From: Bdellovibrionales bacterium | GTDB lineage: Bacteria > Bdellovibrionota > UBA1018 | Reading direction: 5' to 3' | DNA: 64,000 bases | Assembly (NCBI GenBank): GCA_016786465.1 | Contig: JAEUWC010000030.1 | Span: 1 to 64,000 of the forward strand | In this document: in pieces, positions 1-64,000 of the stretch | Layout: every line of letters begins with the position of its first letter | Position numbering within the stretch: the stretch's first letter is position 1 | Position numbers and translations under genes: made by a program | The notes under the pieces: model-generated | Told to the model about the DNA's origin: nothing | What the model saw: the letters and a program-made list of their open reading frames with translations, nothing else | Database searches by the model: none

Positions 1-1851
<1,851 letters not shown>

Positions 1852-1886
1852 AGATATGCCTCCCCTTTTTTTAAATAAGTTTATTT

Positions 1887-1923
1887 GTACCCCCATATGT
1901 GGTGCTGGGTACGCGAGTGTCAA
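1887..1923 (-). promoter_or_regulatory. Candidate groESL promoter with overlapping inverted repeat
   Basis: On the minus strand a perfect TTGACA (1923-1918) is followed after 18 nt by CATATG (1899-1894), a weak -10. An inverted repeat GTACCC (1887-1892) / GGGTAC (1907-1912) straddles the -10 and could be an operator. The left half of a CIRCE element is only loosely matched and the right half is absent. This is inference from spacing and position only. Confidence 0.35.
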
Positions 1924-2021
1924 TCGATAAGCCCTGATTTTCCTGAAAACCTCGATTTTAAGCGGGCTGGCGGCGATCTTGCTTCTTGCTTGACCCCGCG
2001 CGTCATGGTACCGGAATCGGT

Positions 2022-2522
2022 ATGCTAGGGAAGAAAAATCGTTGGGGTGCCCGGTTCATGGGACTTTCGTTGGCTTTGGTGGCTTCGCAGGGCGTTGCTA
2101 TGGCCAGTGCCAAGCTACCTAAGGGGCTAAAATCAAAGCGAAAATCATCGCCTGCGGGGCTTGAAGCCGCAAATGCGGAAGTTTTCCAGGCCGTCCAAGG
2201 CAAGGGTGACCTGTCTGTGTATGAAGTCCCGAAAATGGCTCCAGCAGCGGCTCCAGAACTTCCAGCTGCGCCAGTGGCTGAAGCTCCGAACCCTCCGACC
2301 AACCCGATTCCAGTTCCGGTAACAGCCACAGTGGCCGCAGCGCCTGCCCCGGTGAAAACTTACGACGAAGTTCCGGACGGCTTGGCCGATGCGCTGGAAA
2401 AGCGCTTGGACCTGGTTGAAAAATTGATTCGCGATCACAAGCGCGCTTACGACTACCGCAGTCACACTGTGAAGCAGCTTGAAGAGATTTTGGAAAAGCT
2501 CGAAGCCGAAACATCTAGTTGA
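2022..2522 (+). CDS. Exported Pro/Ala-rich protein with C-terminal coiled coil, function unknown
   Basis: I do not recognise a family. From the ATG at 2022 the protein has 166 residues. It has a basic N-terminus and a hydrophobic stretch ([18 protein letters not shown], residues 13-30) that reads as a signal peptide, then a Pro/Ala/Val-rich linker. A charged helical end ([16 protein letters not shown] and onward to [12 protein letters not shown]) has heptad character and could form a coiled coil. A TTG at 1986 in the same frame would give 12 more residues but would put extra sequence before the signal peptide, so ATG 2022 is preferred. It is probably periplasmic. It lies between groES (divergent) and tRNA-Phe. 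Confidence 0.6.
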
Positions 2523-2577
2523 AAAAGCCAGGTTGATCTTATAGCTAACTAGCTTCTTCAGATTTTCATCTGACCGT

Positions 2578-2653
2578 GGCCTGGTAGCTCAGTCGGTAGA
2601 GCAGCGCCCTGAAAAGGCGTGTGTCGGCAGTTCGATTCTGTCCCAGGCCACCA
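2578..2653 (+). tRNA. tRNA-Phe (GAA)
   Basis: This is a complete 76-nt cloverleaf with an encoded CCA end. The acceptor stem GGCCTGG (2578-2584) pairs with CCAGGCC (2643-2649), followed by discriminator A and CCA (2651-2653). The anticodon stem GCGCC/GGCGT encloses the loop CTGAAAA, giving anticodon GAA. The T-loop TTCGATT is present. Confidence 0.95.
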
Positions 2654-2697
2654 CTTTTTCGCCTGAACAACTAGCCCGAAAGACGGGTGTTTCCGTG

Positions 2698-5055
2698 CTA
2701 GCGCAACAATGGATCACACGGCCCACTGGCTGTCGTAGTCGAAGGTGGCGTCTTGATGTCCTTAAGTCTTTCGACTCGATCTAAGTATTTCTGTGCTTCA
2801 TCAGGATTGAGCTCTTTCAGTTGTAACGAATCGCGCACCGAGTTCATGAGGTGGTCATCGATCCAGGGGCCGATTTTGCCACTTTCGCGAAGTTCAAAAA
2901 TTTCCGAAAACGTACTTGCGGCTAGCTTGGAGCGAAGGAAGATGGCCTGAATGAAGGCTTCGTCTAAGATCGCAGCAGTTTGAAGCGTCCGAAGACTTGG
3001 AAGAATCTGAGACAGAAGTTCGGTGTCTTTTTTGCCTCGGGGTCGAAACGAGGAAATAACTTCGCGAACACGTTTGATGTAGTCCTGCGCATGATCTGGC
3101 GACAAAAGATTTACTTTCTTCAGTACTTCTGGAAGCGCAACTTCAAGGACTTTGATTCGATTTTCATAGTTGGCCAGTTGCATTTCAAAGAGAATGAGAC
3201 GTTCATCTGCTTCTTCGGAAATGAGAATCTTGTAGTCTTTGGGAACGAACTTGGGCCAAGGCTTTGTTGAAAGGAATCCTGCTTTTTTGTAGTGGCCCAC
3301 TTCAGCAGGAAAGTGCCAGGTCTTGAGAAACGAGTTTAGTGCCCAGATTCCCTTCAGTCTCAGTTCGTTTAGATTTTCCTGAAAAAGAGAATCAAACCAG
3401 TTCTTCCATCCACCGATCGGGACCTGTCTGGGATTTGTTTGGTAGGCGTACGCGGCAAGCTCAGTACGCACGTTGAGCGCAAGCTCCTTGCTGAGCTGCT
3501 CTGGATTAATCTCGAAGTGTTCGACAATGTTCTTGTAGGTTTCAGGGATGTTGCCGGGCGTTTCGTGAATTTGATAGGCTGCGCTCAAGACATCATTCGA
3601 AAGCTCCAGTGCCTTCTGCGTGCCCGGGTTTCTTTGGTTATACGAACGTATCCGGCTTTCAATCGCTTCGCTTTCGTACTTAATTGTCTTGGGTGGCTTT
3701 AAGTTTCGCGCAACATACATCGCTTTTTCAAATTTTGAAATTTGGCTCGGCACAACTTTAGGATAGCGGACGATACGCGGAAGCGATTTGTATTCGATTT
3801 CTTTTTGGACTTCGACCAGCCGTGGTTCAGAAAGGTTGCCTTTCCATCGGTAGTAGTTCCTATTGTGGTGATTGTGCTTTTTCGCGATTTTACCGATTTT
3901 TTCCCATTGCTTGGGTTCCCTGAGTTTGACGGGGGCTCCGGGAAAGGAATTAAACCCATCGCGAATTGCATCCGTGTTGACCACGTGGTCAGCTTCGTCC
4001 GGAGATACCAGTATTTGTTGGGTTTGGTAGTGATTGGCGATGGATTGAAGGACTTTCCTAGTCCGATCGGTTGAAAAGTTGCTTCCATTCAGGGTGATTA
4101 CGTAGGGGATCACCTTCCCTTTATGTTTCACTTCAAGCAGTAGAACATAGCCGATTGGAGTTAAGTCTTGGCGTGCGCTTGGATAGATCCAAAAAACGCG
4201 AACGTCAGGATGAAGCCCGTAAAAAGGAATCGTGTCTGACGAGCAATCCTGTCCGGCCTCGGACCGGAGAACCGTAAACTGAGGCGGAGCAATTTCGAAA
4301 ACGTACTGGTCTTGACTGAGGGGTTCTCCAGACTTTGAAAGGGCAGTAGTCGCAGGGATAATCGTTTTTTCGACCCATTGTTGATCAATTTTCGGAAATT
4401 CATCTTTGAGTTGTCTGGCTTTTTCGATCCAGGGCGAAAGCAAGATCGAATTCCGTAGATCGAGGCGGTAGCCGTCCAAATAAAGTGATTGAAGTGCGGA
4501 AGGAGTCAGCGCCCGGATTCGTTCAGAAAGACTTTCTTGATGGTCTCGGGCTTCCCCGTTTGCGTCGAAGAGTAGCGGCGACAAACGCAGGAGCCTTTTA
4601 AGGTCCTTCGTGAAGAAGTCTGCGCGATTGGGTTGCTCAGCAGAACGCAGTTTGAGTTCGTCATAAAGTTCAAAAAATGACTTACCTAGAATCAGCGTTT
4701 GATCGGGTGCCAATAAGCGGAGGTCATTCAATAACTGCTCCCGTACCGCCGTCAATTTTGCTTCGTCATAGTTGGGTTCCTGGGTATAGAAACTCACCTC
4801 GAAACGTTCCTGGCTTGAAATCGTGTAGAAAGATTTTTCTTTTGGAAATAAGGCTTCAACCTCGGCCATCCCCTTTGCGTGCCAGGTTCTTCGGCTGACC
4901 TTTAAGGGGCGCATTTCGCTTGGAAGACCAAACACGAATTCGAACTCACCCGTTCGAGTGTTAAAGTCGGGTCGCCAGGAGTCGTCGCTCAGGGCTTGAG
5001 CCGAAGTCAGTGATAAAATCAGAGCACTTAGGCTCAGAAATCTGAAATAAAGCAT
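2698..5055 (-). CDS. Large secreted protein of unknown function (785 aa)
   Basis: I do not recognise the family. The ATG at 5055 begins a clear signal peptide (residues 1-21, ending SAQALS), so the protein is exported, probably to the periplasm or beyond. The mature part is mostly alpha/beta in character and rich in charged residues. There are few cysteines, no obvious repeats and no membrane segments after the signal. No catalytic motif stands out. It is a single-gene unit, convergent with tRNA-Phe and divergent from the next exported protein at 5200. Base composition resembles that of its neighbours. Confidence 0.7.
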   Translation of the reverse strand: MLYFRFLSLSALILSLTSAQALSDDSWRPDFNTRTGEFEFVFGLPSEMRPLKVSRRTWHAKGMAEVEALFPKEKSFYTISSQERFEVSFYTQEPNYDEAKLTAVREQLLNDLRLLAPDQTLILGKSFFELYDELKLRSAEQPNRADFFTKDLKRLLRLSPLLFDANGEARDHQESLSERIRALTPSALQSLYLDGYRLDLRNSILLSPWIEKARQLKDEFPKIDQQWVEKTIIPATTALSKSGEPLSQDQYVFEIAPPQFTVLRSEAGQDCSSDTIPFYGLHPDVRVFWIYPSARQDLTPIGYVLLLEVKHKGKVIPYVITLNGSNFSTDRTRKVLQSIANHYQTQQILVSPDEADHVVNTDAIRDGFNSFPGAPVKLREPKQWEKIGKIAKKHNHHNRNYYRWKGNLSEPRLVEVQKEIEYKSLPRIVRYPKVVPSQISKFEKAMYVARNLKPPKTIKYESEAIESRIRSYNQRNPGTQKALELSNDVLSAAYQIHETPGNIPETYKNIVEHFEINPEQLSKELALNVRTELAAYAYQTNPRQVPIGGWKNWFDSLFQENLNELRLKGIWALNSFLKTWHFPAEVGHYKKAGFLSTKPWPKFVPKDYKILISEEADERLILFEMQLANYENRIKVLEVALPEVLKKVNLLSPDHAQDYIKRVREVISSFRPRGKKDTELLSQILPSLRTLQTAAILDEAFIQAIFLRSKLAASTFSEIFELRESGKIGPWIDDHLMNSVRDSLQLKELNPDEAQKYLDRVERLKDIKTPPSTTTASGPCDPLLR

Positions 5056-5199
5056 TGCTCTATTCTTATCGGACTGGATTCAATTTCCATTGAGGCGCAA
5101 AATCATTGCGTGGGTGTCCAAAGGTTCGACGGAGTCGTTTGAAAAAAGGCCATCAATTCAAGCCTTTTAAACGGCACATGAGATGCATCCTGGTCAGCT

Positions 5200-5682
5200 A
5201 TGAATAAGTTTTACGCAGGCGTATTTTTGGCAAATCTAGTTATTACCCAGAACGCATGGAGCGCTGAAGCCTGCAGCGCCCAGCTTCGAAACGTGATCCA
5301 CAAGCGCGAAAAAGCAGACAAGATTTCAACCATTCCTGCGGCTCCGTTGGTTGTGTTGGGAATCGTTGGGTCGAATCCATTTTTCTTCATCGCAGGTCTG
5401 GCTGTGAAGTTGCCTTTTACGATTTCTGCAAAGCACGCACGTAAGATTCACGACCTGATCATCGAAGCGCATTCGTACCAGAAGATCCCGACCAAGCCGG
5501 AAGGCAGACTGATGACCAAGCTTTTAAAGAAGATCAACAAACACAAAGGCGCAGGTCAAAAGGTCGCTTTCAGTGACCTGGCTGCGGCAATTGTCACGGC
5601 CGACATGGATGGAACGCTTTGCGCTGGGGAAAAAGTCCCCGAGCAATCGGACATGCTGAAAGTGATCGAAGCCCAGATCTAA
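5200..5682 (+). CDS. Small exported or membrane protein, unknown
   Basis: This 160-residue protein is of unknown family. A signal peptide (residues 1-22, cleavage near AWSA-EACS) is followed by a short Cys-containing segment. A hydrophobic stretch at about residues 46-72 (PLVVLGIVGSNPFFFIAGLA) could be a membrane helix, so the protein may be inner-membrane anchored with its C-terminus in one compartment. The C-terminal half is basic (KLLKKINKHKG). A DMDGTL string near residue 142 resembles a HAD motif but lies too near the C-terminus to be one. The start has only a weak ribosome binding site. Confidence 0.6.
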   Translation: MNKFYAGVFLANLVITQNAWSAEACSAQLRNVIHKREKADKISTIPAAPLVVLGIVGSNPFFFIAGLAVKLPFTISAKHARKIHDLIIEAHSYQKIPTKPEGRLMTKLLKKINKHKGAGQKVAFSDLAAAIVTADMDGTLCAGEKVPEQSDMLKVIEAQI

Positions 5683-5773
5683 TCTATTGTTCATTAGTTG
5701 AAACAATCATTTCATATTGTACCGTCTAACAAACGGCCTCGAAATCACGTAGATTCAGTGCAAAGAGGCCAAT

Positions 5774-6631
5774 ATGAAAAAACTATCCTTCATTCAACGC
5801 ACGCAAAGTGAACACTGGGTCGGCGACGGCTTTCCGGTTCGCAATATTTTTTCCTATGACGACGTCGCTGAAGAAATGTCGCCATTTCTGTTGTTGGACT
5901 ATGCGGGCCCAAAGAATTTTCCAGCCACCAGCGAAAAGCGCGGGGTGGGTGAACACCCTCATCGCGGGTTCGAAACAGTAACCATCGTTTACGACGGTGA
6001 AGTCGAGCATCGCGATTCTTCGGGTGGCGGCGGAAAAATCGGCCCGGGCGAAGTTCAATGGATGACGGCTGCGTCGGGCGTCGTCCACGAAGAATACCAC
6101 GGGCGTGAATACGCTAAGCGCGGAGGACCTTTCGAAGTTGTCCAGCTTTGGGTCAACCTTCCAAAGAAAGACAAAATGACGAAGCCCCGATATCAGGGAA
6201 TCACGCGCGATCAGATTTCTGAAGTGGCGATTCCGGGTGGCAAGTTGCGGGTCATCGCAGGTTCATATGAATCCACAAAGGGCCCGGCGCTTACGTTCAG
6301 CCCGATGAATATTTGGGACATTCGCGCAGAAGCCGGAAAGAAGTTTGAATTCAAACTTCCAAATGGTTTCACGACGGGTCTTTTGGTCCTTCGTGGAAGA
6401 ATCAAGCTGCCTAGCGGTGAAGAAATTCGTCCGGCGGAAATGGCCGTTATGGAACGTGAAGGTACGGATTTTTCTTTCGAAGCTACGGAAGAAAGCGTTC
6501 TTTTGCTTTTAAACGGTCAACCCTTGAACGAGCCCATTGTCGGAGCGGGTCCGTTTGTCATGAACACCGAGGCTGAGATTCGCCAGGCGTACATGGATTA
6601 TCGAAGTGGAAAAATGGGTCACCTTTCGTAA
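5774..6631 (+). CDS. Pirin family protein
   Basis: This is a bicupin of the pirin/YhhW family, 285 residues, with pirin N- and C-terminal cupin domains. The four metal ligands of the family are visible: H61 and H63 in HPHRGFET, and H105 and E107 in VVHEEYHG. Bacterial pirins are metal-binding proteins. Some act as quercetin 2,3-dioxygenases and the native substrate is usually unknown. The start has a GAGG site 7 nt upstream. It is followed after 9 nt by an FMN-dependent reductase, a pairing that suggests a redox or quinone role (inference). Confidence 0.9.
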   Translation: MKKLSFIQRTQSEHWVGDGFPVRNIFSYDDVAEEMSPFLLLDYAGPKNFPATSEKRGVGEHPHRGFETVTIVYDGEVEHRDSSGGGGKIGPGEVQWMTAASGVVHEEYHGREYAKRGGPFEVVQLWVNLPKKDKMTKPRYQGITRDQISEVAIPGGKLRVIAGSYESTKGPALTFSPMNIWDIRAEAGKKFEFKLPNGFTTGLLVLRGRIKLPSGEEIRPAEMAVMEREGTDFSFEATEESVLLLLNGQPLNEPIVGAGPFVMNTEAEIRQAYMDYRSGKMGHLS

Positions 6632-6640
6632 GGAGCAGAC

Positions 6641-7195
6641 ATGAAAGTCTTTATTTTTGGAGCAGCTTTACGAAAGGACTCGTTGAATCAAGAGCTAGCC
6701 CGCCAGGCGGCAAGGATCTTGGGTGAAGTTTCCGGGATCAGTGTCGACTTGGCGGCGTTTAGTGAATTTCCGATGCCCGTTTACGACGGCGACCTTGAAG
6801 AATCTTCAGGGATGCCTGAAGGGGCCGAGAAACTAGCGGCCAGAATCGCCGCAGCCGATGCAATTGTGATTTCAGCACCTGAATACAACGGCAGTATTTC
6901 GGGTGCGCTGAAGAACGCAATCGACTGGGTATCAAGAAGCGACAACAATCCATTCGACGGACGACCCTTGCTATTGATGGGAGCGTCCCCAGGCGCACTG
7001 GGCGCTGTGCGCGGGCTTTGGCACACGCGCGTTCCTTTTGAAGCGATGGGATCGTTGGTGTATCCCGAGCTTTTTGGGCTTCCTAGGGCACACCAGGCTT
7101 TTGCAGACATCGGCTTTGCGGATGCAAAAACAGAATCACGCCTGAAAGAATTACTTCAGGATTTTTCAAAGTTTGCTTTAAAGCTGAAAAATTGA
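6641..7195 (+). CDS. NADPH-dependent FMN reductase (ChrR/YieF-like)
   Basis: This 184-residue flavodoxin-fold protein is of the NADPH-dependent FMN reductase family, cytoplasmic, using FMN to reduce quinones or metals. The N-terminal FMN phosphate loop (GAALRKDSLN, residues 7-16) and the diagnostic PEYNGSISGALKNAIDW segment (about residues 80-96) are present. A strong AAGGAG site precedes the ATG. It is co-oriented with the pirin gene 9 nt upstream, and the two are likely one transcript. The exact substrate cannot be told from sequence. Confidence 0.9.
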   Translation: MKVFIFGAALRKDSLNQELARQAARILGEVSGISVDLAAFSEFPMPVYDGDLEESSGMPEGAEKLAARIAAADAIVISAPEYNGSISGALKNAIDWVSRSDNNPFDGRPLLLMGASPGALGAVRGLWHTRVPFEAMGSLVYPELFGLPRAHQAFADIGFADAKTESRLKELLQDFSKFALKLKN

Positions 7196-7204
7196 ATTGA
7201 CGGT

Positions 7205-9439
7205 CTACAGGTCCCAAAGAAGCGAATTGACCTGACCAAAGTTCGAATCGGTCATATTCGAAGCGCCCAATTCTCCTGGGCCATCAAATACAGCGTTTCC
7301 ATAGGTCACAGTCAGCGTTCCGCCTGATCCCGTCACTACCGAACTAGACCGCGAATATCCTGAAGGCTGGTGCAGTGTCATGCCGTTGCTGTTGCCCGAC
7401 GGCCAAGCAAAACCGACAGTGTAAGTTCCTGGAGTCAGAACTACTGGGTTAGTGAACAGGAACATGGTTTGTCCGGTGCCGGTTTTCACCGGTACGCCAT
7501 TAAAGATCCGAGATGCCAAAACCGTTCCCGAAGTGGCTGGACCTGAAATCACATACATCGTGAATGTGAATGTGTTTGGCCCCGAATAGTAATCACCCAA
7601 CGTCATTCCGTAAAGGCGCGCTGTTGCGCCAGAAGTCGTGATGGTGATCATGTCACTGTTGGCGATGGTGTACCCCCAGCTTCCGGCGAATCCCGAAGAC
7701 TGAGTCAGGTAGTCCGAAGAAGACCCTTCGGAAACGGTTGAAGCTCTTGAGGTGTAGACCAGCATTCCCGTTGGCGTCGGTAATGTCGCTGCGATTCGTT
7801 CAACCGTGTTTGCGTCGCGGTTACCGTCGGTGTCCCTGGCGCGAACGACAAAGTAAAAAGTCATTCCCGCGGGAAGCCCAGAAACAACGGCACTTGTGGC
7901 GCCAGGGGCTGTCGTCGAATCGGGCGTTACAAAGTTTTGCCCGCCCGAACTTGATGCTGGGTAGATGTCATAAACAATTGAACCTTGTGGCGTTACGACG
8001 TCGGTTGCGGGCGACCAAGTCAGAAGCACTGAAGTGGTTGTGATGGCCACAGCAGAAGTCAGTCCGGCAAAAGTAGGTGCTGTTGGATCGACGATCGTGG
8101 CAGTCCGTTCGACCGTGTTAGTATCGCGGTTTCCGGCCACATCGCGTGCGCGCACGACGAAGTAGTAAGGAATTCCTGCCAGAAGAGAAGTGACCGTGTA
8201 GGATGTCGCACCCGGACCCGTCGAATAGGACGGAACGGTGAAATTCTGTCCGCCCGAACTATTGGCCTGATAGATATCGTAGATGATGGATCCCGTTGCC
8301 GTTACGTTATCGGAAGCCGGTGACCAAGAAAGATCGATACTGGACGGAGCGTTGCCAGTTGCGACCGAGACCCCCGAAAAGATGGGCGCCGTGGTGTCCA
8401 GTGGAGCGGCAGTAAATTGTACGGTGTTTGTGTCGCGATTTCCGGCCGCATCGCGGGCTCGTACGACGAAATAGTAAGTCACACCTTGGGTTAGTCCCGT
8501 TGCCACGTAGCTGGTTGCTCCGGCCGCAGAAACATAGCTGGCAGAACCAAAATTCTGGGTGCCCGACGTGGTTGAAAAATAGATGTCATACAGCAAAGAT
8601 CCCGCCGCCGTGACGTTGTCAGTAGCCGAGGACCAGTTCAACTGAACCGACCCTGACCCCATTCCGGTTGCCGAAGTCAGACCTGCAAAAGTCGGGGCCT
8701 GCGTATCGGCCATGAACTGGGAAAGTTCGACGACATTGGTTTCCGTGTTACTTGCACCATCGCGTGCGCGGACGACATAGTAATAGGTCTGTCCTTGTAG
8801 CAACGCACTTGAAGTCCACGAAAGCGCGCCGCCGCTGACTGTTGCCGTTGGCGTCCCAAAGCTTTGGCCGCCCGATGTGGTCGCTTGATAAATCAGGTAA
8901 GTCATTCCGCTGGTTGGCGTAATGTTGTCGCTGGCCGCCGACCAGCTCAAAGTGATCGTGTTTGCGCCCGAAGAAATTCCCGACACGCCTGAAAATGTTG
9001 GCGGCATCGTATCCGGACTTGTAGTCACATTTCGCTCGACGGCGTTAGTATCTTCGTTTCCTGCTAAGTCTTTTGCGCGGACCACCACGTAGTAAGTCGT
9101 GTTTGGAAGAAGTCCGGTGATGGAATGGGTCGTTGCCCCAGCTGCAGTGATGCTGGTGGGGCTTGAAAAGTTTTGGGCGCCCGAAGTCACTGAAACATAG
9201 ACGGTGTAATAGATGGATGAACTTGCAGTTTGGTCGTCTGTTGCAAGTGCCCAGCCTAAATCAATTTGAGAAGGTCCAGGGGCTGTCGCTGAAGCTAGGC
9301 CAGAAAAAGTAGGTGCAGCTGAATCAGCAGTTAGCGTCAGGTCGTTTTCCCATGCCAGCTTGCTGCGAAAGCAAGAGCTCAGGCCAACGACAAGCCCCAA
9401 GCAAAGGACTGCTTTACTGAATCCCCAAAACCTAACCAT
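7205..9439 (-). CDS. Lipoprotein with five fibronectin type III repeats
   Basis: This is a 744-residue surface or periplasmic lipoprotein. The signal peptide ends in a lipobox (VGLSSC, Cys about residue 23). Five FN3 modules of about 100 residues each follow (roughly 42-140, 146-240, 247-345, 350-445 and 450-550). Each starts with a TAPTFSG/PPTFSG type segment and carries the TYYVVVRAKD/YYFVVRARD strand followed by AGNRDTNTVE. The last ~190 residues form a separate Gly/Ser/Thr-rich beta domain. The repeats are alike at DNA level, which suggests recent homogenisation. It probably mediates adhesion or binding (inference). It is convergent with the FMN reductase. Confidence 0.85.
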   Translation of the reverse strand: MVRFWGFSKAVLCLGLVVGLSSCFRSKLAWENDLTLTADSAAPTFSGLASATAPGPSQIDLGWALATDDQTASSSIYYTVYVSVTSGAQNFSSPTSITAAGATTHSITGLLPNTTYYVVVRAKDLAGNEDTNAVERNVTTSPDTMPPTFSGVSGISSGANTITLSWSAASDNITPTSGMTYLIYQATTSGGQSFGTPTATVSGGALSWTSSALLQGQTYYYVVRARDGASNTETNVVELSQFMADTQAPTFAGLTSATGMGSGSVQLNWSSATDNVTAAGSLLYDIYFSTTSGTQNFGSASYVSAAGATSYVATGLTQGVTYYFVVRARDAAGNRDTNTVQFTAAPLDTTAPIFSGVSVATGNAPSSIDLSWSPASDNVTATGSIIYDIYQANSSGGQNFTVPSYSTGPGATSYTVTSLLAGIPYYFVVRARDVAGNRDTNTVERTATIVDPTAPTFAGLTSAVAITTTSVLLTWSPATDVVTPQGSIVYDIYPASSSGGQNFVTPDSTTAPGATSAVVSGLPAGMTFYFVVRARDTDGNRDANTVERIAATLPTPTGMLVYTSRASTVSEGSSSDYLTQSSGFAGSWGYTIANSDMITITTSGATARLYGMTLGDYYSGPNTFTFTMYVISGPATSGTVLASRIFNGVPVKTGTGQTMFLFTNPVVLTPGTYTVGFAWPSGNSNGMTLHQPSGYSRSSSVVTGSGGTLTVTYGNAVFDGPGELGASNMTDSNFGQVNSLLWDL

Positions 9440-9561
9440 CCTTACTATTCTATAGTCTGGGCCGATCCTTGGTTAGTCGAAATCGAATTCTTAAATGCTT
9501 GGAATCATTAGCTATTAAATCGAATGTTAAGTTGAATTCCAGTTCGAGTATATTGACCCAG

Positions 9562-10494
9562 ATGGATGTAACGGGACTGCCTTTTTCACAACTGAAAGAA
9601 CTTTTCAAAAGCGACTGTCCGCTTTTCTTGTACGTCAACCCAGTCGAATACCATGGACCGCACCTTTCGTTAGGGAACGATCACCATCTTTCTGTCGGAG
9701 TCGCAAAGGCCTTTTTCGATCGAGTCTTGGGGCCGCAGAATCCAGAATGGCGGTTTCTAGAATCAGCACCGATTCCGATGGGCGTCGACCCAGCCGTGGG
9801 TCCTGGATCCCAGTTCACTGGCTTTGAAGACTTGGTTCAAGCAGTAACTGAGGCCGGTCGACGATGGGCGAAACTGGGATGCAGAAGAATGATCGTTTCA
9901 ACTTTTCACGGGGCGCCGGCCCATAACGAGGCCATCGATCGCGCCATCATCAATTGGGAAAAGGCTGGGGTTCTTGGAATCAATTTGATGGCCATCGTGC
10001 TGGATCGGGCAATCGAAGAAACGGATGAAGAAAAAGAAAAACTTTTGGAAAAAGTTTCGGATCCAAAGAAACGGGATTTAGCCCGCGACCGAATGGATGG
10101 CGATTTCCACGCAGGATTCTTCGAAACTTCGCTTGCGATGTACTTCGCGCCCGAAACAGTTTCAAAAGATGTTGCGGAAATTCCAGCTTGCCCAAAGATC
10201 GAACTGACTTCGAGTCAGCAAAAGGTTCTTCGCGGGCTTGAAAGAATGGGTTTGAATCGAAAAGCAAAAGAAATGAAGCTTGCGTTTTTAGGCCTGAATT
10301 GGATGAAAGTGAAGCCATTTCCGGGTTACAGCGGTTATCCGGGCGCTGCGAACGCGGAAGTGGGAAAAGAAATCTTTGAAAGACTTCTTCCTTATTACGA
10401 AGCCGAAGAAAGCCGTGTTTTTCGTGAAGGGAAGCCCAGGACCAAGCCGGTTTTAGGTTGGACCACCCGTTTGACTCACGGATTGCTAAAATAG
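9562..10494 (+). CDS. Creatininase-family amidohydrolase
   Basis: This is a member of the creatininase/MftE fold, metal-dependent amide hydrolases. The N-terminal metal signature EYHGPHLSLGND supplies the Glu, His and Asp ligands. A later FHGAPAH and the HAGFFETS segment match the family. The in-frame TTG at 9469 would add 31 residues of low conservation, whereas the ATG at 9562 gives MDVTGLPF, which fits family starts. No strong ribosome binding site is seen for either. It overlaps the 3' end of the convergent DUF72 gene by 9 bp. A second, membrane-anchored creatininase lies at 53667. The substrate is unknown. Confidence 0.75.
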   Translation: MDVTGLPFSQLKELFKSDCPLFLYVNPVEYHGPHLSLGNDHHLSVGVAKAFFDRVLGPQNPEWRFLESAPIPMGVDPAVGPGSQFTGFEDLVQAVTEAGRRWAKLGCRRMIVSTFHGAPAHNEAIDRAIINWEKAGVLGINLMAIVLDRAIEETDEEKEKLLEKVSDPKKRDLARDRMDGDFHAGFFETSLAMYFAPETVSKDVAEIPACPKIELTSSQQKVLRGLERMGLNRKAKEMKLAFLGLNWMKVKPFPGYSGYPGAANAEVGKEIFERLLPYYEAEESRVFREGKPRTKPVLGWTTRLTHGLLK

Positions 10495-11433
10495 CGTCGG
10501 TTGTTCAGGTTGCCAGTGTGACCACGGCGTCAGGGAACTTCCGTATTTCGAGATCACCGGATTGATTCGATGAATGAAATCATTCACGGTTTCAGGAATT
10601 TTTTCTTCGCTGGGTTCGTGGACGAAAAAAAGAATTCTTCGAATTCCACTTTCCAACCACCCTTCCAATTTCTTTGCCCAGTCATCCAAGCGCTTTCGGT
10701 CGTAGGCGTGTCTTTCGTTTCCGGTGAAACGAATGAAGACCCAATTCGCCGTCAGCGTCAGGTGAAGGACTTCACGCCGTCCGGGGGTGTCGGTGATCAC
10801 GGTAGCTACCTTGTTCTTTTCTAGAATTTCTGTCGCTTCCGGAATCAACATGGAATCCAAGAACCAACCCGGATGCCGAAATTCCACGGCCAAAGCCTGA
10901 TTCCGGTCCCAGGCGTTTTCAATCCAGTTTTTCAGCGCGGGAAGCCGATCTGGTGAAAAGCCCGGAGGCAGCTGCAACCAAGCCGGTCCTAATGATTTTT
11001 CCAAATGACCCATTCGTTCTTGAAAGACGCGGGTGATTTCCAGGCATTCTTTCAGCATCCGATCATGCGAAATGATTTTTGGGATCTTTGGACAAAACAA
11101 AAATGGCGATCCCGCTTCCGTTTTCCAGCGCAAGACCGTTTCCAGTTCCGGAATTCCGTAAAATGTCGAATTCAGTTCGACCGTTTGAAATTTTTTAGCG
11201 TAGTGGCCCAGGGCGTTCTTGGTCGTGGTTCCTGCTGGGTATAACGAACCCGGCCAGGAAGGATTGTTCCAAACCGGGCACCCGGTCAGGACTTTCTGGT
11301 CTGCCGGCTTTTGGTTCGCTTTCAGCCATCCAAGGCGTTCGCGCGTGTGAATTGGATCAGGCGGCAAGATCATACGCGCCTGAAATTCAGGTCGATCCAT
11401 CAAGGCAGGATTGGCCAGCGCCCCAAATTCCAT
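10486..11433 (-). CDS. DUF72 (YecE-like) TIM-barrel protein
   Basis: This 315-residue protein belongs to DUF72. The family segments are visible: TGCPVWNNPSWPGSLYP, FQTVELNSTFYGIPE, then AVEFRHPGWF, and WVFIRFTGNE. The family adopts a TIM barrel; its biochemical role is not established. It is the last gene of a minus-strand cluster, 13 nt after the rhodanese stop, suggesting co-transcription. It is convergent with the creatininase and overlaps it by 9 bp. Confidence 0.85.
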   Translation of the reverse strand: MEFGALANPALMDRPEFQARMILPPDPIHTRERLGWLKANQKPADQKVLTGCPVWNNPSWPGSLYPAGTTTKNALGHYAKKFQTVELNSTFYGIPELETVLRWKTEAGSPFLFCPKIPKIISHDRMLKECLEITRVFQERMGHLEKSLGPAWLQLPPGFSPDRLPALKNWIENAWDRNQALAVEFRHPGWFLDSMLIPEATEILEKNKVATVITDTPGRREVLHLTLTANWVFIRFTGNERHAYDRKRLDDWAKKLEGWLESGIRRILFFVHEPSEEKIPETVNDFIHRINPVISKYGSSLTPWSHWQPEQPTLF

Positions 11434-11446
11434 TCAGTGAAGAATC

Positions 11447-11764
11447 CTATTTTTCGAAGGGAAATCCCGCGTCCATCCAGTCGCCCATTCCGCCGCCTGA
11501 CACACAAATCAAGTTGGTCAATCCGGCTTTTTCAAGGGCGATAGATGCCATCTGTGATCGGCGTCCGGCGTGGCAATAAACGTAAATCTTTTCGTGTTCA
11601 GCAAGTTCCTTTGCGTAATGGGTCACATCGCCCATGGGAATGTTCCGCGCGCCGGGGACGCGTCCTTCTTCGAATTCATCCGGTTCACGGACATCCAAAA
11701 TAAGGTCCTTTTTTGAAAGCGAAGGAAGGCGTTCTTTCAGTTCAAAAATTGAAATCTGTTCCAT
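11447..11764 (-). CDS. Single-domain rhodanese
   Basis: This 105-residue single-domain rhodanese transfers sulfane sulfur through the active-site Cys64 in the loop CHAGRRS. The DVREPDEFEEGRVPGARNIP segment (24-43) and the closing GGMGDWMDAGFPFEK are typical. It sits 14 nt downstream of a persulfide-dioxygenase-like enzyme, which supports a role in sulfide or persulfide handling. Known partners of this kind pass glutathione persulfide or thiosulfate sulfur. Confidence 0.92.
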   Translation of the reverse strand: MEQISIFELKERLPSLSKKDLILDVREPDEFEEGRVPGARNIPMGDVTHYAKELAEHEKIYVYCHAGRRSQMASIALEKAGLTNLICVSGGGMGDWMDAGFPFEK

Positions 11765-11778
11765 GGCGATTCGTTACG

Positions 11779-12507
11779 TCACTTGCAGTTTTCGAACAAG
11801 GATTCTTTCAGGTTCTTGGGGGATGGACCGACGTAAGCGCCTGCTTCTGCTACGAAAGTGGTTCTGTCTTGGGTCAGCGAGGCGTTCACTTCCAGCTGCG
11901 TTTTCCAAGAAGAAATTCGTCCACCACGTCCGTCGTGATTGGGCAGCATGAACATTTCAAGGCGTGCATGGGTTTTGATTTTCTGAAGGCTTTCAAAATG
12001 GGCTTCGGGATTCCCACCGGGTAGGTCGTCACGACCGGTATCGCCGTACATCAAGGTGTCTCCGCCAAAAAGAAAGGGTCCCCAAATCAGGACCAGACCG
12101 TCCACTGTGTGGCCTGGAGTTGTTAAAAACTTCATGGGCCCTGCGGACGTCGGAATTTCACAGTCTTTTGAAATGCGAATCTGAGCTTTCGAACTAGGGC
12201 TTGCCGCGTGCATTAAGTAGGAAGTCTTCAGTTCGCGCGCCATGGGAAAGGCACACGAAACGTGATCGGCGTGCGTGTGAGTGTCCATCGTGAAAAGAAA
12301 TCGATAGCCTTCAAAACTGCGCACCAATTTCAGAAGTTCCGCGTAATCTTCCCGCATCGGGTCGACCAAAATCGCTTCACGCGTGGGTTCGTACGACGCC
12401 AGGTAAGCAAGATTGTCGTCGTTGATGATGACCTTTAGATTCCAGCCTGTGGGCAAACGACCACCGTCTTGAATCAAGTCTGAAAATTCTTTGATTTCTG
12501 TTTTCAC
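11779..12507 (-). CDS. Metallo-beta-lactamase fold hydrolase, persulfide dioxygenase-like
   Basis: This 242-residue MBL-fold enzyme has the THTHADH metal motif (H77, H79, D81, H82), then TPGHTVDGL, a DTGRDDLPGG segment and a late LPNHD. The GRDD region is like the GRTDF signature of ETHE1/persulfide dioxygenases rather than glyoxalase II, and the adjacent rhodanese fits sulfide oxidation. It uses a GTG start whose GTGA overlaps the TGA of the upstream lipoprotein gene. The cytoplasmic location is inferred from the lack of a signal peptide. Glyoxalase II-like activity remains possible. Confidence 0.85.
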   Translation of the reverse strand: MKTEIKEFSDLIQDGGRLPTGWNLKVIINDDNLAYLASYEPTREAILVDPMREDYAELLKLVRSFEGYRFLFTMDTHTHADHVSCAFPMARELKTSYLMHAASPSSKAQIRISKDCEIPTSAGPMKFLTTPGHTVDGLVLIWGPFLFGGDTLMYGDTGRDDLPGGNPEAHFESLQKIKTHARLEMFMLPNHDGRGGRISSWKTQLEVNASLTQDRTTFVAEAGAYVGPSPKNLKESLFENCK

Positions 12508-14636
12508 TGACAGCTGGTGAACGAGACAAAGGCCTTCTGCCCTTTTTTCGTCTGTCCGTATCCACCGACGTAGATGTTACCCAGGTCGTCCTGACCCAGA
12601 GCAGTTGCGGCTGAATAATTGCCTTTTTCGACTGTAAAAGTGGCTTCGGTCGCGAAGCTTCCAGGTGCAGCAGTCACACTGGTTCGAACGATCGCGGTGG
12701 GCTGATCTGCCGGAGTGAGTTTCGCCTGTCCGGCGACCACGATGCGGCCGGATCGATCGACCAAAATAGCGGCTGGGTCAGCGGACAAGGGTCCGCTTCC
12801 CACAGTCATGGGGGCGAATTGATCGATGGTGTCCCAAGTTTTTCCTTGGTCTGAAGTCTTGCGAACCAACCATTCGTGTTGGCCTGTTGAAGGACCGATA
12901 TAGCCCGCCACATAGATTGTTCCGTCAGGAGCCATCGTCAGTGTTCGCGCGCCGGAAATTTGGTCGCGAAGCCCTGCCGGCCAGTTGTCGCTATTGTCGA
13001 CGACTTTATAGGCGCCCGTTGAAGATGAAACTTCGATCACCATCCACCGATACTTTCCCTTCGCATCCTGTGATGAAAGGACGGTCCAAAGATCGCCATC
13101 TAAATCCGAAATCATCGACTGCGATGATGGCCCAAGACCCGAGAAGTCTTCTTGTGAAAGCCCGCTCGACGGCGGAAGGTTCAACAGGGTGCCCCAGTTT
13201 TCCCAAAGCGGGGTTCCGATTCGAAGGATCAGCCTTCGACTAAAGTCTAAATCCATCCCAATGGTGCGAACGACCCATCTGCCTAACGAATCCCAGAAGA
13301 CTGAAGTCGCCTGCGTGTCCAGTGCCGCAGAACTTTGCCAGCGATATGGGAATCCACCCTTTGCAAAATCCCATCCTCCGGAATCGCCGACGGTTTTTCC
13401 AACGGCACTTCTGCGAATGGATTGCGTCCAGGCCTTTCGCGAAGTGGAAAGCCGAGCGTTCGCAAGTACAGTCAAGTTTCCTTGTCCATCGCGCGCGAAC
13501 CCGACCCCTTGAGTGTCATAGCCCGCTTCGACTTGCGCCGTATCGACGGTCGACCATGTACCGGCTCGGCCGCTGTTGCTTCGGCGGATGATCAAAGACG
13601 AAGATTTTTTTGAATACCCGGTTCCAACCCAATACACGCGTCCAAGGGCGTCGGTTCCAAACGACGAAAGTGTCGTGGCTTCCTTAGAATTCAGTTGAAA
13701 CGTGTCACTGAGCTGATTTTTGAAAGCGACAGGTTTACACGCTGGGTGAGTTCGAACGATCAATTCTCCGCGCACGCTTAAAGGAGAGACGATGGCGTAG
13801 GATTCCGCTTCCTGATTCTGCGTTCGAACGTAGAAACGGAAGGGCCCCGATCCCTGACTGACGTGAACTTGAGATACGGGTTGCGAACAAAATTCATCTG
13901 AATACGAAGTCGCGCCTGCGGGCAGGGAAATGGTTCCGTCGTAAGGCTTCAAAAGATTTGCGGGGTTCCCGTAAATGTCCCGGGGCGCCGCAAAGAACGG
14001 TCCAAGGCACGTCGACGTCAGGCCCGATGTTGGACCGCTGAGCACCCATTCGCTGGGTGGACCTGCGGTGAACTGGATTCCCAATTTTCCGGCTTTCAGA
14101 TGAATCGGGCCGCTTGGACCCGAAAATGGATTTCTGGCCGTGGCGTCCAGTTGCCCATTGAAAGGTACGTAGGTTCGGAAACTAAAAATGGTACTTGAAC
14201 CGCCCGGGTTCAAAGAAGTCTCGGTGGCTTCTGGACCTGTACAGCTTCCAGAAAGATAAAAGGCTCCGATTACTCCGCTTGCGGGTGTGCCCAGGGTTAA
14301 ATAAACGCGTTCAGTGACAGGCGAAGTTTCGCCAGCAGGGTTCACGGTCGAAACCGTATAGATGCCGCACTGGCCGACGGTCAGCTGTTTTGGACCGTCG
14401 ATTTTCAAAGCTTCTGGGGGTGGTTTTGGCGCTGGCGGTCCGGGTGATACCGATGGTGATGGGCTAGGAATGATCGGCGATTCGGTCGGTACAGAATTCG
14501 GTTCGCTTGGGGAACTTGGGCCGGGCTTTTGGCTGGTGGGCTTGGGACGGAACGAGCACGCAGACAATGCGGGCAGGATCAGCACGCAAATCAGGGCGCA
14601 GAAAATTCGTGTAATTTGATTCCTTAAAGCAGCCAT
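12504..14636 (-). CDS. Large lipoprotein with Pro-rich stalk and beta-propeller-like domain
   Basis: This lipoprotein of about 710 residues has a signal peptide with lipobox LSAC (Cys about residue 27 from the ATG at 14636), then a Pro/Ser-rich stalk. Two Ig-like beta regions follow, and a C-terminal half with repeated DxxGxxY/W strands (GRVYWVG, DGTIYVAGY, LGNIYVGGY) resembles an exo-alpha-sialidase/BNR-type propeller. The frame is open 29 codons upstream, but the signal peptide is best formed from the internal ATG. It is likely anchored to the outer membrane; its function is unknown. Translationally coupled (GTGA) to the persulfide-dioxygenase-like gene. Confidence 0.7.
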   Translation of the reverse strand: MAALRNQITRIFCALICVLILPALSACSFRPKPTSQKPGPSSPSEPNSVPTESPIIPSPSPSVSPGPPAPKPPPEALKIDGPKQLTVGQCGIYTVSTVNPAGETSPVTERVYLTLGTPASGVIGAFYLSGSCTGPEATETSLNPGGSSTIFSFRTYVPFNGQLDATARNPFSGPSGPIHLKAGKLGIQFTAGPPSEWVLSGPTSGLTSTCLGPFFAAPRDIYGNPANLLKPYDGTISLPAGATSYSDEFCSQPVSQVHVSQGSGPFRFYVRTQNQEAESYAIVSPLSVRGELIVRTHPACKPVAFKNQLSDTFQLNSKEATTLSSFGTDALGRVYWVGTGYSKKSSSLIIRRSNSGRAGTWSTVDTAQVEAGYDTQGVGFARDGQGNLTVLANARLSTSRKAWTQSIRRSAVGKTVGDSGGWDFAKGGFPYRWQSSAALDTQATSVFWDSLGRWVVRTIGMDLDFSRRLILRIGTPLWENWGTLLNLPPSSGLSQEDFSGLGPSSQSMISDLDGDLWTVLSSQDAKGKYRWMVIEVSSSTGAYKVVDNSDNWPAGLRDQISGARTLTMAPDGTIYVAGYIGPSTGQHEWLVRKTSDQGKTWDTIDQFAPMTVGSGPLSADPAAILVDRSGRIVVAGQAKLTPADQPTAIVRTSVTAAPGSFATEATFTVEKGNYSAATALGQDDLGNIYVGGYGQTKKGQKAFVSFTSCQ

Positions 14637-14751
14637 TCCTAAGCGGTCGATCCCTTCCATGGGTAAAAACTTGCCGATACCCATCAGTGTAAACTGCATA
14701 TTTGAAAGTACAAGGCTTTCCAAGTCATTTGCCCAAGGGTAAAAGCGAGGG

Positions 14752-16302
14752 ATGCAACCGTCAAAAACCCAGCAAAAACCCGCATCTCAGGGCCCCAAAA
14801 AAGCGATTTCTCCGACGCGTGATGAAAATTACCCGGAATGGTACCAGGCCGTCGTTCGTGCCGCCGACCTAGCAGAAAACTCGGATGTTCGTGGGTGCAT
14901 GGTCATTAAACCGTGGGGCTATGGAATCTGGGAAAAGATCGAACGGGACCTGGATTTTCGTTTCAAAGAAACGGGGCACAAGAACGCGTACTTCCCTCTT
15001 TTGATTCCTTTGTCGTTTTTGCAAAAGGAAGCCGAACACGTTGCCGGGTTTGCCAAAGAATGTGCCGTTGTAACGCACCGTCGCCTGGTCGCGGGTCCAG
15101 ATGGCAAGCTGATGCCTGCCAACCCGTTAGAAGAACCCTTCATTATACGTCCGACTTCCGAAACCATTATTGGGGCGTCTTTTGCCAAGTGGGTCCAGTC
15201 GTATCGGGACCTTCCGATCTTGATCAACCAGTGGGCCAACGTGATGCGTTGGGAAATGCGGACGCGTCTGTTTCTGCGCACTGCGGAATTTCTTTGGCAA
15301 GAAGGTCACACCTGCCATGAAACGTTGGAAGATGCAGTTTCTGAAACCAAGCAGATGCTTCAGGTCTACGCTTCGTTTGCTGAAGAAGTTTTGGCCATGC
15401 CGGTGATCCAGGGTGAAAAAACGGCGGGCGAAAGATTTCCAGGCGCCGTGAACACTTACTGCATTGAAGCGATGATGCAAGACGGCAAGGCACTTCAGGC
15501 CGGCACTTCTCATTTCTTGGGTCAGAACTTTTCGAAGGCCCAAGGAATCAAGTTCCTGGGTCGTGACGGAAAAGAATCCTTTGTGTGGACCACTTCCTGG
15601 GGAGTGTCGACGCGACTGATCGGGGGCGTGATTATGACGCATGCAGATGATGATGGAATGGTCGTACCGCCAAGGGTGGCTCCGATTCACGTCGTGATCC
15701 TACCGATTGTTCGAAAAGAAGAAGACCGCGAAAAAGTGATGTCGGCGGTCGCGGATCTTTCAAAGCAGATTCGGGCGAAGCGATTCTTTGATGAACGCAT
15801 CGATGTCGAAGTCGACGCCAAAGACACCGGCGGCGGCGACAAGTTTTGGGGTCACTTCAAAAAGGGCGTTCCCCTGATTGTGGAAGTCGGACCAAGGGAT
15901 GTGGACGGAGGGGTCGTGTGTGTGACTCGCCGCGACGATTTGGCTGGAAAAAGAAAGTCGATCCCACGGGCCGAATTCATTTCGGGCGTCGACGGGATTT
16001 TGGCCGACATCCAGAAGGTTCTTTTTGATCGAGCAAAGAAGCGAATGGATTCGTCGATCATCCAAGTGAACTCGGAAAAAGAATTCAACGACGTCTTCAC
16101 TTCCGATGGCGAAGGTGGAAACGCGATGTCTCGTGGATTTGTTCTGGCCCACTGTTCGGACAGTCCGGCTGCGGTTGAAAAGCTAGCCGCCAAAAAAGTG
16201 ACGATCCGCTGCATCCCAATTGATGGTCCTGCCGAAAAAGGAAAATGCATCTTCACCGGGCAAGAAACTTCGAAGCGAGTGATCTTGGCGCAAAGCTACT
16301 AG
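14752..16302 (+). CDS. proS: Prolyl-tRNA synthetase, short archaeal-type (ProS3)
   Basis: This class II synthetase charges tRNA-Pro. Its 516 residues and layout are of the archaeal/eukaryote type without the bacterial editing insert. Motif 2 (RWEMRTRLFLRTAEFLWQEGHT, about residues 165-186) and motif 3 (GVSTRLIGGVIMTHADDDG, about 286-304) are clear, followed by an anticodon-binding domain. The C-terminal domain ends in SY as in thermophile homologues, but only two of the four zinc Cys positions seem kept (HCSD, GKC). The stop TAG at 16300-16302 overlaps the first bases of the inverted-repeat element. Confidence 0.93.
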   Translation: MQPSKTQQKPASQGPKKAISPTRDENYPEWYQAVVRAADLAENSDVRGCMVIKPWGYGIWEKIERDLDFRFKETGHKNAYFPLLIPLSFLQKEAEHVAGFAKECAVVTHRRLVAGPDGKLMPANPLEEPFIIRPTSETIIGASFAKWVQSYRDLPILINQWANVMRWEMRTRLFLRTAEFLWQEGHTCHETLEDAVSETKQMLQVYASFAEEVLAMPVIQGEKTAGERFPGAVNTYCIEAMMQDGKALQAGTSHFLGQNFSKAQGIKFLGRDGKESFVWTTSWGVSTRLIGGVIMTHADDDGMVVPPRVAPIHVVILPIVRKEEDREKVMSAVADLSKQIRAKRFFDERIDVEVDAKDTGGGDKFWGHFKKGVPLIVEVGPRDVDGGVVCVTRRDDLAGKRKSIPRAEFISGVDGILADIQKVLFDRAKKRMDSSIIQVNSEKEFNDVFTSDGEGGNAMSRGFVLAHCSDSPAAVEKLAAKKVTIRCIPIDGPAEKGKCIFTGQETSKRVILAQSY

Positions 16303-16521
16303 GTGTCTGAGCACCTTTTGATGCCCGGTGCAGCATTCTTGATCGGATTCCGGTCGCCACGGCGACCGGATCGAAAGCTTTGAGCTTTGGTCGCCGTGGC
16401 GACCAGGTAATCGGAACAAAAACTCGCCGCCGACTGGAGATGAAGCGTTGGAGTGGTCGCTGCGGCGACCGGAATTCGAACACTTTTTATGCACCGGGCA
16501 TCAAAAGGTGCTCAGACACCT
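16301..16521. repeat. 221-bp element with 32-bp perfect terminal inverted repeats
   Basis: The left arm 16301-16332 and right arm 16490-16521 are perfect reverse complements over 32 bp (outer end AGGTGTCTGAGCACCT, inner end GCCCGGTGCA). Between them are three GGTCGC...GCGACC palindromes (16349-16370, 16388-16405, 16455-16470). The arms touch the stop codons of the two convergent genes on either side. No reading frame is supported within. It could be a MITE- or BIME-like repeat, or a bidirectional terminator, or both. Confidence 0.85.
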
Positions 16522-17312
16522 TAGCTGCTAGCCGACTGGTACCGTTTCAAACCGGCATTCCAAAGAAACCAGTTGATGACAAAGAAGACGGAAAGCACGG
16601 CGGCGATTCGCAGGTATTCCGAAAGTTCCAGCCCTTGCAAAAGCGCCCGAGCCGGAACGCTTCCGATGAAAGCAAATGGAAGCGCCGTCAGAATCAGGTA
16701 ACGAATCATCTTGGGGTAGATCGTGTCGGGCTTCGTGGCGAACGCAAAAAACTGGTAGTACATCCGGGCCATTGCCCAGCTTCGTTCGGTCCAGAAAATC
16801 CAAATCGAAAAAGCGAAACGGACCAAAAGGGCAGTCGTCAGACCGACCGCAAGCCACCCCACCAGACCTAGCCATTTCCATCCGCCTTGAAATCCGGCGG
16901 CGTCCGAAAACCGTAGAAGGATTCCCAGACCCAGGAAGAAATTGAAAATCGCGGTTAGGTTGAACCAACGGGTCAGCGCCAAAAAAAGCGGGTGAATCGG
17001 TTTGGTCAGCAAAATGTCCAATTCGCCCTTGTTCACCAGATCCGAAAAATTCCAAAAGTTGCGCTGAAAGAAAGTCGTGAAAAGCGCGTCGCTGGCGAAG
17101 AAGATTCCCAAGAAAAAATAGGTCTGGGGCTTCGACCAACCCCCTAGGGTTTCAGTGTTCGAATAAATCACGGTGAACAATGAAAATTCGACCGCGATCC
17201 AAATCAAGTCCACCACGATCATGGTCAGAAAGTTTGAACGGTAAACGGCCTCGCGAACGAAGTTGTTCTTCAGTTGAACCCAGAAGACGCGAGCGTACTT
17301 TGAAGAAGACAT
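16521..17312 (-). CDS. ABC-2 type exporter permease (COG3694-like)
   Basis: This 263-residue inner-membrane permease has about six hydrophobic segments, N-terminal FVREAVYRSNF and the ELDILLTKPIHPLFLALT signature of the COG3694/DUF990 family. It pairs with a COG4587-type permease and a COG4586-type ATPase immediately upstream. The transported substrate is unknown for most members. It is the last gene of the three; its stop TAA at 16523-16521 abuts the inverted-repeat element. Confidence 0.88.
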   Translation of the reverse strand: MSSSKYARVFWVQLKNNFVREAVYRSNFLTMIVVDLIWIAVEFSLFTVIYSNTETLGGWSKPQTYFFLGIFFASDALFTTFFQRNFWNFSDLVNKGELDILLTKPIHPLFLALTRWFNLTAIFNFFLGLGILLRFSDAAGFQGGWKWLGLVGWLAVGLTTALLVRFAFSIWIFWTERSWAMARMYYQFFAFATKPDTIYPKMIRYLILTALPFAFIGSVPARALLQGLELSEYLRIAAVLSVFFVINWFLWNAGLKRYQSASS

Positions 17313-17315
17313 CGG

Positions 17316-18149
17316 TTAACCCCCCAAGCTTAGGTATCGACGGATGCCTAAGCCCCAACTTGCGCGAATCAAAACCCAGCCTCCGATCATCCAAAGGCCT
17401 GCGATTCCAAACTGCATCCAGATTTCTTCCGTGGACCAACGACCCAAAGCAATCTGGGTGGGGCCGAAAACGTAAAGGTAGAAGGGTGTGGATTTCCAGA
17501 TCCATTGCATGCTTTCCGGAAACAGATTCAAGGGGATCAATTCTCCGGACAGAAGTTGCACGATCATGTTCTTCACCATCATCAGACTGTAGGCTTCTTC
17601 CCAGTAAAAGCTGGCCGTCGCCAGTGTCGCACCGACTTGGTAATGGATGATGTTTCCAAAAAAGGCCAAAGCCATTCCGTAAATCAGATTCAGGGGCGTT
17701 AGGTTCGGGGTCGCCGCGGCGACCGATGGGAAAATCTTTGAAAGCAGCATCGCTGCGATTCCCAAGACCAAGCAAAAGCCAGCAATGAAGATCTTGGGGG
17801 CGACGCCGCGAATGTAGACAAATTCGACGACACCGACCGGGCGAAGAAGGTAATTGCTTAAACCCCCGCCGCGGATCATTTCGGCTAATTCGAAATCGTG
17901 GTCGCCACCGCGAACTTGGGTGAAAAGAATCGAAACCAAAGTGTAGGCGACCATATCTTCATAGGTCATCCCGGCGATTTGAGTAGCGCCGCCGACTTTA
18001 AAAAGGGCGTACCAAAGAACCCATTGAATGGCGGCCGGAACGAATGCGGCCCCCAGGACTTCAAATAGAAATTCCAAGCGATACGCCGTCGCATCTTGGA
18101 ATCCATTTTTTAGGGCGGCGATCCGCCACTGAATGTTTCCTAGCTTCAT
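17316..18149 (-). CDS. ABC-2 type exporter permease (COG4587-like)
   Basis: This 277-residue permease has several membrane helices and the GGLSNYLLRPVG segment that is the counterpart of the TKP motif in its partner. It lies 3 nt upstream of the COG3694-like permease and 5 nt downstream of the ATPase, so the three genes form one exporter operon. A GGTCGCC-GC-GGCGACC palindrome (17709-17724), like those in the nearby repeat element, lies inside this gene and encodes SVAAAT. Confidence 0.88.
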   Translation of the reverse strand: MKLGNIQWRIAALKNGFQDATAYRLEFLFEVLGAAFVPAAIQWVLWYALFKVGGATQIAGMTYEDMVAYTLVSILFTQVRGGDHDFELAEMIRGGGLSNYLLRPVGVVEFVYIRGVAPKIFIAGFCLVLGIAAMLLSKIFPSVAAATPNLTPLNLIYGMALAFFGNIIHYQVGATLATASFYWEEAYSLMMVKNMIVQLLSGELIPLNLFPESMQWIWKSTPFYLYVFGPTQIALGRWSTEEIWMQFGIAGLWMIGGWVLIRASWGLGIRRYLSLGG

Positions 18150-18154
18150 GGTGA

Positions 18155-19180
18155 TTACGCTTTCGGGTCCGAATAGATGCGCTGAATGACCGATTCAAGG
18201 CTGGGTTCTTCAACGCCCATGTCGATGATCGAACAGTTTTTCATCAGTGCCTGAAGGACCGTGACGACTGCTTCTTGTTTAGTTTCAAAGTAAATCGTCT
18301 TGATGTCGCCCGCATCGCCTTCGTCGTCGGCTTCGGGTTCCGCGATTTCAATCGCGGATTCCGCTAGCCCCGTCCATTGGGATAGTTTCGCAGCCGGAAT
18401 TTCTTCTTTTAAACGCACGCGAAGACGGCAGGCCCCTTGTTGAATCAGCTTGGAAGGCTGGCCGTCGAAAATCATTTCGCCGTTTCGCAGAATTAGGACG
18501 CGTGAACAAAGGCGTTCAATGTCGTCCATATTGTGTGAAGTCAGGATGATCGTGACTTTTTCCCTTTGATTGAAGACGCGAAGAAATTCGCGAAGCTTCG
18601 CCGCCGCCAAGACGTCCAATCCGATGGTCGGTTCATCTAGAAAGATGACCTTTGGCCAATGAAGAAGCGCGCCGATCAATTCCATCTTCATCCGTTCACC
18701 CAAAGAAAGGCGGCGGATCTGAGTGTTCAGATGTTTGGTCACATCCAAAAGTTCGGTCAGCGTGTTCAGGCGTTCGCGGTAGGTCTTTTCAGGGATTTCG
18801 TAAATGGCCTTCAAAAGATCAAAGGCGTCGACCGCCGGAAGGTCCCACCAAAGTTGGGCCTTCTGACCCATGACTAGCGAAATCTGGTGGCGAAAGTTCA
18901 TCGGGCGATCAAAGGGGTCGATACCCAGGACGCGCGCACTTCCCGATGTCGGGGGAATCAAACCCGAAAGGATCTTCAGCAAAGTCGTCTTGCCGGCACC
19001 GTTCGCGCCGATCAATCCAACGAAAGAACCTTGTTCAATTTTGAAATTCACACCCTTCAAAGCTTCATGTTCTGAAAATTCAGGTTTGAAAAGAAGCTTC
19101 ATCGTCCCTTTCATTCCTTCTTCTTTTTTGGGCGAGCGAAAGGCGCGGCGGATGTCTTTGACTTCGATGATCGTGCTCAT
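18155..19180 (-). CDS. ABC exporter ATP-binding protein (COG4586-like)
   Basis: This 341-residue ATPase energises the two permeases that follow. Walker A GANGAGKT (58-65), Q-loop region, signature LSLGERMKMEL, Walker B VIFLDEPTIGLD and H-loop LTSHNMDD are all present. The N-terminal insertion of basic residues before Walker A and the HEALKGVNF strand are typical of the COG4586 group. The C-terminal ~90 residues are a regulatory or dimerisation extension with an acidic patch. It begins the three-gene minus-strand operon and is divergent from parA. Confidence 0.93.
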   Translation of the reverse strand: MSTIIEVKDIRRAFRSPKKEEGMKGTMKLLFKPEFSEHEALKGVNFKIEQGSFVGLIGANGAGKTTLLKILSGLIPPTSGSARVLGIDPFDRPMNFRHQISLVMGQKAQLWWDLPAVDAFDLLKAIYEIPEKTYRERLNTLTELLDVTKHLNTQIRRLSLGERMKMELIGALLHWPKVIFLDEPTIGLDVLAAAKLREFLRVFNQREKVTIILTSHNMDDIERLCSRVLILRNGEMIFDGQPSKLIQQGACRLRVRLKEEIPAAKLSQWTGLAESAIEIAEPEADDEGDAGDIKTIYFETKQEAVVTVLQALMKNCSIIDMGVEEPSLESVIQRIYSDPKA

Positions 19181-19319
19181 GGTGTTGAACTTCTTATCAC
19201 AAGAATTTTGTGCTCAATAAAAATGTCAAAATACGGACAAAGCAGTTGCGAATGTTTTGCTCGGGCATATGATTTCCCCAGCTGCTTTTCTATTCAGGAT
19301 CCAAGGAGGGTTCTTCAGC

Positions 19320-20414
19320 ATGTCACCTTTTCGCGAGATGTGTTTCACGCCCGCAGAGTTTGCTGCGATTGCGAAGATCGATAAAAGTTTAGTTCCTACG
19401 CTTGAAAGCGCAGGTGTGCTTAAGACGGTGAAGCGCCGCATGGGCAACGTCGAGCGCAAGATGATCACCTTAGAAGAAATGCGCAACTACTTCCAGATCA
19501 TGCGCCAGCGTGCGGAAGATCAGGCGCGCGAAATGGCCAACGGTGACGGCGCAGTCGCTGCCGGTCCGGCGATCCCTGTGGGTTCCAGCCCAGAAAAGAT
19601 CGCTTTGGCCACGGGCTTCATTCCCGAAGATCCGACCCACAAGATTCAGATGTTTTACAACGTGAAGGGCGGCACCGGGAAATCCACCCTTACGGCACAG
19701 TACGTCATGCGTGCGGCAATGAACGGTTTGAAAGTTCTGGCCGTGGATCTAGACGGCCAGGGTCACCTGACTGTGAATCTAGATGTCTTGGATGCTCACG
19801 AACGTCCGACGGTCTACGACGTGTTGATCAATGACCTTCCTTTAAAGGATGCGATCATGAACGTGGCGCCGGGCTTGGATCTGGTTCCAGCGAACCTAGG
19901 TCTTTGCAACATCGAGATTCCGTTGAACCAGAAAACCCGCCGCGAATACCGTTTGAAGGAAGCATTGGCGAAGGTCGCCAGTCAGTATGACCTGATCGTG
20001 GCCGACACCAACCCTGCCGCTTCGATCTTGAACGGGTCGATGTTGGTGGCTTCGGATCTGGTCAACGTCGTTTGCGCGACGAACCCGCTTTCCTTCCACG
20101 GCATGTCCTTGGTCATGGCGACCATCGAAGAAATGGAACGTGAATTTTCACGCCAGCTGGACGTTCGGATCATTCCGAACCTGTACGATTCCCGCGAAGT
20201 CATTAGCCAAGAAGTTCTGGGCGAACTGCGTGCGCAGTTCGAGGGGATCTGCACGAAAGCAGTCATTAATCGGACGGCTGATTTGAACGAAGCAACGAAG
20301 CGTCGTTCAACAGTTTGGGATGTGAACCCGAAAGGGATTGCCGCCCAAGACATGAGCGCATTGACCGAAGAACTTCTGTATACGCCCGTCATGGTTGACG
20401 TGGCGCAAGCGTAA
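19320..20414 (+). CDS. parA: ParA-type ATPase with N-terminal MerR-like domain
   Basis: This partition ATPase has 364 residues. The deviant Walker A KGGTGKST lies at 116-123, DLDGQGHLT follows, and the DTNPAASILNGSMLVASD segment matches the ParA/MinD fold. The first ~70 residues (FTPAEFAAIAKIDKSLVPTLESAGVL and on) look like a MerR-type winged helix, as in plasmid type Ia ParA proteins that bind their own promoter. The ATG at 19320 is chosen because a strong AAGGAGG site (19302-19308) precedes it; an upstream in-frame start at 19257 lacks one. It is followed by parB after 47 nt. It could be a chromosomal orphan or a second partition system. Confidence 0.9.
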   Translation: MSPFREMCFTPAEFAAIAKIDKSLVPTLESAGVLKTVKRRMGNVERKMITLEEMRNYFQIMRQRAEDQAREMANGDGAVAAGPAIPVGSSPEKIALATGFIPEDPTHKIQMFYNVKGGTGKSTLTAQYVMRAAMNGLKVLAVDLDGQGHLTVNLDVLDAHERPTVYDVLINDLPLKDAIMNVAPGLDLVPANLGLCNIEIPLNQKTRREYRLKEALAKVASQYDLIVADTNPAASILNGSMLVASDLVNVVCATNPLSFHGMSLVMATIEEMEREFSRQLDVRIIPNLYDSREVISQEVLGELRAQFEGICTKAVINRTADLNEATKRRSTVWDVNPKGIAAQDMSALTEELLYTPVMVDVAQA

Positions 20415-20461
20415 TGGATCGGGCGAGCGCATTTCGGCTCGCCCAATAGAGGAGCAAAGCC

Positions 20462-21358
20462 ATGAGTGATCAAATCGAAAACAAAGGGAATGACCGGATC
20501 AAGACCCGAAGTGGGAGTGGTTACCTGAAGCAACTGTATTCAACGGCTCGCACAACCGCCGGAACGACGCATTCGCACTTGAAGAACCTGACCACATTCT
20601 TGGTCAACTTCATCCCTGTGGAAAAAGTCGACGCTTCCGAACTGCAAGTCCGGGTTCACTTTGACGACAATGAAGTGGCTGCACTGGCTCATTCGATCAA
20701 AGAGCATGGAGTCCTTCAACCGATCTTGGTCGTTCAAGACGGGGACCGTTATAAGGTCATCGCCGGTGAACGACGTCTTCGTGCGTCGAAGTTGGCAGGA
20801 ATTGAGCGCATCCCAGCCCGCGTTCTTTCGACCAACGACAAGGCGACCCATGAAATCGCACTTCGCGAAAACTTGGATCGCGTCGACCTTCATCCGATCG
20901 AAGAAGGCGAAGGCTATGTTTCATTGCTAGAAGCGCAGGCCTACACCAGCCACGAAGGAATCGCGAAAGCGTTCGGCAAGCAAAAGTCACGCATCACCGA
21001 ATGCATCAGCTTCACCAAGCTTCCGACGGAAACCAAGGCAAAGCTTCTGCAGCTAGGACTGAAGAACCGCGCACTTTTGCGTGGCCTTTTGACGATGCCG
21101 CCTGAACAACACATCCTTCACATTGAAGCGATGGCACAGAAAGAAGAAGTCTTGGGATCTGCCGAAGCCACCGCCAAGAAGCCGCCGGTAGCGGCCGTGA
21201 AGCGGGACCCAAAACCCTTTGAATACAAAATGGACAAGAAAGGTCTGGTCGTTCCCGGGTTTCGTTGGAAGACCGGCGAAGGCAAGGAAAAGCTAGAAAG
21301 CTTTGCGGCGTCTTTGAAAAAGCTTCTTTCCGAAGTCGAAGCCCAGATCCATTCATGA
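20462..21358 (+). CDS. parB: ParB/Spo0J-type partition protein
   Basis: This 298-residue ParB-family protein has an N-terminal CTP-binding domain with GERRLRASKLAG, then LRENLDRVDLHPIEEGEGY, where most ParB proteins have ENLQR. A helix-turn-helix region (HEGIAKAFGKQKSRITECISF) would bind parS. The C-terminal dimerisation part is divergent, basic and Pro/Lys-rich before FESFAASLKKLL-like helices. GAGGAG site upstream of ATG. Its stop overlaps the next start as ATGA. I found no canonical parS palindrome in the window. Confidence 0.9.
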   Translation: MSDQIENKGNDRIKTRSGSGYLKQLYSTARTTAGTTHSHLKNLTTFLVNFIPVEKVDASELQVRVHFDDNEVAALAHSIKEHGVLQPILVVQDGDRYKVIAGERRLRASKLAGIERIPARVLSTNDKATHEIALRENLDRVDLHPIEEGEGYVSLLEAQAYTSHEGIAKAFGKQKSRITECISFTKLPTETKAKLLQLGLKNRALLRGLLTMPPEQHILHIEAMAQKEEVLGSAEATAKKPPVAAVKRDPKPFEYKMDKKGLVVPGFRWKTGEGKEKLESFAASLKKLLSEVEAQIHS

Positions 21359-22092
21359 GCTTTCAAACCGAAGGCGTAGCGATTCAGAAGTACCAGTGGA
21401 ACACCCCATGGAAATGGATGCGAGAAGCGCTGAAGACGGCGCATCACCATTTCTTGTTTCTTTGGGGTTACGTGATCGTTGCGATCTTGGTGAAGCTTGT
21501 CCTGGGGTTTGTTCCGGTGGTCGGGTCAGCCTTGGCTGAAATCCTTCAAATCATCTTGGTGGGTGGGTTGATGGTTGTGGTCCAGGGTTGGGAAAAAGGC
21601 GAAGTCAGTCGCTTCAGCAAGGTTTTTGGATACTTTGACGATTTTGAAAAGTTGAAGACAGGCGCCGGAAACCTGATCATTCTGGGGGTCATTAACCTAA
21701 GCTTCGCGGTCGTTGGAATCGCGATGGCTGGGGTTGGAATCAAGGCCGAAGAAATCAAGGAAATCTCCGATCGATTGGCGGCGATGGATCAGCAGACGTT
21801 GACACTAGTTGCCGTCGGATTTCTTTGGCTGATCGTCGGGTCTTTGATCGCTTGGTTTGCGATGATCGGATTCTTGCTTCAAATGAAGTATCGGATTTCG
21901 CTTAGGGCTTCACTTGAACTAGCCGTATCCAACGGAACCCACAACATCGGACCCTACTTGATGACCATCGCAACGGGTATGGTCATGGTCGTTGGAACGA
22001 TCCTGACTTTGGGAATCGGTGGGCTATGGGTCTTCCCGGCCACGCAGATTTTTCTGTATCAGGTCGTTCGCGACGGATTCAAGAACGCTTAA
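21355..22092 (+). CDS. Multi-pass membrane protein coupled to parAB
   Basis: This 245-residue protein of unknown function has a short cytoplasmic N-terminus and about five membrane helices (near residues 32-55, 57-73, 100-122, 142-166 and 190-225). The ATG at 21355 overlaps the parB stop (ATGA), so translation is coupled, and it is the third gene of the parAB operon. The family resembles the BPSS1780-type glycerophosphoryl-diester/YciC-like membrane proteins in general layout, but I cannot name it. Its stop TAA interlocks with that of the convergent gene (TTAA at 22089-22092). Confidence 0.7.
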   Translation: MSFQTEGVAIQKYQWNTPWKWMREALKTAHHHFLFLWGYVIVAILVKLVLGFVPVVGSALAEILQIILVGGLMVVVQGWEKGEVSRFSKVFGYFDDFEKLKTGAGNLIILGVINLSFAVVGIAMAGVGIKAEEIKEISDRLAAMDQQTLTLVAVGFLWLIVGSLIAWFAMIGFLLQMKYRISLRASLELAVSNGTHNIGPYLMTIATGMVMVVGTILTLGIGGLWVFPATQIFLYQVVRDGFKNA

Positions 22093-23060
22093 TGGCCGGG
22101 CGCATTGGCGCGCGGATCGAATCGTAAAAGTTCGTCGCAGTCGAATCCTTGGACCTTAAGCATTCGGGCAACGTCCTGTTCTTCGTTCCTTTCGATAGGA
22201 CGCCAACCGCCTTGGCCGTCCAAAACAATGGCTTCAGGGGCGTGCTTGGGGTTGTTCAAACCCGTGAAAAAAAGCATGACCTTGATGTTGCCGTACTTGC
22301 CCGCCTTCATGTCTTCCGCAATAACGTCGCGAGTCTTTTCGTAGTTACCCCAATCGTCATCTGAAAAGGTCCAAAGGTGGTAGGCAGCCTTCCCAGTTCC
22401 CGAAGGTTTTCGGATCTTGGGCCAAGTGTTGGGCACGGGTTGGGCTTCCAGCTTCGCAAGCATTTCGCGAAAGACCTTGGCCTTTTCGGCGGAAGGGTTT
22501 TCCGCGCCTCCCACGCAGTGAAGGTTTTTTTGTAAAGGTGTCCTTGAAATTTTTCCCTTGGAAACCAAGTATTCCAGCATTTCCAGAACTTCTTGGGGGT
22601 GGTGGCTTCGGGCTGTGGCAAAGCACACATGCTTGGCAGCTTCTTCAGACTGCATGGCATAGACAAAAGACTTCCACGCCGGACCGACGTTGGCGTCAAA
22701 GGTACCGCCTTCGATCATTTCCTTCACGTCTTCTAAAATGTAGTTTCGGCCCCCGGGGCCGTCGCCTGCGTCACTAAAGGTCCTAAATGAACTGGTTTCC
22801 GGCGTTTTCCGGGTTTCATACTGTTCGTATTTTCCGGGCCTTCCCAGTTGTTCACGAATCAGAGCAAAGTCGTGGGTTGAAACACGAATTTCGTTTTCTA
22901 GGGCAGGATCGGCGCCGACTTTCTTGAAGATAGAAATCTTGGTGGGCAGGAAGAGAAGATTGTCATCGATATCAAAGCACATCGTCACCGGAACTGATCC
23001 AGCCCCAGCTTGCGCTGAAGCGAAAAACAGTAAGCCGAAAACGAAATTCCTAAGCCGCAT
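22089..23060 (-). CDS. Exported HAD-like protein
   Basis: This 323-residue protein has a signal peptide (residues 1-21, ending ASAQAGAG). Soon after it, the segment VTMCFDIDDNLLF carries DxD as in HAD motif I. FATARSHH fits motif II (Thr) and FSDDDWGN fits the later acidic motif. So this is a probable periplasmic or secreted HAD-type hydrolase (inference). An in-frame TTG one codon upstream is less likely than the ATG at 23060. It overlaps the upstream GNAT gene by 11 nt, and its stop interlocks with the membrane protein on the other strand. Confidence 0.7.
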   Translation of the reverse strand: MRLRNFVFGLLFFASAQAGAGSVPVTMCFDIDDNLLFLPTKISIFKKVGADPALENEIRVSTHDFALIREQLGRPGKYEQYETRKTPETSSFRTFSDAGDGPGGRNYILEDVKEMIEGGTFDANVGPAWKSFVYAMQSEEAAKHVCFATARSHHPQEVLEMLEYLVSKGKISRTPLQKNLHCVGGAENPSAEKAKVFREMLAKLEAQPVPNTWPKIRKPSGTGKAAYHLWTFSDDDWGNYEKTRDVIAEDMKAGKYGNIKVMLFFTGLNNPKHAPEAIVLDGQGGWRPIERNEEQDVARMLKVQGFDCDELLRFDPRANAPGH

Positions 23061-23928
23061 CAAGCCCCCAAAGCCAAATCGAATCCAACACGTCCGGACT
23101 TAAACGGATCGGACGAATCAATGCCAGACTTTCGGCAATTCCCCGTTCTCCGGTTTCCAGTCCCAGGCGTTTGGCGAAGTCTTTGGGTGCCAAAAGTTCG
23201 GCGCTTGGGTCCATTTGATGAATGACATTGAAAAGGCTTCGGGCGTCGGCGGGATCTCCGCCCCATTCATGAACCATGTGGGGAAGGTCAATGCCACGAC
23301 CATATCCTGCGTAAGCAGTGCAAACCGACCCGCGCCAAGCGGAACGCCAAACTACATTCTGGTGTTTGGAAAACCACTGCAGATCCGATTCGATCAACCG
23401 AAGCCCGTCGGGTTGAACCTGTCTAAGGCGGAAAATTTCAGGCACGAATCCATTCTTGATTTCAAGTGCGCCTAAGTTCGAACCCGTCGCACGTGCCAGG
23501 GCCGCTGAAAGAGGGACCCTTCTTTGGTGTCCCATCAAGTTGAAACCGAACCGTCCATATAAGGAATGTTCCGACCCCCAAAGGACCAGGCCACCTAGAT
23601 TCTGCGTTTCTCCCCAATCCACAGCCGCTTCAACCAAAGCTGACGCCAGTCCTTTTCCCCGGTTTTCGTCATGGGTTGCGACTGCTCCGATCAATCCAAT
23701 GGGATGCATTCCGGCACCCAACTTCACATCCGCTTTTCTGACTAATAAGGAAGCAAGAAGTCGGTCCCCATCAAAAGCGCCAAAACGATGACAGTTCGCC
23801 GCATTCTTGGGGTCCCAGACCGGAAAGTCGTGGAAAAAGGATTTTCCCGGGGGAACGGGGAAGCACTGGTTCAGAAGTGCTTCTAGTTCCTTCAATTCTT
23901 CGGGCTTTTGGATCAGGTCCAGTCTCAT
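23050..23928 (-). CDS. GNAT-family N-acetyltransferase
   Basis: This 292-residue acetyltransferase has an acetyl-CoA binding motif at VATHDENRGKGLASALVEAA (RGKGLA) and a second strand GLVLWGSEHSLYGRFGFNLMG typical of GNAT enzymes. The C-terminal half (about 130 residues) is an Eis-like second domain. The ATG at 23928 gives MRLDLIQKPEEL; an in-frame GTG at 24006 would overlap the divergent gene start and is rejected. The substrate is unknown. Overlap with the downstream exported HAD gene suggests one transcript. Confidence 0.8.
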   Translation of the reverse strand: MRLDLIQKPEELKELEALLNQCFPVPPGKSFFHDFPVWDPKNAANCHRFGAFDGDRLLASLLVRKADVKLGAGMHPIGLIGAVATHDENRGKGLASALVEAAVDWGETQNLGGLVLWGSEHSLYGRFGFNLMGHQRRVPLSAALARATGSNLGALEIKNGFVPEIFRLRQVQPDGLRLIESDLQWFSKHQNVVWRSAWRGSVCTAYAGYGRGIDLPHMVHEWGGDPADARSLFNVIHQMDPSAELLAPKDFAKRLGLETGERGIAESLALIRPIRLSPDVLDSIWLWGLDAA

Positions 23929-23998
23929 TCCAACTGATTTTAAGTCAGGCCTCAGTTTGGGGCAAATTCTGCCGATAGGAAAAATAGGAGGACTTACC

Positions 23999-24298
23999 GT
24001 GTCCAAGAAAAAAGGAAAATTTGATCTGACGGCGCTCGTTCACCAGGGAACCCTGAAGGACGGTCAAAAGCTCATGTTTGTCAGCGACCCGGCGAAGTAC
24101 TGCTTTGTCATGAAAATGCCTAACGGCGAATACAAAGTAAAAACCGGAGACAAAGTCGTCGAAGTCATGACGATTCACGCTTTTGCCCAGAAGTGCCTGG
24201 GAATGGATCCGCCTGACCACGCTACCAAGTGGTTGAAGACGGAAAACAATAAGACTCTTTACGAAATCTGGCACGCTGACGACGCAATTGCTGCGTAG
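23999..24298 (+). CDS. Small RAMA-like domain protein
   Basis: This 99-residue protein starts at a GTG (23999) with a near-perfect AGGAGG site 7 nt upstream. The core LTALVHQGTLKDGQKLMFV, then MPNGEYKV, TIHAFAQKCLG and W-K-T...LYEIW resembles the RAMA domain seen in DNA-modification-linked proteins, here standing alone. RAMA domains are thought to bind modified or structured DNA (known for the family, not shown here). A strong terminator follows at 24335. I am moderately sure of the gene and less of the domain. Confidence 0.7.
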   Translation: MSKKKGKFDLTALVHQGTLKDGQKLMFVSDPAKYCFVMKMPNGEYKVKTGDKVVEVMTIHAFAQKCLGMDPPDHATKWLKTENNKTLYEIWHADDAIAA

Positions 24299-24334
24299 TC
24301 GCTAGCTAAATTTCCAATCATTTTAGCTGCTTGA

Positions 24335-24373
24335 GGGCTGTACGGTGAAAAATCGTACGGCCCTATTTTTTTT
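24335..24373 (+). terminator. Rho-independent terminator
   Basis: GGGCTGTACG (24335-24344) pairs with CGTACGGCCC (24354-24363) with one G-T wobble and a 9-nt A-rich loop. A run of eight T follows (24366-24373). It ends the small RAMA-like gene and isolates the flagellin promoter. Confidence 0.92.
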
Positions 24374-24374
24374 C

Positions 24375-24401
24375 TAAAGGATTTTACCCTGTGTCCGATG
24401 A
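24375..24401 (+). promoter_or_regulatory. Sigma-28 (FliA) promoter for first flagellin
   Basis: TAAAGGAT (24375-24382), an 11-nt spacer and TCCGATGA (24394-24401) match the FliA consensus TAAAGTTT-N11-GCCGATAA at 5/8 and 6/8 positions. It lies just after a terminator and 125 nt before the flagellin ATG. No equally good match is seen before the other two flagellins. Confidence 0.75.
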
Positions 24402-24442
24402 GTCACATGGAAGCTGATGGAGATTCATGATGGATCTTCACA

Positions 24443-24502
24443 GCGACGCAAGTCGCAAGTTTCCAAACGCTCAAGGATGAGCCGCTGATTTCCAAGAATC
24501 AG
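24443..24502 (+). promoter_or_regulatory. Structured 5' leader of flagellin 1
   Basis: Two perfect hairpins lie in the expected leader: GCGAC-GCAA-GTCGC (24443-24456, a GNRA-type loop) and CTGATT-6 nt-AATCAG (24485-24502). They could stabilise the message or govern translation. This is structure seen by eye, with no energy calculation. Confidence 0.5.
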
Positions 24503-24526
24503 TGAAACGCCTTCATGGAGGAAGGT

Positions 24527-25378
24527 ATGGGCTTACGGATTAATACAAACGTGCCTGCGCTGATCGGACAGCGCAACTTGCGCGTGAACCGTTCAGCCTT
24601 GGATCGTTCGCTGGAACGATTGGCTTCCGGATCCCGAATCAATCACGCTGGTGACGATGCTGCTGGACTTGCGATTTCTGAATCGCTTCGCGCACAACTT
24701 CGCGGTTTGGGACAAGCGGAACGGAACGCTCAAGACGGAATTTCCTTAATTCAGGTCGCCGAAGGCGGTCTGACTGAAATCTCAAATATCCTCGTTCGTA
24801 TGCGGGAATTAGGCGTTCAAGCCGCTTCAGATACGATCGGCGAAAACGAACGGAAGTTCTTGGACATCGAATTCCAACAGCTTCTGGAAGAAATCGACCG
24901 GATCGCGAAGAGTACCGAATACAACGGGGTCCCCCTTCTTGCGGGTACATCTGGAACTTTCGAAGTTCAGGTGGGCACGCGCAACAACCCCATGATCGAT
25001 CGAATCAAGCTTTTCGATTCGACGTCCGCCGACGTGAACGTCGTGTCGTTGGGGATCAATCTTTCGAACGTGGCCGACAAGGCCAGCGCTCAGAACGTCC
25101 TAGGCGCCGTCGACACGGCACTGGGACAGGTCATCTCGATTCGTGCCGAATTCGGGGCGATGCAGAACCGCATGCAATCGGTCATCAACAACTTGATGAT
25201 CAGTCGCGAAAACATGGCATCTGCAAACAGCCGAATCCGCGACACCGACATCGCCGAAGAATCGACCGAACTGACGAAGAACCAAATTTTGATGCAATCG
25301 GGTGTGGCTGTCCTTGGACAAGCGAACTCGACGATCAAATCAGCACTGAACCTACTCGGAGGTGCTGGCCTTGGATAA
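24527..25378 (+). CDS. Flagellin (first of three)
   Basis: This 283-residue flagellin is the filament subunit secreted by the flagellar type III apparatus. It has the N-terminal D0/D1 helices (MGLRINTNVPAL, SGSRINHAGDDAAGLAISE) and C-terminal helices ending ANSTIKSALNLL. The central domain is short, so the filament surface is mostly D1. An ATG at 24515 lies inside the ribosome binding region; ATG 24527 after GGAGGAAGG gives the family start. Probably driven by the sigma-28 promoter at 24375. Confidence 0.96.
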   Translation: MGLRINTNVPALIGQRNLRVNRSALDRSLERLASGSRINHAGDDAAGLAISESLRAQLRGLGQAERNAQDGISLIQVAEGGLTEISNILVRMRELGVQAASDTIGENERKFLDIEFQQLLEEIDRIAKSTEYNGVPLLAGTSGTFEVQVGTRNNPMIDRIKLFDSTSADVNVVSLGINLSNVADKASAQNVLGAVDTALGQVISIRAEFGAMQNRMQSVINNLMISRENMASANSRIRDTDIAEESTELTKNQILMQSGVAVLGQANSTIKSALNLLGGAGLG

Positions 25379-25664
25379 CTCAATAAGGAGAGTGAAACGA
25401 CCATAACCCAGTCGTCATACGGATAAACGATTACTAGAAGTGTGTCCCTTCGCGGTTTGAACGCGCGGGGAAATTTCGAAACCCGTTTATCGGAAAAAAG
25501 TTTACCCGAAGAGCATGGCTCGCGCCTGTTCTTGTTTCCTGGATGATGTCGCTCCACGCGTGAAGCACGGCCAAGATGGCACGGCTTCACGTGTGAGCGC
25601 CTCAAAACCAAACGAAACAGAACCGTCGACCGAAAATCGGTCTGATTTGCGCGGCTAGCATCAA

Positions 25665-25683
25665 AAAGTGCTCAGAGCACTTT
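25665..25683. repeat. AAAGTGCTC-A-GAGCACTTT palindrome
   Basis: A 9-bp perfect inverted repeat with a single central base, preceded by GCATCAAA. The same GCATCAAAA-GTGCTCAGA order occurs in the right arm of the 16301-16521 element, so this is probably a degenerate solo relative. Confidence 0.6.
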
Positions 25684-25889
25684 CGGCTTTCGGGACACAG
25701 GATTCTCAAGGCGAGATGGGCTTGTCTTGAGATAGGAAGCCACGGTTTTGTGGGGGAGAAGGATCTTCTTCACAGCCAGGCAAGGTGCGGGAACACTTTG
25801 CTTGTCATGGACTGAGTTGGCTTTCGAAGCTGCACGGACTTGACCATAGGGCCGCGCAGTTGAATCGACATGAACAGCATGGATGCTGG

Positions 25890-25909
25890 CGTCGTGATGG
25901 ATCACGACG
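25890..25909 (+). promoter_or_regulatory. Hairpin in leader of flagellin 2
   Basis: CGTCGTGAT (25890-25898) and ATCACGACG (25901-25909) form a 9-bp perfect inverted repeat about 42 nt upstream of the flagellin ATG. The probable ribosome binding site GGGAGG lies downstream of it and stays free. It could be an mRNA leader stem or a protein binding site. Confidence 0.45.
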
Positions 25910-25950
25910 AGTTTCACGGAGGAATCGTATGTTGAAGGGAGGCTAGTTAT

Positions 25951-26784
25951 ATGGGTTTACGTATTGCTACAAATACCACTGCGCTCAACGCGCAGAGGCA
26001 GATGACCGGAACTCGGTTGGCATTGGATAAATCATTCGAACGCTTGTCCAGCGGATCTCGCATTAACCATGCGGGTGATGATGCTGCAGGATTGGCGATT
26101 TCGGAAAACCTACGGGCACAGATCCGGGGTTACCGCCAAGCACGCAGAAACGCGCTAGACGGGATTTCTTTGATCCAAGTCACTGAGGGTGGATTGAACG
26201 AAATTTCAAACATGATCGTGCGACTCCGAGAATTGGCCATCCAGGCTGCTTCTGACACGATCGGCGACACGGAAAGACAGTTCACAGACCGTGAATTCCA
26301 GTCGCTTAAACAAGAAATGGATCGGATCGCGAACGTTACGGCGTTCAACGGAACTCCGCTCCTGAACGGAAAAGCCGGGATTTTCGAAATCCAGGTGGGT
26401 ATCCAAAACAATCCGATCCTAGATCGGGTCGTTTACAACGGTGAACGCGCAGACTCCTCGCTCGATGCTTTGAAATTGGGCGGAGAATCGGTGGCCACCA
26501 AGCAAGGTGCCCAATTGTCACTCGCGGTGATCGACGATTCCTTGATTCGCGTGAATAGTATTCGCGCCGATCTGGGTGCGATGCAGAACCGCCTCCAGTC
26601 GACGATTAACAACCTGGCAATTTCTGAAGAAAACTTGGCAGCAGCCAACAGCCGTATCCGCGACACGGACATGGCGGAAGAAGTCTCGGAATTGACCAAG
26701 CAGAACATCCTGATGCAGTCCGGTATCTCGGTACTAAGTCAGGCGAACGGTGTGAACCAAGCTTCTCTGAAGCTGCTAGGGTAA
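25951..26784 (+). CDS. Flagellin (second of three)
   Basis: This 277-residue flagellin has the same layout as its neighbours: MGLRIATNTTALNAQRQ at the N-terminus, SSGSRINHAGDDAAGLAISENLRAQ-like D1 helix, a very short variable core around LLNGKAGIFEIQVG, and C-terminal SGISVLSQANGVNQASLKLLG. The ATG has a GGGAGG site 9 nt upstream. It is closer in length and core sequence to flagellin 3 than to flagellin 1, so genes 2 and 3 are probably the younger duplicate pair (by eye). Confidence 0.96.
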   Translation: MGLRIATNTTALNAQRQMTGTRLALDKSFERLSSGSRINHAGDDAAGLAISENLRAQIRGYRQARRNALDGISLIQVTEGGLNEISNMIVRLRELAIQAASDTIGDTERQFTDREFQSLKQEMDRIANVTAFNGTPLLNGKAGIFEIQVGIQNNPILDRVVYNGERADSSLDALKLGGESVATKQGAQLSLAVIDDSLIRVNSIRADLGAMQNRLQSTINNLAISEENLAAANSRIRDTDMAEEVSELTKQNILMQSGISVLSQANGVNQASLKLLG

Positions 26785-26817
26785 AACCGTCCGGAAAGTT
26801 AGGTAACTAACCAATCA

Positions 26818-26885
26818 TGTGATCTTGGGTGGTGGAGGACTGTATCTCCACGATTTCGAAGGAATGAGAACCCTCTGGGATCACA
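26818..26885 (+). promoter_or_regulatory. Structured leader of flagellin 3
   Basis: An outer 7-bp stem TGTGATC (26818-26824) / GATCACA (26879-26885) encloses an inner stem GTGGAG (26832-26837) / CTCCAC (26846-26851). The outer stem ends just before the GAAGGG ribosome binding site of the flagellin, so it could sequester or expose it. A further GTTAG-GTAA-CTAAC hairpin lies just upstream (26798-26811). Confidence 0.5.
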
Positions 26886-26897
26886 GAAGGGAAAACC

Positions 26898-27731
26898 ATG
26901 GGCTTGCGAATAGCGACCAATATTACGTCGCTCAACGCCCAGCGGAATTTGTCAGCCTCACGGTTGGCGCTCGATAAGAACTTAGAGCGCTTAGCCAGTG
27001 GCAGTCGAATCAACCGCTCGGGGGATGATGCGGCAGGTATGGCGATCTCGGAAAACCTGAAAGCTCAGATCCGCGGGATGCGGCAGGCAAAGCGAAACGC
27101 TTTGGATGGCATCTCACTGGTCCAGACTTCCGAGGGTGGATTGAACGAAATTTCATCCATGCTCGTCAGGTTAAGGGAACTGGCAATCCAGGCAGCGTCA
27201 GATACGATCGGAGAACCCGAACGTCTGTTCACTGACCGAGAATTCCAGTCGCTGAAGCAGGAAATTGACCGAATTTCCAACATTACCGTCTTCAACGGCA
27301 CACCGCTTTTGAACGGTAAAGGAGGGATCCTCGAATTTCAGATCGGGATTAGAAATAACCCGATCCTGGACCGAGTGATCTACAACGGAGACCGGTCAGA
27401 TGCGACTTTGGACGCCTTAAAAATGGCGGGAGAGTCGGTGGCAACCAAGCAAGGAGCACAGCTGTCGCTGGAGGTGATTGATTACGCCATCCAGAAGGTC
27501 AGCAGTGTCCGAGCGGATCTAGGCGCACTGCAGAATAGACTACAATCCACGATCAATAACTTAGCGATCGCGGACGAAAACCTCTCTGCTGCGAATAGTC
27601 GAATCCGGGATGCCGATCTTGCTGAAGAGACCGCTGAATTGACTCGAAACAATATTCTGATGTCGGCAGGTATTTCTGTCCTAGGTCAGGCTAACAGTAC
27701 GAACCAAGCTGCGATAAAGTTGTTAGCGTGA
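26898..27731 (+). CDS. Flagellin (third of three)
   Basis: This 277-residue flagellin has MGLRIATNITSLNAQRN, SGSRINRSGDDAAGMAISENL and a C-terminus ISVLGQANSTNQAAIKLLA. Its central region is as short as that of flagellin 2. Codon choice differs somewhat from the first two copies. The TGA stop (27729-27731) overlaps the GTG start of the next gene as GTGA, which links filament production to an RmlD-like protein. The 113-nt upstream gap has no clear sigma-28 site but a double stem (26818-26885), so it may be read from upstream or from an unrecognised promoter. Confidence 0.96.
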   Translation: MGLRIATNITSLNAQRNLSASRLALDKNLERLASGSRINRSGDDAAGMAISENLKAQIRGMRQAKRNALDGISLVQTSEGGLNEISSMLVRLRELAIQAASDTIGEPERLFTDREFQSLKQEIDRISNITVFNGTPLLNGKGGILEFQIGIRNNPILDRVIYNGDRSDATLDALKMAGESVATKQGAQLSLEVIDYAIQKVSSVRADLGALQNRLQSTINNLAIADENLSAANSRIRDADLAEETAELTRNNILMSAGISVLGQANSTNQAAIKLLA

Positions 27732-28630
27732 TTAGAACTGTCCTGATCATCGGGGGCAGTGGGTTCATCGGAACTCACCTATCGCTGAAGTTGCGTGAAG
27801 GCTTCAAAGTCTTCAGTACCTTTGGCAGGAATTTGGTGAGGATTCCGGGAGTCACACCCATCCCGATGCGACTAGAGAATCGAAGTTCGGGTCGTCAGAT
27901 CCTGGGTTTAGTGAAACCCGATGTGGTGATTTATGCCGCGGGGTCAAACGATGTGGAGTGGTCTGAGCGAAATCCGAAAGAAACGGAGAAAGTTCATACC
28001 GCCGGCGCCGGAAGTGTATCCATGGTGTCGGAACTATCGACCAGTCGATTGATCTATCTGTCGAACAGTTATGTTTTCGACGGAGGCCGTGGAAACTTCC
28101 ATGAGACCGATGTTGCCCTTCCCGGCAGTTACTTGGGGAAGTGTAAGCTCGGTGGGGAGAACTTCATCCGCGGGAAGTCAGTGAACCATCTTGTTCTGCG
28201 CCTAAGTCCCGTCCTTGGACGGGGCAATGGATTACAACTCACTTTCTTTGATCAACTCAGGATCGCCCTTTCCCGAGGGCAACGCCTCACCCTGAGTTCA
28301 AATGAGATCCACTCGTTCGTGCCCATCACGACGGTTGTGGACGTGATTGGACGCCTAGTGGAAGGCTCGATTAAGAATCGGGTCTTCCACTACGGCGGAC
28401 TCACGAAGCTTAGCTGGGTTGATTTAGCCCGCCGTTTTGCGAAGCGATTTGGCTTCGATCCAGGTTTAATCATGACGAAAAATTCGATGCTATCAAAAGG
28501 CGTCACCGAAGACGGTCAGCCCCGTCCGGTCGACTTAAGCCTGAATTCCACGCAGCTGATTGAATCCTTGAAGATCAAGCCGTTTGAATTGGAAGAAATG
28601 TTTTCAATTTTTGGGGAAAGTCGAAACTGA
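27728..28630 (+). CDS. RmlD-like NAD-dependent sugar epimerase/reductase family protein
   Basis: This 300-residue extended SDR protein has an N-terminal Rossmann loop GGSGFIG (9-15) and the substrate-domain fold of dTDP-4-dehydrorhamnose reductases (DVVIYAAGSND, then LSNSYVFDG, then YLGKCKLGGE). Aligned by eye with RmlD, the catalytic Thr of STDYVFDG is Asn and the Tyr of YGKSKLxGE is Leu, with a Tyr one place earlier. It may therefore be a binding or regulatory member rather than an active reductase. The GTG start overlaps the flagellin 3 stop. A role in flagellin glycosylation or its control is inferred from position only. Confidence 0.8.
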   Translation: MIRTVLIIGGSGFIGTHLSLKLREGFKVFSTFGRNLVRIPGVTPIPMRLENRSSGRQILGLVKPDVVIYAAGSNDVEWSERNPKETEKVHTAGAGSVSMVSELSTSRLIYLSNSYVFDGGRGNFHETDVALPGSYLGKCKLGGENFIRGKSVNHLVLRLSPVLGRGNGLQLTFFDQLRIALSRGQRLTLSSNEIHSFVPITTVVDVIGRLVEGSIKNRVFHYGGLTKLSWVDLARRFAKRFGFDPGLIMTKNSMLSKGVTEDGQPRPVDLSLNSTQLIESLKIKPFELEEMFSIFGESRN

Positions 28631-28632
28631 AA

Positions 28633-30021
28633 ATGAATCCCATCTTACTTCCCTTAGCGCTATGGGCGGCGCTTACAAGCAAAAACACCGGAGATCCGCA
28701 ATTCGAGCGCGATCCCTTTTTAGGGACCCAAGTCTTCGTAACTGAAATGAGAAATCAAGCTGAAGGGACTTCTCAGAAAAGTACCTTCGAAGGAATCGCG
28801 CGAAGAATGCCGCCGAAGTACAGACTTCTTTTTTTGGCACAGTCGTGCGAGGGAAAGCCGTTTAAATTAAGTGAACTTGTTCCAAGTATCGAGGAACGTC
28901 GTATTCTGACCGATGGTCGGTTAGATGATTTGCAGTTTCCTGGGGTTCCCAATGAATCTTTCTGCAAAAAAGTAGGTCCTCAAGATGTTTTGGACCCCAA
29001 CGCAATGAATTTGAACGACGCAGTAAAGATGTACTTGGGCGATGTAAAGAATCAGAAGAAGTGCAGCGTTGCCGGGTTCGAGAAGTGGAACGATAAACGA
29101 CTTGTTTCAAATGGTGTAGGAGAGAACCCCAGATCGAAGATTGGGATTTTCAATCAAAAACCTGGGCTTAAGATGGTTCTACGACTGACGGGCCAGGGTT
29201 CCAGCACAAGCTTGATCGAGAACGGATCAGGTCAGCTTTCGTACGAAGTGAACGGGAAGAAGTTTTCTCTCCCTGTCGAAATGGAAGAACGAGGCGGCGT
29301 TCGGCCTTTCATGTGCAAAGACTTTCCGCCCTTTAAAATGATCCTTCCGGACAAAGGGAAGTCGCCGCTTTTCGCAGGCGCGGATCGTGACATGAAAGTC
29401 GTGACCCACTGTAAAAAGAATGCGAGACCCATCGGACTTAGAGAAATTTATCGCGAGTACGCGGTCTATCGAATTCTGGAAGCTTCTGGGCTAGTTCACT
29501 TCCAAACACAGCTGGTTGAAATGGAGTACCTGAAAAAGGACGGTACCCTTCTTACCAAGGGGCCTGCAATTTTAATCGAGAATCAAAAGGACGCATTTGA
29601 CCGAATGACCGACAAGGAGGGGCGCCTCAGGGATCCCTATTTTGCCGGTGATCTTGCTTTGGAAGCGGCGGAAGACCTGGCGTCAAACCACGATTGGTAC
29701 AAAGGACACAATTCTCGCGATCTTGCCGGCTTTTGGAAAGAAGCCATTTGGGTTGCATATGATTTTGACCTAACAGACCTGGTCCAGCTGGGTAAAGCAG
29801 ACTCCCAGGTCGGAGCGTATATGAAAAACGTTTCTGCGAGTCAGTTTGCGAGTTCTCGAGACGGACAAGAGATCATCCGACGATTTGTACAAAATCGTGA
29901 AGCCATGCTTCTGGCGGTTTATGAATCGCCTATGTCCAGTGACGACCAGTATTCCTTCGAAATGTATGTCCGCGCGAAGGTAGACGCTTATGAAAAGCTC
30001 ATGAAAAAGGCGAATAACTAA
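28633..30021 (+). CDS. Putative CotH-like secreted protein (paralogue of the gene at 58378)
   Basis: This 462-residue protein has a weakly hydrophobic N-terminus (MNPILLPLALWAALTS) that may be a signal peptide. The middle part reads IYREYAVYRILEASGL, an acidic EMEYL strand, ILIEN and, about 100 residues on, YDFDLTDL. This order resembles CotH-type atypical kinases (EYxAYxxL, then a YGxY/E strand, then WDxD). The family link is my inference. A second copy lies at 58378-59949. It starts 2 nt after the RmlD-like gene, so flagellin 3, the RmlD-like gene and this gene may form one transcript. Confidence 0.6.
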   Translation: MNPILLPLALWAALTSKNTGDPQFERDPFLGTQVFVTEMRNQAEGTSQKSTFEGIARRMPPKYRLLFLAQSCEGKPFKLSELVPSIEERRILTDGRLDDLQFPGVPNESFCKKVGPQDVLDPNAMNLNDAVKMYLGDVKNQKKCSVAGFEKWNDKRLVSNGVGENPRSKIGIFNQKPGLKMVLRLTGQGSSTSLIENGSGQLSYEVNGKKFSLPVEMEERGGVRPFMCKDFPPFKMILPDKGKSPLFAGADRDMKVVTHCKKNARPIGLREIYREYAVYRILEASGLVHFQTQLVEMEYLKKDGTLLTKGPAILIENQKDAFDRMTDKEGRLRDPYFAGDLALEAAEDLASNHDWYKGHNSRDLAGFWKEAIWVAYDFDLTDLVQLGKADSQVGAYMKNVSASQFASSRDGQEIIRRFVQNREAMLLAVYESPMSSDDQYSFEMYVRAKVDAYEKLMKKANN

Positions 30022-30653
30022 AGATCCAAACCCTTTTGCTGAAGCAGTTGCTTGATCTGATCCAACAAAGCCTGGTTGCCCAGCTTCGTGCGTTTGTTTT
30101 CGCGGGTCGCTTTGACGAATTCCGCAAAATAGAATTTTGCGATCTGCTCTGGAAGAACTTTTTCACCCTGAAAGGTCCAGCGAATGTCTCGAAATGCTCC
30201 GACCTGGACTAAAAGATCCTGGGCGGGTTGCAGTTGTGGCGTCGAAACGGCCGTGTTCTGTCCATTAATCGCAACTGAACTGCGGTTGTGTTGAGCAAAG
30301 GTCAGATTGATCACGCCATGGGCGACATTCGAAATGACCAACTTGATTTGATTGCGATAAATCATGAAGTCCGCTGGCGACTGGGCCAGTTGGTAGACTT
30401 TGATTTCTTGAAACTTGGTGCTGCCTTCGGAATACGAATTGAAAACCTTGGCGTAATTTTGAAATTGTTCGCGAAGGGCGTTCAGAAATTCGATCGTGCT
30501 TTCTTCGATCAGTTGCTGAGGGTCGAAGCTTTTTCCCAGATTCAAAAGCGATTCTGCTTCGGGATGGATTTCACCCCGAGCCAGTTCATGAATCCATCCC
30601 TGCGGAGACGGCATTCCAGACATCAAATTGGAACTTGGATCGTACTGCGCCAT
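30018..30653 (-). CDS. Conserved protein of unknown function (211 aa)
   Basis: I do not recognise the family. The ATG at 30653 (MAQYDPSSNLMS) is chosen over an upstream in-frame start because a GGGGG tract precedes it. The protein has no signal peptide or membrane segment and is probably cytoplasmic. It has an N-terminal helical part (EALLNLGKSF, STIEFLNALREQFQNYAKVFN), a beta-rich middle (IKVYQLAQSPADFMIYRNQIKLVISN) and a basic helical end. It is the gene after the 6S RNA on the same strand. Its stop TAG interlocks with the CotH-like TAA (CTAA at 30018-30021). Confidence 0.65.
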   Translation of the reverse strand: MAQYDPSSNLMSGMPSPQGWIHELARGEIHPEAESLLNLGKSFDPQQLIEESTIEFLNALREQFQNYAKVFNSYSEGSTKFQEIKVYQLAQSPADFMIYRNQIKLVISNVAHGVINLTFAQHNRSSVAINGQNTAVSTPQLQPAQDLLVQVGAFRDIRWTFQGEKVLPEQIAKFYFAEFVKATRENKRTKLGNQALLDQIKQLLQQKGLDL

Positions 30654-30699
30654 AAGAGACCCCCGCGAACATCGTATGCAGGGCAATAGGGCGTGTCAA

Positions 30700-30721
30700 G
30701 AAAACGGATCGGCCAAGCCGA
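30700..30721 (-). terminator. Possible terminator after 6S RNA
   Basis: On the minus strand TCGGC-TTG-GCCGA (30721-30709) is followed by TCCGTTTT. It is a short stem with a weak T tract and lies about 20 nt past the expected 3' end of the 6S RNA. Confidence 0.4.
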
Positions 30722-30740
30722 AATGCGCTCGCCTTAAGAA

Positions 30741-30908
30741 AAGAAGTACCCCGAACTCGATGGCGTCAATGGAACCCCAGAATGTAACGTGGGCGCCGTA
30801 TTGCAGCTTTAGGCTTCCTAGTAAACTAGGCATGCTCACCACTGCTAGAGACAGCCCCCTGGGCTATTGACTGTCGGGTCCAATTACTTATCACCGAACC
30901 CGGGGCAC
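30741..30908 (-). ncRNA. ssrS: 6S RNA
   Basis: This is the regulator that mimics an open promoter and binds sigma-70 RNA polymerase. Read on the minus strand, a 17-bp closing stem pairs 30908-30892 with 30762-30746 without a mismatch (wobbles included). The conserved core GGTGAGCATGCC, a CTAG-TTTA-CTAG apical hairpin and GAAGCCTAAAGCTGC match the E. coli 6S core (GGTGAGCATGC...GAAGCCTTAAAACTGC), and a CACGTTACATTC segment recalls the ACACATTCACC region. GCAG/CTGC closes the central bubble. The length of about 168 nt is typical. A TATAAT box lies just upstream. It is followed by a hypothetical gene and not by ygfA. Confidence 0.88.
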
Positions 30909-30913
30909 CTTTG

Positions 30914-30942
30914 ATTATAGCGAATTTTGGGTACTTACCTAT
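30914..30942 (-). promoter_or_regulatory. 6S RNA promoter
   Basis: A perfect TATAAT (30919-30914 on the minus strand) sits 5 nt before the closing stem of the 6S RNA. The -35 at 17 nt spacing is TAGGTA, a weak match. An A/T tract (AAAAAAATTTT) further upstream could be an UP element. Confidence 0.55.
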
Positions 30943-31047
30943 GGAACGGGAAAATTTTTTTAATCAAGGAAATTGACCCTATTTAAAAAAAGCCAAATGC
31001 GTTCAGCGCTTTACAGGGGGCTGGGGAAGTGACAAAATTTTCGCACC

Positions 31048-32574
31048 ATGCCTATGCGGAAGCTTTTAGTCGCGGATGACAGCTTGACTATCCAAAAAGT
31101 CATTCGCCTTGCTCTGTCCAATTCGCCCGGCGAAGGATACGAAATTCAAACCGTTTCCGACGGAAACGATGCGATTCAGCAGATTTTGTTGTTCCGTCCG
31201 CACCTGGTTTTAATTGACGTCAGCTTGCCCGGTAAAAACGCTTTCGAAGTCAAAGCGGCAATCAATGAACATGCCGATCTTTCAGAAGTTCGATTCGTTT
31301 TAATGTCCAGCGCCTTTGAAAAGTACGACGAATCGCAGGCAGACTCGGTCGGGTTTCATGGAAAACTGACCAAGCCTTTTGATCCCGCACACCTTCGCAG
31401 CGTTTTGGATCAGGCGATTCAGCAAGTCGTTCAAAAGCGGATGGAAAAAACGGAATTCATCCAGGCTCCATTGGCGGCATCTTCCGCGCCAGGGCAAGCG
31501 CCAGCGGTGCCGACCTTGCCCAAGTCCGCACCTGAAATTTACGACCCAAGCAAGATCATTGATCTGGCCCCTATGAAAGCTTCCGAAGTCGAACCCGTGA
31601 TGGGTGCGATTCCACCGGCGCTTCCGGGTGATTTTTCGGCAGCGGAAAATTGGAGCGTTCAAGGCCCTGGTTCAGCGACAAGCCCATCGCTTTCAATGCC
31701 GCCTGCAACACCACCCGCACCCCCAGCGGCGCCGTCGGGCGGACAAAATTTTTCAAGCGACACGGATATTAAGGAACTGACCGAATCCACGATTCGAATG
31801 AGCGGTTTGGATCAGTGGGCGCTTGAAGAAAAAACGGTACCGAATTCGGTGCCGCCATCAATGCCAGCGCACGATCATCACGTCGAAGACGCGCATCCCG
31901 CATTTGGCGCTGAACCGAACCCGCCAGCGGGACCCACGTCGGGGGGTGGGATCGCTTTTGAAATTGGTGAAAGAACCTTAAGCAATCTACGAAACCAGAC
32001 GCCGGGTCTTCCGCCACTCGGTGCGCAGGCCGATTTTTCGGGAATCCAGTTTCGGATTGATGATCCGACGATCGATCCTTTGAATTCAATGCCCGAATTT
32101 CGCCCCGAAAATGCGGAAGCTGTCGAATCCGAAGAATCCACGCTTCGTCTAGATCCGCCTAGCCTGGATTCAGCGACGCCGGGTTTTGAACTTAAAGAAC
32201 CCACGGTTTCGTCGCAGTACGATCCAGAACCCGAAGGCGAAGAAGCCGCTTCGATTTCGACCTTCGGATCCAGTGCCTTTTCCAAGACGCCGCCGCCTCC
32301 GCCGTCGCAGCGTTCGGCGCAAGCGACTCAGTTTACGGAATATTCTCCGCAGGCCTATGTTGAACCGGCCGAAACACATCGGGCGCAGAATCATCACAGC
32401 GGACACACGCAGTCCCACGAAGAAATTTCACCACTTTCTGATGAAAGACTTGAAATGATGATTCGCAAGCAATTGGAATCCCAGTTTCAGGCGGTCGTCG
32501 AACGCGTGCTTCCTCAGATCGCTGAAAAAGTAATTCGTGAAGAAATTGCTAAATTGCTTCGCGAAGGGCCCTAA
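31048..32574 (+). CDS. Response regulator with long disordered linker and C-terminal helix
   Basis: This 508-residue protein has a REC domain at about residues 4-125 with acidic D10/D11, phospho-acceptor D57 and the KPF loop (K109). Residues 140-455 are Pro/Ser/Glu-rich and probably disordered. They contain six [ED]-x-T-[ILV] motifs, with T at 248, 263, 310, 341, 365 and 386. The last 45 residues (DERLEMMIRKQLESQF and VVERVLPQIAEKVIREEI) are like the C-terminal helix of delta-proteobacterial regulators with no DNA-binding domain. So it likely works by protein contact, and no kinase gene is in the window. The stop TAA interlocks with that of birA (CTAA 32571-32574). Confidence 0.85.
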   Translation: MPMRKLLVADDSLTIQKVIRLALSNSPGEGYEIQTVSDGNDAIQQILLFRPHLVLIDVSLPGKNAFEVKAAINEHADLSEVRFVLMSSAFEKYDESQADSVGFHGKLTKPFDPAHLRSVLDQAIQQVVQKRMEKTEFIQAPLAASSAPGQAPAVPTLPKSAPEIYDPSKIIDLAPMKASEVEPVMGAIPPALPGDFSAAENWSVQGPGSATSPSLSMPPATPPAPPAAPSGGQNFSSDTDIKELTESTIRMSGLDQWALEEKTVPNSVPPSMPAHDHHVEDAHPAFGAEPNPPAGPTSGGGIAFEIGERTLSNLRNQTPGLPPLGAQADFSGIQFRIDDPTIDPLNSMPEFRPENAEAVESEESTLRLDPPSLDSATPGFELKEPTVSSQYDPEPEGEEAASISTFGSSAFSKTPPPPPSQRSAQATQFTEYSPQAYVEPAETHRAQNHHSGHTQSHEEISPLSDERLEMMIRKQLESQFQAVVERVLPQIAEKVIREEIAKLLREGP

Positions 32575-33272
32575 TTGGCGCGGACGGAAATAATTTCTTC
32601 GTTGGAAAGACGAAGTGTTTTTCCGGACGTTTGGACTTCAAGTTCGGCGGTTTCCAAAAGCCTGACCCAGGTGCCCGACGTCTGATGCTGTGATTTGGGT
32701 TCAATCCAGGTGATCGATTGACCTGGACGAATCACCGAAAGCCTTTCAAAAGCGGATTGTGTGGATCCGGGTCCGGTCTGAAAAAGTTCGTTCACTTGAT
32801 CCAAAATTCCGTCCCGAACCTTTTCGCGAATGGAATCGGGCGAACAGTTCAGTTTTTCAGCGGGCCTAGAAACCAAGTCCGCAGTCGGGGAATTTTCACA
32901 ATTGATCCCAATTCCTGCGACGACCCAGCGCTTAGCGCCACTGCTTCCTTCGCAAAGAATTCCGCCCAGTTTTCGACCCGAAATCCAAAGATCGTTTGGC
33001 CACTTGATTTGGATTCGCAAGTCTTGAAGTGCTCGCGCAGCGCCCACGGCCACGGCCAGCGGGATCCACTGAAGATTTGAAAAACCGGAAGGCGGAATCA
33101 GGACCACAGAAAGGTAAAGACCGCCTTTTTCTGAAAGCCAGCTTCGGCCATGGCGGCCCCGTCCCGCCGTTTGTTCGCGGGCCGAAATCCACGTCCCGTG
33201 TGGCGCACCTTTTTCAGCCGCTTGACGGGCAAGATCGTTCGTCGACGTGCAGGATTCGACGACTTCGTTCAA
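32571..33272 (-). CDS. birA: Biotin--[acetyl-CoA-carboxylase] ligase
   Basis: This enzyme attaches biotin to the carboxyl-carrier protein through biotinyl-AMP. The active-site loop GRGRHGRSW lies at residues 37-45, KWPNDLWISGRKLGGILCE follows and VVAGIGIN supports the assignment. At 233 residues it lacks the N-terminal winged helix of bifunctional BirA, so it is a class I ligase without repressor activity. Its ATG overlaps the nadC stop by 4 nt; the two are co-transcribed. Confidence 0.93.
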   Translation of the reverse strand: MNEVVESCTSTNDLARQAAEKGAPHGTWISAREQTAGRGRHGRSWLSEKGGLYLSVVLIPPSGFSNLQWIPLAVAVGAARALQDLRIQIKWPNDLWISGRKLGGILCEGSSGAKRWVVAGIGINCENSPTADLVSRPAEKLNCSPDSIREKVRDGILDQVNELFQTGPGSTQSAFERLSVIRPGQSITWIEPKSQHQTSGTWVRLLETAELEVQTSGKTLRLSNEEIISVRAN

Positions 33273-34177
33273 TCGTCCACCAAAAGGGAAAGATCAATGG
33301 CCTTCACGGAATGGGTCAAAGACCCCGAAGAAATCACGTGAACACCAGGAAGGGCATAGTCACCGATATTCGAAAGGCTGATTCCGCCTGAAACCTCGAC
33401 GATGATCTTTTGCCCAGATTTTTCAATTTTCTTTACGGCCGATTTCACCAAGTCAGGTGTGAAATTATCCAAAAGGACAGCGTCAGCATGGGATTCGATC
33501 GCCTGATCCAGTTCGGCTAGGTTTCGAACTTCGACTTCGATCTTTAATCCGTGCGGAGAAACCAAGCGGCAGCCGCGTATGGCCTTCGCGATCCCGCCCG
33601 CAGCGGCGATGTGGTTTTCTTTGATCAGTACACCGCCAGAAAGGGAAACGCGGTGGGGATGGCCCCCGCCACAATGGACGGCGTAAACGGCCAAGTCACG
33701 ATAGCCGGGAAGTGTTTTGCGTGTGGAAGTGACCCGGGGTGGTGTGATTCCGGCAGGTGCGCGCCCGATATTTTTTCGAAACGCCTTTTCAGTTTGGTCG
33801 ACCAGCTCGCGGGTTTGATGGGCGATTCCACCCAAGTAGCTGGCCAGATTCAATAGCGGTCTTTCGAAGGCAAGAAGCGTCGCCGCTTCACCGCTTAAGC
33901 TAAGCACCGTTTGTCCCTTTTTCAGCTGGGCTCCGTCCTTCACGCCGACTTGAAATTTCAAGGGCGATCCGAATTCGTGGCTTAAAAGTTCGGCAGCCGC
34001 GACGATGGGGTCGGCGGCCCAAATTCCAGGACCCTTGGCGATGATCTTTGCAGAAATCTTGCGCGAACCCAGGCCAGATCCGATCGAAGTAAAGTCCCAG
34101 GCCAGGCCGTCGTCTTCCAGTCCTTGGCGCATCAGGCGCTTAGAAAGTTCAGTAAATCCGTGGTACATGAAGGGCAT
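33269..34177 (-). CDS. nadC: Quinolinate phosphoribosyltransferase
   Basis: NadC makes nicotinate mononucleotide from quinolinate and PRPP in NAD synthesis. It has 302 residues. The family signature [27 protein letters not shown] and the later LIKENHI and [10 protein letters not shown] segments are intact. Either the ATG at 34177 or that at 34168 could be the start; the first is kept. It is divergent from rph with only 33 nt between starts, so promoters must overlap or lie in the neighbouring gene. Confidence 0.95.
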
Positions 34178-34210
34178 ATCTCACAGTTTCAGAAAGAAGG
34201 CACCCAGGTG

Positions 34211-34927
34211 ATGGCTATACCAACCCGTGAACCCGTCGGAAGAAAAGCGAACGAATTGCGTCCCTGGACGATCGAAACCGGGGTGACCCGCTATGCGGAA
34301 GGTTCGGCTTTGATCAAGGCGGGCAATACCCATGTGCTTTGCACGGCATCGGTTGAAGAAAAAGTTCCGGACTGGATGAAGGGAAAAGGCAGCGGCTGGG
34401 TCACTGCAGAATATTCGATGCTTCCGCGCGCGACCCACACGCGTTCCAAAAGGGATCGTGAAAAAGTTTCGGGCCGTACCCAAGAAATTCAGCGTCTGAT
34501 CGGGCGCGCGCTTCGCGGGATGGTGGATTTGAAAGCCCTGGGCGAAAGATCCATTTTCATCGACTGCGATGTTCTTCAAGCGGATGGCGGAACGCGAACC
34601 GCATCGATCAGCGGCGCATGCGTGGCATTGATTCAGGCCCTGGATCTTTTGCAAAAACAGGAAAAAATCCGGACCCGCGCTTGGACTGACACAGTCGCTG
34701 CGGTCAGCGTTGGGATGAAGAATGGTCAGGTTTTGGTCGATCTGGATTATAACGAAGATTCCAGCTGCGACGTCGACATGAACGTCGTCGCCACCGGTTC
34801 CGGAAAACTAGTTGAAGTACAAGGCACCGCCGAACGCGACCCATTTAGCAAAGAAGATCTGGATCTGATGCTGGGCGGCGCATTGAATGCGCTGGAACAG
34901 ATCAAGAAGATCCAAAAAGGTGTCTGA
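34211..34927 (+). CDS. rph: Ribonuclease PH
   Basis: RNase PH trims tRNA 3' ends by phosphorolysis. It has 238 residues with [45 protein letters not shown] and [16 protein letters not shown]-like catalytic segments. An open frame runs upstream to 34124, but ATG 34211 gives the family start ([18 protein letters not shown]) with AAGAAGG upstream. A hairpin overlaps its last codons (34912-34938). The name and function are secure. Confidence 0.95.
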
Positions 34928-34938
34928 CCCCTTTTTGG
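34912..34938. terminator. Hairpin over the rph stop, possible terminator and repeat relative
   Basis: CCAAAAAGG (34912-34920) pairs with CCTTTTTGG (34930-34938) across a TGTCTGACC loop that contains the rph stop TGA. The GGTGTCTGA core is shared with the arm ends of the 16301-16521 element. The stem itself carries the T-run, so it could end transcription in either direction. Confidence 0.6.
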
Positions 34939-35018
34939 GATACGCCGCACAATTATTGTTCGGAAATCGGCCCATTCGGTGACTTGCCTTTTCAAGGACC
35001 CCGCATACACTGAAGCTC

Positions 35019-35564
35019 ATGAAAAATTCGGTGGGGATGGTTCGGGGAATTTCCGGGTTCTTGGCTGTTTTGGTCCTTTCGGCCTGTGGGTCGGAAAGCG
35101 ACATCAAGAAGGCCTGCCAGGCCGCGAAGAAAGCCCAGCTTCCTCAGGTCAGCCGCGGCGGGACCGTCGAACTGGCTGACTTTCAGAAAAAGATCAAAAG
35201 CGTATCCGGCGGCGGTGCTCGCGACTGCGGAAGCGTGGGAATTACTTTGGATCCGACCAGCGTGAACCTTTGCGTGATGGGAGCATCGTCGTCGCAGCGG
35301 GGCTTTTATGCGGTCATCCAGCAACGTGAAGAAAAGACCCGGACCACTTACTGGGAAGCCTGGGTTCGCACCGAATACCCTAGCGGTGTCGTGGAACCGC
35401 GAATTTTGGTTTACCGCCAGTATTCTACGGGTAAGTACAGCGTCCACGAATGCCTACACGCCCAACCTTCTTCCGGCGCGGCGACCCGGCAACCCTTTGA
35501 TTGTTCAGCGTTTCTAGAACAGCCTGCAATTTCAGAAGCTCTGGCTGAAAGCCAGCCCTGCTAG
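35019..35564 (+). CDS. Small lipoprotein, unknown
   Basis: This 181-residue lipoprotein has a signal peptide with lipobox LSAC (Cys about residue 23). The mature part is short, with Cys residues at about 33, 68, 77 and near the C-terminus (FDCSAF, SQPC) that could form disulphides in the periplasm. A beta-strand pattern (GFYAVIQQREEKTRTTYWEAWVR) is visible. I do not recognise the family. It is read in the same direction as rph but separated by the hairpin. Confidence 0.7.
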   Translation: MKNSVGMVRGISGFLAVLVLSACGSESDIKKACQAAKKAQLPQVSRGGTVELADFQKKIKSVSGGGARDCGSVGITLDPTSVNLCVMGASSSQRGFYAVIQQREEKTRTTYWEAWVRTEYPSGVVEPRILVYRQYSTGKYSVHECLHAQPSSGAATRQPFDCSAFLEQPAISEALAESQPC

Positions 35565-35623
35565 CGGCTTTCCAGGGATTTTTCATTTCTTAGTCTCGAG
35601 CCGTCATGGTACGGCCAGGGTCT

Positions 35624-36118
35624 ATGAAAAATCTGATTTCAGTTGTCGCGTTGGTCGTTCTTGTGGGCTCGTCGGCTTTTGCTCAAGGCAAGCTTCCTGG
35701 TCCTGCACCTCAGCCGTTGCCTAGCCTGACCTTGCTTCCTACTGTCCGGGTCGAAATCAGCAACCCTTCGGTTCCTGGCACTTCGATGTCCTTCCCTTTG
35801 GAAAGTCTTTCATACGGAACATCTGGATTTGGTGATCAGACTTCAGCGACCGCGACCCTTTCGGGAACTTTGTCGGATGGGCGCAAAGGAAGCTGCCAAG
35901 CGTACGCTTCTCCTGATGAAATGAGCATCTTGTTTTCAATGTACGAACAGATCAGCCGTTATGCGACTGAACGCCGCGGTCTAAGAATCACTTGTTACGG
36001 TGCATCGAATCGTCTGAGCAGCTCGGCAAGCGAAGTCAAACAGTCGATTGCGATCCGTCCTCAGACTGCTTCGGGTGGATCTTCGATGAACACTTTGGGG
36101 CTTCACCAGACCTTCTAA
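35624..36118 (+). CDS. Small secreted protein, unknown
   Basis: From the ATG at 35624 the protein has 164 residues, starting with a signal peptide (MKNLISVVALVVLVGSSAFA). The mature chain is Ser/Thr/Pro-rich with a pair of cysteines (GSCQAYAS and LRITCYGAS) that may form a disulphide, and it looks like a beta-sandwich. The in-frame start at 35606 would add six residues before the signal and is less likely. No family recognised. It lies 4 nt before trmJ. Confidence 0.65.
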   Translation: MKNLISVVALVVLVGSSAFAQGKLPGPAPQPLPSLTLLPTVRVEISNPSVPGTSMSFPLESLSYGTSGFGDQTSATATLSGTLSDGRKGSCQAYASPDEMSILFSMYEQISRYATERRGLRITCYGASNRLSSSASEVKQSIAIRPQTASGGSSMNTLGLHQTF

Positions 36119-36122
36119 GTCC

Positions 36123-37034
36123 GTGCCGTCCGTCCTGACTTCTAGAATTCGCCTAGTGATGGTGGAACCAAAAGGTCCACAGAATCTAGGCGCAGTCGCG
36201 CGTCTTTGCGAAAACTTTGGAATCGAAGACTGGGTGATCGTTCGCCCGCGTTTGGATCTAACGGACCCAGCAAATCTTGAACAGGCTGAAAAATTCGCGA
36301 CCGGAAAGTCGAAGCGAAAGCTAGCGACCCTTCAGGTGGTCGACGATCTTCGGGCGGCTACAGAAGACTGCGAAATCAGCATCGCGTTTTGCGGCCGAAA
36401 GACGGGAAAGAAAAGCCCGACCCAGGTGAAGATCGGTGATCTGACTCGTGCGGTTTTGGCCCAAAAAAGCGGAAAGGCCGCACTGGTTTTTGGGTCTGAA
36501 CGCTATGGTCTTTCGGTAAATGATGTATCGCTTTGTAGCCGAACCGTTTGCCTTTCGACGGAAGCGGACTTTCCTTCGATGAACCTGGGGCATTCGATTG
36601 CGGCGGTTCTTTCACGATTTCATCAAGACGCGACGGATTCGCTTCATTTGGCTTCGAAATCTTCCGTCGCGGTTGTTGGACCTGGCGAATCTGCTGTTTC
36701 GCAGGCTGATTATCGGGCGATGTTGGATCACGGAAAAAAGACCCTGTTACGGCTTGGGTACACAAAGGCTGGGAACCCGGATCGTTTGCTAGCGACCTTT
36801 CGGCAGGTCTTTGATCGAGCGCAGTTGCGAGCAAACGAAGTTCGGGCGTTTCGATCAGTATTCGCAAGAATCGGGCACCAGGAATTTCCCGAAGGGAAAG
36901 GGAATGTGCGGCCATCGAGCGAAGCGACCGGGCACGAGGAATTTCCCGAAGGGAAAGGGAATGTGCGGCCATCGAGCGAAGCGATCGCGCGAGAGGAATT
37001 CCCACGAAGTGGGAAGGGAATTCGCGCGCTATAA
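36123..37034 (+). CDS. TrmJ-like SPOUT tRNA/rRNA methyltransferase with repeat-derived tail
   Basis: This SpoU-family 2'-O-methyltransferase has motif 1 (EPKGPQNLGAVARLCENFG), motif 2 (ALVFGSERYGLS) and motif 3 (SMNLGHSIAAVL), as in TrmJ, which methylates position 32 of tRNA. The GTG start at 36123 is 4 nt after the previous stop. The catalytic body should end near residue 250 (RSVFARIG). The last ~53 residues are encoded by a 57-bp tandem repeat (36873-37024) and read GHQEFPEGKGNVRPSSEAT, then a near copy. That tail is unlikely to be part of the ancestral enzyme. Confidence 0.85.
   Translation: MPSVLTSRIRLVMVEPKGPQNLGAVARLCENFGIEDWVIVRPRLDLTDPANLEQAEKFATGKSKRKLATLQVVDDLRAATEDCEISIAFCGRKTGKKSPTQVKIGDLTRAVLAQKSGKAALVFGSERYGLSVNDVSLCSRTVCLSTEADFPSMNLGHSIAAVLSRFHQDATDSLHLASKSSVAVVGPGESAVSQADYRAMLDHGKKTLLRLGYTKAGNPDRLLATFRQVFDRAQLRANEVRAFRSVFARIGHQEFPEGKGNVRPSSEATGHEEFPEGKGNVRPSSEAIAREEFPRSGKGIRAL
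36873..37024 (+). repeat. 57-bp tandem repeat, two full copies and a partial third
   Basis: Copies at 36873-36929 and 36930-36986 differ by only a few bases; a diverged third spans 36987 to about 37024. Each carries a hairpin with a GAA loop: TTTCCC-GAA-GGGAAA in copies 1 and 2, TTCCCAC-GAA-GTGGGAA in copy 3. It lies inside the 3' end of the trmJ reading frame and supplies its stop codon region. Confidence 0.85.
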
Positions 37035-37038
37035 AGAA

Positions 37039-37076
37039 AGAGGGCCCCGAAGATCTGGATGACCTTGGAGCCCTCT
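37039..37076. terminator. Candidate bidirectional terminator
   Basis: AGAGGGC (37039-37045) pairs with GCCCTCT (37070-37076), and an inner AAG-A-TC/GA-C-CTT extends the stem imperfectly. It lies between the convergent trmJ and the small zinc-site gene. No T-run follows, so the call is tentative. Confidence 0.4.
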
Positions 37077-37191
37077 GAGGAGTGGTGGGTACAGCGCTTT
37101 TGCGCAAGAACAAGAACGGAACCCCGATTCCGTCAGACATGCGTTAGCTTCGCCCGAAGGCTGGGCATCACGCCGTCGTAGTCCTTACTCG

Positions 37192-37500
37192 TTACGCAAC
37201 TTTTCTGAGACCTGTCGACTTGGCTTTGAAAGCCATGTAGTGGTCCCATTTCTTTTCAAAATCTGGAACTTGGCGTCCGTGCTTATTGATCAAGCCGAAC
37301 TTGAACTGGTCGTAGTGTTCGACGCAGAAATCGAAGCGATCCGACTTCCCTTTGCATCCTTCACCACGGCACATTCCTGCCGGAACTTCTTTTTCAGCCT
37401 TGCCGCCCATTGGTTTCGGAGCCGCTGGCTTCGCTGCCTGCGCGGGAGCTGCTGCTGCCGCCGGAGCCTGTTTCTTTTCTGCACCTGTATTGTTGCCCAT
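37192..37500 (-). CDS. Small Ala-rich protein with a putative zinc site
   Basis: This 102-residue protein has an Ala/Pro/Lys-rich N-terminus (about residues 8-40) and a C-terminal part with CRGEGCKGKSDRFDFCVEHYDQF. There, C-x4-C and C-x2-H could bind zinc. It ends in a basic tail. The ATG at 37500 has a strong GAGGAGG site. No signal peptide. Function unknown; the site and charge suggest nucleic-acid or ribosome binding (inference). It is preceded by an A/T-rich gap (37501-37632) that probably holds its promoter. Confidence 0.65.
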   Translation of the reverse strand: MGNNTGAEKKQAPAAAAAPAQAAKPAAPKPMGGKAEKEVPAGMCRGEGCKGKSDRFDFCVEHYDQFKFGLINKHGRQVPDFEKKWDHYMAFKAKSTGLRKVA

Positions 37501-37632
37501 TTGATTTCTTCCTCCTCAAGCTAATTAACGGATCGGTTGGATTGGACTAAAACTTTAGTAAATTAGTCAGGTATTATTGTTAAGTAATTGATTTTAAAGG
37601 ATTTAATAAACAGAAAGATCAAGAACGCCTTC

Positions 37633-39348
37633 CTAGACGTCCAAGATGATGGGCAGAACCACCGGCTTGTTCCCGATGTTCGCGTTGAAGAAGCGGCGCA
37701 ATTCAACGCGAACTTCCTCTTGAAGGTCCATGACCGGCTCGCGCCGAGCGATCTGCTGGTCGTACTTATTGATGATCTTTTTGGCCAAGGCGCCCGCTTC
37801 TTCGATCAACCAGCCTTCGATGCTTTCGTTGACCAGGCCCTTCACGATGATCTCGGGCCCGGAAATGATTCGTCGGCTGTCGCGATTTCGAACCATCAAC
37901 GCGAAGACCACACCCTTTTCGCCCAGCTGGCGGCGATCCTTTAAGACCAGTTTAGAAACATCATTTCCTTCGCGGCCTTCGATCAGAACCCGCGGTTCGT
38001 CAATGTGGTCGACGATTTCGCAGCGATCTGCAGAAACTTCGATCACGTCACCGTTCACTGCGATCAGAACCTGTTCATCGGTCATGCCGGTATCGCGGGC
38101 CAGTTTCGCGTGGTGAACCAGATGGCGGTATTCGCCGTGAATCGGGATAAAGTATTTTGGACGGACCAATTCGATCATTTCACGCAGTTCAGGCTGGGTT
38201 GCATGTCCAGATGTGTGAATATCGTGAATCGCTTCGTAAAGAACTTCTGCGCCTTGCTTAAAAAGATCGTTGATCATCCGCCCGATGGCCTTTTCGTTTC
38301 CGGGGATGAACTTTGAGCTCATCATGACCAGATCGCCTTCTTGCAACTTCACGTAAGGGTGCTCGTCATGAGCGATCCGCGCCAACGATGACCGCCATTC
38401 GCCCTGACTTCCCGTGGAAAGCACGATGACCTTGTTTCTTGGGTAATCGTCCAGGTCGGCTAAAGAAATGATTTGTGCGTGTGCATCTTTCAGATAGCCA
38501 GCGTCCATCCCCAAGCGGACATTCTGTTCCATGCTTCGGCCCGAAAGCGCGATCTTCTTATCCAGTTTCTTTGCGACTTCGAAAACCTGGCCCATCCGGG
38601 CGACGTTTGAAGCAAACATCGAAACCACGGTCAGGCCTTCTGCAGCAGCGAATAGCTGCTCGAATTTTTGATAGATCACACTTTCTGAAAGGCTGTGCGT
38701 GTGACGTTCCACATTTGTGCTGTCGGACATCAATAGCAAAACGCCTTGGTCGCCAAAGGCGCCGAATGCCCGACGATCCAGTTCCTGGCCATAAAACGGC
38801 TGGGCATCCATTTTGAAATCGCCCGTATGCACGACGTTTCCGACCGGAGTTTGAATGAAAAGCGCCGCCGAATCCACGATGGAATGGTTCACGGATTCTG
38901 TCTTCACGGTGAAATGCTTGAACTTCAAGGTGTCACGCATTTTGAAAGTGCGAATCTCGCACGCGCTTTCTAAACCGTGTTCCTTCAGACGTTCGCGAAT
39001 CAAAAGCGTCGTGAATGTCGACGCATAGATCGGTGCTCGAATTCCGGCCTTTAGTGCAAAGGCCAAAGCCCCGACGTGGTCTTCATGGCCGTGTGTGAAG
39101 ATCATCCCCTTGATCTTTTCCTTTCGTTCGACCAGGTAAGAAAAGTCGGGGATTACGAATTCAACGCCGAAGTGCTCCAGGTCTGAAAAAAGCAAACCGC
39201 AGTCGATGACCAGGATTTCGTCTTGGTATTCCAAGACCATGCAATTCATTCCGATTTCTCCTAACCCGCCCAAAGTCAGGATTCGAAGGCCTTCGGGTGG
39301 CTGGAAAACCTGGCCGGTCTTCGTTCGTGAAGTTTCAAGGGTCGGCAT
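37633..39348 (-). CDS. rnj: Ribonuclease J
   Basis: RNase J is a metallo-beta-lactamase/beta-CASP nuclease with 5'-exo and endo activity in RNA decay and maturation. It has 571 residues with the zinc motif THGHEDH, VVHTGDFKMD, the DSTNVER region, the ALSGRSM beta-CASP motif and HTSGHA, then HGEYRHL. The C-terminal domain (about 450-571) is typical. Its ATG overlaps the udk stop (ATGA). Presence of RNase J in a Gram-negative-like genome fits delta-like lineages. Confidence 0.95.
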   Translation of the reverse strand: MPTLETSRTKTGQVFQPPEGLRILTLGGLGEIGMNCMVLEYQDEILVIDCGLLFSDLEHFGVEFVIPDFSYLVERKEKIKGMIFTHGHEDHVGALAFALKAGIRAPIYASTFTTLLIRERLKEHGLESACEIRTFKMRDTLKFKHFTVKTESVNHSIVDSAALFIQTPVGNVVHTGDFKMDAQPFYGQELDRRAFGAFGDQGVLLLMSDSTNVERHTHSLSESVIYQKFEQLFAAAEGLTVVSMFASNVARMGQVFEVAKKLDKKIALSGRSMEQNVRLGMDAGYLKDAHAQIISLADLDDYPRNKVIVLSTGSQGEWRSSLARIAHDEHPYVKLQEGDLVMMSSKFIPGNEKAIGRMINDLFKQGAEVLYEAIHDIHTSGHATQPELREMIELVRPKYFIPIHGEYRHLVHHAKLARDTGMTDEQVLIAVNGDVIEVSADRCEIVDHIDEPRVLIEGREGNDVSKLVLKDRRQLGEKGVVFALMVRNRDSRRIISGPEIIVKGLVNESIEGWLIEEAGALAKKIINKYDQQIARREPVMDLQEEVRVELRRFFNANIGNKPVVLPIILDV

Positions 39349-39950
39349 CAGAGCGCGAGTTCTTTCACCCGGGCCGAAATCACTTCGGCCGCAATGTCGG
39401 TTTCTTCGCCCACGACAATGTCGGCATACTGTTTCGTGGGTTCCAGGAATTCATGGTGCATAGGGCGGACCGTATCGTAGTACTGGCGAATAATTCCGTC
39501 CAAGGATCGTCCGCGTTCGCGAACGTCGCGGTGAAGGCGGCGAATGAATCGAATATCTGCTTCGACGTGCAGGTAAACGCGAATATCAAAAAGGTTTCTG
39601 ATTTCTTCATCCCAAAGGGTGAAGATTCCTTCCATTAAAAGGGCTTTGCAGGGACCGACCTTCTGGGTCTTGTCGGATCGTCGGCTGATTTTGTAATCGT
39701 AAATGGGCATTTCAACGGATTCGCCGCGCTTAAGCTTTTCCAAGTGACTGCGAAGCAGCGGCCAATCAAACGCATCCGGATGGTCGAAATTGGATTCGCC
39801 GTTGATCTGAAGTTTTTGGGGTGGGGAGGGAAGGTAGTAAGAATCCTGGCTAAAGTGGGCGACCACTGGGCTTTGGACACGCTGAACGATCTTCTTGGCG
39901 AACGTCGTTTTTCCTGAGCCGGACCCCCCGGCGATTCCCACCAAGAACAT
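39348..39950 (-). CDS. udk: Uridine kinase
   Basis: Uridine kinase phosphorylates uridine and cytidine in pyrimidine salvage. It has 200 residues with P-loop GGSGSGKTTF near the N-terminus, the SQDSYY and NFDHPDAFDW motifs, and IYDYKISRRS. The frame is open upstream to 40052, but the ATG at 39950 gives MFLVGIAGGSGSGKT with an AAAGGT site and a proper N-terminal P-loop. It lies 7 nt after the transglycosylase stop and overlaps rnj, so three genes are read together. Confidence 0.93.
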   Translation of the reverse strand: MFLVGIAGGSGSGKTTFAKKIVQRVQSPVVAHFSQDSYYLPSPPQKLQINGESNFDHPDAFDWPLLRSHLEKLKRGESVEMPIYDYKISRRSDKTQKVGPCKALLMEGIFTLWDEEIRNLFDIRVYLHVEADIRFIRRLHRDVRERGRSLDGIIRQYYDTVRPMHHEFLEPTKQYADIVVGEETDIAAEVISARVKELAL

Positions 39951-39957
39951 GAAACCT

Positions 39958-41205
39958 TTACCTTTCCGATCGTCGACCTTTACCAGAGCCCCCTCGACTG
40001 CGGTAGGCGAATTTTCGCGAAGGGCGCTCGTAAAGGGGCGGAATACTTTCAAAAGCGCTTAAAAAGACCCGAACCGCGCTTTCAGGGTTCGCTAAACCCC
40101 CAGGCTGAACGGGTACCGGCAGTCGAATCTTGTACCCCTGGGGTAAAAGCACTAATCCCGTGAAGACTTCTTCCTGAAGACCTGGATTCAGAATTTCCAG
40201 CTTTGGAAAATCCAGTGAAAGAAGTTTTGAAACCCCGGGCAGATTGATGGCCTTCGGAGCCTGGGCTTCAACAAACTGAACAGGTTCATCACGCCGGACT
40301 TCTCCGAAGTAGCGATCCGCATTCCTTTCGATCTGAATTGCCGCGATCAAGGACGCGTAATAGTTGCTGCTGGCGAATCCAAAATTTCGTCCCCGGTAAG
40401 AATCCAGAAGATCGCTGAGCTGATTCGATCCCACGCGACGAACGGCTTTCATTAAGCCCTTGCGTCCGTGGTTGTAAGCGGTTACCGCCAGCGGCCAGGT
40501 TCCCAAAGATTCATAGTTCATGCGCAAAAGCTTTGCTGCCGCTTCAGTTGCGCGCATGGGGTCGTTTCTTTCATCGACTGCCGAATCAATCCGTAAAAAA
40601 AGCCGGCCCGTCGACGGCATGAATTGCCAAACGCCGCTGGCTCCGACCTTTGACCGGGCCTTGACATTGAAGCTGCTTTCCACAAACGGCAAACGCGTCA
40701 GTTCCTGAGGGACTCCTTCACGTTTGAAGACTTCTTCCATCGCCTTTAAATACTGCCCCGACATGCGAAGCCCGCTGATAAAACTGTCTTTTTGTCCCAA
40801 CTGAAAACGAAGGCGCTTGCGGTGGGCGGCATCTAAAAATTTGTCAGCGTCTGGCACGTCTAAATAAAGCTGGAAGACTTTCTTTTCGTCATCCGTCAAG
40901 CTGCCGATGTCGACGATCCCGTTACCCTTCTTTTGCTTTTCATGCAGCGAAAGCAAAACAGATTTCCACTTTTTTTTCTTCAGTTTGGAAAATTTGGGAT
41001 CTGAAATGACTTCATAAATTTTGTCGACGTACTTGGCATCGTGAATCAGTCCTTCGCGGACCGTGTAGCGCGTATAAACGGCCGTCCAGAATTCGACGTG
41101 TGGCTTAAGTCTTGGATGAACGGTAAGATCTAATGGCGGCAGTGGTTCAGCAGCGAAACAGGTAAAGGTGGATAGGCCGATGAATGCCAGCAAAAGATTC
41201 AGCAT
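39958..41205 (-). CDS. Membrane-bound lytic transglycosylase, MltD-like
   Basis: This 415-residue exported protein has a signal peptide (residues 1-18). Its SLT domain carries the catalytic Glu in FVESSFNVKARSKVGASGVWQFMPSTGR and the later TAYNHGRKGL and NYYASLIAA motifs, so it cleaves peptidoglycan glycan strands in the periplasm. No LysM repeats are present. The ATG at 41205 lies within the start region of the divergent solute-binding protein gene: the two genes overlap by 26 bp at their 5' ends. Confidence 0.9.
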   Translation of the reverse strand: MLNLLLAFIGLSTFTCFAAEPLPPLDLTVHPRLKPHVEFWTAVYTRYTVREGLIHDAKYVDKIYEVISDPKFSKLKKKKWKSVLLSLHEKQKKGNGIVDIGSLTDDEKKVFQLYLDVPDADKFLDAAHRKRLRFQLGQKDSFISGLRMSGQYLKAMEEVFKREGVPQELTRLPFVESSFNVKARSKVGASGVWQFMPSTGRLFLRIDSAVDERNDPMRATEAAAKLLRMNYESLGTWPLAVTAYNHGRKGLMKAVRRVGSNQLSDLLDSYRGRNFGFASSNYYASLIAAIQIERNADRYFGEVRRDEPVQFVEAQAPKAINLPGVSKLLSLDFPKLEILNPGLQEEVFTGLVLLPQGYKIRLPVPVQPGGLANPESAVRVFLSAFESIPPLYERPSRKFAYRSRGGSGKGRRSER

Positions 41206-42727
41206 GACGTTCGTTTATTTTACCCTGAGTCTTTTGGCTTCGCCCTGGGCAATCTTTGCCGCTTCAAAAGAATCTCGCGTTTTTCTGATGGAAGCTGCGC
41301 CGCAAACGCTGAACCCTCGACGCGCCATTGACGCGAATGGACAAAGGGTCATTGGACTTTTTTTTCGGGGACTGACCCGAATGACGGAAGATCTTGTCCC
41401 TGCGCCAGATGGTTCAAAAGGCTGGAAGATTTCGTCGGACGCTAGAACATGGACCTTTGAAATCGATTCAGAACTGAAAGACGACCAGGGACTGGGGGCA
41501 AGTTCGCAGGATTGGGTTCAGTGCCTAGAAAACTACCGAATTGGAAAACCTGAATCCGCGCTGGCTGCCGCATTTCCGAACTGGAAAGGGACGCGGGCTT
41601 TAGGCAAAAACCAGGTCGTCCTTGAACTTTCACAGCCAGATCCTTACTTGGCGTACAATCTTAGCCTTCTGAAATTTTACAGGCTGAATGATTCCAAAGA
41701 ACCTTGCACCGAACCGGGCGAAAAGTCGCAATTCATCCCAAACGGGATGTTTCGCCAGCAAGGGAAGTGGAATTCGAATCCACGAACGTCGGTCAAAATC
41801 AGTTCGCGAATGGGGCGCGAAATCGACGTTGAAGTTCGATTTGTCACCGATGATCAGTCGCGAACGCTTCAACTTCTTTCGGGTGAAGTCGATTTTCTTC
41901 AGAACGGGGTTTCTTTGTCAAAAGCCCTGTGGCTGAAAAAGAATTATTCTCAGAAGTTTGGTTCGATTGATCGGGACGGAGTCAACGTTTCCTATCTGGG
42001 TTTCAATCTTCGTGACCCAGTTTTGAAGATTCCCGGGGTTCGAAAGGCACTGGCGATTGCGATCGACCGCGATTCCATCATTCGCCACAAGCACGGGAGT
42101 TTGGTGCAGCTGGCTTCCGGTTTTGTCAGTCCGTTGATCGCGGAATTTTCCGATTCTGCAAATCTGATTTCCTACGATCCCAAAAAGGCAGAATCCCTTT
42201 TTGATGAAGCCGGGTTTCCCCGAAAGGGGAAGAACGGAAGTCGCTTGATCCTTCATTACCGGACGACCAGCGTTCGAGAAGGCTATGAAATGGGCTTGAT
42301 GCTGAAAGATCAGTGGAAGAAGGTTGGGATCGATCTGGTCATTGATGTGGTTGAACCTGCGCTTTTTCTTTCGGCGATCAAAAAGGGAAAGTTTCAGCTG
42401 TTTTCATCACGCTGGGTAGGGGTGTCGGATGGGTCCATCTATTTTCGAACCCTGAGGACCGGGCAGCTTCAGAATCGCGTGGGTTATTCAGATGCCAAGA
42501 TGGACGCCCTTTTGGATCAATTGGTTCGTGAACCCGCCTTGGGTCAACGGCGAAAAATTTTGGGCGAAGTTGAAAAGGTTCTTCTTTCCGAACTTCCCTA
42601 CTTCCCCCTTTTTCGATGGAACAATACACTTTTCTATCGAAAGGACCGGTTCCGAGAAGAAGACTTTGGCAAGATTTCTTTAAGCGGAGCAATTGAACCT
42701 ATTTTCCGAAAACTGGTGTTTAGGTAG
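41180..42727 (+). CDS. Periplasmic oligopeptide-type solute-binding protein (SBP family 5)
   Basis: This 515-residue periplasmic binding protein of ABC importers has a signal peptide, a TLNPRRAIDANGQRVIGLFFRGLT start, and the family segments VNVSYLGFNL, VRKALAIAIDRDSI and YDPKKAESLFDEAGF. Start choice: ATG 41180 has AAAGGTGG upstream; ATG 41204 is an alternative that also gives a signal peptide. The first lies inside the divergent transglycosylase gene. No permease or ATPase genes are adjacent, so it is an orphan binding protein. Confidence 0.88.
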   Translation: MNASKRFSMTFVYFTLSLLASPWAIFAASKESRVFLMEAAPQTLNPRRAIDANGQRVIGLFFRGLTRMTEDLVPAPDGSKGWKISSDARTWTFEIDSELKDDQGLGASSQDWVQCLENYRIGKPESALAAAFPNWKGTRALGKNQVVLELSQPDPYLAYNLSLLKFYRLNDSKEPCTEPGEKSQFIPNGMFRQQGKWNSNPRTSVKISSRMGREIDVEVRFVTDDQSRTLQLLSGEVDFLQNGVSLSKALWLKKNYSQKFGSIDRDGVNVSYLGFNLRDPVLKIPGVRKALAIAIDRDSIIRHKHGSLVQLASGFVSPLIAEFSDSANLISYDPKKAESLFDEAGFPRKGKNGSRLILHYRTTSVREGYEMGLMLKDQWKKVGIDLVIDVVEPALFLSAIKKGKFQLFSSRWVGVSDGSIYFRTLRTGQLQNRVGYSDAKMDALLDQLVREPALGQRRKILGEVEKVLLSELPYFPLFRWNNTLFYRKDRFREEDFGKISLSGAIEPIFRKLVFR

Positions 42728-42735
42728 AAGATCAT

Positions 42736-43518
42736 ATGGCAGCACCCAAACGAGTCCTATGTCGGGAACTTCCCCGAATCGGAAAAGAAATTCCCCTAAG
42801 CCCCGCGGAATCGAATCATCTGATTTCCGTCTTGCGCCTGCAGAATGGCGATCAGGTCGAAGCGATGGATGGGAAAGGTCAGTCGGTGCTTGCAACCCTT
42901 CGAATCCGTTCCAAAGAAGCTTTCTTGGCTTACATCCAAGGACAGGAAGCGAAACGTGCGAATCAAGGGTCGGGCAATCAGGCCGAAGTTCTGCCAATCC
43001 ATTTGGAACTGGCGATTCTGAAAGGTGACGCGTTTGAATGGGTCATCGAAAAGGCCGTCGAAATGGGGGTCAGTCGACTGACCCCGCTGGAAACGGCGCA
43101 CACGGTCGTACAGATTTCGAAGAAGGGTCCCGAAGCCTTTCGCGATCGGTGGCAAAAGATCGCCGACCAGGCTTTGAAGCAGTGTGGACGTTTGACGGCG
43201 ATGCAAATCGACCTGCCCGTTCGCCTTGAAAACCACGTGACGGCTTCCGGGAAGGAAAATCGCTTAATTGCGATGGAAGACCAACGAAACGAAGCAAGGT
43301 TTCTTTTGGATCAGCTGGGTTCGTGGACTGCGTCTGAAATGGGACCAGGAAAGGAAGTTCGTATCCTGATTGGGCCTGAAGGCGGGTGGAGCGCCTCGGA
43401 ACGCGCACTGCTTCCGGCCCATGGGACGCTCATTTCGTTGGGGCCGGTTGTCTTTCGCGCCGAAACCGCAGCCCTCTTTTCAGCTTCGCTGGCAGCGGGA
43501 TGGCTACGCTGCTCTTGA
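42736..43518 (+). CDS. rsmE: 16S rRNA m3U1498 methyltransferase RsmE
   Basis: RsmE methylates U1498 of 16S rRNA. It has 260 residues with an N-terminal PUA-like part and the SPOUT knot motifs VIEKAVEMGVSRLTPLET, ILIGPEGGWSASE and SLGPVVFRAETAALFS. The ATG at 42736 follows the previous gene by 8 nt, and co-transcription with the binding protein is likely. Confidence 0.93.
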   Translation: MAAPKRVLCRELPRIGKEIPLSPAESNHLISVLRLQNGDQVEAMDGKGQSVLATLRIRSKEAFLAYIQGQEAKRANQGSGNQAEVLPIHLELAILKGDAFEWVIEKAVEMGVSRLTPLETAHTVVQISKKGPEAFRDRWQKIADQALKQCGRLTAMQIDLPVRLENHVTASGKENRLIAMEDQRNEARFLLDQLGSWTASEMGPGKEVRILIGPEGGWSASERALLPAHGTLISLGPVVFRAETAALFSASLAAGWLRCS

Positions 43519-43550
43519 CAGGTGTGGCGGAAACCTAGAAAAGTAAAGGC

Positions 43551-44219
43551 ATGGAAGGTCAAGAAAAGCCTCTGTTCAAGCCTTTGGGCGAAGGGCTCGG
43601 TTTTCATCCCTATGCGGATGGTCTTCCGTACGCGACAACTTCAAAAGTCAGCCAGGCGCTTCCGAAATCGGCTGCGCGGGCTTCGGTTCCTCCGCAATTT
43701 CAACAAAAACAGAATGTCCGTCCTGCCGGCGATTGGCGCGCACAGCTTCAAAAGCAAGCGACCCCGGATTTGTCGCAAAAGAATACCCAAGCAGTGGTCG
43801 ATCACTTTGTTCAGCTGGAAAGTCGCGAAGCAGAATTCGGATGGGCCTATCTTTTCCGCCGTTGCGTCGCGGGGGTCATTGATTTTTTCATGGCAGCGGT
43901 CGCAGCGAATTTACTGACCCGTTCGCTTTCGGATGGAATCGCAGACCCGGGTGTCCTTTTCATTCATGCCCTGATTTGGATTTTCACGATCTGGGCTTTG
44001 CTATTGGCGCAAGATTTTGTTTTCAAAACTTCGATTGGAAAATGGCTTTTGGGACTTCGCCTTAAAGGGTCACGCATTCGGATTCTAGGTCGTTCTTTAG
44101 CGATGATTCCCAGTTTTGGTTTTGTCGGTGTGGGCTTGGTTTGGATGCTTTTTCACGGCAAGCGTCGCGCTTGGCATGACGACGTCACGGGTCTTCAGCC
44201 CACACGGAGTTCTTCTTGA
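43551..44219 (+). CDS. RDD-family membrane protein
   Basis: This 222-residue inner-membrane protein of the RDD family has a long hydrophilic N-terminus (about 100 residues). Then come RRCVAGVIDFFMA, further helices, the SIGKWLLGLRL motif and the closing RRAWHDDVTGL. Such proteins have three helices and a poorly known role; some are Na+/H+ antiporters. The stop overlaps the next start as TTGA. Confidence 0.85.
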   Translation: MEGQEKPLFKPLGEGLGFHPYADGLPYATTSKVSQALPKSAARASVPPQFQQKQNVRPAGDWRAQLQKQATPDLSQKNTQAVVDHFVQLESREAEFGWAYLFRRCVAGVIDFFMAAVAANLLTRSLSDGIADPGVLFIHALIWIFTIWALLLAQDFVFKTSIGKWLLGLRLKGSRIRILGRSLAMIPSFGFVGVGLVWMLFHGKRRAWHDDVTGLQPTRSSS

Positions 44220-44725
44220 AGCCTGTTGCGCGACCTCGAGCCCCTGGGTCCAAGATTCTTTCGCCAGACGAATTGGCACAGGAACTGAAGAAGCTGAAAC
44301 AAAGTTCGGATTCATCCGAAGTCGTGTTCACAAACGGGTGCTTCGATATTTTGCATCCGGGGCATGTGACGTATTTGAACCAAGCGCGTGAAGAAGGTTC
44401 CCATCTAGTGGTAGCGCTGAATTCAGATGAATCAGTCCGAAAGCAAAAGGGCCCTAGTCGTCCCGTGAATTCGTTAGAAGATCGACAAACGGTCATGGCG
44501 GGACTTGAATGCGTGGATTTTGTGACTTTTTTTGCAGAAGACACGCCGCTTGAATTGATCCAGAAATTGCACCCCGATGTGGTCGTCAAAGGCGGCGACT
44601 GGAAGATCGATCAAATTGTCGGCGCCAAGGAAGTCATGGCCTGGGGTGGGCGAGCAAAATCGCTAGGATTCGTGGACGGCAAAAGCACGACGCGAATCAT
44701 CGAAAAAGCTTCTAAAAATCACTGA
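44216..44725 (+). CDS. RfaE2/HldE C-domain type adenylyltransferase
   Basis: This cytidylyltransferase-fold protein has 169 residues. It matches the ADP-heptose synthase domain that forms ADP-D-glycero-beta-D-manno-heptose for the LPS core. [17 protein letters not shown] contains the nucleotide-binding HPGH (47-50), followed by VVKGGDW and STTRII. It lacks the kinase domain of HldE, so the kinase must be elsewhere. TTG start with GGAG upstream. It overlaps the convergent lipoprotein gene by 7 nt. Confidence 0.88.
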
Positions 44726-46131
44726 CAGTATAGCTTGTCTTTCAAAAGCTGCATGTACAGGTCGACGACAACCAAGCTGCTATAAGGCTGATCTTGCATC
44801 CAGCCTTGCAAGGTGCTGAGCACGACGTAACCCGACATCGCGCCTGCAACTTGAGCAATCGAGCAGTTCGGTAGCGGATTCTGAAGCTTACACAGGCCTT
44901 CTTTTTCAAAGGTCTGGAAAAGCGCGGTTGCTTCACCCGCGTTCTTGAATCCTTTTTCGTTCAGATCGTTGCCTTCGATCGCGGCGTAGAAGCCCATGGC
45001 TGCTCCGGACTTGGTAAAAGTGCGGTAGCGCATATTACAGGTTTCCGCGGCGCCGCGCATGCAGGTGCCGTTGGCGACCATTTGTCGAAGAATCGACATT
45101 GCTCCAGCCAGGGTCGACTGTCCGGTTGCGTGCGTGAAGCCGCGGCCAGAAAGAACGTTGTACCCTTTGCGTGATCCCGCGTTTGGCCCTGCGAAGAAAC
45201 GGACGCGGCAAACGCCATCGTCTGGAGTCATCGCCAATACTTGTGATGGGTCATACAAAGGTTGGTCGGTGACCGCTCCCGGGACCGGAGGCGCAGTCGG
45301 CGTCGGTGATGGCGTCACGGTCACAGTCGGTGACGGAGACGGAGTCTGCGATGGTGTAGGTGACGGTGTTGGCGATGGCGTCACGGTCACAGTCGGTGAC
45401 GGAGACGGAGTTTGCGAAGGTGTAGGTGACAGTGTTGGCGATGGCGTCACGGTCACAGTCGGTGACGGAGACGGAGTCTGCGATGGTGTAGGTGACGGTG
45501 TTGGCGATGGCGTTACCGTTACAGTCACAGTCGGAGACGGCGAAGGAGTTACGGTGACCGTCACTGTCGGAGACGGCGAAGGAGTTACGGTGACCGTCAC
45601 TGTCGGAATCGGGCTTGGACTTGGGCTTGCGGTTGGAGTGATGGTAATCGTTGGCATCGGACTTGGATTTGGGGATGCCGTCACAGTTGGGCTTGGGGTT
45701 ACAGTCGGAGTAACGGTAACCATTGGAGAAGGTGACGCCGTCACAGTGACCGTTGGACTTGGATCCGGAAGTACAGATGATGTGGGGTTCGGATTCATCG
45801 GCCAGCTTTTTGGAAGCGAGCCGCTTGGGCTTTGTTCAAAGCCACCTTTATGTGCCCCAACGTTCAAGAAGATGACCTGATTGTCGCGGAAGTAATCTGC
45901 ACGCTCGGAATCGGTGAACTCGCACTCGCGCGCGATATTGTTCATGACTTCTTCGTCGATCTTGGCCGTGGTCCAGTCATCACCGCGAGCCGAACGTTCC
46001 AGCAAAGGATTCATTCGGTCTTCGAAGCACTTCTTCTTTTCATCCAGCGAAGTCTTTTGCCCGCAAGCCGAAGCCAGAAGCAAAGGGATGAATGCAGAAA
46101 GCAGCTGTACTGATTTGGATCGACCCAACAT
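44719..46131 (-). CDS. TP-repeat lipoprotein A
   Basis: This 470-residue lipoprotein has a signal peptide with lipobox LASAC (Cys about residue 23), a charged helical part with a [11 protein letters not shown] segment, then a long stalk of [12 protein letters not shown] repeats (about residues 120-280). A Cys-containing C-terminal domain follows, with [33 protein letters not shown] and [11 protein letters not shown]. It is a paralogue of the gene at 48765, with matching domains at both ends. It is probably on the outer membrane, with the stalk projecting. Convergent with the rfaE2-type gene. Confidence 0.85.
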
Positions 46132-46217
46132 GGTCGCGGTTTATAACGCGCCCCTTGGGTTTATTCAACCTTTTTTGTCAAGAATAGCAGTCGATATTCT
46201 TTTTAGATTTCAATGAC

Positions 46218-48170
46218 TTATGGAGTGGTGACTGGCGTACCCGAACTATTTAGATGGGTATTGCACGAGCCCCCCTGCTTTTCGACCGTTTTGGCATCGA
46301 CCTGCTGGTCAAACTCGCGGAATCGATTTCGCCGTACGGCTTCCTCGGCAACGGACCTGGGTGACTCGTTATAAAGCGCCAGAATCATCGCAGTCAGCTC
46401 TTCTGCGACATACGCATCTCGAAACGAAGCGATATACTCTTGGTTACTTTCTGCGCCTTCACTGAAATTGAATGATCCGATGATCGCGATTCGAGCGCCT
46501 TCGTCGCCGGTCACCAATTCCTTAATGTGAATCTTCGAGGTGACCTGAAAACTTTTGTCGCCCACTTGAACCGATTTCGTTCCATAGATTCTTGGCGCAA
46601 TTCGGATCGACTTACGAAACTCTTCGAAGCCTTCCTTGCCCATCAGCTCAATCCATTTCGAGTTCGGAATCTCAACGTAACGCTTGCTGTCGCCTTCTCC
46701 CTGAAGTTCCATTCCCGACATAGCCAAGAAGACGCTCCAGAACTGCATCGCAAACGGCGTATCGCCCACGGACTTAAAGTCGAACTTTTTCCCGGCACGA
46801 ATCGCGGCGGTTGCGTGATCGAACAAGGCACTTTCGACGTTCTTCGATGAAGTTGCAAACTGACCCATGATCACCGGCCCTGTGGTTTCACGAAGTGCTG
46901 ATCCGATCACGTTGTTGTTGATGTTGTTGAAGGCGCCGTTAGGACTAAATGAAAGTTGAAGGTAAGGCTTGGTGTATTCCTTTCCTTTGGTTGCCTTTTT
47001 CGAAGTCGGGACACCGTAGATTCGGTATGTGCCGCCCAAGGGGTATTCGCCCCCGCGAAGCTTATAGACGATGGTCTTGATCAGTTCGTGGTGAATTACC
47101 AGTGCAGCCATTTGGCTTTGCAAAGTGATGACGTGGTTCGCATTAGGAATGGATTCCTTAGGACGCTGTTCGGCCGGGATGTCTTTCAGATCGCCTTCTG
47201 GGCCACTGCAAGATTGGGTCAGGTTTCCGGTCGACATCAACACGCGCGCTGATTCGGCAGAACCCCAGTCAGCAACAGCCAGCTTTTGGTGATTCAGGCC
47301 GACGCTATCGACGGCTTCGATGACATAATTCTTGTTCTTTGCCGCTGACATTGCAGCTTTGATCTTGTCGAAAACCGCCTTCACTTCTGGGCGCGCTTCA
47401 ATCACACCCTTGTCGATGCCGATATAGATTTCCTTGAGTTTTCCGCGGCCCTTGGTTCGGGCAATGATCGCGTCGGCGACGTCCATCAAATCAAAGTCAA
47501 ACACGTTCAAAGCAAACTGGCTTTTTGCACCCTTCACGATGTCGATCCAAGTCTGCTTTAGGTTTGAAGCGGGAATGGTCACATCGCCCTTTTTGTACGG
47601 GTGGTTTGCGTACATTTTTAGGTCGGTGTATCCGGCGACCAGATCTTCATTCATGATCAACGCGGAAACTGGATTTCCAAGCCTTACGAAGCGTTGGCGG
47701 ATGTCGCCGCTGGCCACTAGTTCCTTGAATCTTTTTCTCCACGCCTTTCGTGCTTCCTTGTCGGTTGCAGATTCAGCGGTGTCTTCACCAGCGGTTCTGG
47801 GAATCGTCTTTAGATATTCTTTGATCGGATCGATCATGTCAGGCGCTTCTCGAAGCAACATCATGAACTGTGTCTCGGTAACATCTAACGTGTTCGGAAT
47901 GACGACGGATGGATCTGCAGCAACGATGTTCTCAGCAATTTCTCTGAGTTCTTCTTTGAAAAGTTCGCGCAAAAATTTTCGTACAGGTTTGCGAGTCAGC
48001 GTCTCGCGGGCAATTTCAAGGAGCGGTTCCCAGCCGGACGCTTCGTAGGCAATCTTCCGATTGATGACTGTCGGCTTCGCATAGGACCAATCGTAGCTCG
48101 TGAATCCAATCAGGTTCGCTAGAAGTCCAAGCGTTACCCAACGGTAAGTTCGTGAACTGAGTGCGCGCAT
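46218..48170 (-). CDS. Exported phospholipase D-like protein
   Basis: This 650-residue protein has an N-terminal signal sequence (ANLIGFTSYDWSYA). Two HKD-type sites are seen: HQKLAVADWGSAESARV (about residue 294) and HIKELVTGDEG followed by IGSFNFSEG (about residue 550). The spacing H-x-K-x4-D holds in the first. In the second, H-x-K and GSxN are kept with a one-residue longer spacer. So it belongs to the PLD superfamily, which cuts phosphodiester bonds in lipids or nucleic acids; the substrate is unknown. It is third of four minus-strand genes starting at 50162. Confidence 0.85.
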   Translation of the reverse strand: MRALSSRTYRWVTLGLLANLIGFTSYDWSYAKPTVINRKIAYEASGWEPLLEIARETLTRKPVRKFLRELFKEELREIAENIVAADPSVVIPNTLDVTETQFMMLLREAPDMIDPIKEYLKTIPRTAGEDTAESATDKEARKAWRKRFKELVASGDIRQRFVRLGNPVSALIMNEDLVAGYTDLKMYANHPYKKGDVTIPASNLKQTWIDIVKGAKSQFALNVFDFDLMDVADAIIARTKGRGKLKEIYIGIDKGVIEARPEVKAVFDKIKAAMSAAKNKNYVIEAVDSVGLNHQKLAVADWGSAESARVLMSTGNLTQSCSGPEGDLKDIPAEQRPKESIPNANHVITLQSQMAALVIHHELIKTIVYKLRGGEYPLGGTYRIYGVPTSKKATKGKEYTKPYLQLSFSPNGAFNNINNNVIGSALRETTGPVIMGQFATSSKNVESALFDHATAAIRAGKKFDFKSVGDTPFAMQFWSVFLAMSGMELQGEGDSKRYVEIPNSKWIELMGKEGFEEFRKSIRIAPRIYGTKSVQVGDKSFQVTSKIHIKELVTGDEGARIAIIGSFNFSEGAESNQEYIASFRDAYVAEELTAMILALYNESPRSVAEEAVRRNRFREFDQQVDAKTVEKQGGSCNTHLNSSGTPVTTP

Positions 48171-48231
48171 AAAAGTCTCCCTGCAAATATTCTAGGCGGA
48201 AGACTTTTGGGCGTCGATCGGCAATGATTGC

Positions 48232-48768
48232 CTACTTCAGCGCCGCTATATTCGCGAGGCCATCGTTGAAATCCTTCATGATGGCGTTCTCAAAATTGAA
48301 AACAATCCAGAAGACTTTGCCCAGGAAGGGATTGTCCCCCGACATGGTCCAGGTGGTTTTGCAAACCGACGGCCCTGTAGCAACTAAGTCAAACTGCCCC
48401 ATGGACTTTGAATCCCAGCCTTCAAACGAAAGTTCGTACTGAAGCATAGTCCCTTGGCGAAAATCAGTGATTCGTGCCGAACCATTTCCCGTTTTTTTGC
48501 TTTCCCAGGACAGCTTCGCGCCAGGACCCGTGATTTGTGCCGAATCCAGCTTGTAACGGGTTTCAGCATCATACTTTTTCCAGGGCGACCAGGATTCCCA
48601 CTTGTCCAACTGTGCAACTAGGTCAAAGACCTGGTCGCAGGACTTTGGCAATTCCCGGGTTACTGGAATCGAATAATGAGTTGGAACACGCGAAGCTTTA
48701 AACGCAAGCGCGGCGAGCCCTAGCAAAAGCAAACCTAGAAGACCCAGTAGAACTTTCTTCATCGTCAT
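48232..48768 (-). CDS. SRPBCC-fold membrane-anchored protein
   Basis: This 178-residue protein has an N-terminal hydrophobic anchor or signal ([20 protein letters not shown]), then an SRPBCC/START-like ligand-binding domain ([35 protein letters not shown], a typical polyketide-cyclase start). It probably binds a hydrophobic ligand at the periplasmic face. ATGA overlap with lipoprotein B upstream shows translational coupling, and the PLD-like gene follows by 61 nt. The ligand is not predictable. Confidence 0.8.
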
Positions 48769-50162
48769 TTACAGAACTTCGTTTTCTGAAACTGGGCCAA
48801 AAGACTGTTTGCGTCTTGTTGACTGATCAGCACTTGGTCTTGAAGCCAGCCATTGGTGTCGCTGACCACAACCCATCCGGACTGAGGTGCAAAGACTTGA
48901 ACCACTTTGCAATTCGCTAAAGGGGCCATTTTGCATAGGCCGTCTTTCACCAAAAGATCTGCTAAATCAGAAGCGCCGACAGGATCCGAAAACCCCATTG
49001 CCGAAAGATCGTTGTTTCCAACTGCGGCGTAGAAACCTGCGTAAGTTCCTGAACGTGCTGTTGAACGGAAACGCATGCTACAAGTTTCGGGCTTGCGCTG
49101 CGACGTGCAGCGGGAACGGATTTCGTCGATGGCATCTTTCAAGGTTTTTTCAGATCGGGTGACCAGTGCCTTACGATTTGCGATCGGCAGGTAGCCTTCC
49201 CACTTCGATCCGGGTCCGATGTAACGGACGCGGCAGTAGTTGTCTGCTGGCGCGCCGGCAAGAACAGTTTTTTCGTCGACTACTGGAAAATCTGGGAACG
49301 CAGGAGCCACAGTCGCCGTAGGTGACGGAGTCACGGTTGGAGTAACCGTCGGAGTCGGCGTCGCTGTAGGTGATGGCGTCACGGTTGGGGTGACCGTCGG
49401 AGTCGGCGTCGCCGTAGGTGATGGCGTTGCGGTCGGTGTCACAGTGGGTGACGGCGTTGCGGTCGGTGTCACAGTGGGTGACGGCGTCGCGGTTGGAGTA
49501 ACCGTCGGAGTCGGCGTCGCTGTAGGTGATGGCGTCACGGTTGGGCTCGCTGTCGGAGTGACCGTTGGTGTCGAAGTCGGCGTCGCTGTAGGTGATGGCG
49601 TCACGGTTGTGGTCGCGGTCGGCGTCGCTGTAGGTGATGGCGTCACGGTTGGGCTCACTGTCGGAGTGACCGTTGGAGTCGAAGTCGGTGTCGCTGTAGG
49701 AGACGGTGTCACTGTAGGCGTCGCCGTTGGAGTCGAAGTCGGGGTTACAGTCGGAGTAACCGTTGGCGTCGCAGTGGGCGATGGCGTCACTGTGGGTGTC
49801 CCCGTTGGAGTAATCGAAGGAGTCGGGGTGACCGTCGGCCACGTCGATGGGCGTCCACTTGGAAGCCCCGTCGGATCGGGTGATGCCTGGGATACCGGTG
49901 GTGCTTTGACCTCTAGCGGTCTTGCAAAAAGTCGAGCTTTCTCGTCATCCGTCATGCCGCATTCGTCAGCAAATCGATTCAATTGCTCTTGATTCAGTCT
50001 TGAGAATGCCCACGAATCACCTTGGTTGGCTCGGTCGACCAAAGGCTTGATTCTTTCGTCATAGCAGGCCTTCTTTTCTTGAAAGGTATCTGCACCGCAT
50101 GAAGCGAGGATTAGAGCCAGGGACGCGCTACTCGAGGCGACGACGAAGTTTCTTCTCAGCAT
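48765..50162 (-). CDS. TP-repeat lipoprotein B
   Basis: This 465-residue lipoprotein has lipobox LASC (Cys about residue 22), a helical head ([17 protein letters not shown], matching [17 protein letters not shown] in lipoprotein A), then a long [10 protein letters not shown] stalk (about residues 110-280). Its C-terminal domain has [34 protein letters not shown] and [11 protein letters not shown], closely like lipoprotein A. The two paralogues bracket the SRPBCC and PLD-like genes. The stalk repeats differ in sequence, so they expanded separately. It heads the four-gene cluster. Confidence 0.85.
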
Positions 50163-50269
50163 CCGCAGGACGCTAGCAGAATGTTCGCGTACGTCAAGGC
50201 GGCCTGGGCAAATTCTGCCGTCTAGGATTTTTGATTTTCGCGCGTAAACTAGTCAGTGGGAGAATTTCT

Positions 50270-50716
50270 ATGGCGTCTGTTGAATCCGCTAACCGTGCGA
50301 AACAAATCGGTCTGGAAATGTACTACGACGAAGAGAAATTTGAGCGTGAAGCAGCGCGACGGAAAAACGTACACCAGCAAGAGCTTGCAGCGCTAGATCA
50401 ACAGCACCAGGAATCCGTCGATAAAATGGTGAAGGCGCAGGAAGAACAGCGCGACCAATTGCGAAAAGATTACGAAGTCGAGATTTCTCGATTAGGTGAA
50501 GCGTACGCGAAGGAAATGGAATCGCAACGCAAGGCAATGGACGACGAAATTCAAAACGAAAGAAAAAGTCGCGAAGTCGAATTCAATAAGATTCAAGAAC
50601 GCGAAAATGCGCGCGTCGAGTCTTACCGCAAGAACCAAGAACTAGTTCTTGAGAAGCTTCAGCAAAAGCACCAAATGGCGCTAGATGACATGGAGAAGCA
50701 CGGAAAGAGCGTCTAG
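50270..50716 (+). CDS. Coiled-coil protein, unknown
   Basis: This 148-residue protein is almost all charged heptads (residues 20-145, rich in Glu, Lys, Gln and Arg), so it forms a long coiled coil. The ATG at 50270 follows a GGGAGA site; an upstream in-frame start at 50231 is less likely. No signal peptide, so it is cytoplasmic. Its stop TAG interlocks with that of the convergent membrane protein (CTAG 50713-50716). Function unknown; a structural or scaffold role is possible. Confidence 0.65.
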   Translation: MASVESANRAKQIGLEMYYDEEKFEREAARRKNVHQQELAALDQQHQESVDKMVKAQEEQRDQLRKDYEVEISRLGEAYAKEMESQRKAMDDEIQNERKSREVEFNKIQERENARVESYRKNQELVLEKLQQKHQMALDDMEKHGKSV

Positions 50717-51234
50717 TTCTTTCGGAGCATCTTGTCAAAAACCGCAACCGTCGCCAGTGAAAAGCCAAACACCAGGTTCAGTGCCAGACCCGCACCGCGG
50801 TGCAGAGCCAGTGCATTCCAGCCCTGAAAACTTTGCGAAAAAAGGCAGAAAATAAAAACCCAGCTGAAAGTTCCCCAGACGAATCCGGTGCCCAAAAGCA
50901 CGCTGAGGTGATTTTTCACCGAAAAATGCGCATATGCGACGCCTAAAACAGCGGCCAGGATCGAATGCCCAATGGCACCGGTCAAAATCGCTCCGATGTG
51001 CATTCCAGATTCAGTAGCGCTACTGCCTAAAAGTGCTGCAGCTACAGCTTTGATGGGGAAGTAAAGTTCCAGTCCAGCGGCTGCGGAAAAAATCATCGCA
51101 ACAGCCATGGCGATCCATCCAGCGGTCAAGCCGCCCATTGCGCCGGCAATCCAGCGAGTAGGATCAATCTTCAGCCACATTTCGATCAAGTTGATATCGC
51201 CTTCTTCGTTGTGCATGACTTCAATCATTGTCAT
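50713..51234 (-). CDS. Small multi-pass membrane protein
   Basis: This 173-residue protein has a hydrophilic, acidic N-terminus of about 28 residues, then four hydrophobic segments (about 32-53, 60-72, 80-103 and 112-135) and one near 148-165. The rest is loop. I do not recognise a family. Divergent from the next gene with a 21-nt gap, so both share a promoter region. Confidence 0.65.
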   Translation of the reverse strand: MTMIEVMHNEEGDINLIEMWLKIDPTRWIAGAMGGLTAGWIAMAVAMIFSAAAGLELYFPIKAVAAALLGSSATESGMHIGAILTGAIGHSILAAVLGVAYAHFSVKNHLSVLLGTGFVWGTFSWVFIFCLFSQSFQGWNALALHRGAGLALNLVFGFSLATVAVFDKMLRKN

Positions 51235-51255
51235 GATTCGGGAATCTTTTCTAGT

Positions 51256-51981
51256 ATGGAACTTGATCTTCGCCCCAGATTTCTACCGGACCGCGACTTG
51301 AATCGGGAATGGCCCTTCGAGGGACGGGTCCTTGCGTCGTGGATTTTGAAAGGGCTTCCCGTTCCTCCGATTGCGTGTTTCGCCCGCACCGCTTCGCAGA
51401 CGTGGATGAAGCTTGAACGCGATCGGCTTGAATCCCTAAATGAAGCTTTTCCGGGCGTGAAGATGACATCCGTTGTCGAAACCTTGTGGAATCTTTTGGC
51501 TGGGCGCAAAGATTGGCCGCTTCAGTTCCGGACGTCAGACACGGCCATCATTGTCGACGAAGCCAATCCAGAAAAACTTTTGCGCGCCCTAGGAGAATTG
51601 ATGGCCCCCGTCAAAGCCCAAGGTGCAACCGAGCTTCCCGTCTTGGTTCAGGCCGTCGTCGACGTCGCCCAATCACAAAGGGGTTCTTGGAAAGTTTCGA
51701 CTGCGGGACTTTCCAAGATTCTGAAAAGTGAATCAGGCCTGGATCGCGTTCTCAGTCGCTTGGGAATAGGGAAACAGGCGGCCCGGAAGTTCTTTCAAGC
51801 GCAGTTTCCAAATGTCGATGTGGGAAACGCCGAAAATCAGCGAACCCTGGTCTTTGCTGCTGAAATCGCAGCGCGCGTCTGCGCCAGTCAACTAACGCAA
51901 AGCGAAACCGCTTTTGCCATCGAATGGGCTTGGGACCGAGAACATTTCTTTTTAACCGGGTTTAGATCGATAATCATTTGA
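51256..51981 (+). CDS. Conserved protein of unknown function (241 aa)
   Basis: The family is not recognised. From the ATG at 51256 the protein has 241 residues, is cytoplasmic and has an alpha-rich pattern. A segment SSVVETLWNLLAGRKDWPLQFRTSDTAIIVDE-like region suggests an alpha/beta fold, and the C-terminal KILKSESGLDRVLSRLGIGKQAARKFF could be helical. It heads a four-gene operon with HAD, amidohydrolase and creatininase genes (overlaps or gaps of a few nt). Confidence 0.6.
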   Translation: MELDLRPRFLPDRDLNREWPFEGRVLASWILKGLPVPPIACFARTASQTWMKLERDRLESLNEAFPGVKMTSVVETLWNLLAGRKDWPLQFRTSDTAIIVDEANPEKLLRALGELMAPVKAQGATELPVLVQAVVDVAQSQRGSWKVSTAGLSKILKSESGLDRVLSRLGIGKQAARKFFQAQFPNVDVGNAENQRTLVFAAEIAARVCASQLTQSETAFAIEWAWDREHFFLTGFRSIII

Positions 51982-51983
51982 GG

Positions 51984-52763
51984 ATGTCGGCGCCATCGTT
52001 TCAACAAATCACCATCGACCTGGACGGGACCTTGGTTCAGTTCCGAGAAATTCCTGCGGGCACTGAATTTATTCTGCGGTCGGTTCGCAAATTTTCCCGC
52101 GACCCCAAGTCCGATAATCCTTCTTGGATTCGTTCCTTGAAGGGGCTTCGAGACATCAAGAACGAATTGAAACGCCCGTCGATTTTTTCCGAGTATCCGG
52201 AAGCCACCAACATGGAAAGGTCTGCGATCGTATTTGCAGAACGTCTAGAAATTCCCGTTGAGGAAGCCAAGACCGTTTTACTTCGAGTCATGCGCGAAGT
52301 TTTTCCAAAAATTTCTCGTTACTTTGCACCCATTCCCGGCGCGCCTGAATTCATCCAGTGGGCCAAGGGAAAATTGCCGCTGACACTTGCGACCAATCCC
52401 GTTTGGCCCAAGGACTTGGTTGAACACCGTGTAAGGTGGGCGGCAGTTGACCCCGCATCTTTTCAGTTCATCACCCATGCCGAAAACATGCATGCGACAA
52501 AACCCACGGGGCACTACTACCGCGAACTTTTGAAACATATTTCGGCGCTTGCACCTTTGAATTCTCCGGCAGATTGCCTTCACATCGGAAACGAACTGAT
52601 CATGGATCTTCCGGCCACACGTGTTGGAATTCCCACTTTCATCATTCAACCGGGCGTGCCTTTTCAAAAGATTCAGAATGCCAGGGGTGAACTTGCCCCG
52701 GCTTGGACGGGAAGCTTCAAGGATCTTCAGAACTTCATCCAGGAAGGATTGTCGAAATCGTGA
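51984..52763 (+). CDS. HAD-superfamily hydrolase
   Basis: This 259-residue HAD phosphatase-type protein has motif I DLDGTLVQF, a helical cap (about residues 25-110), motif II TNPVW, a lysine near ENMHATKPTGHYY for motif III and motif IV HIGNELIMD. It removes phosphate from an unknown substrate. ATG at 51984 is chosen; a TTG at 51978 is an alternative since GAGG lies very close to the ATG. Its stop overlaps the next start (GTGA). Confidence 0.8.
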   Translation: MSAPSFQQITIDLDGTLVQFREIPAGTEFILRSVRKFSRDPKSDNPSWIRSLKGLRDIKNELKRPSIFSEYPEATNMERSAIVFAERLEIPVEEAKTVLLRVMREVFPKISRYFAPIPGAPEFIQWAKGKLPLTLATNPVWPKDLVEHRVRWAAVDPASFQFITHAENMHATKPTGHYYRELLKHISALAPLNSPADCLHIGNELIMDLPATRVGIPTFIIQPGVPFQKIQNARGELAPAWTGSFKDLQNFIQEGLSKS

Positions 52764-53677
52764 CCTTCGATTTTCACGTTCATATCTTTCGCCTTCCGCG
52801 CTTTGCGGAAAATTTGCAGGAACTTCGTAAGCAAAGCCGCTTGGCCCTTCGCCCCGTCAGCTGGGGATTTCACCGCCTTCAGACTTTGATGCGAATTTTG
52901 CCGGATCCGATTCGAAAGACGGTGGATGAAGTCGGCGCCCTGGCACCGATTCCAATGTTGATGATCGAATCCACGGCTCGCGATTTGACCGAAGCGATGC
53001 AGGAAAATCAGGTGGATCATTGCCTGGTGATCGCGACGCCGCCGTTGGTTTCAAACGAATACGTCTTAGAAGTCTGTTCTAGGAATCCAAAACTAATCGC
53101 TGCCGTGAACATTCCACCTGGAACGCCAAAGCCAGCGCAGCTACTTCGCAAGTACGTTGAAAAGGGCGCTCGCGCGCTGAAGATCCATTCGGCGATGGAC
53201 GGCGGCCCGATCGGGGCACCACGGTACCTTGCGCTTTTGAAAGCAGCGGACGAATTGAAGCTTCCAGTGGTCCTTCACACCGGCTGCATTCAAAATCACG
53301 TTCTTTATAAAAGCCCCGAAGCCGGCTTGGTAGAAAACTTTGAACCCTGGTTTCAGAAGTTTCCGAATCTGAAGTTCATTTTGGCGCATATGAATTATCA
53401 CCAACCTGATCGGGCGATGGATATGGCCGAAAGATATTCGAATGTATATGTCGATACTTCTTGGCAGCCTTCCGAAGTCATCGGCGAAGCTGTCAGGCGT
53501 CTGGGCGCTGAACGTGTGCTTTTTGCAACGGACTGGCCGTTTGCCGGCAATAACTTCAGTGTCGGTATTAACCGCGTTCAGGCTTGCATCGAAGCCGGTA
53601 CGCTGGATCAGCATCAGGCAGCCATGATCCTTGGAAAGAACGCGATGAGAATACTGGGGCTTCCTCATGGCGACTGA
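52760..53677 (+). CDS. Amidohydrolase-2 family metal-dependent hydrolase
   Basis: This TIM-barrel amidohydrolase has 305 residues. The GTG start at 52760 gives MTFDFHVHIF with the metal-binding HxH at the very start. Later come VVLHTGCI (His), FILAHMNYH (His) and FATDWPF (Asp), all matching the amidohydrolase_2 family (decarboxylase/hydrolase group). A cytoplasmic enzyme. The GTGA overlap with the HAD gene and an 11-nt overlap with the creatininase gene show tight coupling. The substrate is unknown. Confidence 0.85.
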   Translation: MTFDFHVHIFRLPRFAENLQELRKQSRLALRPVSWGFHRLQTLMRILPDPIRKTVDEVGALAPIPMLMIESTARDLTEAMQENQVDHCLVIATPPLVSNEYVLEVCSRNPKLIAAVNIPPGTPKPAQLLRKYVEKGARALKIHSAMDGGPIGAPRYLALLKAADELKLPVVLHTGCIQNHVLYKSPEAGLVENFEPWFQKFPNLKFILAHMNYHQPDRAMDMAERYSNVYVDTSWQPSEVIGEAVRRLGAERVLFATDWPFAGNNFSVGINRVQACIEAGTLDQHQAAMILGKNAMRILGLPHGD

Positions 53678-54572
53678 ATTTTTCACTTTGGCCAAAGATC
53701 AAATTGATCGTTTGCCCCGGGATAAAACGGTTTTCTTCATTCCCGTTGGACCTATGGAAGACCACGGCCCACACCTTCCCGTGGGCCTGGACGGGTTGAT
53801 TGCGCTGAACCTTTGCAAGCGGATGGCTGAAAAATTGGAAGCTGAAAAATCAGGGTGGCATTCGGTGATTCTTCCCAATGTGCCCATCGGCGTTGAAACC
53901 AACACATCGGTTCTAAGGCTTAAGGTAAGATCCCACGTACTTCGCGACTACCTGATTGATCTTTGTGAAGGATTACATCACGCCGGATTTCGTTACTTTG
54001 TTTGCTTCACGGGTCATCCCGGCCCGAAGCAATTGACGACGATCGAAGAAGCGTCAGTCTGGCTTCGCCGCCGAACGGGGGGATTCTTTTCCCGTAAAGG
54101 AGCGGTCCTGGTTTCCGCGATGTCGGGGTTGGTGACCCGAAAGCAGGTCATGAAGTCGCCTTTGAATCTGGATCCGGAAGAACACGGTGGGGCATTGGAT
54201 ACTTCGATCGCGCAGGTCGTGGCGCCTTCGCTGGTGGGTGGGCAGTTTCGTGAACTTCAGCCGCGCATCCTTCCGAAGTCGGCGTGGCAAAGAAACTGGT
54301 TGCGCAAAAGAAATGCGCTTGAAGGTTATTGGGGATCACCGGCAACCGCCGATGTGAAAGCGGGTGAACACTGGCTTAAGGAAACGGTCGACGCGATTTT
54401 TCCAAAACTTCAGTCGGTTCTTTCGGGCGACCCCGTCGTCACCCATTTTAAATCTTGGTATTCAGTGATTCCAGCGAATCGAAGCCTTTTTCGGGTTTGG
54501 CTTCTTTTCTGGTTGGTCCTTTTTTTGGTCGGCGCTTGGATCTTGGTGGTTCTGGGATCGTTTGATGCTTAG
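53667..54572 (+). CDS. Creatininase-family hydrolase with C-terminal membrane anchor
   Basis: This 301-residue creatininase-fold hydrolase has the metal signature MEDHGPHLPVGLD, then FTGHPGPK and EEHGGALDTSIAQ. The matching position in the gene at 9562 reads HAGFFETS, so the Glu here is Asp. The last 25 residues (FRVWLLFWLVLFLVGAWILVVLGSF) form one hydrophobic helix, so the enzyme is tail-anchored with its active site on the cytoplasmic face (inference). Start ATG 53667 overlaps the amidohydrolase by 11 nt. It ends the operon. Confidence 0.8.
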   Translation: MATEFFTLAKDQIDRLPRDKTVFFIPVGPMEDHGPHLPVGLDGLIALNLCKRMAEKLEAEKSGWHSVILPNVPIGVETNTSVLRLKVRSHVLRDYLIDLCEGLHHAGFRYFVCFTGHPGPKQLTTIEEASVWLRRRTGGFFSRKGAVLVSAMSGLVTRKQVMKSPLNLDPEEHGGALDTSIAQVVAPSLVGGQFRELQPRILPKSAWQRNWLRKRNALEGYWGSPATADVKAGEHWLKETVDAIFPKLQSVLSGDPVVTHFKSWYSVIPANRSLFRVWLLFWLVLFLVGAWILVVLGSFDA

Positions 54573-54590
54573 TCGATTTTGACCCGTCGG

Positions 54591-55343
54591 TTATTTCGGT
54601 TCCTTGTAATAAACTTCCTGGTGAATCGATTCTTTCTGAACACCCTTGGCCGTCAGAATGGACTTCACTTCGTCGATCATCGCTCCGCCACCGCAAAGAT
54701 AATAATCGGTTTCGGTCCAAGGATAGTCTTCACCTAGGCTGCGAAGGTAATCGGTCACGCGGCCTTTAAAGCCCGTCCAATTTGGATTTTCTGGGCGTGA
54801 AAGGCAGGGTACCCACTTGAAGTTTTTCCGGCTTTTCACCCATTCCTTCATTTCGGCATCGTAAAGAAGTTCGACGAATTCGCGGCAGCCAAAAAGCATG
54901 GTGGCCGAAGCAGGCATGTTGTTCTTGAAGTATTCGGACAAAATCATGGACCGAAACGGAGCAATCCCGGTTCCTGTCGAAATGAAACAAGCGTGCTTTC
55001 CTGCCTTGGGTTCAAAAACAAAATCGCCATAAGGGGCGTAACCGCGGAAAGTGTCGCCCGGACGAAGTTTATAAAGGTAATTGGTTCCTGGACCGCCTTC
55101 GACCAGCTTCACGCAAAGTTCGATCGGGAACTGTTCTGGATTCGAAGCGATGGAATAGGCGCGACGCAGATCGCGGCCGTTGGGTCCGGCACCCGGAATT
55201 ACGATACTGACGAATTGTCCGGCTTCGAACGCGAGTTGGGCATTGGGATCTGTCTTGCCCTTGGGTTTGAACTTAATTTCGAAAACCGTGGGCGTAAGCA
55301 TGACAAAAGAACTGACTTCACAAAGAAACTCTGACGCGGGCAT
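54591..55343 (-). CDS. Ferredoxin--NADP+ reductase family protein
   Basis: This 250-residue flavoprotein has FAD-binding RRAYSIAS, a NADP-binding STGTGIAPFRSM segment, a CREFVELLYDAEMKEW helix, YLCGGGAMIDEVK and a C-terminal EVYYKEPK. It matches the FNR/Fpr family that moves electrons between NADPH and ferredoxin or flavodoxin. Convergent with the creatininase operon; the gap of 18 nt holds no clear terminator. Confidence 0.92.
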   Translation of the reverse strand: MPASEFLCEVSSFVMLTPTVFEIKFKPKGKTDPNAQLAFEAGQFVSIVIPGAGPNGRDLRRAYSIASNPEQFPIELCVKLVEGGPGTNYLYKLRPGDTFRGYAPYGDFVFEPKAGKHACFISTGTGIAPFRSMILSEYFKNNMPASATMLFGCREFVELLYDAEMKEWVKSRKNFKWVPCLSRPENPNWTGFKGRVTDYLRSLGEDYPWTETDYYLCGGGAMIDEVKSILTAKGVQKESIHQEVYYKEPK

Positions 55344-55384
55344 GGGCCTAGCCTTATCTGATTTGCTTGTGGTAGGGTAGCGTC

Positions 55385-55546
55385 ATGTTCGGACTTAGCT
55401 TAGGCCATCTATTGATCGTTGGAATTGTGGTGCTTCTTTTCGGAAACCGCCGTCTGCCAGAATTGGGACAGGCATTGGGTTCCGGCCTTCGGGCATTCAA
55501 AAAAGGCCTGGAAGGCGACGGCCAAGAAAAAGTGGAAGAAAAGTAA
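55385..55546 (+). CDS. tatA: Sec-independent translocase TatA (53 aa)
   Basis: This short protein begins MFGLSLGHLLIVGIVVLLFG, a single transmembrane helix, then NRRLPELGQALGSGLRAFKKG, the amphipathic helix with the family's FG/GR-LPELG hinge, and an acidic-basic tail. TatA oligomers form the pore for folded proteins. It lies alone, divergent from the ferredoxin reductase, with no tatB or tatC next to it. TAGGGTAG precedes the ATG. Confidence 0.92.
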   Translation: MFGLSLGHLLIVGIVVLLFGNRRLPELGQALGSGLRAFKKGLEGDGQEKVEEK

Positions 55547-55583
55547 GCGCGAAATCACGCGCTGCGCCATTTTCAAAGAAATT

Positions 55584-55613
55584 TTGCACAGATCCCCTTT
55601 AAGCCCCTAAAAT
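55584..55613 (+). promoter_or_regulatory. Candidate sigma-70 promoter for the STAS gene
   Basis: TTGCAC (55584-55589), an 18-nt spacer and TAAAAT (55608-55613) lie 33 nt before the GTG start of the STAS protein. Both boxes are near consensus. Position and spacing only. Confidence 0.45.
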
Positions 55614-55646
55614 ATCTTAGAATACAAGATCCGGGGGTACTTAACT

Positions 55647-56111
55647 GTGGTGAACGTCGTTAAAGAACAAAAGGGCTCTGCTTTGGTGGTCAGGCTTTCG
55701 GGCTCGATCGAAGAAAGCGTGAATTTCGAGCAGTTGATCGGCGCCCCTGCTCCAGAAATGAACATTCACTGCAAAGAAGTACCGAGGATCAACTCGGTGG
55801 GCGTGAAGTCCTGGATCAAGTATTTCCAATCAGCCCAACAAAAGGGTTCCAAGCTTCGGTTCTACGAATGTTCGACAGCCATTGTTGAACAGATCAACCT
55901 GATTTCAAATTTCATTTGTGGTGGAACAGTCGAATCGATCTATGTTCCGTTTTCGTGCACCAATTGCAAAAGTGAATTGATTGGACAGTTTCGGACCGAA
56001 GATTTGCGAAAACTTCAGTTGAAACTTCCGCAGCTGAAATGCACGAAGTGCGGCGGATCAGCTGTTTTTGACGATATCGAAGAAGAGTACTTCGCGTTTT
56101 TGAACCGATAG
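55647..56111 (+). CDS. STAS-like protein with zinc ribbon
   Basis: This 154-residue protein has an N-terminal STAS-like domain (residues 1-100, with a RINSVGVKSW loop at the place where anti-sigma antagonists carry the phosphorylated Ser/Thr). A zinc-ribbon-like tail with CTNC (C104, C107) and CTKC (C132, C135) follows. The domain pair with the HATPase gene 9 nt downstream suggests a partner-switching unit. GTG start, with GTG GTG tandem at 55647/55650. Confidence 0.75.
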   Translation: MVNVVKEQKGSALVVRLSGSIEESVNFEQLIGAPAPEMNIHCKEVPRINSVGVKSWIKYFQSAQQKGSKLRFYECSTAIVEQINLISNFICGGTVESIYVPFSCTNCKSELIGQFRTEDLRKLQLKLPQLKCTKCGGSAVFDDIEEEYFAFLNR

Positions 56112-56120
56112 GTGGACTGA

Positions 56121-57101
56121 TTGGGAAAGTCTCTGATCCTGATTTCAAAGCGCCCGGAAGACCAGGCATTTGCTACTGAAGTGGCTATGGCCGCAGGTCT
56201 GACATTAGAGCGCGCGGGCGATCCGCGCGAAGGCGCACAAAAAATCGCTTCGAATGAAGACATCGCCATCGTTCTTGCCGATACTTCGGATCAGGCTCAG
56301 TACCAAGCTTTGGAAGCCGCGATTCAAGAAACGGTCGGACTTTTTTCGGATCGAATCAATTCCAACTGCTTTCATTTCATCAGCAGTGAATCACTGGAAA
56401 ACGTTCAGTACCTGATTCAAAGCCCGATCTTTGGGCACTACATTCTTAGAAACTACGGCGATAATATTCAGCGTTCGGGTCAACACTATGGTCGAATCGT
56501 GAAGGCGACCTTGCAGGATCGTGCGTTTGGACTTCAGACCTTGATGAAACCAGGGACCAAGGTTCAGGTCGTCAAGCTGGCACAAAGCAGCCAGAAGCAC
56601 GATGCGGTTGAAGCGATCAAAAACTATCTGGTTTCAGCCAAATTTCAATCGCGCATGGCGACGGTTGTCGCAAACGCGGTTGATGAACTTCTGATGAACG
56701 CGATTTTCGATGCGCCAGTCGACGATATGGGCAAGCACATCTATTCGTCGACACCACGGACGACGCTTTTGAAACTAGAAGATAAGTCTGCAGTTGAAAT
56801 GCACATCGGATTTGACGGCGAATACGTGGGCGTTACCGCGGTGGATAAGTACGGAAGCTTGGACAAGGCCAAGCTACTAAGCCATATTTCAAAAATTTAT
56901 ACGGAAGAAGAATACAAGGTAAAGACGACGGTCGCCGGCGCCGGGATCGGATTGGCTACGGTCTTCAGAAGCGGTGGTTCTTTCTTCTTTGTCAGTGAAT
57001 CGCGGGTCAGTACGGAAGTGACGGTCTTTTTTCGTCGAACCGATAACTACCGTGAATTCAAAGATCAGTTCCGTTTCATTTCAACCCAGTTTTATTTCTA
57101 A
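56121..57101 (+). CDS. HATPase (anti-sigma/serine kinase-like) with N-terminal receiver-like domain
   Basis: This 326-residue protein has an N-terminal part (about residues 1-125) with alpha/beta receiver-like pattern but no clear phospho-acceptor set, a middle linker, and a C-terminal GHKL ATPase domain. The N-box is NAVDELLMNA (E189, N193), D242 and G245 sit in VDKYG, and the G-box AGAGIGL is at 272-278. This resembles SpoIIAB/RsbW-type anti-sigma kinases. It starts with TTG after an AGGTGG site, 9 nt after the STAS gene. The target is unknown. Confidence 0.78.
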   Translation: MGKSLILISKRPEDQAFATEVAMAAGLTLERAGDPREGAQKIASNEDIAIVLADTSDQAQYQALEAAIQETVGLFSDRINSNCFHFISSESLENVQYLIQSPIFGHYILRNYGDNIQRSGQHYGRIVKATLQDRAFGLQTLMKPGTKVQVVKLAQSSQKHDAVEAIKNYLVSAKFQSRMATVVANAVDELLMNAIFDAPVDDMGKHIYSSTPRTTLLKLEDKSAVEMHIGFDGEYVGVTAVDKYGSLDKAKLLSHISKIYTEEEYKVKTTVAGAGIGLATVFRSGGSFFFVSESRVSTEVTVFFRRTDNYREFKDQFRFISTQFYF

Positions 57102-57113
57102 GGAGCGTCCCCG

Positions 57114-57734
57114 TTGAAGTCGCTCAATTACCCGATTGTCCTAGCGTCTGCGTCCCCAAGGCGCGTCGAGCTTTTGAAGGGCATGGGTCTGGAATTCTAC
57201 GTGCGGAAGCCCGATGTCGACGAAACGGTCCTTCCGCGTGAAAAACCCTTGGCGATGGTCAAACGACTTTCTGAATCAAAAGCGTCGACCGTGGTTCAAG
57301 AACTTCTTCGCGAAGTTGGAATGGGCCTGGTGATCGCGGCAGATACAACCGTGGTGTCGCCCAAGGGTGAAATTCTGGGAAAACCAGCCAATTCTGACGA
57401 ATCGTTTCGGATGGTTTCGGCGCTTTCAGGAAAAGTTCACAAAGTCTTGACCGGTTACACGATTATTTTGGGCGCGCGAGAAATGAAGCCAAAGATTTGG
57501 TCGCGGGTAGTGACGACGTCAGTGAAATTTCGAAAGCTTTCTAAGCAGCAGATTCAGCAGTACGTCGACACCGGCGAAGGACTGGATAAGGCTGGCGCCT
57601 ATGCGATCCAGGGTCGGGGAAGTTCGCTGATTCTTTCAATAACTGGAAGCTACACGAACGTCGTGGGGCTTCCGATTGCGGAACTGGCCGAAGATTTGCG
57701 CGCGAAGTTTGGACTAACCGATGGGATCATCTGA
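57114..57734 (+). CDS. maf: Maf/YhdE nucleotide pyrophosphatase
   Basis: Maf-type enzymes hydrolyse nucleoside triphosphates (dTTP, UTP and modified ones) and affect cell division. It has 206 residues with SASPRRVELLKGMG at the start, AADTTVV, then GEGLDKAGAYAIQGRGSSLI. TTG start at 57114 with AAGGAG upstream. The next gene begins inside its last codons (57721). Confidence 0.93.
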   Translation: MKSLNYPIVLASASPRRVELLKGMGLEFYVRKPDVDETVLPREKPLAMVKRLSESKASTVVQELLREVGMGLVIAADTTVVSPKGEILGKPANSDESFRMVSALSGKVHKVLTGYTIILGAREMKPKIWSRVVTTSVKFRKLSKQQIQQYVDTGEGLDKAGAYAIQGRGSSLILSITGSYTNVVGLPIAELAEDLRAKFGLTDGII

Positions 57735-58374
57735 TCTATCGTCCGATTACCAAACCGTTCGATCCAAGGTTCCGGCCGGTGTCACTTTGGTTGCCGTCAG
57801 CAAAACCAAGCCCGTTGAAATGATCCAGCAGTTGTATCGCCTGGGTCATCGCGACTTTGGTGAAAACTACGTTCAAGAACTTTGCGAAAAGGCAAAATGG
57901 TGCCGTGATCAAGGTCTAGATCAAATCCGATGGCACATGATTGGTCATCTTCAATCCAATAAAGTGAAAGCTTTGGTTGAATATGTGTCAGTGGTTCATA
58001 CAGTGGATCGTCTTGAAATTGCGCAAGCTTTGGCCAAGCGCTGGAAAGAAGCGGGCCGTAGCGGCAAGCTTCCGGTGTTCCTAGAAGTCAACATTGATGG
58101 CGAAAATTCAAAGGCGGGAATCCTACCCGAAAAGGTCGGGGACCTGGGCTTAGCGGTCAGGGGACTTTCCGATCTGCAACTTCGGGGTCTGATGGTGATT
58201 CCAGCACCCGGATCCAAAGACGCATTTCAAAAGACTGTACTTTTGAATCAGGGGTTGCCAGGCGGGCCATTGCCTGAAATTTCCATGGGAATGTCGGACG
58301 ATTTTGAAGCAGCGATTCGCGCGGGGTCGACGTGCGTGCGGGTGGGTAGCGCGATTTTCGGGAAGCGCATCTAA
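57721..58374 (+). CDS. YggS-family PLP homeostasis protein
   Basis: YggS proteins bind pyridoxal phosphate and control its free level. It has 217 residues with LVAVSKTKPVE (PLP-Lys), FGENYVQEL, WHMIGHLQSNK, VNIDGENSKAGI and the closing SMGMSDDFEAAIRAGSTCVRVGSAIFG. Shorter than many homologues but all motifs present. Overlaps maf by 14 nt; the last of a run that starts at the STAS gene. The convergent neighbour ends 3 nt later. Confidence 0.95.
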   Translation: MGSSDLSSDYQTVRSKVPAGVTLVAVSKTKPVEMIQQLYRLGHRDFGENYVQELCEKAKWCRDQGLDQIRWHMIGHLQSNKVKALVEYVSVVHTVDRLEIAQALAKRWKEAGRSGKLPVFLEVNIDGENSKAGILPEKVGDLGLAVRGLSDLQLRGLMVIPAPGSKDAFQKTVLLNQGLPGGPLPEISMGMSDDFEAAIRAGSTCVRVGSAIFGKRI

Positions 58375-58377
58375 TCT

Positions 58378-59949
58378 TCAATCACAGCTGATCGTTCGCC
58401 AGGGGTCCTGATAGATGCAGTTCAACTGAATCGTCTTTTCGATCTTTTTTCCCTGAAGGTTCACGCACTGGATGACGACCAAAAGATTCGGATCAAGCAT
58501 GCTGACGCCGTCTTCTTCGCGAAAGTAGCCGCAGCCGGTCAGTCTTCCTTCTTTTTTAAACTGAGCCCTGACCCACTCGGTGACGTCTCGATTCAAATAG
58601 TTCGCCAACACTATGGTCATGGTTGCGGAACTAGGTTCCGGCGCCACTTGCTGGATTCCCTTCAGATCGATGGATTTTTTAGCCGCGAACTTTTCCAGTT
58701 CCGAATAGAACTGGTCAAAGTGGTCCTTGAAGGCCTTCTTGTCTTTGAAAGGGGAACGATCCAATTCGGTCATCAGTTTGGCCTTGTGGCTGTAAATTCG
58801 GCGAACTTCTTCAACCAGGGTTGCGTCCCAGTTTTTCTGATCGGCTGCAGTCATTTTGACGTCGAAGTCGATTCCACCCGATCCCCAATCTTCGACAGCC
58901 ATGCGATCATAGGGACCTTTTTCAATTCGTTCGAAGAACTCTTTGTTCTTCATCGCTTGATTGGAGTACTTTTCGTTTCGGGCATCGATTAGGCCGCTAT
59001 CGTTGAAATCATACGGGGCAATGCCTTCAGCTTTGCCGCCGCATTCAAGTGCGATGGCATTGTGTCCGGATTCGGGGCTCCAGTCAGTTCCGGCAATCAA
59101 ATTTTCAGCAAATAGAAATCCCATTTTCTTCGACGGTTCCATCTTCGCGATGGAAGCTTTGTCGTGACCGCAAGCACAGCGTTTTCCCAGCGAACTTTTA
59201 GGTTCGATGAAAATTCCGTATCCGGTTGCCTGTTGCGAACCATCGGGCTTGAGGTACTTCATGCGAAGCAATCGAACTTCGGGAACGGGATACCCAGCGG
59301 CTTTCAGCATTTTGTACGCCGAATATTCCTTGATCACGTTCTGATTGGCAGCGGGGTGCTGTTCAAGGGTTCCGCTTCTGTAATCGCAATGGACCACCAG
59401 CTTTAATTCGTTCCCCTTAAGTGGGTCGAAGATCGTTCGGGCCAGGTCTTTGTCTTCGGGCAAAAGGACTTTCAGGGGCTTAAACTGACAGTGATCGTTT
59501 CGCGACTTACCCCGAGTGACCAAGCCGATCTTGATCTTCTTTTGATCAGACCCACTTCCGTAGGAAAGGGTTCCTTTTTCTGCTTTTGCCCAAAGCGCTT
59601 GATCGTCTAGGCCCTGTTCAGCCCAGCCTTGAAGATTTTCAAAGTTAGCCTGGATCGTCAGATCCAGGATCGAGTCCATGGCAAACAGGGGAGAATTCGA
59701 CTTTTCACATTGAATAATTCCACCTGGAAGACTGGGCTTCGGTTGACCCGGGACCTTTTTTCCGTTCTTCCCGTCTTCCACCGCGCAGGATGGGTCAGCG
59801 GCCAAGGATTCAATCGCTTCTTGGACCTGGTCAAACCCCTGGGGAACGGCCATGAGCGCCGGATCGGCAAAGGCGGACCCCGAAACAGCCCACCCCGAAA
59901 CCCCCCAAGAAAGGAAAATCAGCTGCATGATTTTGCGACGGGTCGCCAT
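58378..59949 (-). CDS. Putative CotH-like secreted protein (paralogue of the gene at 28633)
   Basis: This protein has about 523 residues and a signal peptide (ATRRKIMQLIFLSWGVSGWA up to SAFA) from the ATG at 59949. In-frame starts upstream to 60000 would prepend unlikely residues. The body has NVIKEYSAYKMLKAAGYPVP, then RLLRMKYLKPDG, GIFIEP and later IAPYDFNDSGLI. That is the same order as in the paralogue at 28633 and reminiscent of CotH kinases (inference). Several Cys occur in the N- and C-terminal parts. Divergent from glmS. Probably periplasmic or secreted. Confidence 0.6.
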   Translation of the reverse strand: MATRRKIMQLIFLSWGVSGWAVSGSAFADPALMAVPQGFDQVQEAIESLAADPSCAVEDGKNGKKVPGQPKPSLPGGIIQCEKSNSPLFAMDSILDLTIQANFENLQGWAEQGLDDQALWAKAEKGTLSYGSGSDQKKIKIGLVTRGKSRNDHCQFKPLKVLLPEDKDLARTIFDPLKGNELKLVVHCDYRSGTLEQHPAANQNVIKEYSAYKMLKAAGYPVPEVRLLRMKYLKPDGSQQATGYGIFIEPKSSLGKRCACGHDKASIAKMEPSKKMGFLFAENLIAGTDWSPESGHNAIALECGGKAEGIAPYDFNDSGLIDARNEKYSNQAMKNKEFFERIEKGPYDRMAVEDWGSGGIDFDVKMTAADQKNWDATLVEEVRRIYSHKAKLMTELDRSPFKDKKAFKDHFDQFYSELEKFAAKKSIDLKGIQQVAPEPSSATMTIVLANYLNRDVTEWVRAQFKKEGRLTGCGYFREEDGVSMLDPNLLVVIQCVNLQGKKIEKTIQLNCIYQDPWRTISCD

Positions 59950-60063
59950 CCCTGACTGATCGGAAAAACTGAAAAAAATCATGATGACACGGCGCATCAT
60001 TCATGAGAAGAAACAAGGACTTTCAGATTTATTGTAGAATCAGCGAACGGGAAACAATCAACT

Positions 60064-61965
60064 ATGTGTGGAATCGTAGGTTACGTCGGCCAGCATGCAG
60101 TCGGCCCAATTTTGCTTAAAGGTTTGAAGCGTCTTGAGTATCGCGGCTACGACAGCAGCGGTGTTGCGCTTTTTGATGAAGGTGGACGTTCTGAAACCTT
60201 CAAAGCGGCAGGAAAAATTGCGGCAATCGAGCCGATGGTTTTGGCAAAAGACCAGACTCTTTTTCACGGCGGGATCGGACACACGCGTTGGGCAACTCAC
60301 GGCGCGCCGAACACGACCAATGCTCACCCCCATCGCGTGAAGGACCTGGTCCTGGTTCACAACGGGATCATCGAAAATTACCGCGAAATTCAAAAATTGG
60401 TTTACGCACGCGGATACAAACCGGTCAGCGAAACAGACAGCGAACTTTTTGCGTTCTTAGTGATGTTCGAAATGGAAGAACACAAGATCGACCTGATCGA
60501 AGGCGTTCGTCGAGCTTTTCCCAAGATTCACGGATCTTCCAGCGTGGTTATCATGTCGGAAAAGCAACCCGGATTGATCGTTGCGGTTCGAAACGGGTCA
60601 CCGCTAGTTGCCGGATGGAACAAAGAATTCGGAGCCATCGTTGCCAGCGACGCGCAACCGATTTTGGACCACACCAACAAGGTTTATTATCTAGAAAACG
60701 GCGACATGATTGTTTGCCAAAAATCAGGGATTCAGTTCTTCGACGCTTATTCGGGCAAGCCGGTTGAACGAAAAGAAGTCACCATCGACTGGTCGGCCGA
60801 CCGTTTGGATAAGAACGGTTACGCGCACTACATGTTGAAGGAAATCCACGAACAACCGCGTACGATCTTGGACACGCTTCACGCCTATTTCGAAGACCAG
60901 ACCCATCGTCCTTTCGAATTTGCGAAGAACGCAGGAATTGACCAACTGTCAGCGGCGCAGCGTCTTTCGATCATTGCTTGCGGAACTTCCTGGCACGCGG
61001 GTCTTTTGGGACGCTACTGGTTTGAACGTTACACCCATTTGCCCGTGGATACCGATCTAGCCAGCGAATTCCGATACCGGAATTCTCATTTCACGCCCGG
61101 CCAAGTGGTGATGGGAATTTCGCAGTCAGGTGAAACGGCAGACACATTGGCCGTTTTGCAAGACGTGAACAAGAATAAGGTCCCAACGCTTGCGATTACG
61201 AACGTGAAGGGCAGCACGATTTCTCGCGAAGCGAAGTCGATCTTTTACACGTATGCGGGCCCTGAAATCGGCGTCGCATCGACCAAGGCCTTCACAGCAC
61301 AGATGCTGATGCTGGTTCTTTTGGCCGGGCGTTTGGGTCGTGATCTTGCGGTGAATGATTCGCAGGGCAAGAAAATGATCGAAATCGATCGCTTGTACCG
61401 CGAACTTTTTGAAGTTCCGCATTATCTGTCGATGGCTCTTGAAACGGGTGGTTCGACGGCAAACGCCGTTAAGAAAGCCGCACAGGACACGCTTCATTCC
61501 AAGGCGTTCTTTTTCATTGGTCGTGGTTATTCCTTCCCGCTGGCACTAGAAGGCGCATTGAAGCTGAAGGAAATCGCATACGTGCACGCCGAAGGGTACG
61601 CCGCCGGAGAACTGAAGCACGGTCCAATTGCGATGCTTGAACCGGGTGTCACGGTGATCGTGATCGCCCCGAAAGACATCTGGTACGACAAGACGGTTTC
61701 AAATCTTCAAGAAGTCAAAGCGCGTGGCGCGAAGATTGTGGCCGTGGGGCACGCCGATGACAAAACGTTGGCTTCGATGGCGGATCACTTTATTCCGCTT
61801 CCGCTTCAAAGCAAGAAGCCCGACGGTCAATCGACTTTGGATGAATCGCTGACGCCTTTCCTGATTTCACCCATCTTGCAGCTTCTTTCGTACGAAATCG
61901 CTTTGTCCAAGGGGACTGACATCGATCAGCCAAGAAACTTGGCAAAAAGCGTGACTGTTGAATAA
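60064..61965 (+). CDS. glmS: Glutamine--fructose-6-phosphate aminotransferase
   Basis: GlmS makes glucosamine-6-phosphate for peptidoglycan and LPS. The protein has 633 residues, starting MCGIVGYVGQ with the catalytic Cys2. The glutaminase domain continues with RGYDSSG, GHTRWATHG and HNGIIENY. Two SIS domains follow (ACGTSWHAGLLG, SQSGETADTLA, STKAFTAQ, HAEGYAAGELKHGPIA) and the end LAKSVTVE is the family C-terminus. Complete. No glmS ribozyme is seen in the short upstream gap. Confidence 0.97.
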   Translation: MCGIVGYVGQHAVGPILLKGLKRLEYRGYDSSGVALFDEGGRSETFKAAGKIAAIEPMVLAKDQTLFHGGIGHTRWATHGAPNTTNAHPHRVKDLVLVHNGIIENYREIQKLVYARGYKPVSETDSELFAFLVMFEMEEHKIDLIEGVRRAFPKIHGSSSVVIMSEKQPGLIVAVRNGSPLVAGWNKEFGAIVASDAQPILDHTNKVYYLENGDMIVCQKSGIQFFDAYSGKPVERKEVTIDWSADRLDKNGYAHYMLKEIHEQPRTILDTLHAYFEDQTHRPFEFAKNAGIDQLSAAQRLSIIACGTSWHAGLLGRYWFERYTHLPVDTDLASEFRYRNSHFTPGQVVMGISQSGETADTLAVLQDVNKNKVPTLAITNVKGSTISREAKSIFYTYAGPEIGVASTKAFTAQMLMLVLLAGRLGRDLAVNDSQGKKMIEIDRLYRELFEVPHYLSMALETGGSTANAVKKAAQDTLHSKAFFFIGRGYSFPLALEGALKLKEIAYVHAEGYAAGELKHGPIAMLEPGVTVIVIAPKDIWYDKTVSNLQEVKARGAKIVAVGHADDKTLASMADHFIPLPLQSKKPDGQSTLDESLTPFLISPILQLLSYEIALSKGTDIDQPRNLAKSVTVE

Positions 61966-61971
61966 AGGCGT

Positions 61972-63186
61972 CTAGGGTTTTAAGGCCGCGACAAAGGCCT
62001 TTGCGACTTCTGGCAGGTGAAAACCGCTTTTGAGCTTGGCGTACGCGCGATCGCCGATGACTTTCGCTTGGTCGCCATTCAGCGCGGACAACTGGTCAAT
62101 CCACTGTTCGGCGCTTTCTGCGCGGATGTACGTTTCGTTTTCAACCAGGCCCAAGCCTTCCACGCCGATTTCCGTTCCTAAGCAGGCGCGACCATAGCGA
62201 CTGGCTTCGATGGCCTTTACGCGCGTGCCGCTTCCGTAAAAAACAGGGACCAAAGCGACCAGGCATTCGCGGTAAATGGCTTCAACACTAGGGACGCGGC
62301 CCAAAAACTTCACCCCTGGGGCTTGAAGTAAATCATTCAGGCCTTCGGAACTTCCGCTTCCGGCAACCAAAAGTTTTAGTTCCGGGCGGCGCTTTATGAC
62401 CTGGGGCCATACTTTTTCCAAAAGCCAGATCAGACCATCGCGGTTTGGCGGCCAGTCCAGTTTTCCAAGAAACAGAACCTGGTGGTCGTGGGTCGAGCGT
62501 TCAGGTTCACTTCCAAAATCGTATCCGATCGGAACCACGGTACCTTTCAACTGCGGAATCTGGACCTTGAACCGATTCCAGTCGACTTCCGAAACAGTCA
62601 TGACGGCGGCAGCGTGCCTTGCCAATGAATTTTCAAATCGACGCATCAAGGCCGCTTGAAAATGGATCATCCATTTCACCAAGAAAAATCCCGTCTGAGC
62701 CGCTTTACGTGTCCAAATATCGGCTTCTACGTTGTGAGCGCGGTAAACAATTCGTGGAAAGCCTTTTTGCGGGACGTAAGTTCCAAAGGACGATGAATGC
62801 GCTGCCGGGTGAAGGCCGTCATAGACGATGAAATCGTAAGTTTCTTTCGACACCAGCTGATTCAATTCGCTGGAAATCGACTTTGCGGCGTAAGGAAAAA
62901 GGGTCATCGCCAACCAAGGTCTGGCCATCAATGCTTTTAAAAGCCCTATGATTCCTGCCAGGCTAGAACGTGGTGCTGCTTTTTCCCGACGAATGACCAA
63001 GGCATTTCGGATTGGAGCAATCTTTTTCAATTCTTCCAGGTTAACGATTTCATCTTGGCCGGCTACAGCGACGACATCTAAGGTTTGTCCCAACTGAGAC
63101 AATCCTTGAATCAGGCTGATGTTTGCGACCCTTGCGCCGTCCTGCATGGGAAGCGGCCATTTTGGTAAAACCCAAAGCAGTTTCAT
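61972..63186 (-). CDS. Glycosyltransferase family 4-like
   Basis: This 404-residue GT-B glycosyltransferase has LPKWPLPMQDGARVANISLIQGLSQLG at the N-terminus (acceptor domain), then a donor part with VLFLGKLDWPPNRDG, KLLVAGSGSS, VKFLGRVPSVE and the acidic motif PVFYGSGTRVKAIEASRYG, where the family has E-x7-E. It likely adds sugars in LPS or O-antigen synthesis. It overlaps the O-antigen ligase-like gene by 4 nt (ATGA). Substrate unknown. Confidence 0.88.
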   Translation of the reverse strand: MKLLWVLPKWPLPMQDGARVANISLIQGLSQLGQTLDVVAVAGQDEIVNLEELKKIAPIRNALVIRREKAAPRSSLAGIIGLLKALMARPWLAMTLFPYAAKSISSELNQLVSKETYDFIVYDGLHPAAHSSSFGTYVPQKGFPRIVYRAHNVEADIWTRKAAQTGFFLVKWMIHFQAALMRRFENSLARHAAAVMTVSEVDWNRFKVQIPQLKGTVVPIGYDFGSEPERSTHDHQVLFLGKLDWPPNRDGLIWLLEKVWPQVIKRRPELKLLVAGSGSSEGLNDLLQAPGVKFLGRVPSVEAIYRECLVALVPVFYGSGTRVKAIEASRYGRACLGTEIGVEGLGLVENETYIRAESAEQWIDQLSALNGDQAKVIGDRAYAKLKSGFHLPEVAKAFVAALKP

Positions 63187-64000
63187 CGGCGTCTTCGGTA
63201 TCCTTTAGGAATGGGGACCAAATCTTTCCCTGGGTCTGGCAGATCATCGACCAACATGGGCTTGATGTCCGGATTCTTTTTCAAAACATAGCCACCGGCA
63301 TAGGCCAAAAAAATCAGCAGGTACGGATAAAGCGAATACGAATGTGAAAGCATGGACATCGCGATTCCATAGCCCAGCAGGCTCATGATGAATTCAGGAT
63401 ACGTCTTTCGGATTTCCCAAGCCGTCTTGCAGACACGAAAGAACATGTACGCAAAAATGGCAAACCCGACAGGTCCAGTTTCCGAAAGAAGAAGCATCCA
63501 GGTCGAATGCGCGGTTCTTTCACCTGTTTCCGTAAACAGTGGGCTATACATTTCGTAAAAGCGCGGGTAGTTGCCGACGCCTACCCCCATTAAAGGGTAA
63601 GCTTTCAGCATCAAGAATCCAGTGATGATGTAGTTCAAGCGCGAATCCGAAGATCCCGCCAAGTCCGATGCGTCCCTTTGTGTCGCAAAGTATCCGACGG
63701 CCAGAATCACCGGAGATATCAGGATCAGCTGCTTAATCAGTTTGACCGTGTCTTTGGAAATCATGAATTGGTACAAAAGTAATGAAGCAGCCAATGCGCC
63801 CGCGCCGGCACGCGACTTGGTCATCATGACCCCAACCAGCATGATCAGCATACAGATCAATTCAACCCAAGCTGTGGTCTTCTTTCGCCGTGCGCGAATG
63901 AAAGGCATCAAAGCAAACGGAAAGCCCAGGACACCGAAAGCGGCCAAGTCGTTTGAATTTCCACTTTGGCCCATTCCCTGAAGCCGAAGACCTTCTGTCG
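63183..64000 (-). CDS. O-antigen ligase/polymerase family protein (N-terminus cut by window edge)
   Basis: The frame runs past the window end, so the protein N-terminus is not seen. The visible ~272 residues have RLQGMGQSGNSNDLAAFG, typical of the Wzy_C/WaaL cytoplasmic-periplasmic region, several membrane helices (MLIMLVGVMMTKSRAG, LLVYQFMI, LILISPVILAVGYF) and HSTWMLLLSETGPVGFAIFAYMFF near the end. That fits O-antigen ligases or Wzy-type polymerases of the inner membrane. It pairs with the glycosyltransferase downstream. A more exact role needs the missing part. Confidence 0.8.
   Translation of the reverse strand, partial: TEGLRLQGMGQSGNSNDLAAFGVLGFPFALMPFIRARRKKTTAWVELICMLIMLVGVMMTKSRAGAGALAASLLLYQFMISKDTVKLIKQLILISPVILAVGYFATQRDASDLAGSSDSRLNYIITGFLMLKAYPLMGVGVGNYPRFYEMYSPLFTETGERTAHSTWMLLLSETGPVGFAIFAYMFFRVCKTAWEIRKTYPEFIMSLLGYGIAMSMLSHSYSLYPYLLIFLAYAGGYVLKKNPDIKPMLVDDLPDPGKDLVPIPKGYRRRR

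Follow-up and report, generated by a model that had tools for sequence, protein, structure and literature searches.

A conserved linker module and a repeated threonine motif in a divergent RomR of a Bdellovibrionales bacterium

In predatory and gliding bacteria, RomR is a marker of the cell pole. In M. xanthus, the RomR linker alone is targeted to the pole (PMC3441718), the C-terminal region (RomR-C) oligomerises the protein (PMC10329633), and W394 is needed for binding of MglC (PMC12719032). In B. bacteriovorus, RomR acts as a hub at the pole and has numerous partners (PMC11025332); strain HD100 contains MglA but not MglB (PMC3983030), and its RomR has lost the functional receiver residues through a late start (PMC6428892). 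The linker of RomR has been reported as not conserved, which left this pole-targeting region without an obvious residue to mutate. We analyzed a romR-like gene in a 64,000-nucleotide stretch of a Bdellovibrionales genome (hereafter the window; contig JAEUWC010000030.1), and its linker contains a module of 30 residues, two of them near-invariant, that is retained by the 49 RomR orthologues found in one order, so that a defined peptide is available for pull-down and mutagenesis work.

The window protein shares with M. xanthus RomR (MXAN_4461) a receiver domain, an unstructured Pro-rich linker, and a Glu-rich C-terminal helix that carries the Pro and the E402 position (table 1). The receiver contains the acidic pair, the phospho-Asp (D57) and the Lys; the linker has 50 Pro in 326 residues, with pLDDT mostly below 50; and Pro489 and Glu493 of the 42-residue helix correspond to P398 and E402 of M. 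xanthus RomR. The RomR-C profile (A1) matched exactly one protein in the genome of the window, with E = 1.5e-18, and one protein per genome in 202 of the 241 genomes of the phylum. MglA is also encoded by a single gene here, and the single copy of romR, its co-occurrence with MglA and its shared neighbours all agree with RomR orthology. However, the two proteins differ at the W394 position, which is Glu in the window protein and, in the 47 order orthologues for which it could be read, R, Q, K, E, A or H and never Trp; in the same table, 18 of the 21 others, from outside the order, have Trp, and six further outgroups were mostly without it. Because of this substitution, the sequences place the window gene among a Trp-less group of RomR orthologues and not with canonical RomR; it is a divergent RomR. 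In addition, unlike the M. xanthus system, no match to MglB (PF03259) was detected in the window genome, with a profile that is weak even for positives. Elsewhere in the order, only two weak PF03259 matches were obtained, and in the class outgroups G055–G057 the weak matches adjoin mglA.

Table 1. Features of the romR-like gene (window coordinates).
Feature	Residues	Coordinates	Strand	Remarks
romR-like CDS	508 aa	31048..32574	+	receiver, disordered linker and RomR-C helix
Receiver (REC) domain	7-120	31066..31407	+	DD10-11, D57 and K109 present; Pfam PF00072 E=9e-14; alignment
Linker	135-458	31450..32421	+	P/A/S/E-rich; predicted disordered except 237-251
Module, helix half (SDTDIKELTESTIRMSGL)	237-254	31756..31809	+	holds motif T248; 49/49 order orthologues; AlphaFold helix
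Module, Trp arm (DQWALEEKTVPN)	255-266	31810..31845	+	holds W257 and motif T263
Extra copy FEIGERTL	304-311	31957..31980	+	T310
Extra copy FRIDDPTI	335-342	32050..32073	+	T341
Degenerate copy VESEESTLRL	359-368	32122..32151	+	T365; ESTLR resembles ESTIR of the helix half
Extra copy FELKEPTV	380-387	32185..32208	+	T386
RomR-C helix	465-506	32440..32565	+	Pro489 and Glu493 kept; W394-equivalent is Glu

The original prediction described the linker as carrying six copies of one Thr-centred motif. The six [ED]xT[ILV] sites are where it had placed them (T248, T263, T310, T341, T365 and T386; codons 31789–32205), and their flanks were also correctly described, with an aromatic or aliphatic residue at -6 in five of the six (W257, F304, F335, V359 and F380; the other is K242) and a hydrophobic residue at -4 in five of the six (the exception is S361). 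The view that all six are copies of the same motif did not hold, and two kinds were distinguished: T248 and W257/T263 are the halves of one module, and the other four sites are absent from the orthologues.

The module, DI[KR]xLTEST[ILV]x[ML]SG[LM]xxFxW[SNG][VIM]xE or a close variant, occurs in 49/49 orthologues of the order (48 by regular expression and one, L017, by reading), which were retrieved with the whole protein and not with the linker motif. T248 and W257 were invariant in 30/30 aligned orthologues and nearly invariant overall, and the T263-equivalent was Ser or Thr in just 16 of 47 orthologues and otherwise Ala, Gly, Lys or Leu. Among the 241 genomes of the phylum, the module profile (A2) matched only at romR (E<0.02), and no module was found with it in a set of 26 RomR proteins that do not belong to the order. 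AlphaFold, from an alignment of 7 sequences and with a pTM of 0.34, predicted residues 237–251 as the sole helix in the linker (pLDDT ~70). The conserved positions 241, 244, 245, 248 and 251 lie on one face of this helix (p = 0.025 for a conservation period of ~95–100 degrees); T248 shares this conserved arc with I241, L244 and M251. The module is modelled as an amphipathic helix followed by an extended Trp arm. No account of linear motifs in RomR was found in the library of papers searched, and the linker module is not described for RomR. The orthologue linkers also have weaker motifs in common: LW[DE] precedes the module in 13 of 42 orthologues, and [DE]xxx[ST][ST]F follows it.

The remaining copies (F304, F335, T365 and F380) are peculiar to the window species, whose genus is represented by one genome, and F304, F335 and F380 fall in parts of the linker that have no counterpart in the orthologues (alignment A3). 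By eye, FELKEPTV comes nearest of them to W-S-V-x-E-P-[ST]-L, the consensus of the order. Compared with shuffles of the same linker, [ED]xT[ILV] was found 6 times versus 0.35 expected, and PhixPhix[ED]xT[ILV] 4 times versus 0.013 expected. To correct for choice by eye, we enumerated every residue-class pattern of 4 or 5 positions spanning up to 8 residues; in the 322-residue linker the highest score went to [FWY]x[ILV]x[DE]xT[ILV] with its sub-patterns, present in 4 copies (p ~0.001–0.004 versus shuffles). The 4-position score of 8.92, versus a null of 5.5+-0.7, was reached by none of 1000 shuffles, and the 5-position score of 11.85 by none of 250. After residues 135–266 were cut out, the three F copies still formed the best pattern (p = 0.012 for 4 positions and 0.004 for 5). 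This pattern tops the enumeration only in the window's linker among the linkers listed (that of the window and those of 26 orthologues), and the motif count was 4 in the window RomR and 0 in the other 54 open reading frames of the window. The repeated motif in the linker is real; neither composition nor selection by eye accounts for it. Two weaker tests gave the extra copies no support: they were not significant in BLOSUM self-similarity (p 0.13–0.24), and with a PSSM built from the Trp arm of the orthologues the F copies did not rise above shuffles (p 0.96), so that their likeness to that arm is one of pattern only. Recent DNA duplication was rejected as the origin of the copies, whose cores share just 9–16 of 24 nt, and the sole DNA repeat among them is the ESTIR/ESTLR pair, identical at 13 of 14 nt.

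The existence of the motif and its conservation or non-randomness are thus established at the level of sequence, and its function can be proposed from what is published on RomR. We proposed, with slightly better than even confidence, that the RomR linker strings together short motifs for docking a polar partner, acting multivalently, with T248 packed in the interface. Because the linker alone targets the pole, RomR-C oligomerises the protein and RomR acts as a hub, these published properties, together with the anatomy of the linker, suggest both docking and added valency. The helix would dock on a groove of the polar partner through the face formed by I241, L244, T245, T248 and M251, W257 would fill a second pocket, and the F copies would raise valency or affinity at the same pocket or one related to it, once the protein has been oligomerised at the pole by RomR-C. 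In that case, the Thr residues would be packing or turn residues and not obligatory phospho-acceptors. Candidate partners are the known proteins of the polarity hub, including MglA, TPR/SgmX-type proteins, CdgA and pilus regulators. The earlier suggestion that the motifs dock a partner was strengthened in so far as the module is kept throughout the order and the other copies form a non-random set, with docking as the predicted role of both. Orthologues with unrelated linkers lacking the motif, which had been named as counter-evidence, were found for the extra copies but not for the module.

An alternative also raised by the original prediction is a phospho-switch, in which a Ser/Thr kinase phosphorylates the Thr residues and FHA domains read the phospho-motifs. 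The genome encodes kinases and FHA domains (2 Pkinase and 6 FHA matches), which makes such recognition possible; the sites have acidic residues at -2, and T248, which does not vary in the aligned orthologues, behaves as an essential phosphosite also would. However, the T263-equivalent is often Ala, Gly or Lys and so is no conserved phosphosite, T248 shares the conserved face with I241, L244 and M251, and its invariant partner residue is a Trp and not a charge. FHA domains usually read the +3 residue, and the +3 residues of the six sites differ (M, N, N, P, L and S). Thus, phosphorylation with FHA reading gained no support and is in our view decidedly unlikely, and docking is a more probable role of the repeat than phosphorylation. 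We judged similarly improbable that the aromatic/aliphatic-acidic repeats are stickers, driving self-association or condensation of RomR at the pole without docking on a folded partner. The spacing of aromatic residues along a disordered Pro-rich linker and the oligomerisation by RomR-C (PMC10329633) would suit such a role, but a position-specific pattern of 8 residues and a conserved module sequence exceed what stickers need.

Two further readings concern the target of the module and the status of the extra copies. The module could fold back on the receiver or on RomR-C and control access of their partners; the linker is long enough for this, and the module and the receiver are conserved in the same orthologues. 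Nevertheless, the confidence of AlphaFold in any domain arrangement was low (the pTM given above, from a weak alignment), M. xanthus receivers and disordered regions have been reported not to interact (PMC10329633), and a single receiver would have no need of four or more sites, so that we consider intramolecular docking distinctly improbable. It is also unlikely that the extra copies are products of chance or composition and that the module alone is functional: their absence from the orthologues and the BLOSUM and PSSM results are what chance copies would give, but the search-corrected enumeration without the module and the lack of copies in the other reading frames of the window argue against it. 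The preferred reading, a multivalent docking linker, can be extended to a scenario that we regard as doubtful, though with a somewhat greater chance than any of these alternatives. The RomR of the order would have lost the C-terminal Trp that holds MglC, with MglB seemingly lost as well; the new Trp module in the linker would anchor another polar partner, and the window species would have multiplied the motif into a multivalent tether. A general coupling of Trp loss to module gain was weakened as a candidate because other lineages lost the RomR-C Trp without having the module.

The RomR of B. bacteriovorus HD100 (Bd2761; L084), which we identified by MALRVLLADESSTIKKVMQLAL, the D11E12/M20QLAL signature published for Bd2761, has the same architecture as the window RomR, and its RomR-C was matched by profile A1. 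The two differ in three respects: HD100 RomR-C keeps the Trp whereas that of the window does not; the window RomR keeps the functional receiver residues, unlike HD100 RomR; and the HD100 linker has conserved blocks of its own (GGWAHQDLTKFKI) without the module of the window's order. The block GGWAHQDLTKFKI is lineage-specific to the Bdellovibrio-type RomR linkers (L084–L088), and another set of RomR linkers (L093–L095) has W-x-[VI]-[DE]-like motifs, each linker with two or three. Generic enrichment of [FWY]x[ILVM]x[DE] was not found in other RomR linkers outside the module, and in the outgroup linkers only a W-x-[VIM]-[DE]-type motif was enriched. As read from their sequences, RomR linkers bear different motif sets in different clades, which illustrates lineage-to-lineage turnover of putative docking motifs in a bacterial hub, and the module may reveal how the pole is read in relatives of Bdellovibrio that lack MglB.

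PopZ, which has no receiver domain, resembles RomR as a polar hub with a disordered Pro/acidic linker and C-terminal oligomerising helices. The RomR-C helices weakly matched DUF2497 (PF10691), the C-terminal domain of PopZ (PMC5182065), in 10 of 12 and 12 of 22 scans and in 0 of 10 reversed scans (alignments A1 and A5). All matches with a stated cut-off fell under that cut-off, the best with E 4e-4, and the window protein stayed below the gathering score of PF10691 (16.2 bits versus 27); a PDB search with RomR-C gave no match. This likeness may represent remote homology of two oligomerisation domains of polar hubs, or convergent amphipathic helices.

The gene order 6S RNA-romR-birA of the window is shared with G055, an outgroup of the same class whose RomR-C keeps the Trp. 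A 6S/SsrS RNA gene (30744–30909, minus strand; RF00013, 73 bits) is placed upstream of romR in the window and points away from it; this divergent arrangement recurs in G055 (L113) and in 14/14 locus records of relatives that were scanned, some of them from the same genome twice. Downstream, birA follows romR in relatives of the window species and in G055, and it adjoins romR in G064. A conserved block, GCTTTACAG...GGAAATGACACACTTT (window ~31008–31045), directly precedes the romR start codon in five relatives and is possibly a promoter or leader element. Farther upstream, three tandem flagellin-like genes followed by a sugar-nucleotide epimerase-like gene (24515–27728) form a cluster that is kept upstream of romR in relatives.

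Follow-up and report, generated by a model that had tools for sequence, protein, structure and literature searches.

A nested-hairpin tandem repeat with paired arm changes encodes the C-terminal tail of a TrmJ-like methyltransferase in a Bdellovibrionales bacterium

We found that the C-terminal tail of a TrmJ-like protein in a Bdellovibrionales bacterium is encoded by a tandem array of nested hairpins, two copies of which differ from each other by matched changes in the arms of both stems and have identical loops. We read the array as a hairpin minisatellite that is confined to a single locus between convergent genes and was captured by trmJ, with a tail that is probably inert, and we give this reading about an even chance. 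The window analyzed here is the whole stretch of 64,000 nucleotides that carries the gene, and the features discussed are collected in Table 1.

Tandem Repeats Finder reported a 57-bp unit in 2.6 copies at 36872-37021 (score 233), in agreement with a sequence-only reading that had placed a 57-bp tandem repeat in the trmJ tail. Three nested hairpins are present in 36872-37028, as two near-identical 57-bp units and a diverged third that lacks a spacer, a 17-nt spacer being found 3' of copies 1 and 2 and none after copy 3. Each unit follows the same plan of an outer stem, a purine-rich internal loop (GAGGAA, or CAGGAA in copy 1, opposite GGGAAT), an inner stem and a GAA loop. The inner stems quoted in the earlier reading proved exact to the letter (TTTCCC-GAA-GGGAAA at 36885-36899 and 36942-36956, and TTCCCAC-GAA-GTGGGAA at 36999-37015). 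Copy 3 has an extra pair in its inner stem, which lengthens its hairpin by 2 nt. Copies 1 and 2 are identical except at 2 of the 57 positions, where both changes alter a residue; with so few differences, one duplication looks recent. As a head-to-tail repeat of units of 10-100 bp, the array is a minisatellite in the plain sense of the term. Hairpins of the C-GAA-G type are highly stable in DNA, and perfect triloop hairpins of at least 6 bp are not rare, with 33 in the 64-kb window. An assembly or sequencing artefact of the draft genome appears highly improbable; the genome is in 30 contigs, but an array of about 160 bp with a diverged third copy should assemble easily, and this one lies inside a 352-kb contig. 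The top-scoring tandem repeats of the window lie elsewhere, in ORFs at 44719-46131 (-) and 48765-50162 (-), which encode proteins of 470 and 465 aa. The two resemble each other by eye; both start like lipoproteins and carry long repeat linkers of Pro, Thr, Ser and Val.

Table 1. Positions of the hairpin array, its host gene and the neighboring features in the window
Feature	Position	Strand	Description
TrmJ-like gene	36123..37034	+	303-aa ORF, GTG start, TAA stop; SpoU/SPOUT methyltransferase core at residues 7-252
C-terminal tail, residues 251-303	36873..37031	+	encoded by the repeats; 13 relatives show no convincing counterpart
Hairpin copy 1	36872..36911		outer GCAC/GTGC; loop CAGGAA / GGGAAT; inner TTTCCC-GAA-GGGAAA (36885-36899)
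Spacer 1	36912..36928		CCATCGAGCGAAGCGAC
Hairpin copy 2	36929..36968		outer GCAC (36932-36935)/GTGC (36963-36966); loop GAGGAA / GGGAAT; inner TTTCCC-GAA-GGGAAA (36942-36956)
Spacer 2	36969..36985		one base different from spacer 1 (16/17 identical)
Hairpin copy 3, without spacer	36986..37028		outer CGCGCGA/TCGCGCG (7 bp); internal loop GAGGAA / GGGAAT; inner TTCCCAC-GAA-GTGGGAA (36999-37015)
Putative intrinsic terminator of the convergent gene	37039..37076	-	two 10-nt arms with 90% complementarity, followed by TTCTTTAT (minus strand)
Convergent ORF	37192..37500	-	102 aa; no Pfam or NCBIfam match

The predicted assignment of the 303-aa host protein to the SpoU/SPOUT methyltransferases is safe, because its Pfam profile match to the SpoU methylase family PF00588 scores 80.2 bits against a cut-off of 29.7. 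TrmJ is the nearest name that its sequence suggests, since the NCBIfam profile TIGR00050 (TrmJ/YjtD) covers residues 7-252 with 113.4 bits, below the curated cut-off of 167.15. The best PDB relatives are TrmJ structures, whose alignment spans residues 7-254. The statement of the earlier reading that the in-frame repeat adds about 53 residues beyond the enzyme core holds, as the repeat encodes residues 251-303 and the two alignments end at residues 252 (TIGR00050) and 254 (PDB). A search at E 0.001 in 39 other genomes near the source genome, several of them incomplete, recovered a TrmJ-like gene in 13.

The tail comprises the last 53 codons of the gene and reads, copy by copy, GHQEFPEGKGNVRPSSEAT / GHEEFPEGKGNVRPSSEAI / AREEFPRSGKGIRAL. 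In a MAFFT alignment of the 13 relatives, none of which belongs to the genus of the source genome, the proteins terminate roughly 5 to 30 residues past the core, and none of the 13 has a segment that aligns convincingly with the tail repeats; the short PEGA of the longest relative tail (L016) is set opposite PEGK. The PDB TrmJ relatives likewise show no convincing counterpart, the tail being beyond the structurally aligned core. Aligning relatives to find where the core ends had been proposed in the earlier reading, which named conservation of tail residues in distant TrmJ proteins as evidence against itself; no convincing conservation of this kind was found in the 13 relatives or in the PDB TrmJ proteins. 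A peptide search of 367 other genomes of the phylum with the tail gave two weak matches (E 2.5e-4 and 0.009), both in frames with stops and crossed by longer open frames. Excerpts of the literature on TrmJ C-terminal extensions and on palindromic tandem repeats with compensatory change describe no such TrmJ tail, which is a weak negative. From these comparisons, the tail looks lineage-specific and a conserved tail peptide is disfavoured. The missing counterpart in all 13 relatives and the position of the tail outside the PDB TrmJ core support the minisatellite reading. That reading is weakened in turn by the fact that a tail-less state at the same site was seen in no genome, with none from the same genus among those compared.

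Paired change extends beyond the inner stem that the earlier reading had described. The outer stem covaries too, as GCAC/GTGC in copy 2 and GCGA/TCGC in copy 3 occupy the same four pair positions, and three more outer positions are mismatched in copy 2 and paired in copy 3; the loops are unchanged between these copies. Copies 2 and 3 differ at 11 of the 28 arm positions and at none of the 15 loop positions (Fisher P 0.0077); the arm count includes one inserted base per inner arm and rests on a single hand-set inner-arm alignment. In chance simulations designed after the pattern was seen, the inner-arm match had a P value of 0.0047 under random placement of equal numbers of changes, two double-compensated outer pairs had 0.026 when starting from copy 2 and 0.086 when starting from copy 3, and all 7 outer pairs were reached from copy 2 with P 0.0001. 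A less favourable test, in which at least 4 of the 7 outer pairs (the number in copy 2) had to be kept when starting from copy 3, gave P 0.138. Arm pairing is moderately beyond chance. Moreover, the two outer arms of copy 3 are perfect reverse complements of each other over 7 nt, unlike those of copy 2, as expected if one arm had been corrected by the other.

Fixed loops with changing arms are also what is expected of a selected and recognized hairpin, and in this respect they count against the minisatellite reading. The hairpins could be a selected nucleic-acid element, such as an mRNA 3'-end stabilizer or a set of protein-binding hairpins, in which the GAA and purine loops are recognized and the arms are free to change if they stay paired; we regard this as rather unlikely. 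In its favor are the paired changes in both stems with constant loops and the folding of copy 3, which is far more stable than that of shuffled sequences on both strands (RNA, z -4.2 plus and -4.5 minus; DNA, z -4.3 plus and -5.0 minus). Against it, the 57-nt units of copies 1 and 2 with their spacers fold no better than shuffles (copy 1, z +0.19 as RNA and -0.14 as DNA; copy 2, z -0.24, RNA fold alone). The nested form is the minimum-energy DNA fold of copy 1, whose RNA minimum differs, and it is the RNA minimum of copy 2. In the RNA fold of the whole array with its flanks (z -1.8), the inner arms of copies 1 and 2 pair with each other. Further points against a selected element are that ribosomes traverse the array to 37034, that our searches found no second locus, and that a terminator scan found no plus-strand terminator at the array.

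The sequence-only reading had attributed the covarying stem to selection on RNA or DNA structure rather than on the peptide. Only 32 of 300,000 random synonymous recodings of the copy 3 peptide retained all 14 pairs; therefore, the peptide sequence does not account for the pairing. This part of the claim stands, and it also favors a selected element. The exclusion of the peptide was too strong, as some peptide constraint is possible. When copies 2 and 3 are aligned, 8 residues are identical, with EEFP, GKG and R kept. Nine aligned codons changed, 5 of them synonymously (TTT/TTC, CCC/CCA, AAA/AAG, GGG/GGA and CGG/CGC) and 4 not; two further codons are indels. In simulations of structure-keeping changes from copy 2, run with two ways of changing the inner arm, a peptide as similar to that of copy 2 as the real copy 3 peptide arose with P 0.02 or 0.04 when judged by alignment score and with P 0.07 or 0.14 when judged by identity. 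Peptides alike beyond structure-keeping change (P 0.02-0.14) count against the minisatellite reading. We rejected one further candidate proof that conservation acts on DNA alone. The block AAGGGAAT is identical in copies 2 and 3 and is read in different frames, which gives K G N in one and K G I in the other; because purine codons are forgiving, this frame shift alone does not separate DNA from peptide. The structure signal is the stronger one, and a weak peptide signal remains.

A functional peptide, in which repeats of GHEEFPEGKGNVRPSSEA extend the methyltransferase, for example for tRNA binding, would accord with the open reading frame, the 19-residue period, the motifs kept in copies 2 and 3, the synonymous changes and the simulated likeness. 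It is nevertheless improbable in view of the residue-altering changes (both changes between copies 1 and 2 and, from copy 2 to copy 3, four of the nine changed codons, besides two indel codons), the lack of a convincing counterpart in the 13 relatives or the PDB relatives, and the two weak matches in stop-containing frames among the 367 other genomes of the phylum.

The paired arm changes noted in the earlier reading are confirmed, with a pairing that is moderately beyond chance. Selection on the structure is not proven, because template switching also makes arm changes in pairs (PMC8794818, in excerpt) and copies 1 and 2 fold like shuffles.

The earlier reading had suggested looking for the unit elsewhere. 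In the source genome, which is 97% complete, the three tandem copies were the only ones recovered by DNA search, by pattern or by covariance model, the last having scored 150 of 192 first-look candidates. A fourth model match there (E 1.16) was rejected, as it has no nested fold and is at chance level. The spacer motif TCGAGCGAAGCGA occurs with at most 1 mismatch at 9 other genomic places, against 7 for its reversed control, and no comparable hairpin was seen by eye in their 80-nt flanks. None of 54 other genomes of the order and none of 367 phylum genomes contains the exact pattern, and one exact-pattern scan of genome contigs returned 14 chance-like stretches, none with an inner stem by eye. 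The covariance model matched 4 of the 367 phylum genomes (E 0.008-0.047), a chance-level result for a set of this size. About 18 genomes are expected by chance at the E limit of 0.05 without filters, but strict filters were used and at most 17 candidates were scored in each genome listed, so both the 4 and the 18 are uncertain. The model was built on a MAFFT alignment in which the GAA loop of copy 3 is one column off, and it covers the inner helix in part. Among plasmids and phages, no DNA match to the array was found. In 22 stretches from a viral scan, the longest inner stem had 5 pairs (G-T allowed), occurred in two homologous contigs and had 3 of its 5 pairs forced by the pattern. A looser viral scan gave at least 120 stretches, of which 80 were turned into loci and 82 matches were screened there; no nested form was seen by eye in the best 40 of these 82. 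Two narrower viral scans gave one locus each, and these and three other loci had no covariance-model match. The sensitivity of all these searches is limited, and families with different loop letters would escape them.

Three observations on viral sequences are recorded in their own right. A 6-bp hairpin with a GAA loop lies near the motif in L085, L096, L099, L105 and L129, a viral contig carries several GAGCGAAGCGA palindromes within a short stretch (L112:405-495), and at least 120 viral stretches have CGAGCGAAGCGA followed by GGAAT within 30 nt, a count without a frequency control.

These searches bear on the possibility that the array belongs, as a lone or degenerated copy, to a dispersed palindromic family (REP, RPE or MITE) whose remaining members sit in unsampled relatives. 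Its size, palindromic form and location at a 3' end next to a convergent gene resemble the intragenic REPs described in the excerpted text of PMC3733652, and variable arms around fixed loops are expected of family members. We consider such membership distinctly improbable, given a single locus in a nearly complete genome, the absence of the exact pattern from the order and phylum genomes, and the lack of a GTAG or CGTC tag in either orientation.

Comparison with known systems, as far as excerpts of the cited papers describe them, gave partial likenesses. Rickettsia palindromic elements (RPEs; PMC10969869) are also palindromic, about 150 bp in total and in frame within protein genes, to which they add tens of residues, but they form families over many unrelated genes, whereas the array was found at one locus; it thus shares the in-frame, palindromic nature of RPEs and not their presence in several unrelated genes. 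Tagged REPs (GTAG/CGTC; PMC3733652) are short hairpins often found 3' of genes, between convergent genes and at times in coding regions. In contrast to these, the array has no tag, is not multi-copy and has a nested two-stem form with an internal loop. None of GTAG, CTAC, CGTC and GACG occurs in 36872-37034, and the missing tag and low copy number (three tandem copies) rule out a tagged REP. The pyrimidine arm, purine arm and further purine block resembling the purine arm recall the intrastrand triplex motifs TM, BoxC and PIT (PMC4666352). The ITxF rule of that work wants stems of at least 6, whereas the array has at most 4 triplets, in copies 1 and 2 only. A search for ITxF classes I and II (three stems of at least 6 nt, loops of 1-6 nt) at 36860-37100 on both strands had 0 hits at stem 6 or 5, which rules out such a triplex; class II with 4 triplets gave three hits on the plus strand, two of them in copies 1 and 2. 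CRISPR repeats (PMC1896005) also consist of repeated palindromes, whose groups differ by compensatory base changes, but they need distinct spacers, and the array has two spacers that differ at 1 of 17 bases and lies inside a coding frame; a CRISPR array is ruled out. Quasipalindrome or template-switch mutation (PMC8794818, PMC8604942) changes the two arms of an inverted repeat in concert, in coding DNA as well. It is a mutation mechanism rather than an element, and alone it does not explain the unchanged internal loop.

With the convergent ORF as its neighbor, the array sits at the gap between two convergent genes. The 102-aa product of this ORF has an Ala/Pro/Lys-rich N-terminus followed by CRGEGC...DFCVEH. 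The minus-strand hairpin and TTCTTTAT at 37076-37039 probably end this ORF; the hairpin is absent from the output of a consensus terminator scan, probably owing to the 18 nt that separate its arms. Three Rfam matches in 36500-37400 are all under the gathering score and outside the array, which rules out a known Rfam RNA there. A 254-aa ORF antisense to trmJ (36376-37140, -) crosses the repeats and is probably spurious, because it has no Pfam match and 5 of 6 frames are open over the array.

Under the minisatellite reading, a small quasi-palindrome in or next to the gap between the convergent genes would have been tandemly duplicated by replication slippage, helped by the hairpins. Because none of the three forward frames has a stop and the 57-bp period is a multiple of three, trmJ reads through the array. 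The likeliest source of the paired arm changes would be template switching from one arm to the other, and the folded form may also have been under some constraint. In excerpts of earlier work, template switching creates or repairs stems and produces compensatory changes (PMC8794818), and it alters coding inverted repeats in yeast (PMC8604942). The main difficulty for this reading is that a template switch over a whole hairpin should erase the mismatched internal loop, which is unchanged in copy 3, so separate events or a constraint on the loop are needed. The 53-residue tail would be a tolerated by-product without a specific job, comparable to the residues contributed by intragenic REPs or Rickettsia palindromic elements. 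Palindromic repeats are known between convergent genes and inside genes, C-terminus included, and the residues that they add at protein termini may leave function unaffected (PMC3733652, in excerpt).

A further possibility, which we hold to be quite unlikely, is a structured element at this single locus with a fixed GAA loop and a fixed purine internal loop, maintained through duplication by true compensatory change. It would be translated and at the same time act on the trmJ transcript or locus, and the C-terminus would be written jointly by hairpin and coding constraint. Covarying hairpin arms usually count as proof of a selected structure, but a tandem array within a gene can acquire the same pattern from replication. 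The array is thus a small case that sets DNA structure, peptide and mutation mechanism against each other. If the hairpins are selected, a constraint on nucleic acid would write the end of a protein; if they are not, the tail would be an ordinary one born of a repeat.
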